A stretch of 38,769 nt of DNA from Chloroflexota bacterium (GTDB taxonomy: Bacteria > Chloroflexota > Dormibacteria > Dormibacterales > Dormibacteraceae): contig VBGP01000026.1 in the NCBI GenBank assembly GCA_005880795.1, forward strand, positions 1 to 38,769, in the 5' to 3' direction. The notes under the pieces were generated by a model. That model was not told where the DNA came from. It saw nothing but the letters and a program-made list of their open reading frames with translations, and ran no database searches. The position numbers and the translations under genes are program-made. The stretch's first letter is position 1; each line of letters begins with the position of its first letter. This document shows, one piece after another, positions 1 through 38,769 of the stretch.

Positions 1-257
1 GCCTCAACTCGTTCAAGGCGGCCGGCGACATCATCCTGTTCGGAGCATTCATCGGCGGCAAGCAGGTGAACTTTGAAAACCAGGCGGGTGGTCACGGCGC
101 GATCGGCGGCGAACAGCTGCACCCGTTCCTGCTCGCGAAACGGGAATGGGGTGTCGACACATCCCTTGTGGAGGGCGCCCACGAGCTGCACCCGATCCTG
201 AGCCGCCTACGCGACGACCTGATCGGGGTAGGTCCTCTCCTGCGACCAATCACCTGA
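1..257 (+). CDS. C-terminus of an alkaline-phosphatase-superfamily membrane protein (partial)
   Basis: An open frame enters from the left edge (first full codon at 3) and ends at TGA 255-257, giving 84 C-terminal residues. The stretch containing NFENQAGGHGAIGGEQ followed by HPFLL resembles the C-terminal motif (FExxxGxHGGLGGxQTxPFLL) that I recall from bacterial alkaline-phosphatase/nucleotide-pyrophosphatase-like proteins, some of which are annotated as phage holin family. The catalytic metal-binding part would lie outside the window, so the activity cannot be judged. The last eight bases overlap the end of the convergent EamA gene. The family assignment rests on one remembered motif and is moderate. 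Confidence 0.55.
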   Translation, partial: LNSFKAAGDIILFGAFIGGKQVNFENQAGGHGAIGGEQLHPFLLAKREWGVDTSLVEGAHELHPILSRLRDDLIGVGPLLRPIT

Positions 258-1119
258 GGGCACTCGGCGGGCCGGCTCGCCATAGGTGGGCGGCCTGGAC
301 GACGACCACCGCCAGCAGCACGAGGACCCCACCCAGTGCCTGGAGGATTGAAAATCGATCGCCAAGAATGGCGATGGCAAGCGACACGGTCACGACGGGC
401 TCGAGCGTGCTGAGCAGGGCGGCGCGCGCGGCGCCGATGCGCGGCAAACCGGCCAGGAACAAAGAGATCGCGACCATCGTCGGGACGACCGCGATGCCCA
501 CGCTCACTGCCCAAGCGCCGGTGGTGTGGGGCAGGCCCAGGCGGCCTTCGACCCCGGCCACCACGCACAGCACGATCGCGGTGGCGGACATCATCGTGGC
601 GCTCGCGGCGACCGGCGGGACAGAGCTCATCGCACGCTCGCCGAGAAGGATGAATGCGGTGTAACAGAGCGGGGCCGCAAAAGCGAAGATGAGCCCAGAT
701 GCGAACTGGAACTGCGCCCCACCGACGAGCATCCCAACCCCGACGAAGCTGAGGGCCAGCGCGGCACCATGCCATATCGAGATCCTGCGGCGAAGGAAAA
801 GCCACCCGGCGATCACGACCAGGCTCGGGTAGATGTAGACGAGGAGCACGCATAACGAGGCCGGAAGCGTGCGCAGGGCGTAGAAGTAAGTCAGCGCCTG
901 GGCCGGATAAAGAACTCCACCCAACGCCAGGAGGCCGACCGTCTTCCGGCGCGGCAACCGGAGCGGGCTCTGGCCAACCACGAACGACAGCACCCACATC
1001 CCGATTGCCGCGAGCACGAATCGGAAGGCGAGCAGCTGCTCTGTGCCCAGGCCGGCCGAGTAAGCCAGCTTGGCGAAGATCGAAAGGGTGCCGAAGGCGA
1101 CCGCCGAGCCGAGCACCAT
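250..1119 (-). CDS. EamA/DMT-family transporter
   Basis: The 289-residue protein is almost entirely hydrophobic, with about ten predicted helices in two EamA repeats. The first repeat ends near LRTLPASLCVLLVYIYPSL and the second carries GAARAALLSTLEPV, both typical of drug/metabolite transporters that export or import small metabolites across the inner membrane. The substrate cannot be read from sequence. ATG at 1119 is the first normal start. The frame stays open upstream to the preceding gene without ATG, GTG or TTG, and the first helix starts at once, so the true N-terminus could be a little longer with a rare start. It is the last gene of the minus-strand run 3069-250, 47 bases after the small membrane gene, so it may share a substrate with that operon (inference). 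Confidence 0.85.
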   Translation of the reverse strand: MVLGSAVAFGTLSIFAKLAYSAGLGTEQLLAFRFVLAAIGMWVLSFVVGQSPLRLPRRKTVGLLALGGVLYPAQALTYFYALRTLPASLCVLLVYIYPSLVVIAGWLFLRRRISIWHGAALALSFVGVGMLVGGAQFQFASGLIFAFAAPLCYTAFILLGERAMSSVPPVAASATMMSATAIVLCVVAGVEGRLGLPHTTGAWAVSVGIAVVPTMVAISLFLAGLPRIGAARAALLSTLEPVVTVSLAIAILGDRFSILQALGGVLVLLAVVVVQAAHLWRAGPPSALR

Positions 1120-1166
1120 CGCCGTGCCGGCCCAGTCCGCCTGGCGGGCCGGAGCGGCGGTCGTAT

Positions 1167-1379
1167 CTACGGCCAGAACTCGTGGCCCAGGAGCATGCCG
1201 ATCACGACCGCGAGCGCGTAGGTCACGCGCGGGAATCGCCGGACGGCCGCTCTCACGTTGTTGCTGATCGGGTCGCGACCCGCGCGCAAGGCGATCGACT
1301 CTTCGAGCATCAGCAGGAACGCGACCAATGCAAATGCGGTCGCGATGAGGGAGATGACGGCCTCGGGTGTGATCGTCAC
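1167..1379 (-). CDS. Small two-helix membrane protein, paralogue B
   Basis: A 70-residue protein starting at GTG 1379-1377, whose start overlaps the stop of the preceding small gene as GTGA (1376-1379). It has two hydrophobic segments (about residues 5-27 and 50-66) joined by a basic loop. The loop and second helix match the upstream neighbour position by position: PISxxVRxxVxxFP, then AVVIGxLLGHxxW. The pair therefore looks like a tandem duplication. I do not recognise a named family. The size and obligate coupling suggest a two-component membrane assembly, such as a heteromeric channel, small transporter or anchor, but this is inference. A longer ATG start at 1424 would extend into the previous gene and adds non-hydrophobic residues unlike the paralogue. 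Confidence 0.7.
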   Translation of the reverse strand: MTITPEAVISLIATAFALVAFLLMLEESIALRAGRDPISNNVRAAVRRFPRVTYALAVVIGMLLGHEFWP

Positions 1380-1618
1380 GGCTTCATGCCCTGCGGCGAC
1401 GTCCGGCCCCACGCCGGGCCCCACAGGAAATGCCCGAGCAGGATGCCGATCACGACGGCGATGACGAACGCTGCACCCGGATACGAGTGAACTGACGAGC
1501 GGATGTAGCTGCTGATCGGCGTGTGGTTCGTGAGCAGAGCCCAGCTCTCGAAGGCTAGGAGAAGCGTGATCACGCCGAACAGCGCGGTGACGGTCCAGGA
1601 AAAAATGTTGCCGATCAC
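1376..1618 (-). CDS. Small two-helix membrane protein, paralogue A
   Basis: An 80-residue protein starting at GTG 1618-1616, overlapping the dehydrogenase stop codon as GTGA (1615-1618), so its translation is probably coupled to the enzyme. Helix 1 spans about residues 4-28 and helix 2 about 48-67. The link carries PISSYIRSSVHSYP and the second helix ends AVVIGILLGHFLW, the same pattern as the next gene. A tail of about ten polar residues follows. I do not recognise the family. Coupling to a CoA-acylating semialdehyde dehydrogenase is unexpected for small membrane proteins. One guess is a small permease feeding the pathway, but nothing in the sequence proves transport. Confidence 0.7.
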   Translation of the reverse strand: MIGNIFSWTVTALFGVITLLLAFESWALLTNHTPISSYIRSSVHSYPGAAFVIAVVIGILLGHFLWGPAWGRTSPQGMKP

Positions 1619-3069
1619 CAGCGGGTCACCACCACCTTCTTGCGCGTATAGAAATCGATTCCGTCGGTCCCGTGCACGTGAAGGTCTCCGAAGAACGAGC
1701 CCTTCCATCCACTGAATGGAAAGAACGCAAATGGCTGGGCGACGGGCACGTTGATACCCGTCATGCCTGATTCGACTCGCTCCCGAAACTCGCGACCTGC
1801 CCGCCCTGACCGGGTGAAGATCGTCGCCATGTTGCCAAGCGATGACTGATTCGCCTGCTCGATCGCCTCGTCGAGAGTCGCCGCGCGGCTGATCGAAAGC
1901 ACCGGGCCGAAGATCTCCTCGCGGCCCACCGCCATGCCCGGCGTCACCCGGTCCAGGATGGTCGGGCCGAGAAAAAAGCCGCGCCGAGACATCTCGTGCC
2001 TGCCGTCGACGACGAGCTCCGCCCCTTCGCCTACGCCCTTCTCGACGTAGGCGGCGACGCGGTCGCGATGCTCGGCCCGGATTAGCGGGCCGACCTGGAC
2101 ACCCTCCTCGTCACCGGGTCCGACCACCATCTTCGACGCGGCGTCGCGCAGCGGATCGAGTAGCCCCTCTGCGGCTCGGCCCACCGCGACCGCCACAGAC
2201 CCCGCGAGGCAGCGCTCTCCGGCATTGCCAAAAGCTGAATTGAGAATTGCTGGGATGACAAGCGCGGGATCCGCATCGGGCATGACGACGATGTGGTTCT
2301 TGGCCCCGCCCAGCGCCTGCACGCGCTTGCTGTTCGCGGCGGCCTGCGTGTACACGTGGCGCGCCACAGGAGCCGAGCCCACGAACGAGATCGCACTGAC
2401 GGCGGGATGGGCCAGCAGCGCCTCGACCGCATCGCGCGCGCCGTGTACGACGTTCAGCACTCCTGGCGGAAATCCCGCCTCGAGGAAAAGCTCAGCCAGC
2501 CGGGCCCCGCCGAGCGGCGTCCGTTCGGACGGCTTGAGGACGAACGTGTTCCCCGCCACCACCGCGAGAGGGAACATCCACAGGGGGATCATCACCGGGA
2601 AGTTGAATGGAGGAATGCCCGCGCAGACGCCAACCGGGTAGCGGTAAAGGTCCTGATCGACGCCGCCCGACACGTCGCGTAGGGTGCGGCCCTGGAGAAG
2701 CGTCGGCGCCCCACACGCGAAGTCCACGACCTCGATGCCACGTCTGACCTCCCCGCGCGCCTCGTCGAGCGTCTTGCCGTGATGCCGGGTGACGATCGCA
2801 GCCAGCTCCTCGAAGTGTTCTTCGAGGAGCGCCTTGAACCTGAACATCAGCCGGACGCGATCCATAACGGCAGTCCGGGACCAGTCGCGATAGGCGCCGG
2901 CGGCAGCGCGCACCGCGGCGTCGACGTCGCCCGCTCCCGAGAGCGGCACCTGATCGATCACCTCGCCGGTGGCCGGGTTGTAGACCGGCAGCCAGTCGGC
3001 GCCGTCAGCCGGCGCCCGCGATTCGGCGCCAATGAGGTTTCGAATCAACGTTGATACCGTACTGCGCAT
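1615..3069 (-). CDS. mmsA: CoA-acylating methylmalonate-semialdehyde dehydrogenase
   Basis: This 484-residue aldehyde dehydrogenase should oxidise (methyl)malonate semialdehyde to propionyl-CoA or acetyl-CoA with NAD+ and CoA, as in valine, thymine, beta-alanine or inositol breakdown. The N-terminal VYNPATGEVIDQVPLS, the PPFNFPVMIPLWMFP stretch (153-167) and GNAGERCLAG with catalytic Cys287 are hallmarks of the MmsA/IolA branch. QALGGAKNH (251-259) has Ala where hydrolytic ALDHs have the general-base Glu, which fits CoA acylation. ATG 3069 was chosen because the known N-terminus begins just before LIRNLIG. A longer ATG at 3117 would run into the divergent gene. It heads a run with two small membrane proteins and an EamA transporter. 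Confidence 0.92.
   Translation of the reverse strand: MRSTVSTLIRNLIGAESRAPADGADWLPVYNPATGEVIDQVPLSGAGDVDAAVRAAAGAYRDWSRTAVMDRVRLMFRFKALLEEHFEELAAIVTRHHGKTLDEARGEVRRGIEVVDFACGAPTLLQGRTLRDVSGGVDQDLYRYPVGVCAGIPPFNFPVMIPLWMFPLAVVAGNTFVLKPSERTPLGGARLAELFLEAGFPPGVLNVVHGARDAVEALLAHPAVSAISFVGSAPVARHVYTQAAANSKRVQALGGAKNHIVVMPDADPALVIPAILNSAFGNAGERCLAGSVAVAVGRAAEGLLDPLRDAASKMVVGPGDEEGVQVGPLIRAEHRDRVAAYVEKGVGEGAELVVDGRHEMSRRGFFLGPTILDRVTPGMAVGREEIFGPVLSISRAATLDEAIEQANQSSLGNMATIFTRSGRAGREFRERVESGMTGINVPVAQPFAFFPFSGWKGSFFGDLHVHGTDGIDFYTRKKVVVTRW
3044..3055. promoter_or_regulatory. 12-bp perfect palindrome between divergent genes
   Basis: ATCAACGTTGAT is a perfect 12-base palindrome. It lies 13 bases before the GAF gene ATG (3068) and inside codons 5-9 of the dehydrogenase reading frame. 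Its position at a divergent start suggests a regulator binding site for both directions. No partner regulator is identified, and a palindrome of this length can occur by chance in 39 kb. Confidence 0.35.
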
Positions 3070-3547
3070 GGCTCCGTCCGCACGCGAGCTCCTCGAGCAG
3101 GCCGTGGTTTCGGGCACCGACCTCGAGACGGTGGCGAGGGGCGTGCTCGCAAGGCTCGCCGACCTGACCGGGCTGAGCTCGACCTACCTCGCGGAGACGA
3201 GGCTGATCGCTGACGAGCAGTACATCGTCTTCTCGTGCAACCGCAGCGACGTTTTTCACATCCCGGAGGACGTGACCCTGCCATGGTCCGAGGGGGTATG
3301 CCGGTTCGTCGTCGAAGGTGGCCCCCACTACACGACCGACGCACAGAAGCAGTTTCCGAGCAGCAGCGTCGCAAGGCTGCTCGAGATCCGGACGTTCATC
3401 TCCTACCCCGTGTTCACACCCGGGGGCCGGTTCTTTGGCACGCTTTGCGGTGCGAGCAAGGAGCGGGTGGAGATTGCGCAGGAGATCCTCGAGCTGATGA
3501 GGGAATGCGCGCTCCTGATCGGGCGGCGCCTACCTGGCAACGAATGA
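3068..3547 (+). CDS. GAF-domain protein
   Basis: A 159-residue single-domain protein. The layout is that of a stand-alone GAF sensor domain: helix ARELLEQAVV, then LTGLSSTYLAE, a core with TLPWSEGVCRFVVEGGPHY, and FISYPVFTPGGRFFGTLCG. The W-x(2)-G-x-C pattern resembles GAF domains of diguanylate-cyclase-type proteins. No output domain is attached. Its stop overlaps the start of the acyl-CoA ligase (ATGA, 3544-3547), so it may sense a ligand or regulate that enzyme (inference). The ATG 3068-3070 overlaps the divergent dehydrogenase ATG in the shared CATG. Alternatives are ATG 3032 and GTG 3104, so the start is uncertain. Confidence 0.8.
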   Translation: MAPSARELLEQAVVSGTDLETVARGVLARLADLTGLSSTYLAETRLIADEQYIVFSCNRSDVFHIPEDVTLPWSEGVCRFVVEGGPHYTTDAQKQFPSSSVARLLEIRTFISYPVFTPGGRFFGTLCGASKERVEIAQEILELMRECALLIGRRLPGNE

Positions 3548-5040
3548 TGCGAACGCTGAATGAAGTGCTGGAAAGGGGCGCCACCAAGGCGACCGCGATT
3601 GCAGTCCCGGGCGGCCCGCGCCTGACGTACGGGCAGCTCCGCGAGCAGGTTGAGGCCGCCGCGGATGGCCTGGCCCAGTTGGGCCTCGGGCGTGGCCAGC
3701 GGATCGCCCTGGTCCTGCCAAACAGCGTGGAGACGATCGTGTTGTTCCTCGCCGCGGCTGCGACCGGGACGGCCGCGCCCCTGAACCAGGCCTACAAGGA
3801 AGACGAGTTCCGCTTTTACCTCGAGGACACCGAGGCGAGGGCGCTGATCGTCCCACCCGGGGGCGGCGAGGCAGCCCGCCGGGCGCTGCCCGCGGGCGCC
3901 ATCCTGGTCGAGGCCGCGACCGACGCGGGGGGCAGGGTCGTCCTCGAGAGCAGCTCACCGCGCGACGTTTCGCGCCACGCAAGCGCCGCCGCCGCCGATG
4001 ACGTTGCGCTCGTGCTGCACACGAGCGGTACGACAAGCCGGCCCAAGCTGGTGCCGCTGCTGCAGCGCAACCTCGCTTTCTCGGCCGAGACCATCGCGGC
4101 CACTTACCACCTGACCGAGGACGACGTGGCGCTGTGTGTCATGCCGTTGTTTCATATCCACGGCCTGATGGCATCGACCATGGCGACGCTCTGGTCGGGC
4201 GGCACCGTGGTGGTGCCGCCGGCGTTCGACGCGATGACGTTTTGGCCCGCCGCCGCCGAGCATGGCGCCACCTGGTACTCGGCCGTGCCGACGATGCACC
4301 AGATGCTGCTGCTCCGCAACCGCGGAGAACGTCCGCCCGGTGCGGAAGCGCTCCGTTTCATCCGCTCGAGCTCCTCGGCGCTTGCGCCGGAGGTGATGCG
4401 GCAGCTCGAGTCGAGATTCGGCGCACCGGTGCTGGAGGCGTATGGCATGACCGAGGCGTCGCATCAGATGGCTTCCAACCCCCCGCCGCCGGGCGAACGG
4501 CGTCCGGGCACGGTCGGAGTCGAGACGGGAATCCGGATCGCGGTCATGGGCGAGCGGGGGAATTTGCTGGAGCCAGGCGCACATGGCGAGGTGGTGATCA
4601 AGGGAGCGAGCATCATCGACGCGTACGCGAACAACGCCGAGGCGAACGCAAAGTCGTTCACTGACGGTTGGTTCCGCACCGGCGACCTCGGTTTTCTCGA
4701 CGGCGACGGTTACCTGTCCCTGGTCGGTCGCCTCAAGGAGATGATCAACCGCGGCGGTGAGAAGATCGCTCCGCGCGAGATTGACGATGTGCTGCTGCAG
4801 CACCCGGCGGTCGCGGAAGCCGTCGCATTCGGAATCCCCCACGCCGCGTGGGGCGAGGAGGTGGCGGCCGCGGTGGTGCTCAAGAGCCCCGTGACCGAGA
4901 AAGAGCTTGTGGCTTTCGCCCGCGAGCGGCTCGCCGACCACAAGGTCCCGAAGAAGCTTTACCTGGTCGAGAAGATCCCGCGAACCGCAACCGGGAAGAT
5001 CCAACGCCGGTCGGTCGCCGAAGCACTCCTGCCCAGATGA
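3544..5040 (+). CDS. AMP-forming acyl-CoA ligase, oxalyl-CoA-synthetase-like
   Basis: The 498-residue protein has every ANL-enzyme motif: P-loop TSGTTSRPK (160-168), YGMTEASHQMASNP (300-313), RTGDLG (378-383), GRLKEMINRGGEKI (395-408) and catalytic Lys485 in TATGKIQRR. It would activate a carboxylate with ATP and join it to CoA in the cytoplasm. The P-loop, the VMPLFHIHGL and TWYSAVPTMHQ segments and the MTEASHQMASNP motif are close to plant AAE3/yeast Pcs60 oxalate-CoA ligases as I remember them, so a small di- or keto-acid substrate is plausible but unproved. One odd point is Leu where the family usually has Gly after the P-loop Lys (PKLVPL). The start ATG 3544 overlaps the GAF stop and the stop overlaps the next ATG. 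Confidence 0.88.
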   Translation: MMRTLNEVLERGATKATAIAVPGGPRLTYGQLREQVEAAADGLAQLGLGRGQRIALVLPNSVETIVLFLAAAATGTAAPLNQAYKEDEFRFYLEDTEARALIVPPGGGEAARRALPAGAILVEAATDAGGRVVLESSSPRDVSRHASAAAADDVALVLHTSGTTSRPKLVPLLQRNLAFSAETIAATYHLTEDDVALCVMPLFHIHGLMASTMATLWSGGTVVVPPAFDAMTFWPAAAEHGATWYSAVPTMHQMLLLRNRGERPPGAEALRFIRSSSSALAPEVMRQLESRFGAPVLEAYGMTEASHQMASNPPPPGERRPGTVGVETGIRIAVMGERGNLLEPGAHGEVVIKGASIIDAYANNAEANAKSFTDGWFRTGDLGFLDGDGYLSLVGRLKEMINRGGEKIAPREIDDVLLQHPAVAEAVAFGIPHAAWGEEVAAAVVLKSPVTEKELVAFARERLADHKVPKKLYLVEKIPRTATGKIQRRSVAEALLPR

Positions 5041-5993
5041 CAGTCGCGATCGTCGGCGCGGGAGCGATCGGCGGCTTGTTGGGTGGCCACCTGGCTAGAA
5101 GCGGCGAAGACGTGATCCTCGTCGCCCGCGGGGCGCACCTGGCGGCGATGCAAGCCAATGGCCTCACTGTGCGAAAGGGGCGCGACGAGTTCACGGCCCA
5201 CCCGCGCTGCACCGACGACATGCGCGCCGTCGCCGAGGCCGATGTCGTGTTCATCACGCTGAAGGCCCACAGCATTCCGGGTGTGGCGACGCTAGTCGGC
5301 GAGGCGCTCAAGGACGGCGCATGCGTCGTGGGTGCGATGAATGGAATCCCGTGGTGGTACTTTCCGGACCGTCATCTCGAGTCAGTCGACCCGGGCGGCG
5401 TGGTTGCACGCAGCATTCCGCTCGACAGAGTCGTCGGATGCGTCGTTTATCCGGCGGCGACGATCGTGGAACCCGGCGTGATCCAGCACGAGGAGGGAGA
5501 TCGATTCTCCCTGGGCGAGCCCGACGGTGCGAAGACCGAGCGCGTACAGACAATCTCCACCATGCTGTCCGCCGCCGGGTTCAAGGCGCCGGTGCAGTCG
5601 CGGCTGCGCAGCGAGATCTGGTTGAAGCTCCTGGGCAACGCGACCTTGAACCCGATCAGCGCCGTCACGCGCGCGACGCTCGCCGAGATGTTCGAATCCG
5701 AGGCGAGCCGGGGGCTCATCCGGGGGCTGATGGAAGAGGTCGCTTCCGTTGCGCGGTCAGTCGAGGTCGAGGTTCCAGTCAGCATCGAGAAGCGGATGCA
5801 GGGCGCGGCCGGCGTGGGCGAGCACAAGACGTCGATGCTGCAGGACCTCGAAGCTCACAAGGCGCTGGAGCTCGACGCGCTGCTGGGGGCTGTGATCGAG
5901 ATCGCGGACTGGCGGGGCGTCGCGGTGCCATTGCTGCGGACCCTGTACGGGCTGACAAAGCTGGCCGAAGCGGTGGCGTTACGCGCTGATTAG
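5037..5993 (+). CDS. 2-dehydropantoate 2-reductase family oxidoreductase
   Basis: A 318-residue NAD(P)H-dependent reductase of the ketopantoate reductase fold. The Rossmann motif GAGAIG sits at residues 7-12. Lys197 with Asn201 and Asn205 (LKLLGNATLNP) reproduces the K-x3-N-x3-N catalytic spacing of PanE, and MNG at 101-103 matches the family. It is translationally coupled (ATGA) to the acyl-CoA ligase, and no other pantothenate gene is nearby. Reduction of a 2-keto acid in a catabolic route is therefore as likely as CoA biosynthesis (inference). The stop overlaps the convergent GntR stop by four bases. Confidence 0.85.
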   Translation: MTVAIVGAGAIGGLLGGHLARSGEDVILVARGAHLAAMQANGLTVRKGRDEFTAHPRCTDDMRAVAEADVVFITLKAHSIPGVATLVGEALKDGACVVGAMNGIPWWYFPDRHLESVDPGGVVARSIPLDRVVGCVVYPAATIVEPGVIQHEEGDRFSLGEPDGAKTERVQTISTMLSAAGFKAPVQSRLRSEIWLKLLGNATLNPISAVTRATLAEMFESEASRGLIRGLMEEVASVARSVEVEVPVSIEKRMQGAAGVGEHKTSMLQDLEAHKALELDALLGAVIEIADWRGVAVPLLRTLYGLTKLAEAVALRAD

Positions 5994-6661
5994 CCGGGCA
6001 GCCATCGGGCTGTGCGGTGCTGGCTGTCGATCGCCCACCTCAGGGTGTCGAGAACCTCGGCCAGGTGTTCGCGCATCGCAGTCTCCGCGGCGTCGCCGTC
6101 ATGGGCCTTCAACGCGGCAAAGATGGTCTCGTGCTCGCGTAGCGAGCGTTCCGCGCGACCGGGCCGCAGCGCGGTCTGGTACTGAAACCTGATGCCCTGC
6201 GACTTGAGGCCGCCCACGAGGTGGCTTGCCGTGGGATGGCCGGCGGCGGTCCAGATGTTCTGGTGGAATGTCGCGTTCAGCTCCGAATAGCCGATCGAAT
6301 CGCCGGCTTCGACGCGCTCGCGCATCTGTGTCATGACGTGCCGCAAAGCACGCAAGCCCTCAGCAGTGATGCGGGCCGCGGCCCGGCGCGCGAGCATCCC
6401 TTCGAGGACGGCGCGCACCTCTTCGATCTCCAGCGCCTCGCCATCCGAGATATGCCGGACCCGCGCGCCCCGGTTGCGCTCGAGCTCGACAAGGCCTTCC
6501 TGGTCGAGACGGACCAACGCGGCGCGGACGGCCGTGCGGCCCGCGCCGATCCGCTCCGCGATCGCCGCTTCGACCAGTCGCTCGTTGGGATGGAACTGGC
6601 CGCTCACGATCGCCTCGCGGAGCTTGTGATAGGGGTCTTCACGCAGAGGGCGCTGCTTCAT
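5990..6661 (-). CDS. GntR-family transcriptional regulator (FCD subfamily)
   Basis: The 223-residue protein has an N-terminal winged helix (about 8-70; DPYHKLREAIVSGQF, then RLVEAAIAERIGAGRTAVR and LVRLDQEGLVELERNRGARV). An all-helical FCD effector domain follows (about 80-210), with the usual acidic and histidine residues (EIEEVRAVLEGMLARRAA, ELNATFHQNIW, REHETIFAAL). FCD regulators typically bind small carboxylic acids and repress neighbouring catabolic and transport genes. It is divergent from the ABC importer, and a TGTCGACA palindrome lies between the two starts, so it probably controls that operon and itself. ATG 6661 is the natural start. Confidence 0.93.
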   Translation of the reverse strand: MKQRPLREDPYHKLREAIVSGQFHPNERLVEAAIAERIGAGRTAVRAALVRLDQEGLVELERNRGARVRHISDGEALEIEEVRAVLEGMLARRAAARITAEGLRALRHVMTQMRERVEAGDSIGYSELNATFHQNIWTAAGHPTASHLVGGLKSQGIRFQYQTALRPGRAERSLREHETIFAALKAHDGDAAETAMREHLAEVLDTLRWAIDSQHRTARWLPG

Positions 6662-6664
6662 CGC

Positions 6665-6703
6665 TTGCTGTCGAAGAGATTATCCTCAATAATGTCGACA
6701 ATT
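6665..6703. promoter_or_regulatory. Candidate GntR operator and divergent promoter region
   Basis: The 74-base gap between the GntR gene and the importer contains TGTCGACA (6693-6700), a perfect 8-base palindrome flanked by AT-rich bases, like known FadR/FCD-type operators (TTGTCGACAA-like). On the plus strand AATAAT (6688-6693) could be a -10 with TTGCTG (6665-6670) as a weak -35, 17 bases apart. On the minus strand GATAAT (6684-6679) could be the regulator's own -10. The operator overlaps one promoter and sits in the spacer of the other. All promoter boxes were assigned by eye. Confidence 0.5.
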
Positions 6704-6735
6704 CGGCAAGGGTTTTTGCTCAAAGGGGAGGAGCA

Positions 6736-8058
6736 GTGAAGACCTTCCATGCAAGGATGCGAATCGGCTCGGCGGCTTGCTCATTGGCGTTCCTGATGCT
6801 TGCTGCGTGCGGCGGGGGCAGCTCCTCGGGAGGGGGGCTTGGCTCTGGGGATCTCCTGGTCGGCGTTCTCGCGCCGTTCTCGGGAGCGGACGCGGGACTT
6901 GGACCCGCCTACTACGCGGCCTGTCTCGCCGCAGCGCCGGCCATCAACAACAGCGGCGGCGTCGGCGGACGCCAGATCAAATGCCAGCAGTTCGACACCC
7001 GCGGCGAGCCCGCGGACGCGGCGCCCGCGGCCAGCTCCATGATCGCCGGTAACTCGAACCTCATGGCAGTGATCGGATGCACCTCGGATGAGGCGTCGGC
7101 CGTCGCTCCGATCGTCGACAAGGCGCACATCCCGATGTTCTGCATGACCGGACAGAGCGAGTTCAACAAGACCAACCTCAAGTACTTCCACCGGCTCGTG
7201 CCGGCCGACATCTACGACGCCTACGCCATGGTCGGTTGGGCGCTTTACGGGCCCAGCCCGGCGCCGTTCCACAAGGCGGCCCTCGTCTTCGGCAACGACA
7301 TCGGGTCGCAGTCCTTCGTCGAGCCTGCCACGAACGCGTTCACCAAGCTCGGGGGGCAGGTGAAGAACTTCCCGATCACCCTTGGCGCATCCGACTACCG
7401 GACCGAGGTCACCCAGGTGATCGCCTACAAGCCCGACGTGATCTTCACCGAGGCGCTCGGTTCGGCCGGCACGTTCCTGGGCGAGTACAAAACCTTGAAC
7501 GGCGGCACGGTGACACCGTTCATCGGCACGTCGGCCACCATCGATCCGCAATGGTTCAAGCAGGTGAGCGACTCGATCGGCGTAGACAACCTGGTCAAGA
7601 ACTACGGCGGCGTCGACCTCGGGTACACGTTCTCGGGTCCGGCCTACACCGAGTTCCAGACGAACCTCAACGCTGCCGCATCTCAATTCGCTGACGCACC
7701 CAAGTACAAGCAGCGCGGATCGACGCTCCACCTATACGACGGGATCATCATGACCGCGCTCGCGATGGTCGCGACCAACAGCCACGACCCAACCGTCTAC
7801 AACTCGAAGATCAAGGAGATCGCCAACGGCACATCGGGTGCGATGGTCGTCCACACCTACAAGGAAGGCCTCGACGCGCTGAAGGCAAACAAGTCGATCA
7901 AGTTCGAGGGCGCCGGCGGGGCCAACAGCTTCGACGATCACAACAATTCGGTAGCGGGCTACGTCCTCGTCAAGTACGACGCCACGGGCGGCGAGGTCAA
8001 GGTCAAGGAATTGACCCCCGACCAGACGTCGAAGATCAGCCAGGCCGGCGGCATCTGA
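6736..8058 (+). CDS. Branched-chain-amino-acid-type ABC transporter substrate-binding lipoprotein
   Basis: A 440-residue lipoprotein. A lipobox (LAAC, Cys25) follows a short hydrophobic signal, then a Gly/Ser-rich linker. The body is a Peripla_BP_6/LivJ fold: LLVGVLAPFSG, GPAYYAACLAAAPAINNSGG, MAVIGCTSDEASAVAPIV, and the later HLYDGIIMTALAM. It captures the ligand outside the membrane for the permeases encoded next. LivJ relatives bind amino acids, aromatic acids, amides or urea, so the ligand is open. GTG 6736 follows a strong AAGGGGAGGAG ribosome site. It leads the operon to the DHDPS-family gene. Confidence 0.92.
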   Translation: MKTFHARMRIGSAACSLAFLMLAACGGGSSSGGGLGSGDLLVGVLAPFSGADAGLGPAYYAACLAAAPAINNSGGVGGRQIKCQQFDTRGEPADAAPAASSMIAGNSNLMAVIGCTSDEASAVAPIVDKAHIPMFCMTGQSEFNKTNLKYFHRLVPADIYDAYAMVGWALYGPSPAPFHKAALVFGNDIGSQSFVEPATNAFTKLGGQVKNFPITLGASDYRTEVTQVIAYKPDVIFTEALGSAGTFLGEYKTLNGGTVTPFIGTSATIDPQWFKQVSDSIGVDNLVKNYGGVDLGYTFSGPAYTEFQTNLNAAASQFADAPKYKQRGSTLHLYDGIIMTALAMVATNSHDPTVYNSKIKEIANGTSGAMVVHTYKEGLDALKANKSIKFEGAGGANSFDDHNNSVAGYVLVKYDATGGEVKVKELTPDQTSKISQAGGI

Positions 8059-8091
8059 CGTAGTTCCCAGGACCAGAAGGACCCGAACGCC

Positions 8092-8976
8092 GTGAGCATC
8101 TTCGCAGCGGCGTTCGGGTTCGGGCTCGTCAGCATGTCGGTGATCGCCGTCGCGGCGGTCGGGTTCACGATGCAGTTCGGTATCACGAACATGATCAACC
8201 TGGCGTACGGGCAGGTGATGATCTCGTCCGCCTACGTCGCGTACTACATCAACCGTGCCGGCGTCACGATCTGGGTCGGGATGATTGCCGGGGCGGTCTT
8301 CGGCGCCGTCTTCTCATTTCTTCTGAACCGTCTCGTCTATGCGCCGTTTCAACGCAAGGGCACATCCCACATCGGGATGGTGATCGTCTCGCTCGCCGTC
8401 TCGCTGATGCTGGCCAACCTGCTGCTGCCGATCGTGGGTTACTTCAGCGTCTCGTACCAGGAGCACGCCGGAAACCTGGTTCGCCTTGGCGACATCGTCG
8501 TGACGAACAACCAGATCGCGATCATCCTGCTGTCTGTGGCGCTGATGCTCGGCATCCACGCGCTGCTTCGCTACACACGCCTCGGCAAGGCGATGCGGGC
8601 GACAGCCGCCAACCCGACGCTGGCGCGTAACTGCGGCATTCCCACGCAGCGCGTGATCGACATGGTGTGGCTCATCACGGGAGCTCTCTGCGGCCTCGCC
8701 GGAGTCATCGCGGCGTTGAACTCGGACTCGTTTGTGATCGCGAGCGGGGCCGGCTTTCTCATCACCGCGCTGGCCGCCGCCGTCCTCGGTGGCGCGGGCC
8801 AGCCGTACGGCGCAATGATCGGTGCGGTGATCATCGGCCTCATCACCGAGCTCAGCGCCGCCGCCTGGTCGCCCGAGTACAAAGAGGTCGTGGCGTTCGG
8901 CGTCCTCGTCCTGGTCATGGTCCTGCGGCCACAGGGACTGCTGGCGAAACGCGGGGCGCTGGCGGCAGCCGGATGA
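8092..8976 (+). CDS. livH: Branched-chain-type ABC transporter permease (LivH-like)
   Basis: The 294-residue integral membrane protein has about eight helices in the LivH pattern. FGITNMINLAYGQVMI lies near the N-terminus, the cytoplasmic coupling helix is RLGKAMRATAANP, and the C-terminal repeat contains GFLITALAAAVLGG, ending in VLVMVLRPQGLLAKRG. It forms half of the membrane pore with the next gene. GTG 8092 is the start, 33 bases after the binding protein. The stop overlaps the livM ATG (ATGA, 8973-8976). Confidence 0.92.
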   Translation: MSIFAAAFGFGLVSMSVIAVAAVGFTMQFGITNMINLAYGQVMISSAYVAYYINRAGVTIWVGMIAGAVFGAVFSFLLNRLVYAPFQRKGTSHIGMVIVSLAVSLMLANLLLPIVGYFSVSYQEHAGNLVRLGDIVVTNNQIAIILLSVALMLGIHALLRYTRLGKAMRATAANPTLARNCGIPTQRVIDMVWLITGALCGLAGVIAALNSDSFVIASGAGFLITALAAAVLGGAGQPYGAMIGAVIIGLITELSAAAWSPEYKEVVAFGVLVLVMVLRPQGLLAKRGALAAAG

Positions 8977-9968
8977 ACACGTACTACGCGGCCAACCTTT
9001 TGATCTACGCGGGCGTCGACATCATCGCCGTCCTCGCCCTCAATCTCCAGTTCGGCGTTTCGGGCATCGTCAACTTCAGCTTCATCGTGTTCCAGGCAGC
9101 CGGCGCGTACGCCGCCGCCGTCCTCTCGATGCCGCCCCACACCGCCGCCGACTACAGCTTCCAGGTCTATTTCGGCGGGTACCAGCTGCCGTTCCCGATC
9201 CCCTGGATCGGCGGGGCGCTCGCTGGGGGCGTGCTTGCGATCCCGGTCGGGCTCGTGGTGCTGAGGAAGCTGCGCAGCGACTATCAGGCCATCGCGCTGC
9301 TGGTGACGTCGATCATCGCGAACACAGTGATCAACAACGCCCGTCCGTTCCTCAACGGCGCGGCTGGCCTCGCGCTTGTGCCCCAACCGCTGCAGGACCA
9401 GGTCGACACCAACACGGATTCCTACCTTTACCTGTACATCGCGCTGACGGCGGTCTGCGTCGGCCTCGTGTGGTTTCTCGCAGCGCGAATCGTCAACTCG
9501 CCGTACGGCCGCACGCTGCGCGCCATGCGCGAGCACGAGCTGGCGGCCACCGCGCTGGGCAAGAATCCGGTCGCGTTGAAAATGACAATGTTCATGGTCG
9601 GCGGCGCCATCGCGGGCCTTTCGGGCGCGATCCTGGTCGGTTTCCTCACCGTGTGGGCTCCGTCGACCTGGCTGTATCCAGAGACGATCATTCTGTTCGC
9701 CGCGTTGATCGTCGGCGGCCGGGGCAACAACCTCGGTGCCATCCTCGGCGCCCTGCTCGTGCCGGTCGGCTTCGAGGAGGTCACGCGGCAACTGATCCGG
9801 ATGAACGTCGGACCGCCAAACGTCATCCCGGCGCTCGAGTGGGTCGCGATTGGGCTGTTCATCCTCGGCTTTCTCTGGTTCCGGCCCGAAGGCGTCCGGC
9901 CCGAGCCCCGTCACGTCTTCGAAGGCAGCCCCGAAACGGAGCTGGTGGAAAATGTCGGCACAGCCTGA
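8973..9968 (+). CDS. livM: Branched-chain-type ABC transporter permease (LivM-like)
   Basis: The 331-residue protein carries the second permease signature: VLALNLQFGVSGIVNFSFI near the N-terminus, SPYGRTLRAMREHELAATAL as coupling loop, and ETIILFAALIVGGRGNNLGA in the last third. A roughly 70-residue insert with YFGGYQLPFP follows the second helix and is probably exposed outside. The start ATG 8973 overlaps livH. The C-terminal tail overlaps the livG start by 17 bases. With livH it makes the heterodimeric channel. Confidence 0.92.
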   Translation: MNTYYAANLLIYAGVDIIAVLALNLQFGVSGIVNFSFIVFQAAGAYAAAVLSMPPHTAADYSFQVYFGGYQLPFPIPWIGGALAGGVLAIPVGLVVLRKLRSDYQAIALLVTSIIANTVINNARPFLNGAAGLALVPQPLQDQVDTNTDSYLYLYIALTAVCVGLVWFLAARIVNSPYGRTLRAMREHELAATALGKNPVALKMTMFMVGGAIAGLSGAILVGFLTVWAPSTWLYPETIILFAALIVGGRGNNLGAILGALLVPVGFEEVTRQLIRMNVGPPNVIPALEWVAIGLFILGFLWFRPEGVRPEPRHVFEGSPETELVENVGTA

Positions 9969-10725
9969 CCAGCGGATGCTGGTCGCGGAAGACATCAGCC
10001 GCCACTTCGAAGGCATGCACGCCGTCGACGGCGTCTCGCTCGCGGTGCCGAGAGGAAAGATCACGGGCTTGATCGGACCGAACGGCGCCGGCAAATCCAC
10101 ATTCATGGCCGTCGTTGCCGGCACGCTTCCGGCGAGCAGCGGCACGATCCGGTTCGAGGGCGAGGACATCACGCGACTTCCGACATACACGCGCGCACGT
10201 CGTGGGCTCGTGCGCACCTTCCAGCTTCCATCGGAATTTGCGCGACTGACAGTCCTGGAGAACCTTCTCGTGGCAGCGCCTCATCACCGCGGAGACTCGC
10301 TGTTTGGGGCGCTGATGGGAAAGCGGTACTGGCTCAAAGACGAGGAGACGCTCGTCGACGAGGCGCGCGGCCTGCTCAAACGCTTCGGCATGAGCGCGAA
10401 GGAGTCTGACTACGCGGGGCTGATGAGCGGTGGGCAGAAACGACTCCTCGAGATCATGCGCGCGCTGATGCTGCATCCCCGTTGCCTCTTGCTCGACGAG
10501 CCGATGTCCGGCGTCCATCCGAGAGTTGTCGAGCAGATCCAGTACTACCTCCAGTCACTTCGCGCCGACGGCTTGACGATCCTGATGGTCGAGCACGAGC
10601 TGCACCTCGTCGAGCAGCTGTGCGACTCGGTGTTCGTGATGGCGCAGGGAAAGCTCATAGGCAGCGGGACCATGGCCAGCCTGCGGCGCCAGCGGGAGAT
10701 TGTCGACGCTTACCTTGTTGGATAG
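9952..10725 (+). CDS. livG: ABC transporter ATP-binding protein (LivG-like)
   Basis: This 257-residue ATPase has Walker A GPNGAGKST (42-50), signature LMSGGQKRLLEI, Walker B CLLLDEPMSG and the switch histidine in MVEHELHLVE. The TYTRARRGLVRTFQ segment and the long middle insertion (HHRGDSLFGALMGKRYW) are typical of LivG rather than LivF. ATG 9952 was chosen because it lies just before the fold; a longer frame from 9850 would duplicate livM coding sequence. It powers the importer from the cytoplasmic face. Confidence 0.92.
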   Translation: MSAQPDQRMLVAEDISRHFEGMHAVDGVSLAVPRGKITGLIGPNGAGKSTFMAVVAGTLPASSGTIRFEGEDITRLPTYTRARRGLVRTFQLPSEFARLTVLENLLVAAPHHRGDSLFGALMGKRYWLKDEETLVDEARGLLKRFGMSAKESDYAGLMSGGQKRLLEIMRALMLHPRCLLLDEPMSGVHPRVVEQIQYYLQSLRADGLTILMVEHELHLVEQLCDSVFVMAQGKLIGSGTMASLRRQREIVDAYLVG

Positions 10726-11515
10726 GCAGCCCGCGGTTGCGCACTCGCGGCCGGCTCCGAGCCTGCGCGCGGAGGGAATCACGTCCGGTTACGGAGGCGT
10801 CCCGGTGATTCGCGATGTATCGATCGCGGTCGGCCCGGAGGAGATCGTCGCCGTGATCGGGCCCAACGGGGCGGGCAAGAGCACGCTGCTCAAGAGCCTC
10901 ATCGGAATCCTGCGGGTGACGCAGGGACGGGTGCTCCTCGGCGACCAGGACGTGACCAACCATCCGCCCGAGGAGCTGGCCCGCCGGGGGGTGGGCTACG
11001 TGCCTCAGGTCAACGACATCTTCGAACCGCTCACGGTGCTCGAGAACCTCGAGATGGGCGGCTACCTGCTTGCGCCGGCTCGAATTCGCCACCGCGTCGA
11101 GGAAGTCGGCCAGGTCTTCCCCGCGCTGCCTCCGATGTTCAAGCGACGCGCAGACAAGCTGAGTGGCGGAGAGCGAAAGATGCTGGCCATCGCCCGCGTG
11201 CTGATGCTCGACCCGAAGGTGCTGATCCTCGACGAGCCGACCGCGAACCTCAGCCCCAAGCTCGCCGACGCTCTGCTGAGCGAGGACGTGAAGCGGCTTG
11301 CGGGCGCCGGCAAGGCGGTTCTGCTGGTCGAGCAGCGGGCGCGGGCGGCGCTGCAGATCGCCACCTGGACGAGCGTCCTGGTCTCCGGTGCGACGAGGCT
11401 CGAAGGCCCACCTCGGGACCTCCTGCAGCGCGCGGATTTCGAAGAGTTGTTTTTGGGCGCCGCACCCGGAAGGTCAGCGGCTCAGCAAGACGAGGAGGAG
11501 AACGAAAAGAAATGA
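10700..11515 (+). CDS. livF: ABC transporter ATP-binding protein (LivF-like)
   Basis: This 271-residue ATPase has Walker A GPNGAGKST, the LivF-typical RRGVGYVPQVNDIFEPLTV segment, signature KLSGGERKMLAIARVL, Walker B VLILDEPTANLSP and LLVEQ at the switch. The C-terminal tail is acidic and lysine-rich. No ATG lies before the domain. TTG 10700 (overlapping livG by 26 bases, after a GGGAG-like site) is the likeliest start, with TTG 10715 as an alternative. The stop overlaps the next ATG (ATGA, 11512-11515), so transport and the following enzymes are translated together. Confidence 0.9.
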   Translation: MSTLTLLDRQPAVAHSRPAPSLRAEGITSGYGGVPVIRDVSIAVGPEEIVAVIGPNGAGKSTLLKSLIGILRVTQGRVLLGDQDVTNHPPEELARRGVGYVPQVNDIFEPLTVLENLEMGGYLLAPARIRHRVEEVGQVFPALPPMFKRRADKLSGGERKMLAIARVLMLDPKVLILDEPTANLSPKLADALLSEDVKRLAGAGKAVLLVEQRARAALQIATWTSVLVSGATRLEGPPRDLLQRADFEELFLGAAPGRSAAQQDEEENEKK

Positions 11516-12384
11516 GACTGGTCACTTTCCGTGTTGACGGTGGATCGCGCCTGGGCGTGGTGCGCGACGACGACGAGGTGGTGGAGCTGAGCGAACCCGC
11601 GGACATGCTCTCGCTCATCGACGCGGGCGACGGAGGTCTCGCGGCGGCCCGGTCGGCGCTTTCGTCTTCGCGGGCAAAGGCCCGCCGGCTGGCCGACCTC
11701 GAGCTGCTCTCCCCCATCCCCGAGCCCCGGGGCAACGTGATTGCGATCGGCCGCAACTACCAGAAACACGCGGAGGAGTCCGCGCGGAAGGAAGGTTATG
11801 AACCGCAACCGCCAACCGTCTTCACCAAAGCCATCACCTCGTTGACCGAGCCGTTCGCAGACATCGCCATCGACCCCGCCATCAGCGACAAGATCGACTG
11901 GGAGGCGGAGCTCGCGGTCGTGATCGGGAGACGTGGGGCGAACATAAAACGGACGGACGCACGCGCTCATGTCTTCGGCTACACAGTCCTCAACGACGTG
12001 ACAGCGCGCGACATCCAGAACGAATGGGGCGGTCAGTACTTCAAAGGCAAGAGCCTCGACCGCACATGCCCCACCGGCCCCTGGATCGTCACGACCGACG
12101 AGCTCAAGGAGCCGCAGAGGCTCGGGGTGAGATTGCGTCTCAATGGAAAGCTCGAGCAGGACGGCAACACCAGGGACATGATCTACCCCGTGGACGCCAT
12201 CATCGAGTGGGTCTCGAAAGGCATGACCCTGCTCCCCGGTGCGATCATCGCGACCGGAACTCCAGATGGCGTCGGTTTTTGGCGCACGCCATCTGAGACT
12301 CTGCATCCCGGCGACGTCATGGAGACGGAGGTCGAAGGCATCGGCAAGTTGCGCAATCGAATCGTGGCGGCATCTCGGGATTGA
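11512..12384 (+). CDS. Fumarylacetoacetate hydrolase (FAH) family protein
   Basis: The 290-residue protein has a small N-terminal domain (1-70) and the FAH catalytic fold: NVIAIGRNYQKHAEE, a metal-binding DWEAELAVVIG, FGYTVLNDVTARDIQ, KSLDRTCPTGPW and ATGTPDGVGFW. Members hydrolyse or decarboxylate beta-diketo acids, or act as 2-hydroxyhepta-2,4-dienedioate isomerase or oxaloacetate decarboxylase, using Mg2+ or Mn2+. Position between an importer and a pyruvate-aldolase-family gene favours a step in breakdown of the imported acid (inference). Both ends overlap neighbours (ATGA at the start, TTGA at the stop). Confidence 0.92.
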   Translation: MRLVTFRVDGGSRLGVVRDDDEVVELSEPADMLSLIDAGDGGLAAARSALSSSRAKARRLADLELLSPIPEPRGNVIAIGRNYQKHAEESARKEGYEPQPPTVFTKAITSLTEPFADIAIDPAISDKIDWEAELAVVIGRRGANIKRTDARAHVFGYTVLNDVTARDIQNEWGGQYFKGKSLDRTCPTGPWIVTTDELKEPQRLGVRLRLNGKLEQDGNTRDMIYPVDAIIEWVSKGMTLLPGAIIATGTPDGVGFWRTPSETLHPGDVMETEVEGIGKLRNRIVAASRD

Positions 12385-13280
12385 AACTCGACGAGCTGTC
12401 TGGCGTCCTCATCGCATTGGCGTCTCCACTCAAGCGCGACGGCACTGTGGATGAGCCGGGTGTCGCCCGGCTCGTGGAGCATGTGCTGGCCGGAGGGGTC
12501 GACGGTTTACTCGCGCTCGGCTCGACCGGAGAGACCGCGTCGCTCGACGAGAAGGCGCGCCGGACGGTACTCACCGCCGTCGTCCAAGCTGCCCAGGGCA
12601 AAGTCCCAGTCATCTGCGGTGTCGCGCAAAGCCACCTTGCCGCGGCGCGTGTCGAGGTCGAGGCCGCGGCGCAGCTGGGCGCGGATGCGGCCCTCGTCGC
12701 CCCGCCTTATTACTACCCGACGGACCAGGTCGGCGTGCTGGAGTTCTACCGGCAGCTTGCCGATGGCGCTGCGCTTCCCCTGATGCTCTACAACATCCCG
12801 CAGTTCACCAAGGTCATAGCGGAACCGGCCTCCGTCGCCACGCTCGCGCGCGAAGGAACGATCAAGGGGATCAAAGACTCGAGTCGTGACTTCGAGTACT
12901 TCGAAGGTCTATGCGTCGCGACGCGAGACATCGCCGGATTCCGAATCTTCACCGGCAGCGACACGATGCTGCTCGCGTCGCTTGCGATGGGCGGGGCGGG
13001 CACGATCTGCGGCGCGGGCAACGTCGCACCGGATTGGGTGGTGCGCATCTACAACGAATTCATGCGCGGCGACCTGGAGGCCGCGCGCGCCGCCCAGGAC
13101 AGGCTTTACGCGCTGGTCAGCGCCGTGCGCGAAGGGGTGTTCCCGCTGGCGATCAAAGCGGCGCTGCACATGCTGGGGATCTGCGAACCGTGGTCCGCCC
13201 CGCCAGTGCGCAGGCTTGACGACCGCCTCGAGGCGCGCCTCCGCGAGCGCCTCCAAACATTCGGGCTGCTGCGCGACTAG
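12381..13280 (+). CDS. Dihydrodipicolinate synthase (DHDPS/N-acetylneuraminate lyase) family aldolase
   Basis: A 299-residue class I aldolase-fold protein. LGSTGE (46-51), Tyr137 in YNIPQFT and Schiff-base Lys165 in IKGIKDSS are all in place. The enzyme should make or cleave a pyruvate adduct, or dehydrate a 2-keto-3-deoxy acid. Since it is the last gene of a GntR-controlled import/catabolic operon, a degradative role is more likely than lysine synthesis (inference). The start is TTG 12381, overlapping the FAH stop as TTGA. The stop overlaps the convergent glycosyltransferase stop in CTAG. Confidence 0.9.
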   Translation: MKLDELSGVLIALASPLKRDGTVDEPGVARLVEHVLAGGVDGLLALGSTGETASLDEKARRTVLTAVVQAAQGKVPVICGVAQSHLAAARVEVEAAAQLGADAALVAPPYYYPTDQVGVLEFYRQLADGAALPLMLYNIPQFTKVIAEPASVATLAREGTIKGIKDSSRDFEYFEGLCVATRDIAGFRIFTGSDTMLLASLAMGGAGTICGAGNVAPDWVVRIYNEFMRGDLEAARAAQDRLYALVSAVREGVFPLAIKAALHMLGICEPWSAPPVRRLDDRLEARLRERLQTFGLLRD

Positions 13281-15202
13281 GAAGCCGGCTGGGTCAGGTC
13301 GTAGACCGTTACGCCGTCCACGGTCGTGGCGATGAAATGCTGGCTCACCCAGGCCTGGATCTCGCTGCTCGAGCCGCTCCCCCCTCGGATTCCTCCCGCG
13401 ATGAAGTAATGAATCTGTCCCTGGCTCACGTAGCTCTCGAACTGGGCCAGGGTCGGTGCAGGGTCTGACCCGTTGAACCCGCCGATGGCCATCACAGGCT
13501 TGCCCGTTGCCAGCTCGTAGCCCGCCGCCGAATTGGCGTCGATCGTTGCCGCAACCCAGCGATAGCGCCCGGCGCCGGCCTCGAGCAGCGACGTCAGCTG
13601 CGCTCCTGGCCGGCTTGCGTTTAGAAAGGTGCCGCCGCCGGCACCGGCCCGCGCCTGGCCGGGAAGGCCGCCTGCGTTGGGTGGCGGGCCAAAACCACCG
13701 GGTGTCCCCCTCAATCCCGCGGGCGCGTTCCCTGGCCCCAGGCTCGCGGTCTGCGCGGACGGGCCCGCACTTGGAATGGCGCCGGCGTGAGCGGTGGTCA
13801 CAGTGTCGAAGGTGTAGGCGGCCGGTCCGGCCAGCGCCGCAACCAAAGCGGCAGCCGCCACGCCGACGGCAAGCGAGCGTGCCGGCAGCGGACCGGCCGC
13901 GATCATCGCAGCCGCGCCGAGGCCGATCGCCAGGATCGCGACCTTCAGGTATGGATTCCAGTCGGGCGTCCGGCCCAGCAGCACGAAGGCCCACAGCGAT
14001 GTTGCCGCCAGCGCGGAGGCGAGGAAGAGCCGGGCGATCCAGCTGCTTCGCCGTTTCCACAGCTCGACCGAGCCGGCCCCAACGAGCGCGCCGATGGCCG
14101 GCGCAAGGGCGATCGAGTAGTAGGGGTGGATGATGCCCTGCGCGAAGCTGAACACCGCGCCCGTGATCAGCAGATAGCCGCCCCACATCAGGTAAGACGC
14201 GCGCGCGAGGTCGGAGCGCTGTGCGCGAAGGGTGATCCAGAGACCGGCGGCCATGAGGATGAGGGCGGCGGGGATGAGCCACGAGATCTGACCGCCGAAC
14301 TCATTCAGAAAGAGCCGGCTCCACCCAGTCAGACCCCAGCGGGACCCGACTGCGCCGAGGCCGCCCACGCTGCCGACCTCATTGCCGGTGATGCGGCCGA
14401 CGCCGTTGTAACCGAAGATCAGGTTCAAGAGGCTGTTGTTCTGGGATCCTCCGATGTAAGGGCGGTCCGCGCTCGGCCACAGCTCGACCACGGCGACCCA
14501 CCAGCCGGAGGCGAGCACCAGGGCGAAGCCCGCGATCACGAGCTGCTTGATTCGGCGCAGCAATCGCGGGCGTCCCAGGGCGAGGTAGATGAGGACGACC
14601 ACCGGCACCACGACGAATGCCTGCAGCATCTTGGCCAGAAAACCGGTGCCGATCAGAGCCGCGGCCAGAACGAGCCACCTGGTCGAACCGCTTTCCACCG
14701 CGCGCAAAGTCGCGTACGCGCCGCCGGTGAGCAGGAGCACGAGCAGCGCGTCGGGGTTGTTGTAGCGAAACATCAGCGCGGCGACAGGGGTCAGGGCTAC
14801 CACAGCCCCGGCGATCAAGCCCGCCGCGGAGCCGAACCACCGCCGCACGGCGACGAACACGAGGGCGACGGTCGCGACGCCCTCGAGTGCCTGCGGCACC
14901 AGCACGCTCCACTCGTTGAACCCGAACAGGCGCGCTGAGATCTCCATGACCCAGAGAAACGCGGGCGACTTGTCGACGGTGATGAAGTTCGACGCGTCGA
15001 GCGAGCCGAAGAAGAACGCTTTCCAGTTGGTCGCGCCGGCCTCCACCGCGGCTGCGTAATACGCATTCGCCCAACCGTTCCGGTCCAACCCTGACATGTA
15101 GAGGACGAAGGTGACGACCATCAGGACCGCGAACGAAAAACGTGCCCATATGACGTTGAGGGCCTGACTGGGAACCGCACGCGGGAACGCGATGGCTGAC
15201 AT
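13277..15202 (-). CDS. GT39/ArnT-type polyprenyl-phosphate glycosyltransferase (YkcB-like)
   Basis: A 641-residue membrane protein of the PMT/ArnT superfamily, which transfers sugars from polyprenyl-phosphate carriers to extracellular acceptors. The N-terminal helix is followed by GLDRNGWANAYYAAAV and VDKSPAFLWVMEISARLFG, the acidic loop motifs of this family. About a dozen helices follow. A Gly/Pro/Ala-rich linker then leads to a soluble C-terminal domain (GGFNGSDPAPTLAQFESYV, HYFIAGG) like the YkcA/B C-terminal domain of Gram-positive bacteria. The acceptor is unknown. The gene stands alone, convergent with the aldolase and divergent from the kinase. Confidence 0.88.
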   Translation of the reverse strand: MSAIAFPRAVPSQALNVIWARFSFAVLMVVTFVLYMSGLDRNGWANAYYAAAVEAGATNWKAFFFGSLDASNFITVDKSPAFLWVMEISARLFGFNEWSVLVPQALEGVATVALVFVAVRRWFGSAAGLIAGAVVALTPVAALMFRYNNPDALLVLLLTGGAYATLRAVESGSTRWLVLAAALIGTGFLAKMLQAFVVVPVVVLIYLALGRPRLLRRIKQLVIAGFALVLASGWWVAVVELWPSADRPYIGGSQNNSLLNLIFGYNGVGRITGNEVGSVGGLGAVGSRWGLTGWSRLFLNEFGGQISWLIPAALILMAAGLWITLRAQRSDLARASYLMWGGYLLITGAVFSFAQGIIHPYYSIALAPAIGALVGAGSVELWKRRSSWIARLFLASALAATSLWAFVLLGRTPDWNPYLKVAILAIGLGAAAMIAAGPLPARSLAVGVAAAALVAALAGPAAYTFDTVTTAHAGAIPSAGPSAQTASLGPGNAPAGLRGTPGGFGPPPNAGGLPGQARAGAGGGTFLNASRPGAQLTSLLEAGAGRYRWVAATIDANSAAGYELATGKPVMAIGGFNGSDPAPTLAQFESYVSQGQIHYFIAGGIRGGSGSSSEIQAWVSQHFIATTVDGVTVYDLTQPAS

Positions 15203-15270
15203 GCCGCCACTTTCTCGTCACCGCATCAGCACGGGGTTGGAGGCGGCTGAGAGATCACTTGGAGGAGACG

Positions 15271-15293
15271 GCCATACGCTCGATGCGTATGGC
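15271..15293. repeat. Perfect 9-bp inverted repeat in a divergent intergenic region
   Basis: GCCATACGC, a five-base loop (TCGAT), then GCGTATGGC form a perfect hairpin. It lies 69 bases upstream of the glycosyltransferase start and about 130 bases before the likely kinase start. No T-run follows on either strand, so it is not an ordinary terminator. An operator or a structured 5' leader is possible. The rest of the 219-base gap (15203-15421) holds the second repeat described separately and no gene that I can see. Confidence 0.5.
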
Positions 15294-15371
15294 TCACCCC
15301 CCAACAGCCATGCCGAGTGACCCACTCCCCGGCTCGTCGAATCATGGCCGGCCGCGGTGGCAGCGGCCAGA

Positions 15372-15410
15372 CGCAATTGCATGAATTGCGGGTACCGCAA
15401 TTGAGGTACC
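15372..15410 (+). promoter_or_regulatory. Nested inverted repeats upstream of the PfkB kinase
   Basis: AATTGCGG (15384-15391), spacer GTA, CCGCAATT (15395-15402) is a perfect 8-base inverted repeat. It shares its left arm with another repeat: CGCAATT (15372-15378), five bases, AATTGCG (15384-15390). GGTACC flanks the right-hand unit on both sides (15391-15396 and 15405-15410). The block ends 11 bases before the likely kinase start. Two overlapping operators for one dimeric regulator would fit; no regulator gene lies next to it. Confidence 0.5.
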
Positions 15411-15421
15411 GTCGTCAGGTC

Positions 15422-16261
15422 TTGATCGTCTCCATCGGCGACCTCGTGCTCGACATCGCGATCGTCCCCGACGGCCCGCTCGAGCCGGACGACGATTCAC
15501 CCGCGAAGATCAGCATCGGAGGCGGGGGCCAGGCCGCGAACTTCTGTGCCTGGATGGCCGCCCTGGGGGAACCGGTCAGGCTCGTGACGAGGGTTGGCGA
15601 TGACGAAACTGGACGACGGCTGGTCGCCGACCTCGAATCGCGCGGTGTCGAGGTGCGTGCGACGTGGGCGCAGGAACCGACCGGCGCGATCGCAGTTCTG
15701 GTCGGCCCCGATGGCCGCCGCACCATGGCCACCCAGCGCGGGGCCAGCGTCGGCCTCAGCCCTGAGGACCTCGACGAGGCGTGGTTTCGCGACGCCCGTC
15801 TCCTGCATGTTCCAGCCTACTCGCTGTTCGTGGAACCGATCGCCAGCGCCACACGAGCCGCGATCGGCGTGGTACGCGACGCGGGCGGAATGCTCGCGGT
15901 CGATCTTTCATCCGCCGCCGGCCTTCGGGCCTACGGACCTTCACGGATGGCTTATGTCCTGGCGCGGCTCAAGCCAGAGGTTCTATTCGCCACCGAAGCA
16001 GAGTCTTCGACACTTGCCGTGCCCCTGCAAAGTCTCGCCCAGGTGCCTGTCCTGAAGCTCGGACCCGCGGGCTGCAGGGTATTCGGCCAGACCATCGCAG
16101 CGCCAGACGTGAAGGCGATCGACCCTACCGGCGCCGGCGATGCCTTTGCAGCCGCCTTCTGCGCCGCGTGGCTGCGCGGCGCCCCGCCTGTCGAGGCCGC
16201 GTCGAGCGCCGTGCAGGCCGCCTCGCAGTCGGTGCTTCTCGCGGGAGCGCGGCCGAGCTGA
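15422..16261 (+). CDS. psuK: PfkB-family sugar/nucleoside kinase, probable pseudouridine kinase
   Basis: A 279-residue ribokinase-fold enzyme. GGGGQAANFCAWMAALG is the N-terminal PfkB signature, and DPTGAGDAFAAAF carries the catalytic Asp and anion hole. With the overlapping pseudouridine-phosphate glycosidase gene it probably phosphorylates pseudouridine to pseudouridine 5'-phosphate. The substrate is inferred from that partner, not from a diagnostic residue. TTG 15422 was chosen because the fold begins at IVSIGDLVLDI. TTG 15401, ATG 15344 and GTG 15317 are in frame upstream but would include the inverted repeats. Confidence 0.82.
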   Translation: MIVSIGDLVLDIAIVPDGPLEPDDDSPAKISIGGGGQAANFCAWMAALGEPVRLVTRVGDDETGRRLVADLESRGVEVRATWAQEPTGAIAVLVGPDGRRTMATQRGASVGLSPEDLDEAWFRDARLLHVPAYSLFVEPIASATRAAIGVVRDAGGMLAVDLSSAAGLRAYGPSRMAYVLARLKPEVLFATEAESSTLAVPLQSLAQVPVLKLGPAGCRVFGQTIAAPDVKAIDPTGAGDAFAAAFCAAWLRGAPPVEAASSAVQAASQSVLLAGARPS

Positions 16262-17133
16262 GCGACCTGCTCCTGGTCTCCCCCGAGGTGGCGGCGGCAC
16301 TCGACGCCGGCCGCCCCGTGGTCGCTCTCGAAACATCGATCGTGGGCCAGGGCCTGCCCGCGCCCCACAACCTGAAGGCAGCGCGCGGGTGCGAGGCGGC
16401 GATTCGCGATGAAGGAGCGGTCCCCGCGACGGTGGCGGTGCTCGACGGCCGCGTGCGGGTTGGCCTCGGCGATGACGACCTGCAGCGGATCGCCTCCGGC
16501 GCGATCAAGATCAGCTCGCGCGACCTCGGGCCGGCGCTCGCGAGCCGCGCCGCGGGCGCGACCACCGTAGCCGCCACCCTGCGAGGCGCGACCATGGCGG
16601 GGGTTCGTTTCATGGCGACCGGCGGAATCGGCGGCGTGCACCGAGGGCACCCCGAAGACCAGTCCGCCGACCTGGAGGAGATCGCACGCGCCCCGGTGGC
16701 CGTCTTCTGCGCCGGCGCCAAGATCATTCTCGACCTCGCCCTGACCCTGGAGAGGCTGGAGAGCCTGTCCGTGCCGGTGCTCGGGTACGGGTGCGATGAA
16801 TTTCCCGCGTTCTACACGCGGCGCAGCGGGTGCCCGGTCAGCGCACGCGTCGACGGTCCCGGCGAGGCGGCGCAAGTCCTGCGCGCGGCGTGGGAGACGG
16901 GCGGCCGAGGAGTTGTCGTCGCCGTTCCGCCGCCCGCCGACCTGGAGGGCGCCGAGGAGATGGCGAGCCGGGCGGCCGGCGAGCTGGGCGACTTGCGGGG
17001 TGCGAGCGTAACCCCGCGCCTGCTGGCCCGCATGGCCGAGCTCTCAGGCGGGCGCTCGCTGGACCTCAACGTCGACCTCGTGGTCAACAATGCGCGTGTC
17101 GCCGCACAGGTGGCGAGGACCTTCTTCAGCTAG
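16258..17133 (+). CDS. psuG: Pseudouridine-5'-phosphate glycosidase
   Basis: A 291-residue protein matching PsuG/IndA. The motifs in order are VVALETSIVGQGLPAPHN, VPATVAVLDG, KISSRDLG, ATTVAATLRGATMAG, FMATGGIGGVHRG, the catalytic Lys in FCAGAK, DEFPAFYTRRSG, and LDLNVDLVVNNARVAAQVA near the C-terminus. It reversibly splits pseudouridine 5'-phosphate into uracil and ribose 5-phosphate. The homologous N-terminus (ISPEVxxAL) corresponds here to VSPEVAAAL, which lies upstream of the first normal start (GTG 16288). That leaves CTG 16258, overlapping the kinase stop as CTGA, as the likely start. The total length is close to the family norm of about 300. Confidence 0.92.
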   Translation: MSDLLLVSPEVAAALDAGRPVVALETSIVGQGLPAPHNLKAARGCEAAIRDEGAVPATVAVLDGRVRVGLGDDDLQRIASGAIKISSRDLGPALASRAAGATTVAATLRGATMAGVRFMATGGIGGVHRGHPEDQSADLEEIARAPVAVFCAGAKIILDLALTLERLESLSVPVLGYGCDEFPAFYTRRSGCPVSARVDGPGEAAQVLRAAWETGGRGVVVAVPPPADLEGAEEMASRAAGELGDLRGASVTPRLLARMAELSGGRSLDLNVDLVVNNARVAAQVARTFFS

Positions 17134-17247
17134 AGGCCGGGCGGGTGCCCTTTCGGCACGTATGGCGTCAGACGTGCGCTACCTTCAGCCATGGTTCTCC
17201 TCGTGGTGGATGGAGGAGACACTGACTTTGGTGAAGGAGACTGGATG

Positions 17248-17619
17248 ATGGATTCGCGAGCAGTCGCATTGGCTAGAGCTCATCTCGAGGCATGGACCAA
17301 TCACGACCTCGATACGGCCCGTGGCAACCTGGCAGCAGACGTTCAGTTCTACAGCCCGGCCGCACACCTGGTCGGCATCGACGACTATATGGACGGGCCG
17401 AGGGGCCTCAGTCAATTCGCCAGGCACGTTGTGCCAGGCAGCCTTCGCGTGATCGCCGCGATGGGCGATGAGCGGAACGCGCTGATCATGTACCAGGTCG
17501 ACACGCAGGGCGACCCGATCGGCTCGAAGACGTTTCCATCCGCTCAGACGTGGCTGCTGGACGAGAACGGAAAGATCCAGGTCGAGAGGATCGTCTCCTA
17601 TTCGACTCCGAAGAGCTAG
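17248..17619 (+). CDS. SnoaL/NTF2-like domain protein
   Basis: A 123-residue protein beginning ALARAHLEAWTNHDLDTARG, followed by an acidic FYSP loop and an antiparallel sheet ending with the QVERIVSY strand: a single cone-shaped NTF2-like (SnoaL) fold. Such proteins include isomerases, hydrolases and binding proteins, and no catalytic residue set identifies the reaction. AAGGAGA at 17234-17240 gives ideal spacing to ATG 17248 (ATG 17245 is one codon earlier). A longer frame from 17191 lacks family residues. The stop overlaps the convergent DUF1801 gene in CTAG. The 114 bases upstream show no gene. Confidence 0.75.
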   Translation: MDSRAVALARAHLEAWTNHDLDTARGNLAADVQFYSPAAHLVGIDDYMDGPRGLSQFARHVVPGSLRVIAAMGDERNALIMYQVDTQGDPIGSKTFPSAQTWLLDENGKIQVERIVSYSTPKS

Positions 17620-17990
17620 CTTTTCTTCTTCGCCGTAGGCGCGGACATCAGGTCGCACCACGCGACCACGATCTTGCTTAGCTCCGCGGAACACGCGTTC
17701 ACCTCTGCCACATCGGCAAATCTCATGAAGCGCACTGCCCGGCCCGCACCTTCCACGTGCGGGAACTTGCCCGGGATGATGCCGCCGCGGTTGAACATCA
17801 GGCTCACCGTCCTTTTGTCGTGCTGGACGAAGCTCGCGAAGTCACCACCGCTGTGGAACGTCACGGTGCCGTACTTGGTGCCCTCGCTCATGCGCGCATC
17901 GGCCCGCAGGATCACCTCTCTGACGCGGCGAAGAATCGGCTCCGCGGGCTTGCCCGCGAACCACTTCTCTGCTTCGGGATCCTTCTGCAT
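17616..17990 (-). CDS. DUF1801-type (YdhG-like) protein
   Basis: A 124-residue protein with the features I associate with DUF1801: a helical start (KWFAGKPAEPILRRVREVILRA), a middle TFHSGGDFASFVQHDKRTV strand region, and GRAVRFMRFADVAEVN near the C-terminus. The family is found widely in soil bacteria and its function is unknown. The gene lies downstream of the VOC gene on the same strand, but a strong terminator separates them, so it is probably transcribed on its own or by read-through. Confidence 0.7.
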   Translation of the reverse strand: MQKDPEAEKWFAGKPAEPILRRVREVILRADARMSEGTKYGTVTFHSGGDFASFVQHDKRTVSLMFNRGGIIPGKFPHVEGAGRAVRFMRFADVAEVNACSAELSKIVVAWCDLMSAPTAKKKS

Positions 17991-17991
17991 A

Positions 17992-18022
17992 TAAGAAAAC
18001 CGGCGGGCGAGTGCCCGCCGGC
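17992..18022 (-). terminator. Rho-independent terminator of the VOC gene
   Basis: On the minus strand a perfect 9-base-pair stem (CCGGCGGGC, loop ACTC, GCCCGCCGG) is followed by TTTTCTTAT. It lies 18 bases after the VOC stop codon (18040). No T-run follows on the plus strand, so it acts in one direction. Confidence 0.85.
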
Positions 18023-18039
18023 TTGAATACCTGGCTCGG

Positions 18040-18822
18040 TTACTGGTTCGGGTTCGTGATCATCAGCCCGAACGCGGCGCCCTGCGGGTCGCTCAGGATC
18101 GAGAACCGCCCGCCGGGGAAGTCCTGCGGAGGCAGCATCTCCCGTCCGCCGAGGCTGACCGCCTTCTGGTGCGCCTTGTCGACGTCGGCGACGCCGAAGT
18201 ACACCATCCAGTAGGACGGCACCTCCTTCGGCACCATCGGGTTCATCTCCATTCCGCCGGCAACGCTTTCGTCGGCGAGCTTGAACTCGGTGTAGTCGCC
18301 CTGTCCTTCACCCATCGGGCTTACCTTCTCGCCCCAGCCGAAGACCTTCTTGTAAAACGGCTTTGCCTTCTCGACGCCGCGCGAGTTCAGCTCGGCCCAC
18401 GAGTAAGCGCCGGGCTTGCGCAGCACGTCGAAGCCGTTCATGGTCTCTGGCTCCCACACCGAGATGAACGCCCCTGTCGGGTCCTGGAACACGGCCATTC
18501 GGCCTACGTCCATGACCTTGAAGGGCGGAGCGACGACCTTGCCGCCTGCCGCCTCTACCTTCTTGGCCGCGGCGTCGGCGTCACGCGTACCGATGTACAC
18601 CATCCACGCCGATGGGGCGTTTGGATCCTGCGTTCCACCGATACCAGCCACATCCTTGCCGTCGAGCCGTGCGATCGCGTATCCGCCCGCGGCAGGGTCT
18701 TTCTCCGGCTCGGCCTTCCAGCCGAAAAGCTTCGAGTAGTAGTCGCGCGAACCGGATGGATCTGTGCTCGCAAGGTCAATCCATGCGGGCGCGTTCACGA
18801 CAAATGTCTTCGTATCTGCCAT
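18040..18822 (-). CDS. Two-domain VOC (glyoxalase/bleomycin-resistance fold) protein
   Basis: The 260-residue protein is two tandem VOC domains (about 5-125 and 135-258). Each has a strand-helix start (APAWIDLASTDPSGSRDYY; YSWAELNSRGVEKAKPFY), an FGW motif, a WMVYxG strand (SAWMVYIG; SYWMVYFG), and FQDPTGAFISVWEP or LSDPQGAAFGLM near the end. This is the common actinobacterial 'VOC family protein' of unknown substrate. It has an excellent ribosome site, AAGGAGGT at 18836-18829, six bases before ATG 18822, and its own terminator, so it is a single-gene unit. Confidence 0.9.
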   Translation of the reverse strand: MADTKTFVVNAPAWIDLASTDPSGSRDYYSKLFGWKAEPEKDPAAGGYAIARLDGKDVAGIGGTQDPNAPSAWMVYIGTRDADAAAKKVEAAGGKVVAPPFKVMDVGRMAVFQDPTGAFISVWEPETMNGFDVLRKPGAYSWAELNSRGVEKAKPFYKKVFGWGEKVSPMGEGQGDYTEFKLADESVAGGMEMNPMVPKEVPSYWMVYFGVADVDKAHQKAVSLGGREMLPPQDFPGGRFSILSDPQGAAFGLMITNPNQ

Positions 18823-18951
18823 ATGCGTACCTCCTTGATACCGGAGCTGACGCGGGTGGCCCTTTGAGAGCCCCCTCCCACCCTTCTACAACCATTGTGC
18901 CACCGGCAGGTTAAGGAATCATGAGAGCCCGCTCAGCGTATGAATAGAGCG

Positions 18952-19569
18952 ATGGCCAAAGCCACCGCCGTCGATCTGGTCATCTTCTCGGACTACGTTT
19001 GACCCTGGTGCTACATCGACTCGGTCCGGGTCGAGCAGCTCGAACGGGAAGGATTGGTCCACCTCACGTGGCTGCCGTTTGAGCTGCATCCCGAAGCGCC
19101 GCCCGAAGGTATATCCCGCGATGCCTACTTCGGACGTGCGCGCTCGGAGCGCATGCATTCGCACCTGCAGTCGATCGCGGATTCGGTCGGGCTGCAGATG
19201 CATTCGCGCGACGTGATCATCAACTCGCGACGCGCGCTCGGCGCGGCAGAGTTCGCGCGCGAGCGCGGCAAGTTCGATGACATGCACCACGCGCTATTCA
19301 AAGCGCACTGGGAAGGCACCGGGCGGCTCGAGGACGTCGGCGACCTCGTGCGCATCGGCGGCGGGGTTGGCCTGGACGGCGACGAGCTCAGGAGCGCGGT
19401 CGAGGAACATCGCTACGACGCGGAGATCGACGAGAACCGACGCATGGCGAGCTCGGTGGGAATCGACGCGATACCGGCCCACATCTTCGGCCGCCGCTAT
19501 CTCATTCTCGGCGCCCAGCCTTACGACGTGCTGAGGCAGGTTGTCGACCGGGTGGCGGCAGAGGAGTGA
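18952..19569 (+). CDS. Selenocysteine-containing DsbA/FrnE-family thiol oxidoreductase (in-frame UGA at 19000-19002)
   Basis: Reading through one TGA gives 205 residues, the normal length for the FrnE-like DsbA family. The active site reads FSDYV-Sec-PWCYID, where relatives have DYVCPWCYI, so Sec replaces the first Cys of CxxC (Sec17, Cys20). Family residues continue without any frame break: LTWLPFELHPEAP, the helical insert with RMHSHLQSIADSVGL, FARERGKFDDMHHALFKAHW, ASSVGIDAIPAHIFGRRYLI with the cis-Pro loop, and the C-terminal QPYDVLRQVVDRV. A SECIS-like hairpin follows the UGA. No signal peptide is seen, so it acts in the cytoplasm. ATG 18940 is an alternative start in the same frame. The stop overlaps the next gene as GTGA. 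A Cys-to-stop mutation or sequencing error is the rival reading. Confidence 0.85.
19003..19034 (+). promoter_or_regulatory. SECIS-like hairpin in the dsbA-like gene
   Basis: Directly after the UGA, TCGACTC (19016-19022) pairs with GGGTCGA (19028-19034) over seven base pairs (one G-U) with loop GGTCC. The loop begins 21 bases after the UGA. Bacterial SECIS elements have a small apical loop with G among its first two bases, and the well-known E. coli fdhF element has a GGUCU loop about 19 bases after its UGA. The match of both loop and spacing is close. It was found by hand, not by folding software. Confidence 0.7.
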
Positions 19570-20402
19570 GGATCGTCTCGCTCCTGCCGAGCGCGACCGA
19601 GTCCCTGTTTGCCCTCGGCCTGGGCGATCAGCTGGTAGCGGTCACGCATGAATGCGACTATCCCCCGGAAGCTGCATCGCTGCCGGTGGTGACGAGATCG
19701 ACGCTCGACCTCGTGGACCGGAGCGGTGAGGAAATCGACGAGCTCGTGGCGCTCGCGGCAAGGGATGGACGCTCTCTCTACGAGGTCGACACCGACGCGA
19801 TCAACCGCCTGGACCCAGACCTCGTGGTGGCGCAGGACATTTGCGACGTGTGTGCGATTCCCGCCGACCAGGTGGCCGACGAGCTCGCCGGCGTGCGTAT
19901 GATCCGGCAGCACCCACATTCGCTTGCAGATGTGCTGACCGACATCGAAGAGCTGGCGGACGCCTGCGGAGTGGAGTCGACTGGGCTTATGTCGGAGCTG
20001 CGCAGGCGGATCGAGGCCGCATCCCGACGGGCGGCCGAACTGCCTCGCGTGCGCGGCGTCTTTCTCGAGTGGTTGGATCCGCCATATCGCGCCGGACACT
20101 GGACACCGGACCTGCTGTCGCTGGCCGGCATCGATGACCCGCTCGCGAAGCGGGGCGTGCCGTCGGTGGCGCTCTCCTGGGATGACGTCAGGCAGGCAGA
20201 GCCCGCGCTGCTCGTGCTTGCGCCCTGCGGCTTTGATGAAGCTCGCGCGCAGCGGGCAGCAGACTCCCTCAAGCGCGAGATCGACGCGATTCGCGCGGCC
20301 AAGGTGGTCGTCCTGGACGGTTCCGCCTATTTCAACCGGCCTGGGCCGCGCCTTGTCGACTCGCTCGAAATCCTCGTTTCGGCTAGGACCGAAAGACCCT
20401 GA
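19566..20402 (+). CDS. BtuF-like (cobalamin/Peripla_BP_2) binding protein without signal peptide
   Basis: A 278-residue protein with the class III substrate-binding fold: RIVSLLPSATESLFALGLG at the start, HECDYPPEA, NRLDPDLVVAQDICDVCAIP, VFLEWLDPPYRAGHWTPDLL and VVVLDGSAYFNRPGPRL. These match the bacterial 'cobalamin-binding protein/ABC transporter substrate-binding' group related to BtuF. The product starts at once with the first strand (GTG 19566, GTGA overlap with the selenoprotein), so it is probably cytoplasmic, and no permease or ATPase is near. Ligand and role are unknown. The last 20 bases overlap the convergent ArsR gene. Confidence 0.82.
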   Translation: MRIVSLLPSATESLFALGLGDQLVAVTHECDYPPEAASLPVVTRSTLDLVDRSGEEIDELVALAARDGRSLYEVDTDAINRLDPDLVVAQDICDVCAIPADQVADELAGVRMIRQHPHSLADVLTDIEELADACGVESTGLMSELRRRIEAASRRAAELPRVRGVFLEWLDPPYRAGHWTPDLLSLAGIDDPLAKRGVPSVALSWDDVRQAEPALLVLAPCGFDEARAQRAADSLKREIDAIRAAKVVVLDGSAYFNRPGPRLVDSLEILVSARTERP

Positions 20403-21369
20403 CCAGAGATTCTTGCGCTTCGGAGAAAAGGCGGCGCAGCCCTTCCTCGTTTGCGCTGAGCTTTGCGCTGCGGCCCACCGTCTTCTCTTCGAGCAGCCCC
20501 GACTCGCGGAGAACCTGCACGTGAGCGCTGACGGTGGGTTGCGACAGATGGAACTGACGCGCGATCTCGGTGACCGACGCCGGCTCGCGAGCCAGGCGCA
20601 GCAGGATGGCGAGGCGCGTCGGATCCGCCAGGGCCTTGATGCTGGCCGAGATCTCCGCCGCCACCTTCCGGTAAGACGGCTCGTCGTGGCGAATTCCTTG
20701 CCCGGCGTAGACGGTGCCGTCGAGCTCGATGACGTGGATCTTGCCGCCGAACCAGCACGGCGTGAGGATGAGCCTGCCCTCCTCCGCGGCTGCGTCGGCG
20801 CTCGCATCGACCTGCGGTCGTCCAGCCCACAGGCTTTGCATCCCAAGCAGCTGCCGGTAGGCGACGCCGTCATCGAGCGCGCGCTTCCATCGTTGTGCCT
20901 CTGCGATCACGGCGGCCCTCCCTTCCTCCTCCCAGCTGCTTTCGACGGCGCTCCAGATCTGGGTCAGCAGCTCGATGTAGCGCTTGCGCATCGCGGGCTC
21001 GGTTCGAAGCCTGGTCAGACGGGCTCGCGTCACCTCGAGCTCCTCAGGGCTCTCCGAGAGCAGGGACGGAATCTCCGCGGGATCGGTCGCAACCCCATCG
21101 ATCCTGGCGAAGAAGCGGCGTAGGTCGAGGTCGAGCATCGTGCCTGAGCGGTGCGCGAGGACGATCAGCTCCGTCGAGTACCGGGTCATGTCGTCTCCCC
21201 GGAGACGGGCGAGCTCCGGTCCAAGAGTGCGGCGGATCGATTCCAGGAACGCGAAAGCGCCCTCGTGCTCGTGCGACGCCTGGGCGAAGTGCAGCACCCA
21301 CATCAGCTCGAGGGGCGCGGAGGGGGCGACCCGGATCCGGTTGTCGCGCGTCTCGTCCAGGGCTGGCAT
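20383..21369 (-). CDS. ArsR-family regulator with N-terminal DUF5937-like domain
   Basis: In this 328-residue protein the last third is a winged helix of the ArsR/SmtB type (IKALADPTRLAILLRLAREPASVTEI, then FHLSQPTVSAHVQVLRESGLL). No CxCxxC or other metal site is evident in it. The first two thirds are helical (LELMWVLHFAQASHEHE near the start, RKRYIELLTQIWSAV later), with a sheet region around CWFGGKIHVIELDG. This domain order matches actinobacterial regulators annotated with DUF5937. Target and signal are unknown. The divergent small leaderless gene and the oligopeptide importer beyond it are candidates. Confidence 0.85.
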   Translation of the reverse strand: MPALDETRDNRIRVAPSAPLELMWVLHFAQASHEHEGAFAFLESIRRTLGPELARLRGDDMTRYSTELIVLAHRSGTMLDLDLRRFFARIDGVATDPAEIPSLLSESPEELEVTRARLTRLRTEPAMRKRYIELLTQIWSAVESSWEEEGRAAVIAEAQRWKRALDDGVAYRQLLGMQSLWAGRPQVDASADAAAEEGRLILTPCWFGGKIHVIELDGTVYAGQGIRHDEPSYRKVAAEISASIKALADPTRLAILLRLAREPASVTEIARQFHLSQPTVSAHVQVLRESGLLEEKTVGRSAKLSANEEGLRRLFSEAQESLVRVFRS

Positions 21370-21418
21370 AGCTCGACGCCTATGTTAGCAGACTCACCAG
21401 CCACATTAACGGAGCCCA

Positions 21419-21449
21419 TTGACTATCTCAACAGTCGCGGACCTATAAT
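21419..21449 (+). promoter_or_regulatory. Promoter for a leaderless transcript
   Basis: TTGACT (21419-21424) and a perfect TATAAT (21444-21449) are 19 bases apart. The ATG of the small gene begins at 21456, exactly seven bases after the -10 box, where transcription is expected to start. No ribosome site lies before the ATG. This layout is typical of leaderless genes in high-G+C Gram-positive-type bacteria. Confidence 0.7.
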
Positions 21450-21455
21450 GTCGCC

Positions 21456-21683
21456 ATGGACCACTACAGCGCTGAGAGATGGATGCTGGAGCGACATGGG
21501 CACATGATCCGGACCGCCGAGCGGCATGCCAGGCTGGGAACGCCGACCGACCTGCCGCTCCGGTCCTGGGCGGCTGGCCTCCTACGCTCGCTGGCCGACC
21601 GGCTGGACGGACCCAGACGGGTCGAATCGCCAGGGAAGCTGGGCACGATGCTGCCCCTCGTAACTCGCCGCCGTATCGGCTAG
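21456..21683 (+). CDS. Small hypothetical protein, probably leaderless
   Basis: A 75-residue protein, basic and mostly helical: DHYSAERWMLERHGHMIRTA, then LRSWAAGLLRSLADRLDG, with an arginine-rich tail. I recognise no family. The main evidence that it is real is the TATAAT box placed exactly for transcription to begin at its ATG, plus the open frame and amphipathic helices. The second helix could be a membrane-surface anchor or a dimer helix. It is divergent from the ArsR gene and precedes the peptide importer by 95 bases. Confidence 0.6.
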   Translation: MDHYSAERWMLERHGHMIRTAERHARLGTPTDLPLRSWAAGLLRSLADRLDGPRRVESPGKLGTMLPLVTRRRIG

Positions 21684-21778
21684 AGCCGAGCTCGGAGGTC
21701 GACACGCGTGCTCAGGGCGACCCTAATCTATGGGGTAGCCGGCTGCGGGAGATCCGAGCCGCGGGGAGGAGTTCGAAG

Positions 21779-23296
21779 ATGAGACGAGTCGCTTTTGCCT
21801 TCATCGGCCTGCTGCTGGTTGCCGCCTGCGGCGGCGGTGGGAGCGGAGGAGCGAGCAACAACTCGGGCACCCCTCAGAAGGGCGGGACCGCAACCATCGC
21901 TCTCGAAAGCGAGCTGCGCACCCTCGATCCGCTTGACTCGTCTCTCCTGGTTGAGCGCGAGGTCTTTTACAACATGTATGACGCGCTCTTCACCATCGAC
22001 CCGTCGCTGAAGATCAAGGCAGGTTTGGTCAAGACCTGGGACGTTTCCGACCCACTGAATTACAAGTTCACGTTGCAGACAGGCGTCAAGTATCACGATG
22101 GAACAGCGTTCAATGCCGCATCCGTCAAGGCAAATATCGAGCGCTACAAGACGGCCGCCAACTCTCGACGGAAGTCGGACCTGTCGAGCGTCAGCAGCGT
22201 CGAGGTCGTCGACGACACGCACGCCAACTTTCACCTAAGCAAGCCCAACGCCACCCTGCTCGCCACGCTCGTCGACCGCGCCGGCATGATGCTGTCGATG
22301 GACGCCTTCGTCAAGGGCGGCGCCAATTTCTCGCTCGCTCCCATGGGCGCCGGCAGCGGTCCCTTCCAGTTCGTCGAGTGGAAGCGCAACGACCACCTCA
22401 CGTTGAAGAAGAACCCGAGCTACTGGCAGGCCGGCCTTCCCTACCTCGACGGCCTCACCTACCGCGCGATCCCTGACGTCAACGCGATCCTGGCCGCCCT
22501 GAAGACCGGTGACATCGACATCGCGCGCACCATCGGGGCGAAGGACGTCGCCGGGGTCAAGTCGGACTCGAGCCTCATCTATCGCGATACCTCCGCGATC
22601 GGCTTCAACGGCTTCGAGCTCAACACCGGGGCCCCGCCGTTCAACGACCCCGCCAAACGAAAGGCGGTGGCGATGGCAGTCGACCGGTACGCGGTCTTGA
22701 AGGACATCAACTTCAACATCGGTGTCGTCGCATACGGTCCAATCCCGCCGTCAAGCTGGGCGTTCGATTCCAGCGAGAAGGTGTTCGACCACGCCGACGC
22801 CCAGAAAGCGAAGTCGACGGCGACCGGCTTCACGTTCACGTTCAAGACGACCTCCGACCCGGTAAACCAGCAGGCCGCCCAACTCCTGCAGTCCGAGCTG
22901 GCGCAAGCCGGAATCACGATGCAGATCCAGACTGAGGAGTTCGCCACATACGTTCAGGAGTGCGCAAATCACCAGTTTCAGGCGTGCAACGTGAACTGGT
23001 CCGGAAGGATCGACCCTGACGGCAACATGTACGCGTGGTGGCACACCGGCGGCGACTTCAACGACAGCGTGTACAGCAACTCTCAGGTTGATGCCTGGCT
23101 CGAAGATGCGCGCACCAATGCGGACCAGGGCAAGCGCAAGCAGGACTACGACAACGCGCAGAAGCAGATCGTGCAGGATTCGCCGTACGTCTTCACCACA
23201 TTCGGGGTCAGCGCGCAGATCTCCGACACCAAGATCCACAACTTCACGCTCTATCCCGACCTGATGATCCGGATGGCGGAGGTCTGGAAGGGCTAA
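21779..23296 (+). CDS. dppA: Dipeptide/oligopeptide ABC transporter substrate-binding lipoprotein
   Basis: This 505-residue lipoprotein (lipobox VAAC, Cys17, then a Gly/Ser linker) has an SBP_bac_5 fold: GGTATIALESELRTLDPLD, NMYDALFTIDPSLKIKAGL, GVKYHDGTAFNAASVKANIERY, GSGPFQFVEWKRNDHLTLKKNPSYW and the later FNDPAKRKAVAMAVDR. It captures peptides, or in some relatives glutathione, nickel chelates or sugars. ATG 21779 follows GGGGAGGAG; a longer frame from 21479 has no lipoprotein features before it. It leads the five-gene importer operon. A CCGAGCTCGG palindrome lies in the leader. Confidence 0.9.
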   Translation: MRRVAFAFIGLLLVAACGGGGSGGASNNSGTPQKGGTATIALESELRTLDPLDSSLLVEREVFYNMYDALFTIDPSLKIKAGLVKTWDVSDPLNYKFTLQTGVKYHDGTAFNAASVKANIERYKTAANSRRKSDLSSVSSVEVVDDTHANFHLSKPNATLLATLVDRAGMMLSMDAFVKGGANFSLAPMGAGSGPFQFVEWKRNDHLTLKKNPSYWQAGLPYLDGLTYRAIPDVNAILAALKTGDIDIARTIGAKDVAGVKSDSSLIYRDTSAIGFNGFELNTGAPPFNDPAKRKAVAMAVDRYAVLKDINFNIGVVAYGPIPPSSWAFDSSEKVFDHADAQKAKSTATGFTFTFKTTSDPVNQQAAQLLQSELAQAGITMQIQTEEFATYVQECANHQFQACNVNWSGRIDPDGNMYAWWHTGGDFNDSVYSNSQVDAWLEDARTNADQGKRKQDYDNAQKQIVQDSPYVFTTFGVSAQISDTKIHNFTLYPDLMIRMAEVWKG

Positions 23297-23333
23297 CCAC
23301 GCGACCGATGCGGCGCCGGAGGGCTAGCGCGGA

Positions 23334-24278
23334 ATGACCGCGTATGTTCTCCGGCGCCTGCTGTTGATGCTGCCGGTGGCATTTCTCGTCACGGTCGGCG
23401 TCTTCCTGCTCATCCACCTGAGCCCGGGCGATCCTGCGCTGATCATCCTGGGCGAGGACCGCAGCCCGCAGGCCATCGCGCAGATCCACCAGGAGCTCGG
23501 CCTCGACAAGCCGCTCTACGTCCAGTACGTCATCTGGCTCGGACACATCGGGCACGGCGACTGGGGCCGCTCGATCACTACCCACCAGCCGGTCGCCACC
23601 GCGATCACGGAGCGCCTGCCGGCGACTTTCGAACTCGGCCTCACGGCCCTGCTGTGGTCGCTGCTCGTCGCGATTCCACTTGGCACGATTGCGGCGGTCC
23701 GGAGAGGTTCGGTCGCGGACCAGGTCGCGACCGGAATCACGGTTGCCGGGGTGTCGATCCCCAACTTCTTCATCGGCATCGTCTTGATCTTCTTGCTGTC
23801 GGTGTCCCTGCGCATGTTCCCCTTCGGCGGCTACGTCCCCTTCCTTCAGGATCCGCTGGAGAGCCTGCGCCACGTCGCGCTGCCTGCGATCGCCCTCGGC
23901 ACCGCGGGAGCCGCGATCAACATGCGCTTCACCCGGTCTTCGATGATCGAGGTGCTCAACCACGACTACATTCGCACCGCGCGGGCCAAAGGAGCATCGT
24001 GGCGGCGCGTCGTTTTCGTCCACGCGTTGAAGAACGCGCTCATCCCGGTCGTTACGATCATCGGCCTTCAGATCGGCGGGATCATCGAAGGAGCCGTGGT
24101 CACCGAGACGGTGTTCACATGGCCGGGCGTCGGGCGCCTCGCCGTCGAATCGATCTTCAACCGCGATTACACGGTCGTGCAGGGCATCGTGCTGCTTGCC
24201 GCCTTCTCTTACATGGTCGCGAATCTGCTGGTCGACCTGGCGTACGCCTGGCTTGATCCCCGGATCTCCTACGCATGA
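23334..24278 (+). CDS. dppB: Dipeptide/oligopeptide ABC transporter permease (DppB-like)
   Basis: A 314-residue permease beginning YVLRRLLLMLPVAFLVT, the classic DppB N-terminus, then HLSPGDPA, GLDKPLYVQYVIWL, GDWGRSI and the coupling helix DYIRTARAKGASWRRVVFVH. The C-terminus DLAYAWLDPRISY is also family-typical. It has six helices with a large external loop after the first. It starts 37 bases after the binding protein and overlaps the next permease as ATGA (24275-24278). Confidence 0.93.
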   Translation: MTAYVLRRLLLMLPVAFLVTVGVFLLIHLSPGDPALIILGEDRSPQAIAQIHQELGLDKPLYVQYVIWLGHIGHGDWGRSITTHQPVATAITERLPATFELGLTALLWSLLVAIPLGTIAAVRRGSVADQVATGITVAGVSIPNFFIGIVLIFLLSVSLRMFPFGGYVPFLQDPLESLRHVALPAIALGTAGAAINMRFTRSSMIEVLNHDYIRTARAKGASWRRVVFVHALKNALIPVVTIIGLQIGGIIEGAVVTETVFTWPGVGRLAVESIFNRDYTVVQGIVLLAAFSYMVANLLVDLAYAWLDPRISYA

Positions 24279-25159
24279 GCAACGCTCCCGCGATAGTCGC
24301 CGCCCAGGAGCCGATCCGGCGGACACCGGTCGCGCTGCTCGAGCTGATGCGTGGCCACCGCCGGGTTATGGCCTCTTTCGTGTTGGTCGCGCTCCTCTTC
24401 CTCGTCGCAATCCTCTCGCCTGTGATCTCACCGCACGACCCGCTTGGGGTGAGCCCCGACAACTCGTATCTCCCTCCCCTGACTCCCGGACACGTCCTGG
24501 GCACGGACGAGCTGGGGCGTGATCTGTTGAGCCGAATCCTGTGGGGATCGCGTGTATCGCTTCCGGTGGCCTTCGTCGCGGTGGCCGTTGGGCTTTTCGG
24601 AGGCGGACTCATCGGGCTGGTCAGCGGATACGCCGGCGGGATCGCCGACCTGCTTCTAATGCGCTTGGTCGATGCGCTGCTGGCTTTCCCCGGCCTCATC
24701 CTGGCCATCGCCGTCGTGGCCGCGCTCGGACCGGGCCTCCGTAACGCGATGATCGCCATCGGCATCGTCGCCGTCCCGGTTTATGCGCGCCTGGTGCGGG
24801 CGGTCGTGCTCCAGCTCAAACAGATGGAGTTCATCGTGGCGACGCGGTCGCTTGGCGCGACGCCGCTTCGGCTCGTACTGCGCCACCTGATCCCGAACCT
24901 GCTGAACCCGATCATTGTGCAGGTGTCGCTCTCGGCGGGCTTTGCGATTCTCGCCGAGGCAACGCTCTCCTTCCTGGGCCTGGGCGCGCAGCTTCCGACC
25001 CCCGACTGGGGACAGATGATCAACTCCGGTGCGTCATTCCTGAACAACGACCCCTGGCTCGCCATCGTCCCTGGGGCTGCGATCTCGATCACCGTCTACA
25101 GCTTCAACCTGCTCGGCGACTCGCTGCGCGACGCTCTCGACCCAAGGCTGCGCTCCTGA
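24275..25159 (+). CDS. dppC: Dipeptide/oligopeptide ABC transporter permease (DppC-like)
   Basis: The 294-residue second permease has a cytoplasmic N-terminus, one early helix (VMASFVLVALLFLVAIL), the loop LGTDELGRDLLSRILWGSR, the coupling motif EFIVATRSLGATPLRLVLRH and a C-terminal NLLGDSLRDALDPRLRS, all DppC signatures. It forms the heterodimeric pore with the preceding gene. The stop and the next ATG share one base (TGATG). Confidence 0.93.
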   Translation: MSNAPAIVAAQEPIRRTPVALLELMRGHRRVMASFVLVALLFLVAILSPVISPHDPLGVSPDNSYLPPLTPGHVLGTDELGRDLLSRILWGSRVSLPVAFVAVAVGLFGGGLIGLVSGYAGGIADLLLMRLVDALLAFPGLILAIAVVAALGPGLRNAMIAIGIVAVPVYARLVRAVVLQLKQMEFIVATRSLGATPLRLVLRHLIPNLLNPIIVQVSLSAGFAILAEATLSFLGLGAQLPTPDWGQMINSGASFLNNDPWLAIVPGAAISITVYSFNLLGDSLRDALDPRLRS

Positions 25160-26160
25160 TGGCCTTCGCGCACCTGCTCGAGGTCGATGACATCCACTCC
25201 CACCTCACGGTCAAGGACGGCACCGTCTCGGCGGTCAACGGCGTCTCCTTCACCGTGGATGCCGGCGAGACGCTCGGCATCGTCGGCGAATCTGGATCCG
25301 GCAAGTCGATGACCGCGCTTTCGATCATGCGCCTGCTGCCTCGGAGCGGGAGCATCGTCCGCGGCAAGGTCACGTTCAAGGGCCGCGTCCTCACCGAGCT
25401 CTCCGAGGAAGAGATGGAGTCGATTCGCGGGACCGAGATAGCCATGATCTTCCAGGACCCGATGACGTCTCTCAACCCGGTCTACCGGACCGGGTGGCAG
25501 GTCGGCGAACCGCTGCGTATCCACCGCCACGTCGACACGCGAACATCGATCAAGGCTGCCGTGGACCTCTTCAAGAAGGTTGGCATCCCCGACGCGTCAA
25601 AGCGCGTCGGCGAGTTCCCGCACATGTTCTCGGGCGGCATGCGCCAGCGGGCCATGATCGCGATGGGATTGAGCACGAGCCCAAGCCTGCTCATCGCGGA
25701 CGAACCAACGACCGCTCTCGACGTAACGATCCAGGCGCAGATCCTCGAGCTCTTGAGGACGCTCAACCGCGACTACGGCACCGCGACGATCCTGATCACC
25801 CACAACCTCGGTGTGGTCGCGGGGATGTGTGATCGGGTCATCGTCATGTACGCCGGACGCGTGGTCGAGCAGGGACGGACGGAGGACGTTTTCGCCAGGC
25901 CCGAGCATCCATACACGTGGTCACTGCTGCGCTCGATCCCGCGACTCGACGCGGACGAGCATGAGCCGCTGAAACCAATTGACGGGTCGCCTCCGGACAT
26001 GATCCGGCTCCCGACTGGGTGCAAGTTCACGCCGCGCTGCCCTTTCGCCATCGCTCGCTGCGCAAAGGAGGAGCCGGAACTCTTGGCGGTGCGCGACCAG
26101 CTGTCTCGGTGCTGGGTCACTCAAGGTGGTGTCACGCTCGACGGCGCGGACCTTGGCTGA
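25159..26160 (+). CDS. dppD: Oligopeptide ABC transporter ATP-binding protein (DppD-like)
   Basis: This 333-residue ATPase has Walker [10 protein letters not shown]-loop [14 protein letters not shown], signature [16 protein letters not shown], Walker [15 protein letters not shown] and switch [12 protein letters not shown]. The C-terminal oligopeptide extension carries [14 protein letters not shown], the cysteine cluster seen in Opp/Dpp ATPases. It pairs with the following ATPase to drive uptake. Confidence 0.93.
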
Positions 26161-27178
26161 GGCGCCGCCGCGGGGGTCCGCTCCTGGATGGACGCCGGCC
26201 GAGCCTCTCGTCGAGGTGCGAGGGCTTCGGACATGGTTCCCCGTGCGCTCGGGCGTGATCAGTCGGGTGGTCGGCCAGATCCGTGCCGTCGACGGAGTCG
26301 ACCTCGATATCAGGCAGGGCGAGACGCTCGGCCTGGTCGGCGAGTCGGGATGCGGCAAGTCGACCCTGGGCAGGTCGATCCTGCGCCTGGTCCAGCCGAC
26401 CGCCGGCCAGGTGCGCTTCAAGGGCCGGGACATCCTGCGGATGGGGTCGCGCGCGATGAGGCGGATGAGGCGCGACATGGCGATCATCTTTCAGGATCCC
26501 TTCGCCTCGCTCGACCCGCGCCAGACGGTGGCCGATATCCTCGGTGAGGCGCTCGACATCCATCACCTCGCCCGCACGCCGCGTGCGCGCAAGGAGCGGG
26601 TTTCCGAGCTGCTCGGACTCGTCGGCCTTGCGACCGATTTCGCCGGCCGATATCCGCACGAGTTCTCGGGCGGCCAGCGACAGCGCATCGGGATCGCGCG
26701 CGCCCTGGCGGTGGATCCATCGTTCATCGTGTGCGACGAGCCCATCTCGGCGCTCGACGTGTCGATCCAAGCACAGATCATCAACTTGCTCGAGCAGTTG
26801 CAAGAGAAATTCAACCTGACCTATCTCTTCATCGCCCACGACTTGTCCGTGGTCAAGCACATCTCTGACCGCATCGCCGTCATGTACGTGGGCAAGGTGG
26901 TCGAGGTTTCCCCGGCGAGGGACCTGTATCGCCAACCCAAGCACCCATACACGGGCTCTCTGCTGTCGGCGATTCCCATCCCAGATCCGCGGCTCGAGCG
27001 ACACCGCGAGCGAATCATTCTCAAAGGCGACGTCGCATCGCCAATGAATCCGCCGAGCGGATGCCGGTTCCGAACAAGGTGCTTCAAGGCGCAGCCCCGA
27101 TGCGGAGAAACCGAGCCGGCGCTTGAGACGGTGAACCTCGGCGACCATAAGGCCGCCTGTTACTTCCCTCTGAGCTAG
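26126..27178 (+). CDS. dppF: Oligopeptide ABC transporter ATP-binding protein (DppF-like)
   Basis: This 350-residue ATPase has an N-terminal [17 protein letters not shown], a DppF-type feature, then Walker [27 protein letters not shown], signature [15 protein letters not shown], Walker [15 protein letters not shown] and the C-terminal [14 protein letters not shown] cluster. GTG 26126 overlaps dppD by 35 bases. TTG 26153, overlapping by eight, is the other possible start. The stop overlaps the convergent gamma-glutamyltransferase-family gene in CTAG. Confidence 0.93.
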
Positions 27179-28944
27179 CGCCCCACGGCGTAGGCCTGAC
27201 CGCCGCGTGGGTTGGCGGCCGCCGAGAGCAGCCCCGTCTGGCTTTCGATCCCCACCGCACAGGTCCGGCCCAGCGACCACGGTTCCGCCTCGACCACCTC
27301 GTGACCTCGTCGTCGCAGGTCTTCCAGCACTCCCGACGGCATGGGTTCGCTGTGCAGGCGCCCAGGGTGCGCATCGTGCGGCGCAAACGAGCTTGGGAAG
27401 TGAGACGTGTGGAACATCGGCGCATCGATCGCGGCCTGAAGGTCCAGTCCGAACAGCGTGTGCGCGAGGAAGAACTCGAGCGTCCACTGGTCCTGCTGGT
27501 CACCGCCAGGCGTGCCGAACGCAAGCCGCGGTGCGCCGTCGCGGAGGGCGAGCGAGGGGCTCAGCGTCGTCCGTGGCCGCTTGCCGCCCTCGAGGTGGTT
27601 GGGATGCCCAGGGTCGAGGTTGAACATCTGGGCGCGTGTGCCGAGACAGAAGCCGAGCCCTGCGATCACGGGCGAGCTCTGCAGCCAGCCCCCGCTGGGA
27701 GTGCACGCGACCAGGTTGCCGTGACGGTCCGCGACGGCAACGTGCACGGTGTCGCCGCGCACCGCGCCGAGCGATTGGGAGCCGGTTCCCGTCCAGTGCC
27801 CGGGCCTCACCGCCTGCGCGTCGCGCCGCGGAAGGCGCGGCTCCATCCCCGACGGCGATCCAGGACGAAGCTCAGCTGAGGCGCGGTCGCCGACCAGCCG
27901 GCGCCGGGCCTCGGCGTATTCGGGCGACAGCAATTCGGCCAGCGGCACCTGCGCGAAGTCAGGATCCGCGTACCACGCCTCGCGGTCTGCGAACGCCAGC
28001 TTGGCGCACTCTGTGACGAGGTGGAGGTGCTCGGCGGACAGGAAATCCTTTGCTCCGAGCTCGTACGGCTCGAGCAGCCGCAGCTGCTGCAGGAAAACCG
28101 GGCCCTGGCTCCAGGGACCGCACTTGGCGACGGTCCAGCCTGCAAAGTCGGTTGAGACAGGCTCTTCGTGGCCGGCCTTGAAGGCGGCCATGTCGGCCGC
28201 CGTCAGAAATCCCGGATGCGGAGTCCCCGAGCTGTCCATCACGTGGCCACGGCAGTGTTGCTCGACCGCCTCAGCGACAAAACCCGAGTAGAACGATCGC
28301 GTCGCCGCCTCGATCTGCTCCTCCCTGCCCCCTGCCGACGACTCAGCCTCGCGCACGAGGCGCCGGTAGGTCGAGGCGAGATCGCGGTTGCGAAAAAGCT
28401 GCCACGAGCGTGGCATGCCACCTTCGAGGTAGGTCGCGGCTGAGGTCGGCCAGTGCTCCCGGAAGAGCGGCTCGACCATGGTGAGCGTATCGACGATTCG
28501 AGGCAGCAGCGGATAGCCCGATTCGGCGTAGCCGATAGCAAACTGCAAGATGTCCGCCAGCCGCCACGTACCGTGGTCGCGCAGCAGCGCCATCCATCCG
28601 CCGAATGCGCCTGGCACGCACGCGGCGATCAGGCCAGTGCCAGGGATCTCTGCGAGCTCCAGTTCGCGGACGTGCGCGATGGTCGCGGTAGCGGGAGCCG
28701 GCCCCTGGCCGCAGACAACTTCGGCGCGCCCGCGCGTTGTGTCCCACAGCAGGATCGGCACCTCTCCGCCGAGTCCGTTCAGATGAGGCTCCACGACCTG
28801 GAGCACGAACCCGGCGGCACACGCGGCGTCAAAGGCGTTGCCTCCGCGATCGAGCACCGTCATCGCGCACTGGGACGCAAGCCAGTGGGTCGAGCTGGCC
28901 ACGCCGAACGTGCCTTTGACCTCGGGCCGCGTGGTGAAGGTCAT
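27175..28944 (-). CDS. Gamma-glutamyltransferase/glutathione hydrolase family protein
   Basis: The 589-residue protein has the Ntn-hydrolase layout of the Ggt family: [22 protein letters not shown], then [10 protein letters not shown] and a large subunit, the predicted autocleavage site before Thr in GDTVHVAV (TTHxSV in E. coli Ggt), SGGWLQSSP and [12 protein letters not shown] in the small subunit. The N-terminus has no signal peptide, unlike periplasmic Ggt, so it may be a cytoplasmic acylase- or hydrolase-type member of the family. The second Thr after the cleavage point is Val here. It lies six bases after the ABC-2 permease gene, hence probably in that operon, and is convergent with the peptide importer. 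Confidence 0.88.
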
Positions 28945-28950
28945 CTCGAC

Positions 28951-29751
28951 TCAGTAAGCCTCCTGCAGTCCGCCGCGGCGGGCCCAGTTCTCGAGCAGCC
29001 GGAACAGCAGATAACCGGCGAGTGCCCAGCTCAGGCCGACGAGCAGCTCGCCGGCGAGGAGCCCACCGACCTGACCGAGGGATGCCCCCGCGGCCGCATC
29101 GCGGGCGGCCTGGACGCCTCGGGTGAGCGGGAGGGCGAACGAGAGCACCTGCACCGCACCCGGAAGGCGGCTCACGGGGAAGTTGATGCCGCAAACGATG
29201 AGCAACAGGTAATAGACGATGTTGGCGATGATGATCGCGTCCCGCATCACGAGCCCGATGCTGCCGAACATCAAGCCAAGGCCCGCGGTGGTCAGCGAGA
29301 TCACCACCACGCACAGCGCCAAGAGCAGCAGGTTGGCATGCTGAAGATTGAGACCGAAGATGACTACCACGACCGCAAGTCCGATGACGACTGTGGCGAT
29401 GCCGTCGATGACGTTGACGAAGGCCCGGCTCAAAAAGGTGACCAACCGGTTGGCTGGTGACGCGAGGAGGATCGGGAGCGTTCCGTACTGGCGCTCGTTG
29501 GCGACAGTGGCGATGACTCCGAAGATCCCGGCGTTGGCCGTGAGCTGCAGCGCGTTGCCGAGGGCGAAGTAAAGGGCATTCTGGCGCCCCGTCGCGTACA
29601 CGCCGAGCTCGACGAAAAACAGGATCTGCGTGACCGGGAGCAGGACCTTGTACGCGACGTAGCCCTGCGGATTGGCCCATTGGAAAAGTGCTACGTATTG
29701 AAGGTAGGTCGAGCGGACGAAGACCTGACCCTCGAGGACGAGCCGTTTCAT
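28951..29751 (-). CDS. ABC-2-type transporter permease 2
   Basis: A 266-residue membrane protein starting MKRLVLEGQVFVRSTYLQYVA, an ABC-2 N-terminal amphipathic helix, then about six helices. ANERQYGTLPILLASPANRL is the typical 'E-x-G-T-L-xxLLxxP' loop of ABC-2 permeases, and GINFPVSRLPGAVQVLSFALP matches the family near the last helices. ATG 29751 overlaps the preceding permease stop (ATGA). It probably forms a heterodimer with permease 1 to export a drug, lipid or polymer. Confidence 0.88.
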   Translation of the reverse strand: MKRLVLEGQVFVRSTYLQYVALFQWANPQGYVAYKVLLPVTQILFFVELGVYATGRQNALYFALGNALQLTANAGIFGVIATVANERQYGTLPILLASPANRLVTFLSRAFVNVIDGIATVVIGLAVVVVIFGLNLQHANLLLLALCVVVISLTTAGLGLMFGSIGLVMRDAIIIANIVYYLLLIVCGINFPVSRLPGAVQVLSFALPLTRGVQAARDAAAGASLGQVGGLLAGELLVGLSWALAGYLLFRLLENWARRGGLQEAY

Positions 29752-30533
29752 ACCATCGCCAGCTGGCCCGACATCCTTGCCCTGCGCTCGACCAGCGAGT
29801 AGAGAAAGTAGGCGCCGGCCAGGTAGGCGAGGCTGAGCCCAATGGTCGCGAGCCACCACGACGCATAGTCATGAGGGCCCTCGGAAAGCGTCGACGCGTA
29901 GAGCGCCCGCACCGCCCAAGTCGGGCCGAGTACTCCGGCGACGCCCTGCGCCCACGGCGCAAGGATCGCCACTGGGAACATGAATCCACAGAGCACGTAG
30001 ACGCCGAGCTCGAAACCGTTGAGCATGCTGAACGCCCAGCGCCACAATGCAAACAGCGGCGTCAGCGTCAGCGCGATACAGAAGAACGAAAGCGTCAGGA
30101 CGCCGAGCGAGATTACAAAACGGCCGGCGTCGAGAGCCGGAAGGACCGCGTGGAATCCGAAGTACGCAAACGCGGCGGTAGGCAGAAACGCGAGAAGGCC
30201 AAAAAGCAGGCCTCCACAGATCTTTCCAAGCAAGATCACCCAGAGCGGGGTCGGTGTGGCAAAGATCTGCTCGAGCGTTCCGTTCCAGCGTTCGTCCTGG
30301 ATGCCGTTTCCGCCGTCCAGGTACGCGACCGACCAGTATCCGATCAGCCCACCGCCCAGGACTCCGTATACGACGTGCGACGAGGCGGCGCCCGGGGTGC
30401 TCAGGACGTACAGGCCGACCGCGGCGAACAGCACTGGAAAGACCAGCCAGTTCAGGTAAGCCCAGGGACTGATGACGCGGAGCCGCATGCTGACTCGAAA
30501 CGCGCTCAATGCTGCGCGGGCGAGACTTCTCAT
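29748..30533 (-). CDS. ABC-2-type transporter permease 1
   Basis: This 261-residue membrane protein has AFRVSMRLRVISPWAYLNWL at the start and IQDERWNGTLEQIFATPTPL as the characteristic loop. FMFPVAILAPWAQ corresponds to the FPxxxLP region of ABC-2 permeases. The start ATG 30533 overlaps the ATPase stop (ATGA, 30530-30533). A much longer open frame upstream (to 31256) is the shadow of the ATPase gene. Substrate unknown. Confidence 0.88.
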   Translation of the reverse strand: MRSLARAALSAFRVSMRLRVISPWAYLNWLVFPVLFAAVGLYVLSTPGAASSHVVYGVLGGGLIGYWSVAYLDGGNGIQDERWNGTLEQIFATPTPLWVILLGKICGGLLFGLLAFLPTAAFAYFGFHAVLPALDAGRFVISLGVLTLSFFCIALTLTPLFALWRWAFSMLNGFELGVYVLCGFMFPVAILAPWAQGVAGVLGPTWAVRALYASTLSEGPHDYASWWLATIGLSLAYLAGAYFLYSLVERRARMSGQLAMV

Positions 30534-31510
30534 CGCGAGTCGCCAATCAGTTGCACGTATGCGTCCTCGAGGGTCGGCTCGCGCGAGCTGACCTTCTCCA
30601 ATCGGATGCCGTCGAGGATGACGCCGAGCTGGGTCATCACCTCTGCAGGCCGCGCGCAGTGGACGGTGACGACCTGCGCGAGCTCGTGCTCCGAGATGGC
30701 CACCGACGTGACGCCCGGCAGGCTTCGCAAACCAGCCAGCCTCTCGACCGGCATCCCTACGACCTCGAACTCGACGATGCCCTGGTCCTGCACCAGCGTC
30801 TTGATGCTGCTTGGTGTGCCTTCGGCGACGATCGCCCCGTCCCTGATCACCGCGATCCGGTCGCATATCGCGTCGGCCTCGAACATGTAGTGGGTCGTCA
30901 GGAAGACCGTCTTGCCTGCGTCCGCGAGCTCCCTGACGATCAACCGCAGCTCGCGGGCCCCGACCGGGTCGAGGCCGATCGTCGGCTCGTCCAGGAACAA
31001 GACGTCGGGATCGTTGAGCAGCCCTCGCGCGAGGTGCAGGCGCTGCTTCATGCCGCGGGAGTAGAGCTCGACCCTGTCCCGTTCTCTGCCCAGGAGGCCC
31101 AGCCGCTCCAGCAGCTCGGGAATCCTCCGTCGCGAGACAGCGGGTGGGATTCGATAAAGGTCGGCGAAGTAACGCAGGTTGTCGAGTCCGGACAGGCGCC
31201 AGTAAAGGCCACGCTCGCCGCCGAAGACGAACCCGATCCGCTTGCGCAGCGCCCACTGCTCCTTGACCGCGTCCAGGCCCAACACCAGCGCGGACCCCGA
31301 GGTGGGCAGCAAGAGGGTGGTGAAGATCTTGACCATGGTGGTCTTCCCCGCTCCGTTGGGACCGAGCAGACCAAAGAGCTCTCCCGGCGCGATTTTCAGG
31401 TCGACGCCACGGAGCGCCGCGCGCTCGACGCGCTCGCGCCGAAAGACGCCGCGTGTCGTCGTGTAAGTTTTGCGAAGCTCACGTGCTTCGATCGCAGGCT
31501 GAGTTGCCAT
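30530..31510 (-). CDS. ABC-2 exporter ATP-binding protein
   Basis: This 326-residue ATPase has Walker A GPNGAGKTT (50-58), a YSRGMKQRLHLARGL signature (SRGMK variant common in ABC-2 exporters), Walker B VLFLDEPTIGLDP and switch FLTTHYMFEAD. The C-terminal 80 residues form the DrrA-like regulatory domain (VEFEVVGMPVERLAGL, VHCARPAEVM, EPTLEDAYVQL). It heads an operon with two permeases and the gamma-glutamyltransferase-family gene. ATG 31510 lies 22 bases from the divergent DUF6457 gene, so the two promoters must overlap. Confidence 0.92.
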   Translation of the reverse strand: MATQPAIEARELRKTYTTTRGVFRRERVERAALRGVDLKIAPGELFGLLGPNGAGKTTMVKIFTTLLLPTSGSALVLGLDAVKEQWALRKRIGFVFGGERGLYWRLSGLDNLRYFADLYRIPPAVSRRRIPELLERLGLLGRERDRVELYSRGMKQRLHLARGLLNDPDVLFLDEPTIGLDPVGARELRLIVRELADAGKTVFLTTHYMFEADAICDRIAVIRDGAIVAEGTPSSIKTLVQDQGIVEFEVVGMPVERLAGLRSLPGVTSVAISEHELAQVVTVHCARPAEVMTQLGVILDGIRLEKVSSREPTLEDAYVQLIGDSR

Positions 31511-31532
31511 AAGGCCTCTAGGCTAATGGCTC

Positions 31533-31823
31533 ATGAATCAGTTCTTCGAAGCGCTCGGTCAGGACTGGGTCGACGCCGCGCTGAAGCGTGGCGCCAGCAT
31601 CGGAAAGCCGGAGCTGGACTCGCGGGTCGCCCTCGAGCTGCTCGAGCTGGCGCGCGTGGCGGCGCATACGCAGGAGCGGCGGTTCGCTCCGCTCACGTGT
31701 TACCTAGCGGGTGTGGCGGCTGAGCGGCTGCGTGCGGAGACGCAGCTCGATGAAGAGGCGGTGGCCGCGTTCATCCTCGAGGTGAGACAGAAGCTGGAGG
31801 CCGAGAACCCCCGACCGACCTAA
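31533..31823 (+). CDS. DUF6457-like small helical protein
   Basis: A 96-residue all-helical protein. VALELLELARVAAHTQERRFAPLTCYLAGVAAER matches in pattern the DUF6457 domain (LLxLAxxVAHxxERxxAPLTxFLxG), which I recall as a partner of, or fusion to, MobA molybdenum cofactor guanylyltransferase in actinobacteria. Its location beside a formate dehydrogenase locus, which needs a bis-guanylate molybdopterin cofactor, fits a role in cofactor supply, but this is inference. The stop overlaps the mrp stop in CTAA. Confidence 0.72.
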   Translation: MNQFFEALGQDWVDAALKRGASIGKPELDSRVALELLELARVAAHTQERRFAPLTCYLAGVAAERLRAETQLDEEAVAAFILEVRQKLEAENPRPT

Positions 31824-32893
31824 CGGACGCTGATCACCGGCAGTTGACGGAAGCTCTGCACAGAGAGTCGCGCGGCCACCGCGGACGCGACCTTGCGGAG
31901 CGCCTGGGCGCCTGCGGTGTCTGGCCGCGACACCACAACCGGTACGCCCGCGTCGGCCTCTTCCCGGATCGCGCTCTCGAGCGGGATCGCTCCAAGGTAA
32001 GGGGTCCCCAAACGCTGCGCCGCGCGTTCGACCTGCCCATGATCGAAGACGTGGTGCTCCTCGCCGCATTTGCTGCAGACAAACCAGCTCATGTTCTCGA
32101 TCAGGCCGAGCGGGTTGACGTTCAGGCCACGAAACATCTGGAGCGATTTCACCGCGATTTTCAGCGCCGCCTCCTGCGGGGTGCACACGATCGCGACGCC
32201 GGAAAGCGGGACCGCCTGCGCAAGGGTCAGCGAGGCGTCACCCGTGCCCGGTGGCAGGTCGACCACGAGGTAATCGAGCTCGCCCCACGTGACATCGGAC
32301 AGCAGCTGCTCGATGGCACGGGAGACCATCGGCCCTCGCCACACCATGGCCTTGTCGGCGCCGGCCAGCAGGCCGATCGAGATGAGCTTCATCCCGTATG
32401 CCTCGAGCGGGACCAGTTTCTGGTCGCGCACTTGTGGCGTGCCGTCGACGCCGAGCATCCCGGGCACCGATGGACCGTAGATGTCCGCGTCGAGCAGGCC
32501 AACGCGCGCGCCGGAGGTCTGCAGCGACGCGGCCAGGTTGACCGCGACAGTCGACTTGCCCACGCCACCCTTGCCCGATGCGACGGCAATGATGTGCTTT
32601 ACGCCGGGGATCGCGCCGGTCCGCGCGCCGCCGTTGAAGGGGTTGCGGACGTTGGCCGTCATACGCAGATCGACCGCGGTCACCCCGGGGATCCCGCTCA
32701 CCAGGTCGTGCGCGAGCGCCTGGAAACGATCCCGCACCGGGCACGCCGGTGTGGTCAGCTCGAACGTGAAGCTCACCGTGCCCTCACCCGAGATCGCCAG
32801 GTCTTTGATCATGCCGAGGCTCACCACATCGCGGCCGAGGTCGGGGTCTTTGATCGCGGCCAGGACCGCGAGCACCTCTTCCTTACTGGGCAC
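31820..32893 (-). CDS. mrp: Mrp/ApbC-type iron-sulfur cluster carrier ATPase
   Basis: The 357-residue protein has an N-terminal MIP18/DUF59 domain (1-80; IKDPDLGRDVVSLGMI, with TTPACPVRD), then a P-loop domain with the deviant Walker A GKGGVGKST (107-115), LLDADIYGPSVPGMLG, YLVVDLPPGTGDA and the cluster-binding pair CSKC in ENMSWFVCSKCGEEH. It assembles or delivers [4Fe-4S] clusters. It overlaps the end of the NrfD-like gene by 11 bases, so it is the last gene of the formate dehydrogenase operon, whose two subunits together need five clusters. Confidence 0.93.
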   Translation of the reverse strand: MPSKEEVLAVLAAIKDPDLGRDVVSLGMIKDLAISGEGTVSFTFELTTPACPVRDRFQALAHDLVSGIPGVTAVDLRMTANVRNPFNGGARTGAIPGVKHIIAVASGKGGVGKSTVAVNLAASLQTSGARVGLLDADIYGPSVPGMLGVDGTPQVRDQKLVPLEAYGMKLISIGLLAGADKAMVWRGPMVSRAIEQLLSDVTWGELDYLVVDLPPGTGDASLTLAQAVPLSGVAIVCTPQEAALKIAVKSLQMFRGLNVNPLGLIENMSWFVCSKCGEEHHVFDHGQVERAAQRLGTPYLGAIPLESAIREEADAGVPVVVSRPDTAGAQALRKVASAVAARLSVQSFRQLPVISVR

Positions 32894-33800
32894 TGAAGAT
32901 CACCGCGGCGCGCAATGCAAGCACACCCACAAGCACCAGGAGCGAGACCACGACGGTGTCCAGACGTACCCGCGCCAGGGCGGCCGATCCGCCGGCCATC
33001 ATCACGCGCATGTGGCCGCGCGCGCCCACCAGCCCCGCCGCGACACCCGCCACCGCAAGCGCCCAGAGAGCAAGCCAGGGCAGCACTCGTGGCAGGGTGC
33101 CGGCGGCTCCCACCGTCACGAAGAACACGATGATCAGTGCCAGCTCGAGCGCCGAGAAGTAGCCGGCCGCCTGGTGCAGCCGGGCCAGGCTGAAGGCAGC
33201 TTCCGGACGGTAGCGCATGAGCAGCCCGATGAGCGCTGTCGCGCCGCTCAGGCCCGAGGCGAGAAAAAGGCCGCCGAGCGACCACGTGTCGCTCCATACC
33301 GGTTGGTTGCTGACGCTGAGCAGCACCCCCGTATAGGAGGCGATGAAGATCCCGAGCACCGCACCGACGACGTTGAAAACGCGATTCAAGAACGGCGGCA
33401 CTAGGGGGCTTCCCCTGCGATCGCTCAGCCACGCCTCGGCCGCCGAAACGAACGCGAAGAAACCGAACACCAGCAGCCCCCATGCCCCGACCGACATCGG
33501 GGACCAGTACTTGAAGTTGATTCCAGTTTCGCCCGGGGTGACGTCGACGAGCATGTGCCAGAAGCGAGTCCAGCTGACGCCGAGATCGGCCGTCAGGAGG
33601 ATGGGACACAGCACCGTCGCAACCAGGCTCACGTAGAACCCGATCCTCGCAGCCGGCTCGTCTCTCGCCTCGCCGGACAGGCGCAGCAGGGTCGCGACCG
33701 CGTAAGAGCCCCCGGCAAGGCCGGCGAAGAAGAAGTAGAAAAGGATGTACCAGAGCCACTGCGGCGAGCGGACGAAATGCTCCGCGGCGAGGTAAACCAT
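32883..33800 (-). CDS. NrfD/PsrC-type membrane subunit of formate dehydrogenase
   Basis: The 305-residue membrane protein has about eight helices. WLWYILFYFFFAGLAGGSYA is the characteristic first helix of NrfD/PsrC proteins, followed by DLGVSWTRFWHMLVD and NFKYWSPMSVGAWGL. It should pass electrons from the FeS subunit to menaquinone in the membrane. It is not a cytochrome b556 (FdnI) type. ATG 33800 overlaps the FeS subunit stop by one base (TGATG). The longer frame to 34121 is a shadow. Confidence 0.9.
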   Translation of the reverse strand: MVYLAAEHFVRSPQWLWYILFYFFFAGLAGGSYAVATLLRLSGEARDEPAARIGFYVSLVATVLCPILLTADLGVSWTRFWHMLVDVTPGETGINFKYWSPMSVGAWGLLVFGFFAFVSAAEAWLSDRRGSPLVPPFLNRVFNVVGAVLGIFIASYTGVLLSVSNQPVWSDTWSLGGLFLASGLSGATALIGLLMRYRPEAAFSLARLHQAAGYFSALELALIIVFFVTVGAAGTLPRVLPWLALWALAVAGVAAGLVGARGHMRVMMAGGSAALARVRLDTVVVSLLVLVGVLALRAAVIFSAQ

Positions 33801-34600
33801 CAGCCCATCCCCCGGCGCCGGAACGCGATCAGTCCGCCGACGATCGCAAGCACGGCCGTGATCGCCGCGCCGACGTAGCCGCCCAGATCGTTGCGGCTGG
33901 GCAGCTTCGCGTTGTCCGCGTTGGGCAGGCCATAAGTCTCGGGCTTGTCCATGAGTAGGAAGAATGCATTCAATCCGCCGTACACCTTGTCGTCGCGACC
34001 GTAGAGCTGAGCCTGGGTCTGGCCCTGGCTGTGCAAGGTCGCGAGGCGAACGTCGGCGGCCTGCTGGAGGTCGGCGAGCGGACCGAACTGGATCGACTGG
34101 GTGGGACATGCCTTGGCGCACGCCGGCTCAAGGCCACCTTGCAGCCGGTCGTAGCAGAGCGTGCACTTGTGGGCGGTGCCCGTCTGCTGGTTCATTCCGA
34201 TCACACCGTATGGACAGGCGGCGATGCAGTTCCGACATCCGTTGCACACGTCCTGCTGGATGAAGACCGTATTGAACTCCGTGCGGATGATCGCGCCGGT
34301 CGGACAGACCTCCATGCAGCTTGCGTGCTTGCAGTGCTTGCAGACGTCGGACATCATCAGCCAGGCGGTGCCGTCACCGGTCGTCGCGGACTGGTCGGGA
34401 ACATGTTCGATGAACTTCACGTGCCGCCAGTTCTGAGCGTCGAGATCGCCGGTGTTGTCGAAGCTGTCGGCCAGGAATGTCGGGTTGTTGCCCTCGAGCT
34501 GGTTCCACTCCTTGCACGCGACCTCACAGGCCTTGCAGCCGATGCACACGCTCGTGTCGGTGAAGAACCCGTACTCCTCGCCGGCTTTTATCGTCGGCAT
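33800..34600 (-). CDS. fdhB: Formate dehydrogenase iron-sulfur subunit (FdnH-like)
   Basis: The 266-residue protein has four [4Fe-4S] motifs: VCIGCKACEVAC, VCKHCKHASCMEVCP, VCNGCRNCIAACP, and CTLCYDR followed by CAKACPTQ. The C-terminal helix (AAITAVLAIVGGLIAF) then RRRGMG anchors it in the membrane as in FdnH. It carries electrons from the Sec/Mo subunit to the NrfD-like subunit. ATG 34600 lies two bases after the fdhE stop. A TTG at 34606 overlapping fdhE is possible but adds only two residues. Confidence 0.94.
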   Translation of the reverse strand: MPTIKAGEEYGFFTDTSVCIGCKACEVACKEWNQLEGNNPTFLADSFDNTGDLDAQNWRHVKFIEHVPDQSATTGDGTAWLMMSDVCKHCKHASCMEVCPTGAIIRTEFNTVFIQQDVCNGCRNCIAACPYGVIGMNQQTGTAHKCTLCYDRLQGGLEPACAKACPTQSIQFGPLADLQQAADVRLATLHSQGQTQAQLYGRDDKVYGGLNAFFLLMDKPETYGLPNADNAKLPSRNDLGGYVGAAITAVLAIVGGLIAFRRRGMG

Positions 34601-34602
34601 TC

Positions 34603-35481
34603 TCAAAATCCCATCAGGTTCGGTGTGATCTTGGTAAAGCCGCGCTCCCGAGCGTAGAGGTCGAGCGGAATCGCCGCAAGCTCGTCGACGACGGCGACCG
34701 CGCCCGGATCGGCGGCCAGGTCGATGCTGAGCAAGTAGCCGCGGCAGCTCTCACATGCCTCAATGCGGAGGTGTGGAAAGACCGCCCCCGGGTCATGTGC
34801 CGGCACGACGCGTTGAAGGCCGCGCACGACACTTCCGTGTTCGCCCGACGTGGTGCCGTGCTCGCTGAAGATGGTGAGCTTCGCGCTGCGGTCCTCTCCG
34901 CATGCCGCGCAGGTCATGCGCGCGAAACCCCAGCCGGCGCCGCACCGGGCACAGACCAGGTACCTGGGCCCGGTCGCCAGGTCCTCGGGGCCGGGGGCGA
35001 AGTAGCTGAGCTGGGGAGGGCCGCCGCAGTGGGGGCAGTGCAGCGCATCGCGCGGTCCGGCGCAGACAGCCCGAGCCTCGGCGCCAAGCGCCTCCAGGAC
35101 CGGTCCGAGGGCAGCCCGCGCGAGGAAACGGTCGACGGCCGGCTGGTCCTCACCGTCGATCCACGTCTGGACGATGGCCTGGGGATTCGTGCCTTCGAGG
35201 CGGCGGATGAGCTCGTGACGCATGGAGTCGGGCCCGGCGGCGACGCTGACGTCGATCACGCTCGGCACGACGAGCTCGGCGACATACGCGCAGAGCTTCT
35301 CGGCCGTCGGCCTCGAGGCAGCCGCGTCGTCAAAGGCCTTCTCCTGGACCCCCAGGAGCGAGCCGTAGAAGTCCAGCAGCTGGCGAGCGAAGCCGTGATG
35401 GGACCGGAGCTCACGGACCCGGCGCCGGCGCTCGGTCCAGACATCGCTCGCAGCGGCGGTGCCAGCGGCAGCGACAGACAT
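34603..35481 (-). CDS. fdhE: Formate dehydrogenase accessory protein FdhE
   Basis: The 292-residue protein has a helical N-terminal half and a rubredoxin-like C-terminal half with CPHCGG, CARCGAGW, CAACGED and CESCRGY, the zinc/iron knuckles of FdhE. FdhE is needed for maturation of respiratory formate dehydrogenases in the cytoplasm before export. It sits directly between the catalytic and FeS subunit genes (TGATG overlap with fdhA), an unusual but logical place. FdhD is not in the window. Confidence 0.92.
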   Translation of the reverse strand: MSVAAAGTAAASDVWTERRRRVRELRSHHGFARQLLDFYGSLLGVQEKAFDDAAASRPTAEKLCAYVAELVVPSVIDVSVAAGPDSMRHELIRRLEGTNPQAIVQTWIDGEDQPAVDRFLARAALGPVLEALGAEARAVCAGPRDALHCPHCGGPPQLSYFAPGPEDLATGPRYLVCARCGAGWGFARMTCAACGEDRSAKLTIFSEHGTTSGEHGSVVRGLQRVVPAHDPGAVFPHLRIEACESCRGYLLSIDLAADPGAVAVVDELAAIPLDLYARERGFTKITPNLMGF

Positions 35482-38400
35482 CAGATCTTCTCCAGGTTGA
35501 CCAGGAACGCCTTGAACTCAGGCGTCCGCGCATTCGCATCACCTACGAACGGCGTCAACGCGTTGGCCAGCCAGTACCGGCCATGACTCGGGTCGCTGTC
35601 GGCGGAGAGGCCGACGTAGCCCCAGTGAATCGGGATTCCGATCTGATAGACCTTCTGCCCGGCGACGGTCATCGGGCCGAGGCGCTTGGTCACAAGGGCA
35701 AGCACCTCCACCTTGCCTCGCTTCGAAGAAACCCGCACCTGGTCGCCGCTCTTGATGCCTTTCTCCGAAGCCAGCTCTTGAGGAATCTCGACAAACGGCT
35801 TCGGCTGCAGCTGGACCAGATGCGGCACATGCTGTGTGACGTAGTGCTCGTGCTCCGTGAGCCTGTAGCTCGTCGCGATGTATGGGAAGTCCTTGGCGGT
35901 GCCGAACCGGTCGGGACGTCCGGCGGCCTTGTCATAGAGGAACGCGACCGGGCTTGCCGAGTTGGTCGGATGCAGCGGGTTCTGTACCGGCGACTCGACG
36001 GGCTCGTAATGCTCCGGGAACGGACCGTCGACCATGCCGTTGCTGAACAGGCGGCCGACACCCTCGCCATTCATGATGAACGGCAGATACGCGTTGGGGT
36101 CATGCGGATCCATCGTCGCCGGGTAGTCGGGCACGTCGCCGACCCACTTGCTGCCGTTCCAGGTTATCCCGGGGCGCGCCGCGTCCCACGCCTTGCCGTT
36201 CAGGTCAGCCGACGCACGGTTGTACATCACGCGGCGGTTGAGCGGCCAGCTCCATGACCAGTTGGGATAGAAACCCATACCGGTCGGATCGTTCGTGTGC
36301 GGGTCTTGTATGCCCTGACGTCGCTTCATCAGGTTCCCGGTGTCTAGATAGCTGCCGGTGTAGATCCAGTCACCAGTGGTGGTGGTGCCGTCGTCTTTCA
36401 GGTTGGCGAAAGTGGTCATCTGCTTGCCAGTGCTGAGGTCCTTGCCGTTGATCTCTTTGGCGATCTCGTCCAGGTCGGGCTTCAGCGGGTCCTTGTAGTC
36501 GAAGGTCAGGCTCATGATGGGGTCGGGGAACTTGCCGCCCTGGGTCTTGTAGAGGGTCTTCACGCGCTGGAAGAGATCTGCCAGGATCCAGTGGTCGTGC
36601 CGCGCCTGGCCCTGGGGCGGCAGGACCTGGTCCTTCCATTGCGACCAGCGCCCGCTGTTGACGAACGAACCTTCCTTCTCGATCCAGTGGGTGGCCGGAA
36701 GCATGAAAACCTCGGTCTGCACCTGGCTCGCGTCGACGCCGGGCGCATGCCAGAACTCAGAGCTTGTGGTCGGAAGCGCGTCCATGATGACAAGCCATTT
36801 CAGCTTGGCCAACGCCTGCCGAACCTGGTTGCTGTCCGGGCCGATGCTGGCTGCGGTCATGCCCGACAGCATCAGCCCCTCCATCTTGCCCTTGAGGGCC
36901 TGGTCGTAGATCGTCATCCACGACGCGTTGCCGGCAGGCTTGGGGACGAAGTTGAACGCGAACTCGTTGTCCTTCTTCGCCGCGTCGCCGTACCAGGCCT
37001 TGAGCGTGCTGACCATGAACTTGCTGTAGTTAGTGCCGAAGAAGTTCCATGAGTTCTTGTCCGACTTCTTCGGAGCGCTCTGCGCGACGTAATCGGCGAT
37101 CGTCTTCTGTCCTGGTGCCGGGATCTTGAGGTAGCCCGGAAGGATCTCCCACGAGATCGCATGGTCTGTGTTGCCCTGGATGTTGGCGTGGCCACGCTCG
37201 GCATTCATCCCGCCGCCTGGGCGACCCATGTTGCCAAGCAGAAGCTGCAGCACGGCGCCCGAGCGGATGAGCTGACCGCCGGTCGTGTGGTGCGTCAGGC
37301 CGACCGCGTAGACGATGGTCATCACCTTGTCGGGCTTGCCCATCTGGCCAACCATGTCGGCGACCTTGTTGAAGTCGGCAACCGGGATCCCCGTGATGCT
37401 CGAGACCATCTCTGGCGTGTAGCGCGCGTAGTGCGCCTTCATCAGCTGGAAGACGGAGCGTGGATTCTGGAGGGTCATGTCTCGATTGGCAAAAGTCGTC
37501 GCGGGGTCGGTGTCGTAGCTCCAGGAGGCGATGTTGTAGCTCCGCGCCGAGGCGCTGTAGCCCGAGAAGAGACCGTCGGTGAACGCGTAGCCGTCCTTGA
37601 CGAGGAACGATGCGTTCGTGTAGTTGCGCACGTACTCGTCGTGGAACAGGTTGTTCTGCAGCACGTGATTGATCAGTCCGCCGAAGTACGCGACGTCACT
37701 TCCGGTCCGGATGCGCAAGTACATGTCGGCGACCGCTGACGTCCGGGTGAACCGGGGATCGGCGTGGATGATCTTGGCGCCGCGGTCGAGCTTCGCCCGC
37801 ATGAACCACTGGAAGCCGACCGGGTGCGCCTCAGCCGGGTTGGCGCCGTTGATCAGGATGAGGTCGGCGTTCTTGATGTCGCGCCAGTGGTTCGTCATGG
37901 CTCCCCTCCCGAACGTGGCGGCCAAACTGACCACCGTGGGGCCGTGTCAAACCCTGGCCTGCTGCTCTAGATGAACCAGTCCCAGGCTTCGCATCAGCTT
38001 GGTGGCGAAGTAGCCCTCCTCCGAGCTGAACGCCGCGCCTCCCGCGAAGGCGATGCCTTCGGTGCGGTTGACCGTGTTGCCGTTGCCGTCCGTGGTTACG
38101 AAGGTGGCGTCGCGAGACGACTTCACGTTCTGAGCGATCTTGTCGAGCACGAAGTCCCATGAAACGCTCTTCCACCCGGTCGCACCGGGGGCCCTGTACT
38201 GCGGCGACTCGACCCGCCGCGGGGAAACCGCCAGCTGCATCGCCGTCGCGCCCTTGGGGCAGAGGCGGCCCTCGTTGACCGGGCTGTCAGGGTCGCCTTC
38301 GATCTGCAGCAGCTGGACTGAGCCGTCACTTTTCTGCCGCGTGTAGGCGACCAAGGAGCAGCCGACCGCGCAGTACGGACAGACCGAGTGGAGCTCCTTC

Positions 38401-38543
38401 GCACCGGCGATCCTCAGCTGTTGCTTCACCTTGGTCGACTCGGCCAAAGCGACGTCGAAACCCAGGCCCGCCGCAGCAAGCGCACTAGCGCCTGCGGCGC
38501 CAACCTTCAGAAAGTCCCGACGTGTGACTGTCGGCAAACTCAT
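35481..38543 (-). CDS. fdhA: Selenocysteine formate dehydrogenase catalytic subunit (in-frame UGA at 37949-37947)
   Basis: The 1020-residue protein, read through one UGA (residue 199), is like E. coli FdnG (about 1015, Sec196). It has a Tat signal TRRDFLKVGAAGASALAA, an N-terminal [4Fe-4S] site (Cys55, Cys58, Cys62, Cys95), and the Sec context QQARV-Sec-HGPTVVSLAATFGRGAM. Molybdopterin-binding segments follow, such as LILINGANPAEAHPVGFQW, NMGRPGGGMNAERGHANIQG and the C-terminal KSGDQVRVSSKRGKVEVLA. It oxidises formate to CO2 at a Mo or W bis-pterin centre outside the membrane. Downstream genes follow with overlaps. The two open pieces must not be taken as a broken gene. Confidence 0.96.
37917..37946 (-). 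promoter_or_regulatory. SECIS-like hairpin in fdhA
   Basis: After the UGA, GGTGGTC (37935-37929) pairs with GGCCGCC (37923-37917) over seven base pairs (two G-U) around loop AGTTT. The loop begins 19 bases after the UGA, as in E. coli fdhF, and has G at its second position as required for SelB recognition. It was found by hand. Confidence 0.7.
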
Positions 38544-38557
38544 CCCCGAGCGACTCG

Positions 38558-38586
38558 AAGCTAGCTTAGGCCCTTCAGGCTGTCAA
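38558..38586 (-). promoter_or_regulatory. Candidate fdhA promoter
   Basis: On the minus strand a perfect -35 TTGACA (38586-38581) and a -10 TAGCTT (38563-38558, TAnnnT form) are 17 bases apart. Transcription would start near 38551, only about eight bases before the fdhA ATG. The -10 lies in the palindrome AAGCTAGCTT (38558-38567), a possible operator. The promoter begins just after the stop codon of the upstream gene. Confidence 0.5.
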
Positions 38587-38590
38587 GTTT

Positions 38591-38769
38591 TCAGCCCGTT
38601 GACATCAGCAGGTCACTGCGGTCTTCTGGCTCAGGATTGCGCAGAAGATCGATCAACCGCGGATCCCAGGCGACGGTGACGCCGGTGACGCCGGCGGCCT
38701 CCTGCTCGCGCATGACGGACGCCCACGAATCGCGGTCGGCCGGCATGGCAATTGTCACCCAGGCTTCGT
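38591..38769 (-). CDS. Hypothetical protein, C-terminal part (partial)
   Basis: An open frame enters from the right edge and ends at TGA 38593-38591, giving 58 codons. It reads AWVTIAMPADRDSWASVMRE, then GVTGVTVAWDPRLIDLLRNP and ends PEDRSDLLMSTG. The alternating helix and strand pattern with an acidic tail looks like the end of an alpha/beta protein. I do not recognise the family. It runs in the same direction as fdhA, 48 bases upstream, so it could belong to the same locus, but a promoter candidate separates them. Confidence 0.5.
   Translation of the reverse strand, partial: EAWVTIAMPADRDSWASVMREQEAAGVTGVTVAWDPRLIDLLRNPEPEDRSDLLMSTG

Follow-up and report, generated by a model that had tools for sequence, protein, structure and literature searches.

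DsbA-like proteins that carry selenocysteine (Sec) in a UxxC motif have been in print since 2005, when nine such sequences were described from the Sargasso Sea (PMC1088965). The GOS data yielded 63 'DsbA 1' sequences (PMC2398784), the DsbA row of a further survey table gives the figures 41 and 45, taken here as organisms and sequences (PMC5029168), and an inventory of 2026 lists a 'DsbA-like protein form 1' with the reference NIP15863.1 (PMC13188914). The accessible parts of these surveys name marine metagenomes and other organisms and show no Chloroflexota-wide distribution, and three selenoproteins were counted for the Chloroflexi in PMC1794560. According to figure legends in two of the studies, bacterial SECIS elements conserve a guanosine in their apical loop (PMC1088965, PMC1794560).

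The closest structural relatives of the protein analyzed here are found in FrnE from Deinococcus radiodurans (drFrnE; DR_0659; PDB 5cnw, 5cp1). As set out in excerpts of PMC8945050, a cytoplasmic location is predicted for FrnE proteins, and drFrnE has been proposed to act as a disulfide reductase whose C-terminal pair helps to regenerate the active site, the C-terminal CX4C motif being present in many, though not all, members. A further point of reference is BtuF, a selenoprotein with a CxxU motif that appears on the lists of two reviews in their accessible parts (PMC9312934, PMC13188914).

We have analyzed a 38,769-nucleotide stretch of Chloroflexota DNA, referred to as the window. It is one contig (C134) of an assembly of 3.22 Mb in 217 contigs that is 95.5% complete, and its closest named relatives are metagenome bins labeled 'Chloroflexi bacterium' with depth labels such as 40cm, which we take to be of soil origin. 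With the DsbA-like selenoproteins of the surveys, as far as their accessible parts describe them (PF01323 or COG2761, UxxC), the gene at 18952-19569 shares the PF01323 domain and a predicted Sec where CxxC has its first cysteine, and it adds a strongly supported member to a group that, as the original prediction rightly remarked, surveys had already predicted (PMC1088965, PMC2398784). A possible novelty lies in the spread of the Sec-type protein through the Chloroflexota, as a Chloroflexota-wide Sec-type DsbA is not reported among the open-licence papers listed, which in the largest listing were 15 of 3,327.

Reading frame, catalytic codon and fold

The gene comprises 205 codons followed by a terminal TGA at 19567-19569, and its read-through product is MAKATAVDLVIFSDYV-U-PWCYIDS..., with a sole internal TGA at codon 17 (Table 1). 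This codon coincides with the first cysteine of the CPWC motif in a DsbA-family frame, so that the redox motif of the read-through protein appears as UPWC. The PF01323 (DSBA) match spans residues 9-197 at 1.4e-28, with 100.4 bits against a cut-off of 25.6. Cys or Sec codons occur at positions 17 and 20 only; position 206 of the translation P0001 corresponds to read-through of the terminal stop. The ordinary open reading frame in the same frame starts at TTG 19054 and encodes 171 amino acids, and therefore lacks both U17 and C20. The intact frame around a TGA at the catalytic cysteine, and the loss of the active site in standard gene calling, are thus found as originally predicted. This loss is demonstrated for the window gene, and since ordinary ORF finding misses an active site at a TGA, annotation likely hides a widespread redox protein of the Chloroflexota. 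By eye, neither a signal peptide is visible in MAKATAVDLVIFSDYV nor a lipoprotein signal in the protein, and the product is probably cytoplasmic.

Table 1. Features of the window discussed in the text
Feature	Position	Strand	Evidence
Sec-type DsbA-family (FrnE-like) oxidoreductase gene, predicted	18952..19569	+	read-through translation, PF01323, orthologues
In-frame TGA, codon 17, predicted to be read as selenocysteine; first residue of UPWC	19000..19002	+	189 loci
TGC codon, Cys20, presumed resolving cysteine	19009..19011	+	sequence, homologous copies
SECIS-like stem-loop within the coding sequence	19016..19034	+	pairing, covariation, folding energy, synonymous constraint
BtuF-like (Peripla_BP_2) protein, CDVC motif, Cys-type	19566..20402	+	ORF, domain match, loci comparison
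Formate dehydrogenase alpha subunit, Sec-type	35481..38543	-	in-frame TGA 37949-37947, own stem-loop

Across 189 homologous loci the codon aligned with position 17 is TGA in 93 cases and TGC or TGT in 96, and any other codon, including the unrelated stops that the original prediction had named as evidence against it, is absent. The 93 TGA loci represent 93 different Chloroflexota genomes; the number of distinct sequences is 186 (93 TGA, 93 TGC/TGT), as the Cys loci include three pairs of identical sequence. Repeats of contigs with G handles (L047-L053) were excluded from this count, and five loci that do not align over codon 17 stand outside it (L040 and its repeat L054, both from G012, and L172, L184 and L186). 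Sampling is uneven, since one of the six search patterns contained the Cys codons and the best 80 of 118 loci were kept, so that the proportions are no estimates. At position 20, TGC or TGT is present in every copy in which this codon is read out. Among the relatives searched, 62 of 101 genomes had a match at 1e-3 or better, while in a sample of the phylum 100 of 400 genomes had one at 1e-20; the match contained a TGA in 67 of these 100, in all 67 at position 17. TGA carriers include seven single-contig assemblies (G104, G166, G194, G199, G331, G394 and G407).

Codon comparison shows the part of the gene downstream of the TGA to be under purifying selection: from codon +13 to codon +183, seven pairs gave dN/dS ratios of 0.10-0.18. 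The 11 codons upstream yield a wide spread of ratios (0.05 to 0.64, with one undefined). In a 35-row alignment the residues Y15, V16, C17, P18, C20 and Y21 around U17/C20 are invariant, and the invariant residues also include P175, taken to be the cis-proline. An orthologue in G012 (L040, 1490-1510) retains the TGA but lacks one base just after it, either an error or a real frameshift.

An AlphaFold2 model (mean pLDDT 93.9, pTM 0.90) displays a DsbA-like thioredoxin fold, and its best matches in the PDB are the drFrnE entries with query TM scores of 0.88-0.90. In both proteins a motif of the CP(W/F)C type lies close to the N-terminus, but drFrnE has a cysteine at the catalytic position where the window protein has a predicted Sec, and the C-terminal CX4C of drFrnE is missing from the window protein. 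The window protein matches the drFrnE sequence at 7.8e-20; for comparison, 3e-61 is reached by a Cys-type FrnE that belongs to the same class. Judged by sequence similarity, the window protein is thus no close FrnE and lies outside the tight FrnE group, and the FrnE likeness originally proposed applies to the fold but not to close kinship or to the CX4C motif. A weak similarity in the C-terminal half links the protein to the Rcas_1661 family thioredoxin-like (seleno)lipoprotein NF041057, which is DsbG-like; at 40.8 bits, far under the curated cut-off of 190, membership in this family was rejected.

The stem-loop downstream of the TGA

In the window the TGA is followed by 13 nucleotides and then by TCGACTC-GGTCC-GGGTCGA, a stem of 7 bp (19016-19022 with 19028-19034) with the loop GGTCC (19023-19027). 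A SECIS-like element directly downstream is a feature that the gene has in common with the DsbA-like protein in a figure legend of PMC1088965. In an ungapped alignment of 77 of the 93 TGA copies (72 of them distinct) 95.4% of the cells in the stem (columns 17-23/29-35) are paired. Both sides have changed in 44 cells, versus 5.9 in shuffles. The covariation score of 0.321, compared with 0.166 in shuffled alignments, was reached in 0 of 500 shuffles, and sliding the stem by 1-3 columns makes the signal collapse. Counted by pairs instead of cells, those with changes on both sides (3) are no better than shuffles (2.0; 92 of 500). Note that the covariation count leans towards structure because 16 copies were dropped post hoc, after inspection (L176, L181, L182, L298, L300, L325, L327, L328, L331, L333, L335, L336, L337, L339, L340 and L344); 15 of them have a stem that is weak, absent or shifted to another register, and the remaining one, the short fragment L182, fits. 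The loop guanosine in column 25 is present in all 77 aligned copies and in 81 of 93 overall, and a U follows it in only 50 of 93.

In 43 copies from families f1 and f3 (L160, L174, L182 and the distant L173, L175, L176 and L181 being dropped) the ratio of observed to expected synonymous entropy was 0.59 for codons +1 to +3 (2 scorable) and 0.51 for codons +4 to +12 (8 scorable), rising to 0.91-0.97 beyond codon +13; upstream of the TGA, where six codons could be scored, the ratio is likewise reduced (0.69). Folding energies in 91 copies (L174 and L182 dropped) gave a mean z of -1.77 against synonymous resampling, with p<0.05 in 42 of 91, while at six downstream control offsets the mean z ranged from -0.16 to 0.22 and 1-5 of 91 copies were at p<0.05. 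The window's own copy has a z of -1.83 (p 0.08), and an Rfam scan of the window produced no match. Taken as comparative evidence, these data support a conserved, covarying SECIS-like element after the TGA, and the DsbA-like family offers a large natural set of such elements with covariation.

Decoding machinery and alternative readings

The genome to which the window belongs has a tRNA-Sec (69.7 bits, gathering threshold 47; anticodon TCA, i.e. UCA); ARAGORN found nothing in the window itself. An ORF that overlaps the tRNA-Sec gene (L009, 1481-2224, G000:C199) contains a run of X, corresponding to N in the DNA. The selD gene scores over its cut-off and has an in-frame TGA inside (HGAGUACK; L281, G000:C170:16920-17822), so that its product is a predicted selenoprotein too. 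In the window, two minus-strand ORFs, 35481-37934 and 37947-38543, flank the TGA of the formate dehydrogenase gene fdhA, and after this TGA comes a stem-loop (loop AGTTT) comparable to that of the DsbA gene. The formate dehydrogenase is thus a second, conventional selenoprotein gene, as had been noted from the window alone.

SelA and SelB were not found by model search in the same assembly. The best match to the SelB model, a frame of 398 amino acids, reached 198 bits against a cut-off of 242 and is read, by its length, as EF-Tu, while the SelA match had 22 bits. Of the sel genes named in the original prediction, selC and selD are present in the genome; selA and selB were found in congeners, with SelA over the cut-off in 13 of 16 and SelB in 12 of 16. 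SelB is absent from the congeners G002, G008, G015 and G012, which are 63-86% complete (the DsbA copy of G012 being broken), and from G291 (86% complete). Within the phylum sample 65 of 67 TGA carriers have SelB over the cut-off, the exceptions being the window's own genome (G000) and G291; with ten additional TGA carriers this becomes 72 of 77 (missing from G000, G002, G008, G015 and G291), where 77 of the 93 TGA carriers were tested and G012 was left out for its broken copy. SelB is also common among Cys-type carriers (27 of 31), and its presence therefore discriminates poorly; as a discriminating test it was set aside as weak (65/67 vs 27/31, Fisher p 0.078; G021 and G207, whose matches do not cover codon 17, not included).

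In the sister genome G016, selA-selB lie on a 6.8-kb contig, with neighbors read from their translations as arsA, a site-2-protease-like gene and metF. Compared with the window's assembly, this contig has no orthologue-like match outside its last 400 bases among the 40 of 200 first-look candidates that were scored. The matches consist of 68-77% identity to the last 400 bases and one match of 36 bases, and the selB region has two matches, both to the EF-Tu place. As the neighbors of selA-selB are missing too, we infer a gap in the bin or assembly. In G008, selA reaches a contig end, and together with the short contig of G016 this indicates that assemblies break at the selA-selB place.

We consider the decoding of UGA codon 17 as selenocysteine, directed by the stem-loop, to be the correct reading with a probability of roughly 0.92. 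The placement of Sec at the attacking position, as originally proposed, is supported by the exclusive alternation of TGA and Cys codons, the stem-loop, tRNA-Sec, selD and the second selenoprotein gene. An error in sequencing or assembly, with TGA standing for TGC or TGT, is conceivable for a single position in a bin of 217 contigs, but this codon is TGA in 92 further genomes as well, several of them single-contig, which in effect excludes this explanation, itself listed in the original prediction as a possible refutation. It is also very improbable that the locus is a pseudogene, or that its real product starts at TTG 19054 without an active site and the UGA simply stops translation. Standard ORF finding does yield 19054-19569, and G012 has a one-base deletion just after the TGA; set against this are the invariant residues around U17/C20, the low dN/dS after the TGA, the absence of TAA, TAG or any further codon at position 17 in 189 loci, and a nucleotide constraint that precedes 19054 and would be needless for a truncated product.

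That SelA and SelB were not found in the assembly speaks for two other readings. In the first, a suppressor tRNA or a changed genetic code would have UGA read as Cys or Trp. Yet UGA serves as a normal stop in the rest of the window, terminating 21 of the 37 ORFs regarded as genes, the DsbA TGA has a specific stem-loop after it, most of the congeners (13 and 12 of 16) possess SelA and SelB, and the only UCA tRNA seen, in a scan short of the full tRNA set of the genome, is tRNA-Sec; we regard this reading as quite unlikely. Somewhat less far-fetched, though still improbable, is a loss of SelA and SelB in this strain, where the gene would be a relic terminating at the UGA and a selenoprotein in its relatives only. 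That neither was found in a bin called 95.5% complete speaks for such a loss. Against it stand the intact tRNA-Sec, selD, fdhA and SECIS-like element of the same genome, the missing neighbors of selA-selB (with 40 of 200 first-look candidates scored) and the breaks at this place in G016 and G008.

In the selenoprotein reading, SelB and tRNA-Sec would insert Sec at UGA codon 17, with the stem-loop 13 nt further on predicted to direct the decoding. U17 would then be the attacking nucleophile, its lower pKa favoring attack, and C20 the resolving residue, with formation of a selenenylsulfide. By analogy with drFrnE, as described in the accessible part of PMC8945050, the protein may be a cytosolic disulfide reductase that is recycled by thioredoxin or a low-molecular thiol; as U17 and C20 are the only such residues, an outside thiol would be needed for recycling.

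Sec/Cys exchange and the BtuF-like neighbor

On a quick tree of 182 proteins, 90 of them with Sec, the catalytic position must have switched between Sec and Cys 14 times or more, and 8 of these changes are forced by well-supported branches. The window's clade consists of 51 rows, all Sec, with a support of 93. Note that this tree was obtained with a short method that gave long-branch warnings, and that the short sequences L174, L182, L185 and G114 as well as three repeats were left out. Two loci, L176 and L181 (from G039 and G040), have a TGA at the catalytic position within the Cys-type FrnE clade, and this looks like a separate gain. No clear stem-loop is present in them at the usual place after the TGA; a hairpin is located further downstream than in the main family (L176, 274-318; L181, 276-320). 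One genome, G367 (loci L319 and L357), has the DsbA-like gene in two copies, one with Sec and one with Cys. With at least 8 forced changes and a genome that has both forms, the family is usable as a test of the advantage that Sec confers in a disulfide oxidoreductase.

The BtuF-like gene downstream starts at 19566 and overlaps the stop of the DsbA gene. The operon setting remarked upon in the original prediction is thus real in the window, but the two genes adjoin in only 12 of 32 family-f1 carrier genomes (including G012 and G021 with broken or partial copies), and the neighbor is of the Cys type in the copies checked. In eleven genomes the DsbA gene precedes the BtuF-like gene and in G019 the order is reversed; the existence of two orders would fit selection for linkage. 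No BtuF-like match at 1e-15 was obtained in 11 of the 32 carrier genomes. A class-wide conserved operon was not supported, as other neighbors appear once one leaves the genus and a few genera, and the ORF calls in these more distant genomes are noisy. The neighbor was also considered as a selenoprotein and, for the copies checked, discarded: its motif codons are TGC or TGT in 16 loci, and the TGAs seen in G004, G020, G021, G022, G023 and G033 are terminal stops.

The Sec-type cobalamin-binding BtuF on the review lists (cd01144), as far as the accessible parts go, has CxxU where the BtuF-like window neighbor has CxxC (CDVC), a correspondence that is assumed. In view of this CxxU protein the pairing of DsbA and BtuF-like genes is suggestive, no more. 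A scenario in which Sec-type DsbA is old in the Chloroflexota, has been kept as Sec over a large part of the history of the phylum, and was recruited in the window's lineage as a dedicated reductase of the BtuF-like CxxC appears unlikely to us; if true, the two proteins would form a redox unit that depends on selenium and centers on the handling of cobalamin or metals. On the opposite strand, the end of the BtuF-like gene is overlapped convergently by a gene at 20383-21369 that encodes a protein of 328 amino acids with a C-terminal ArsR-type helix-turn-helix domain (PF12840, PF01022).
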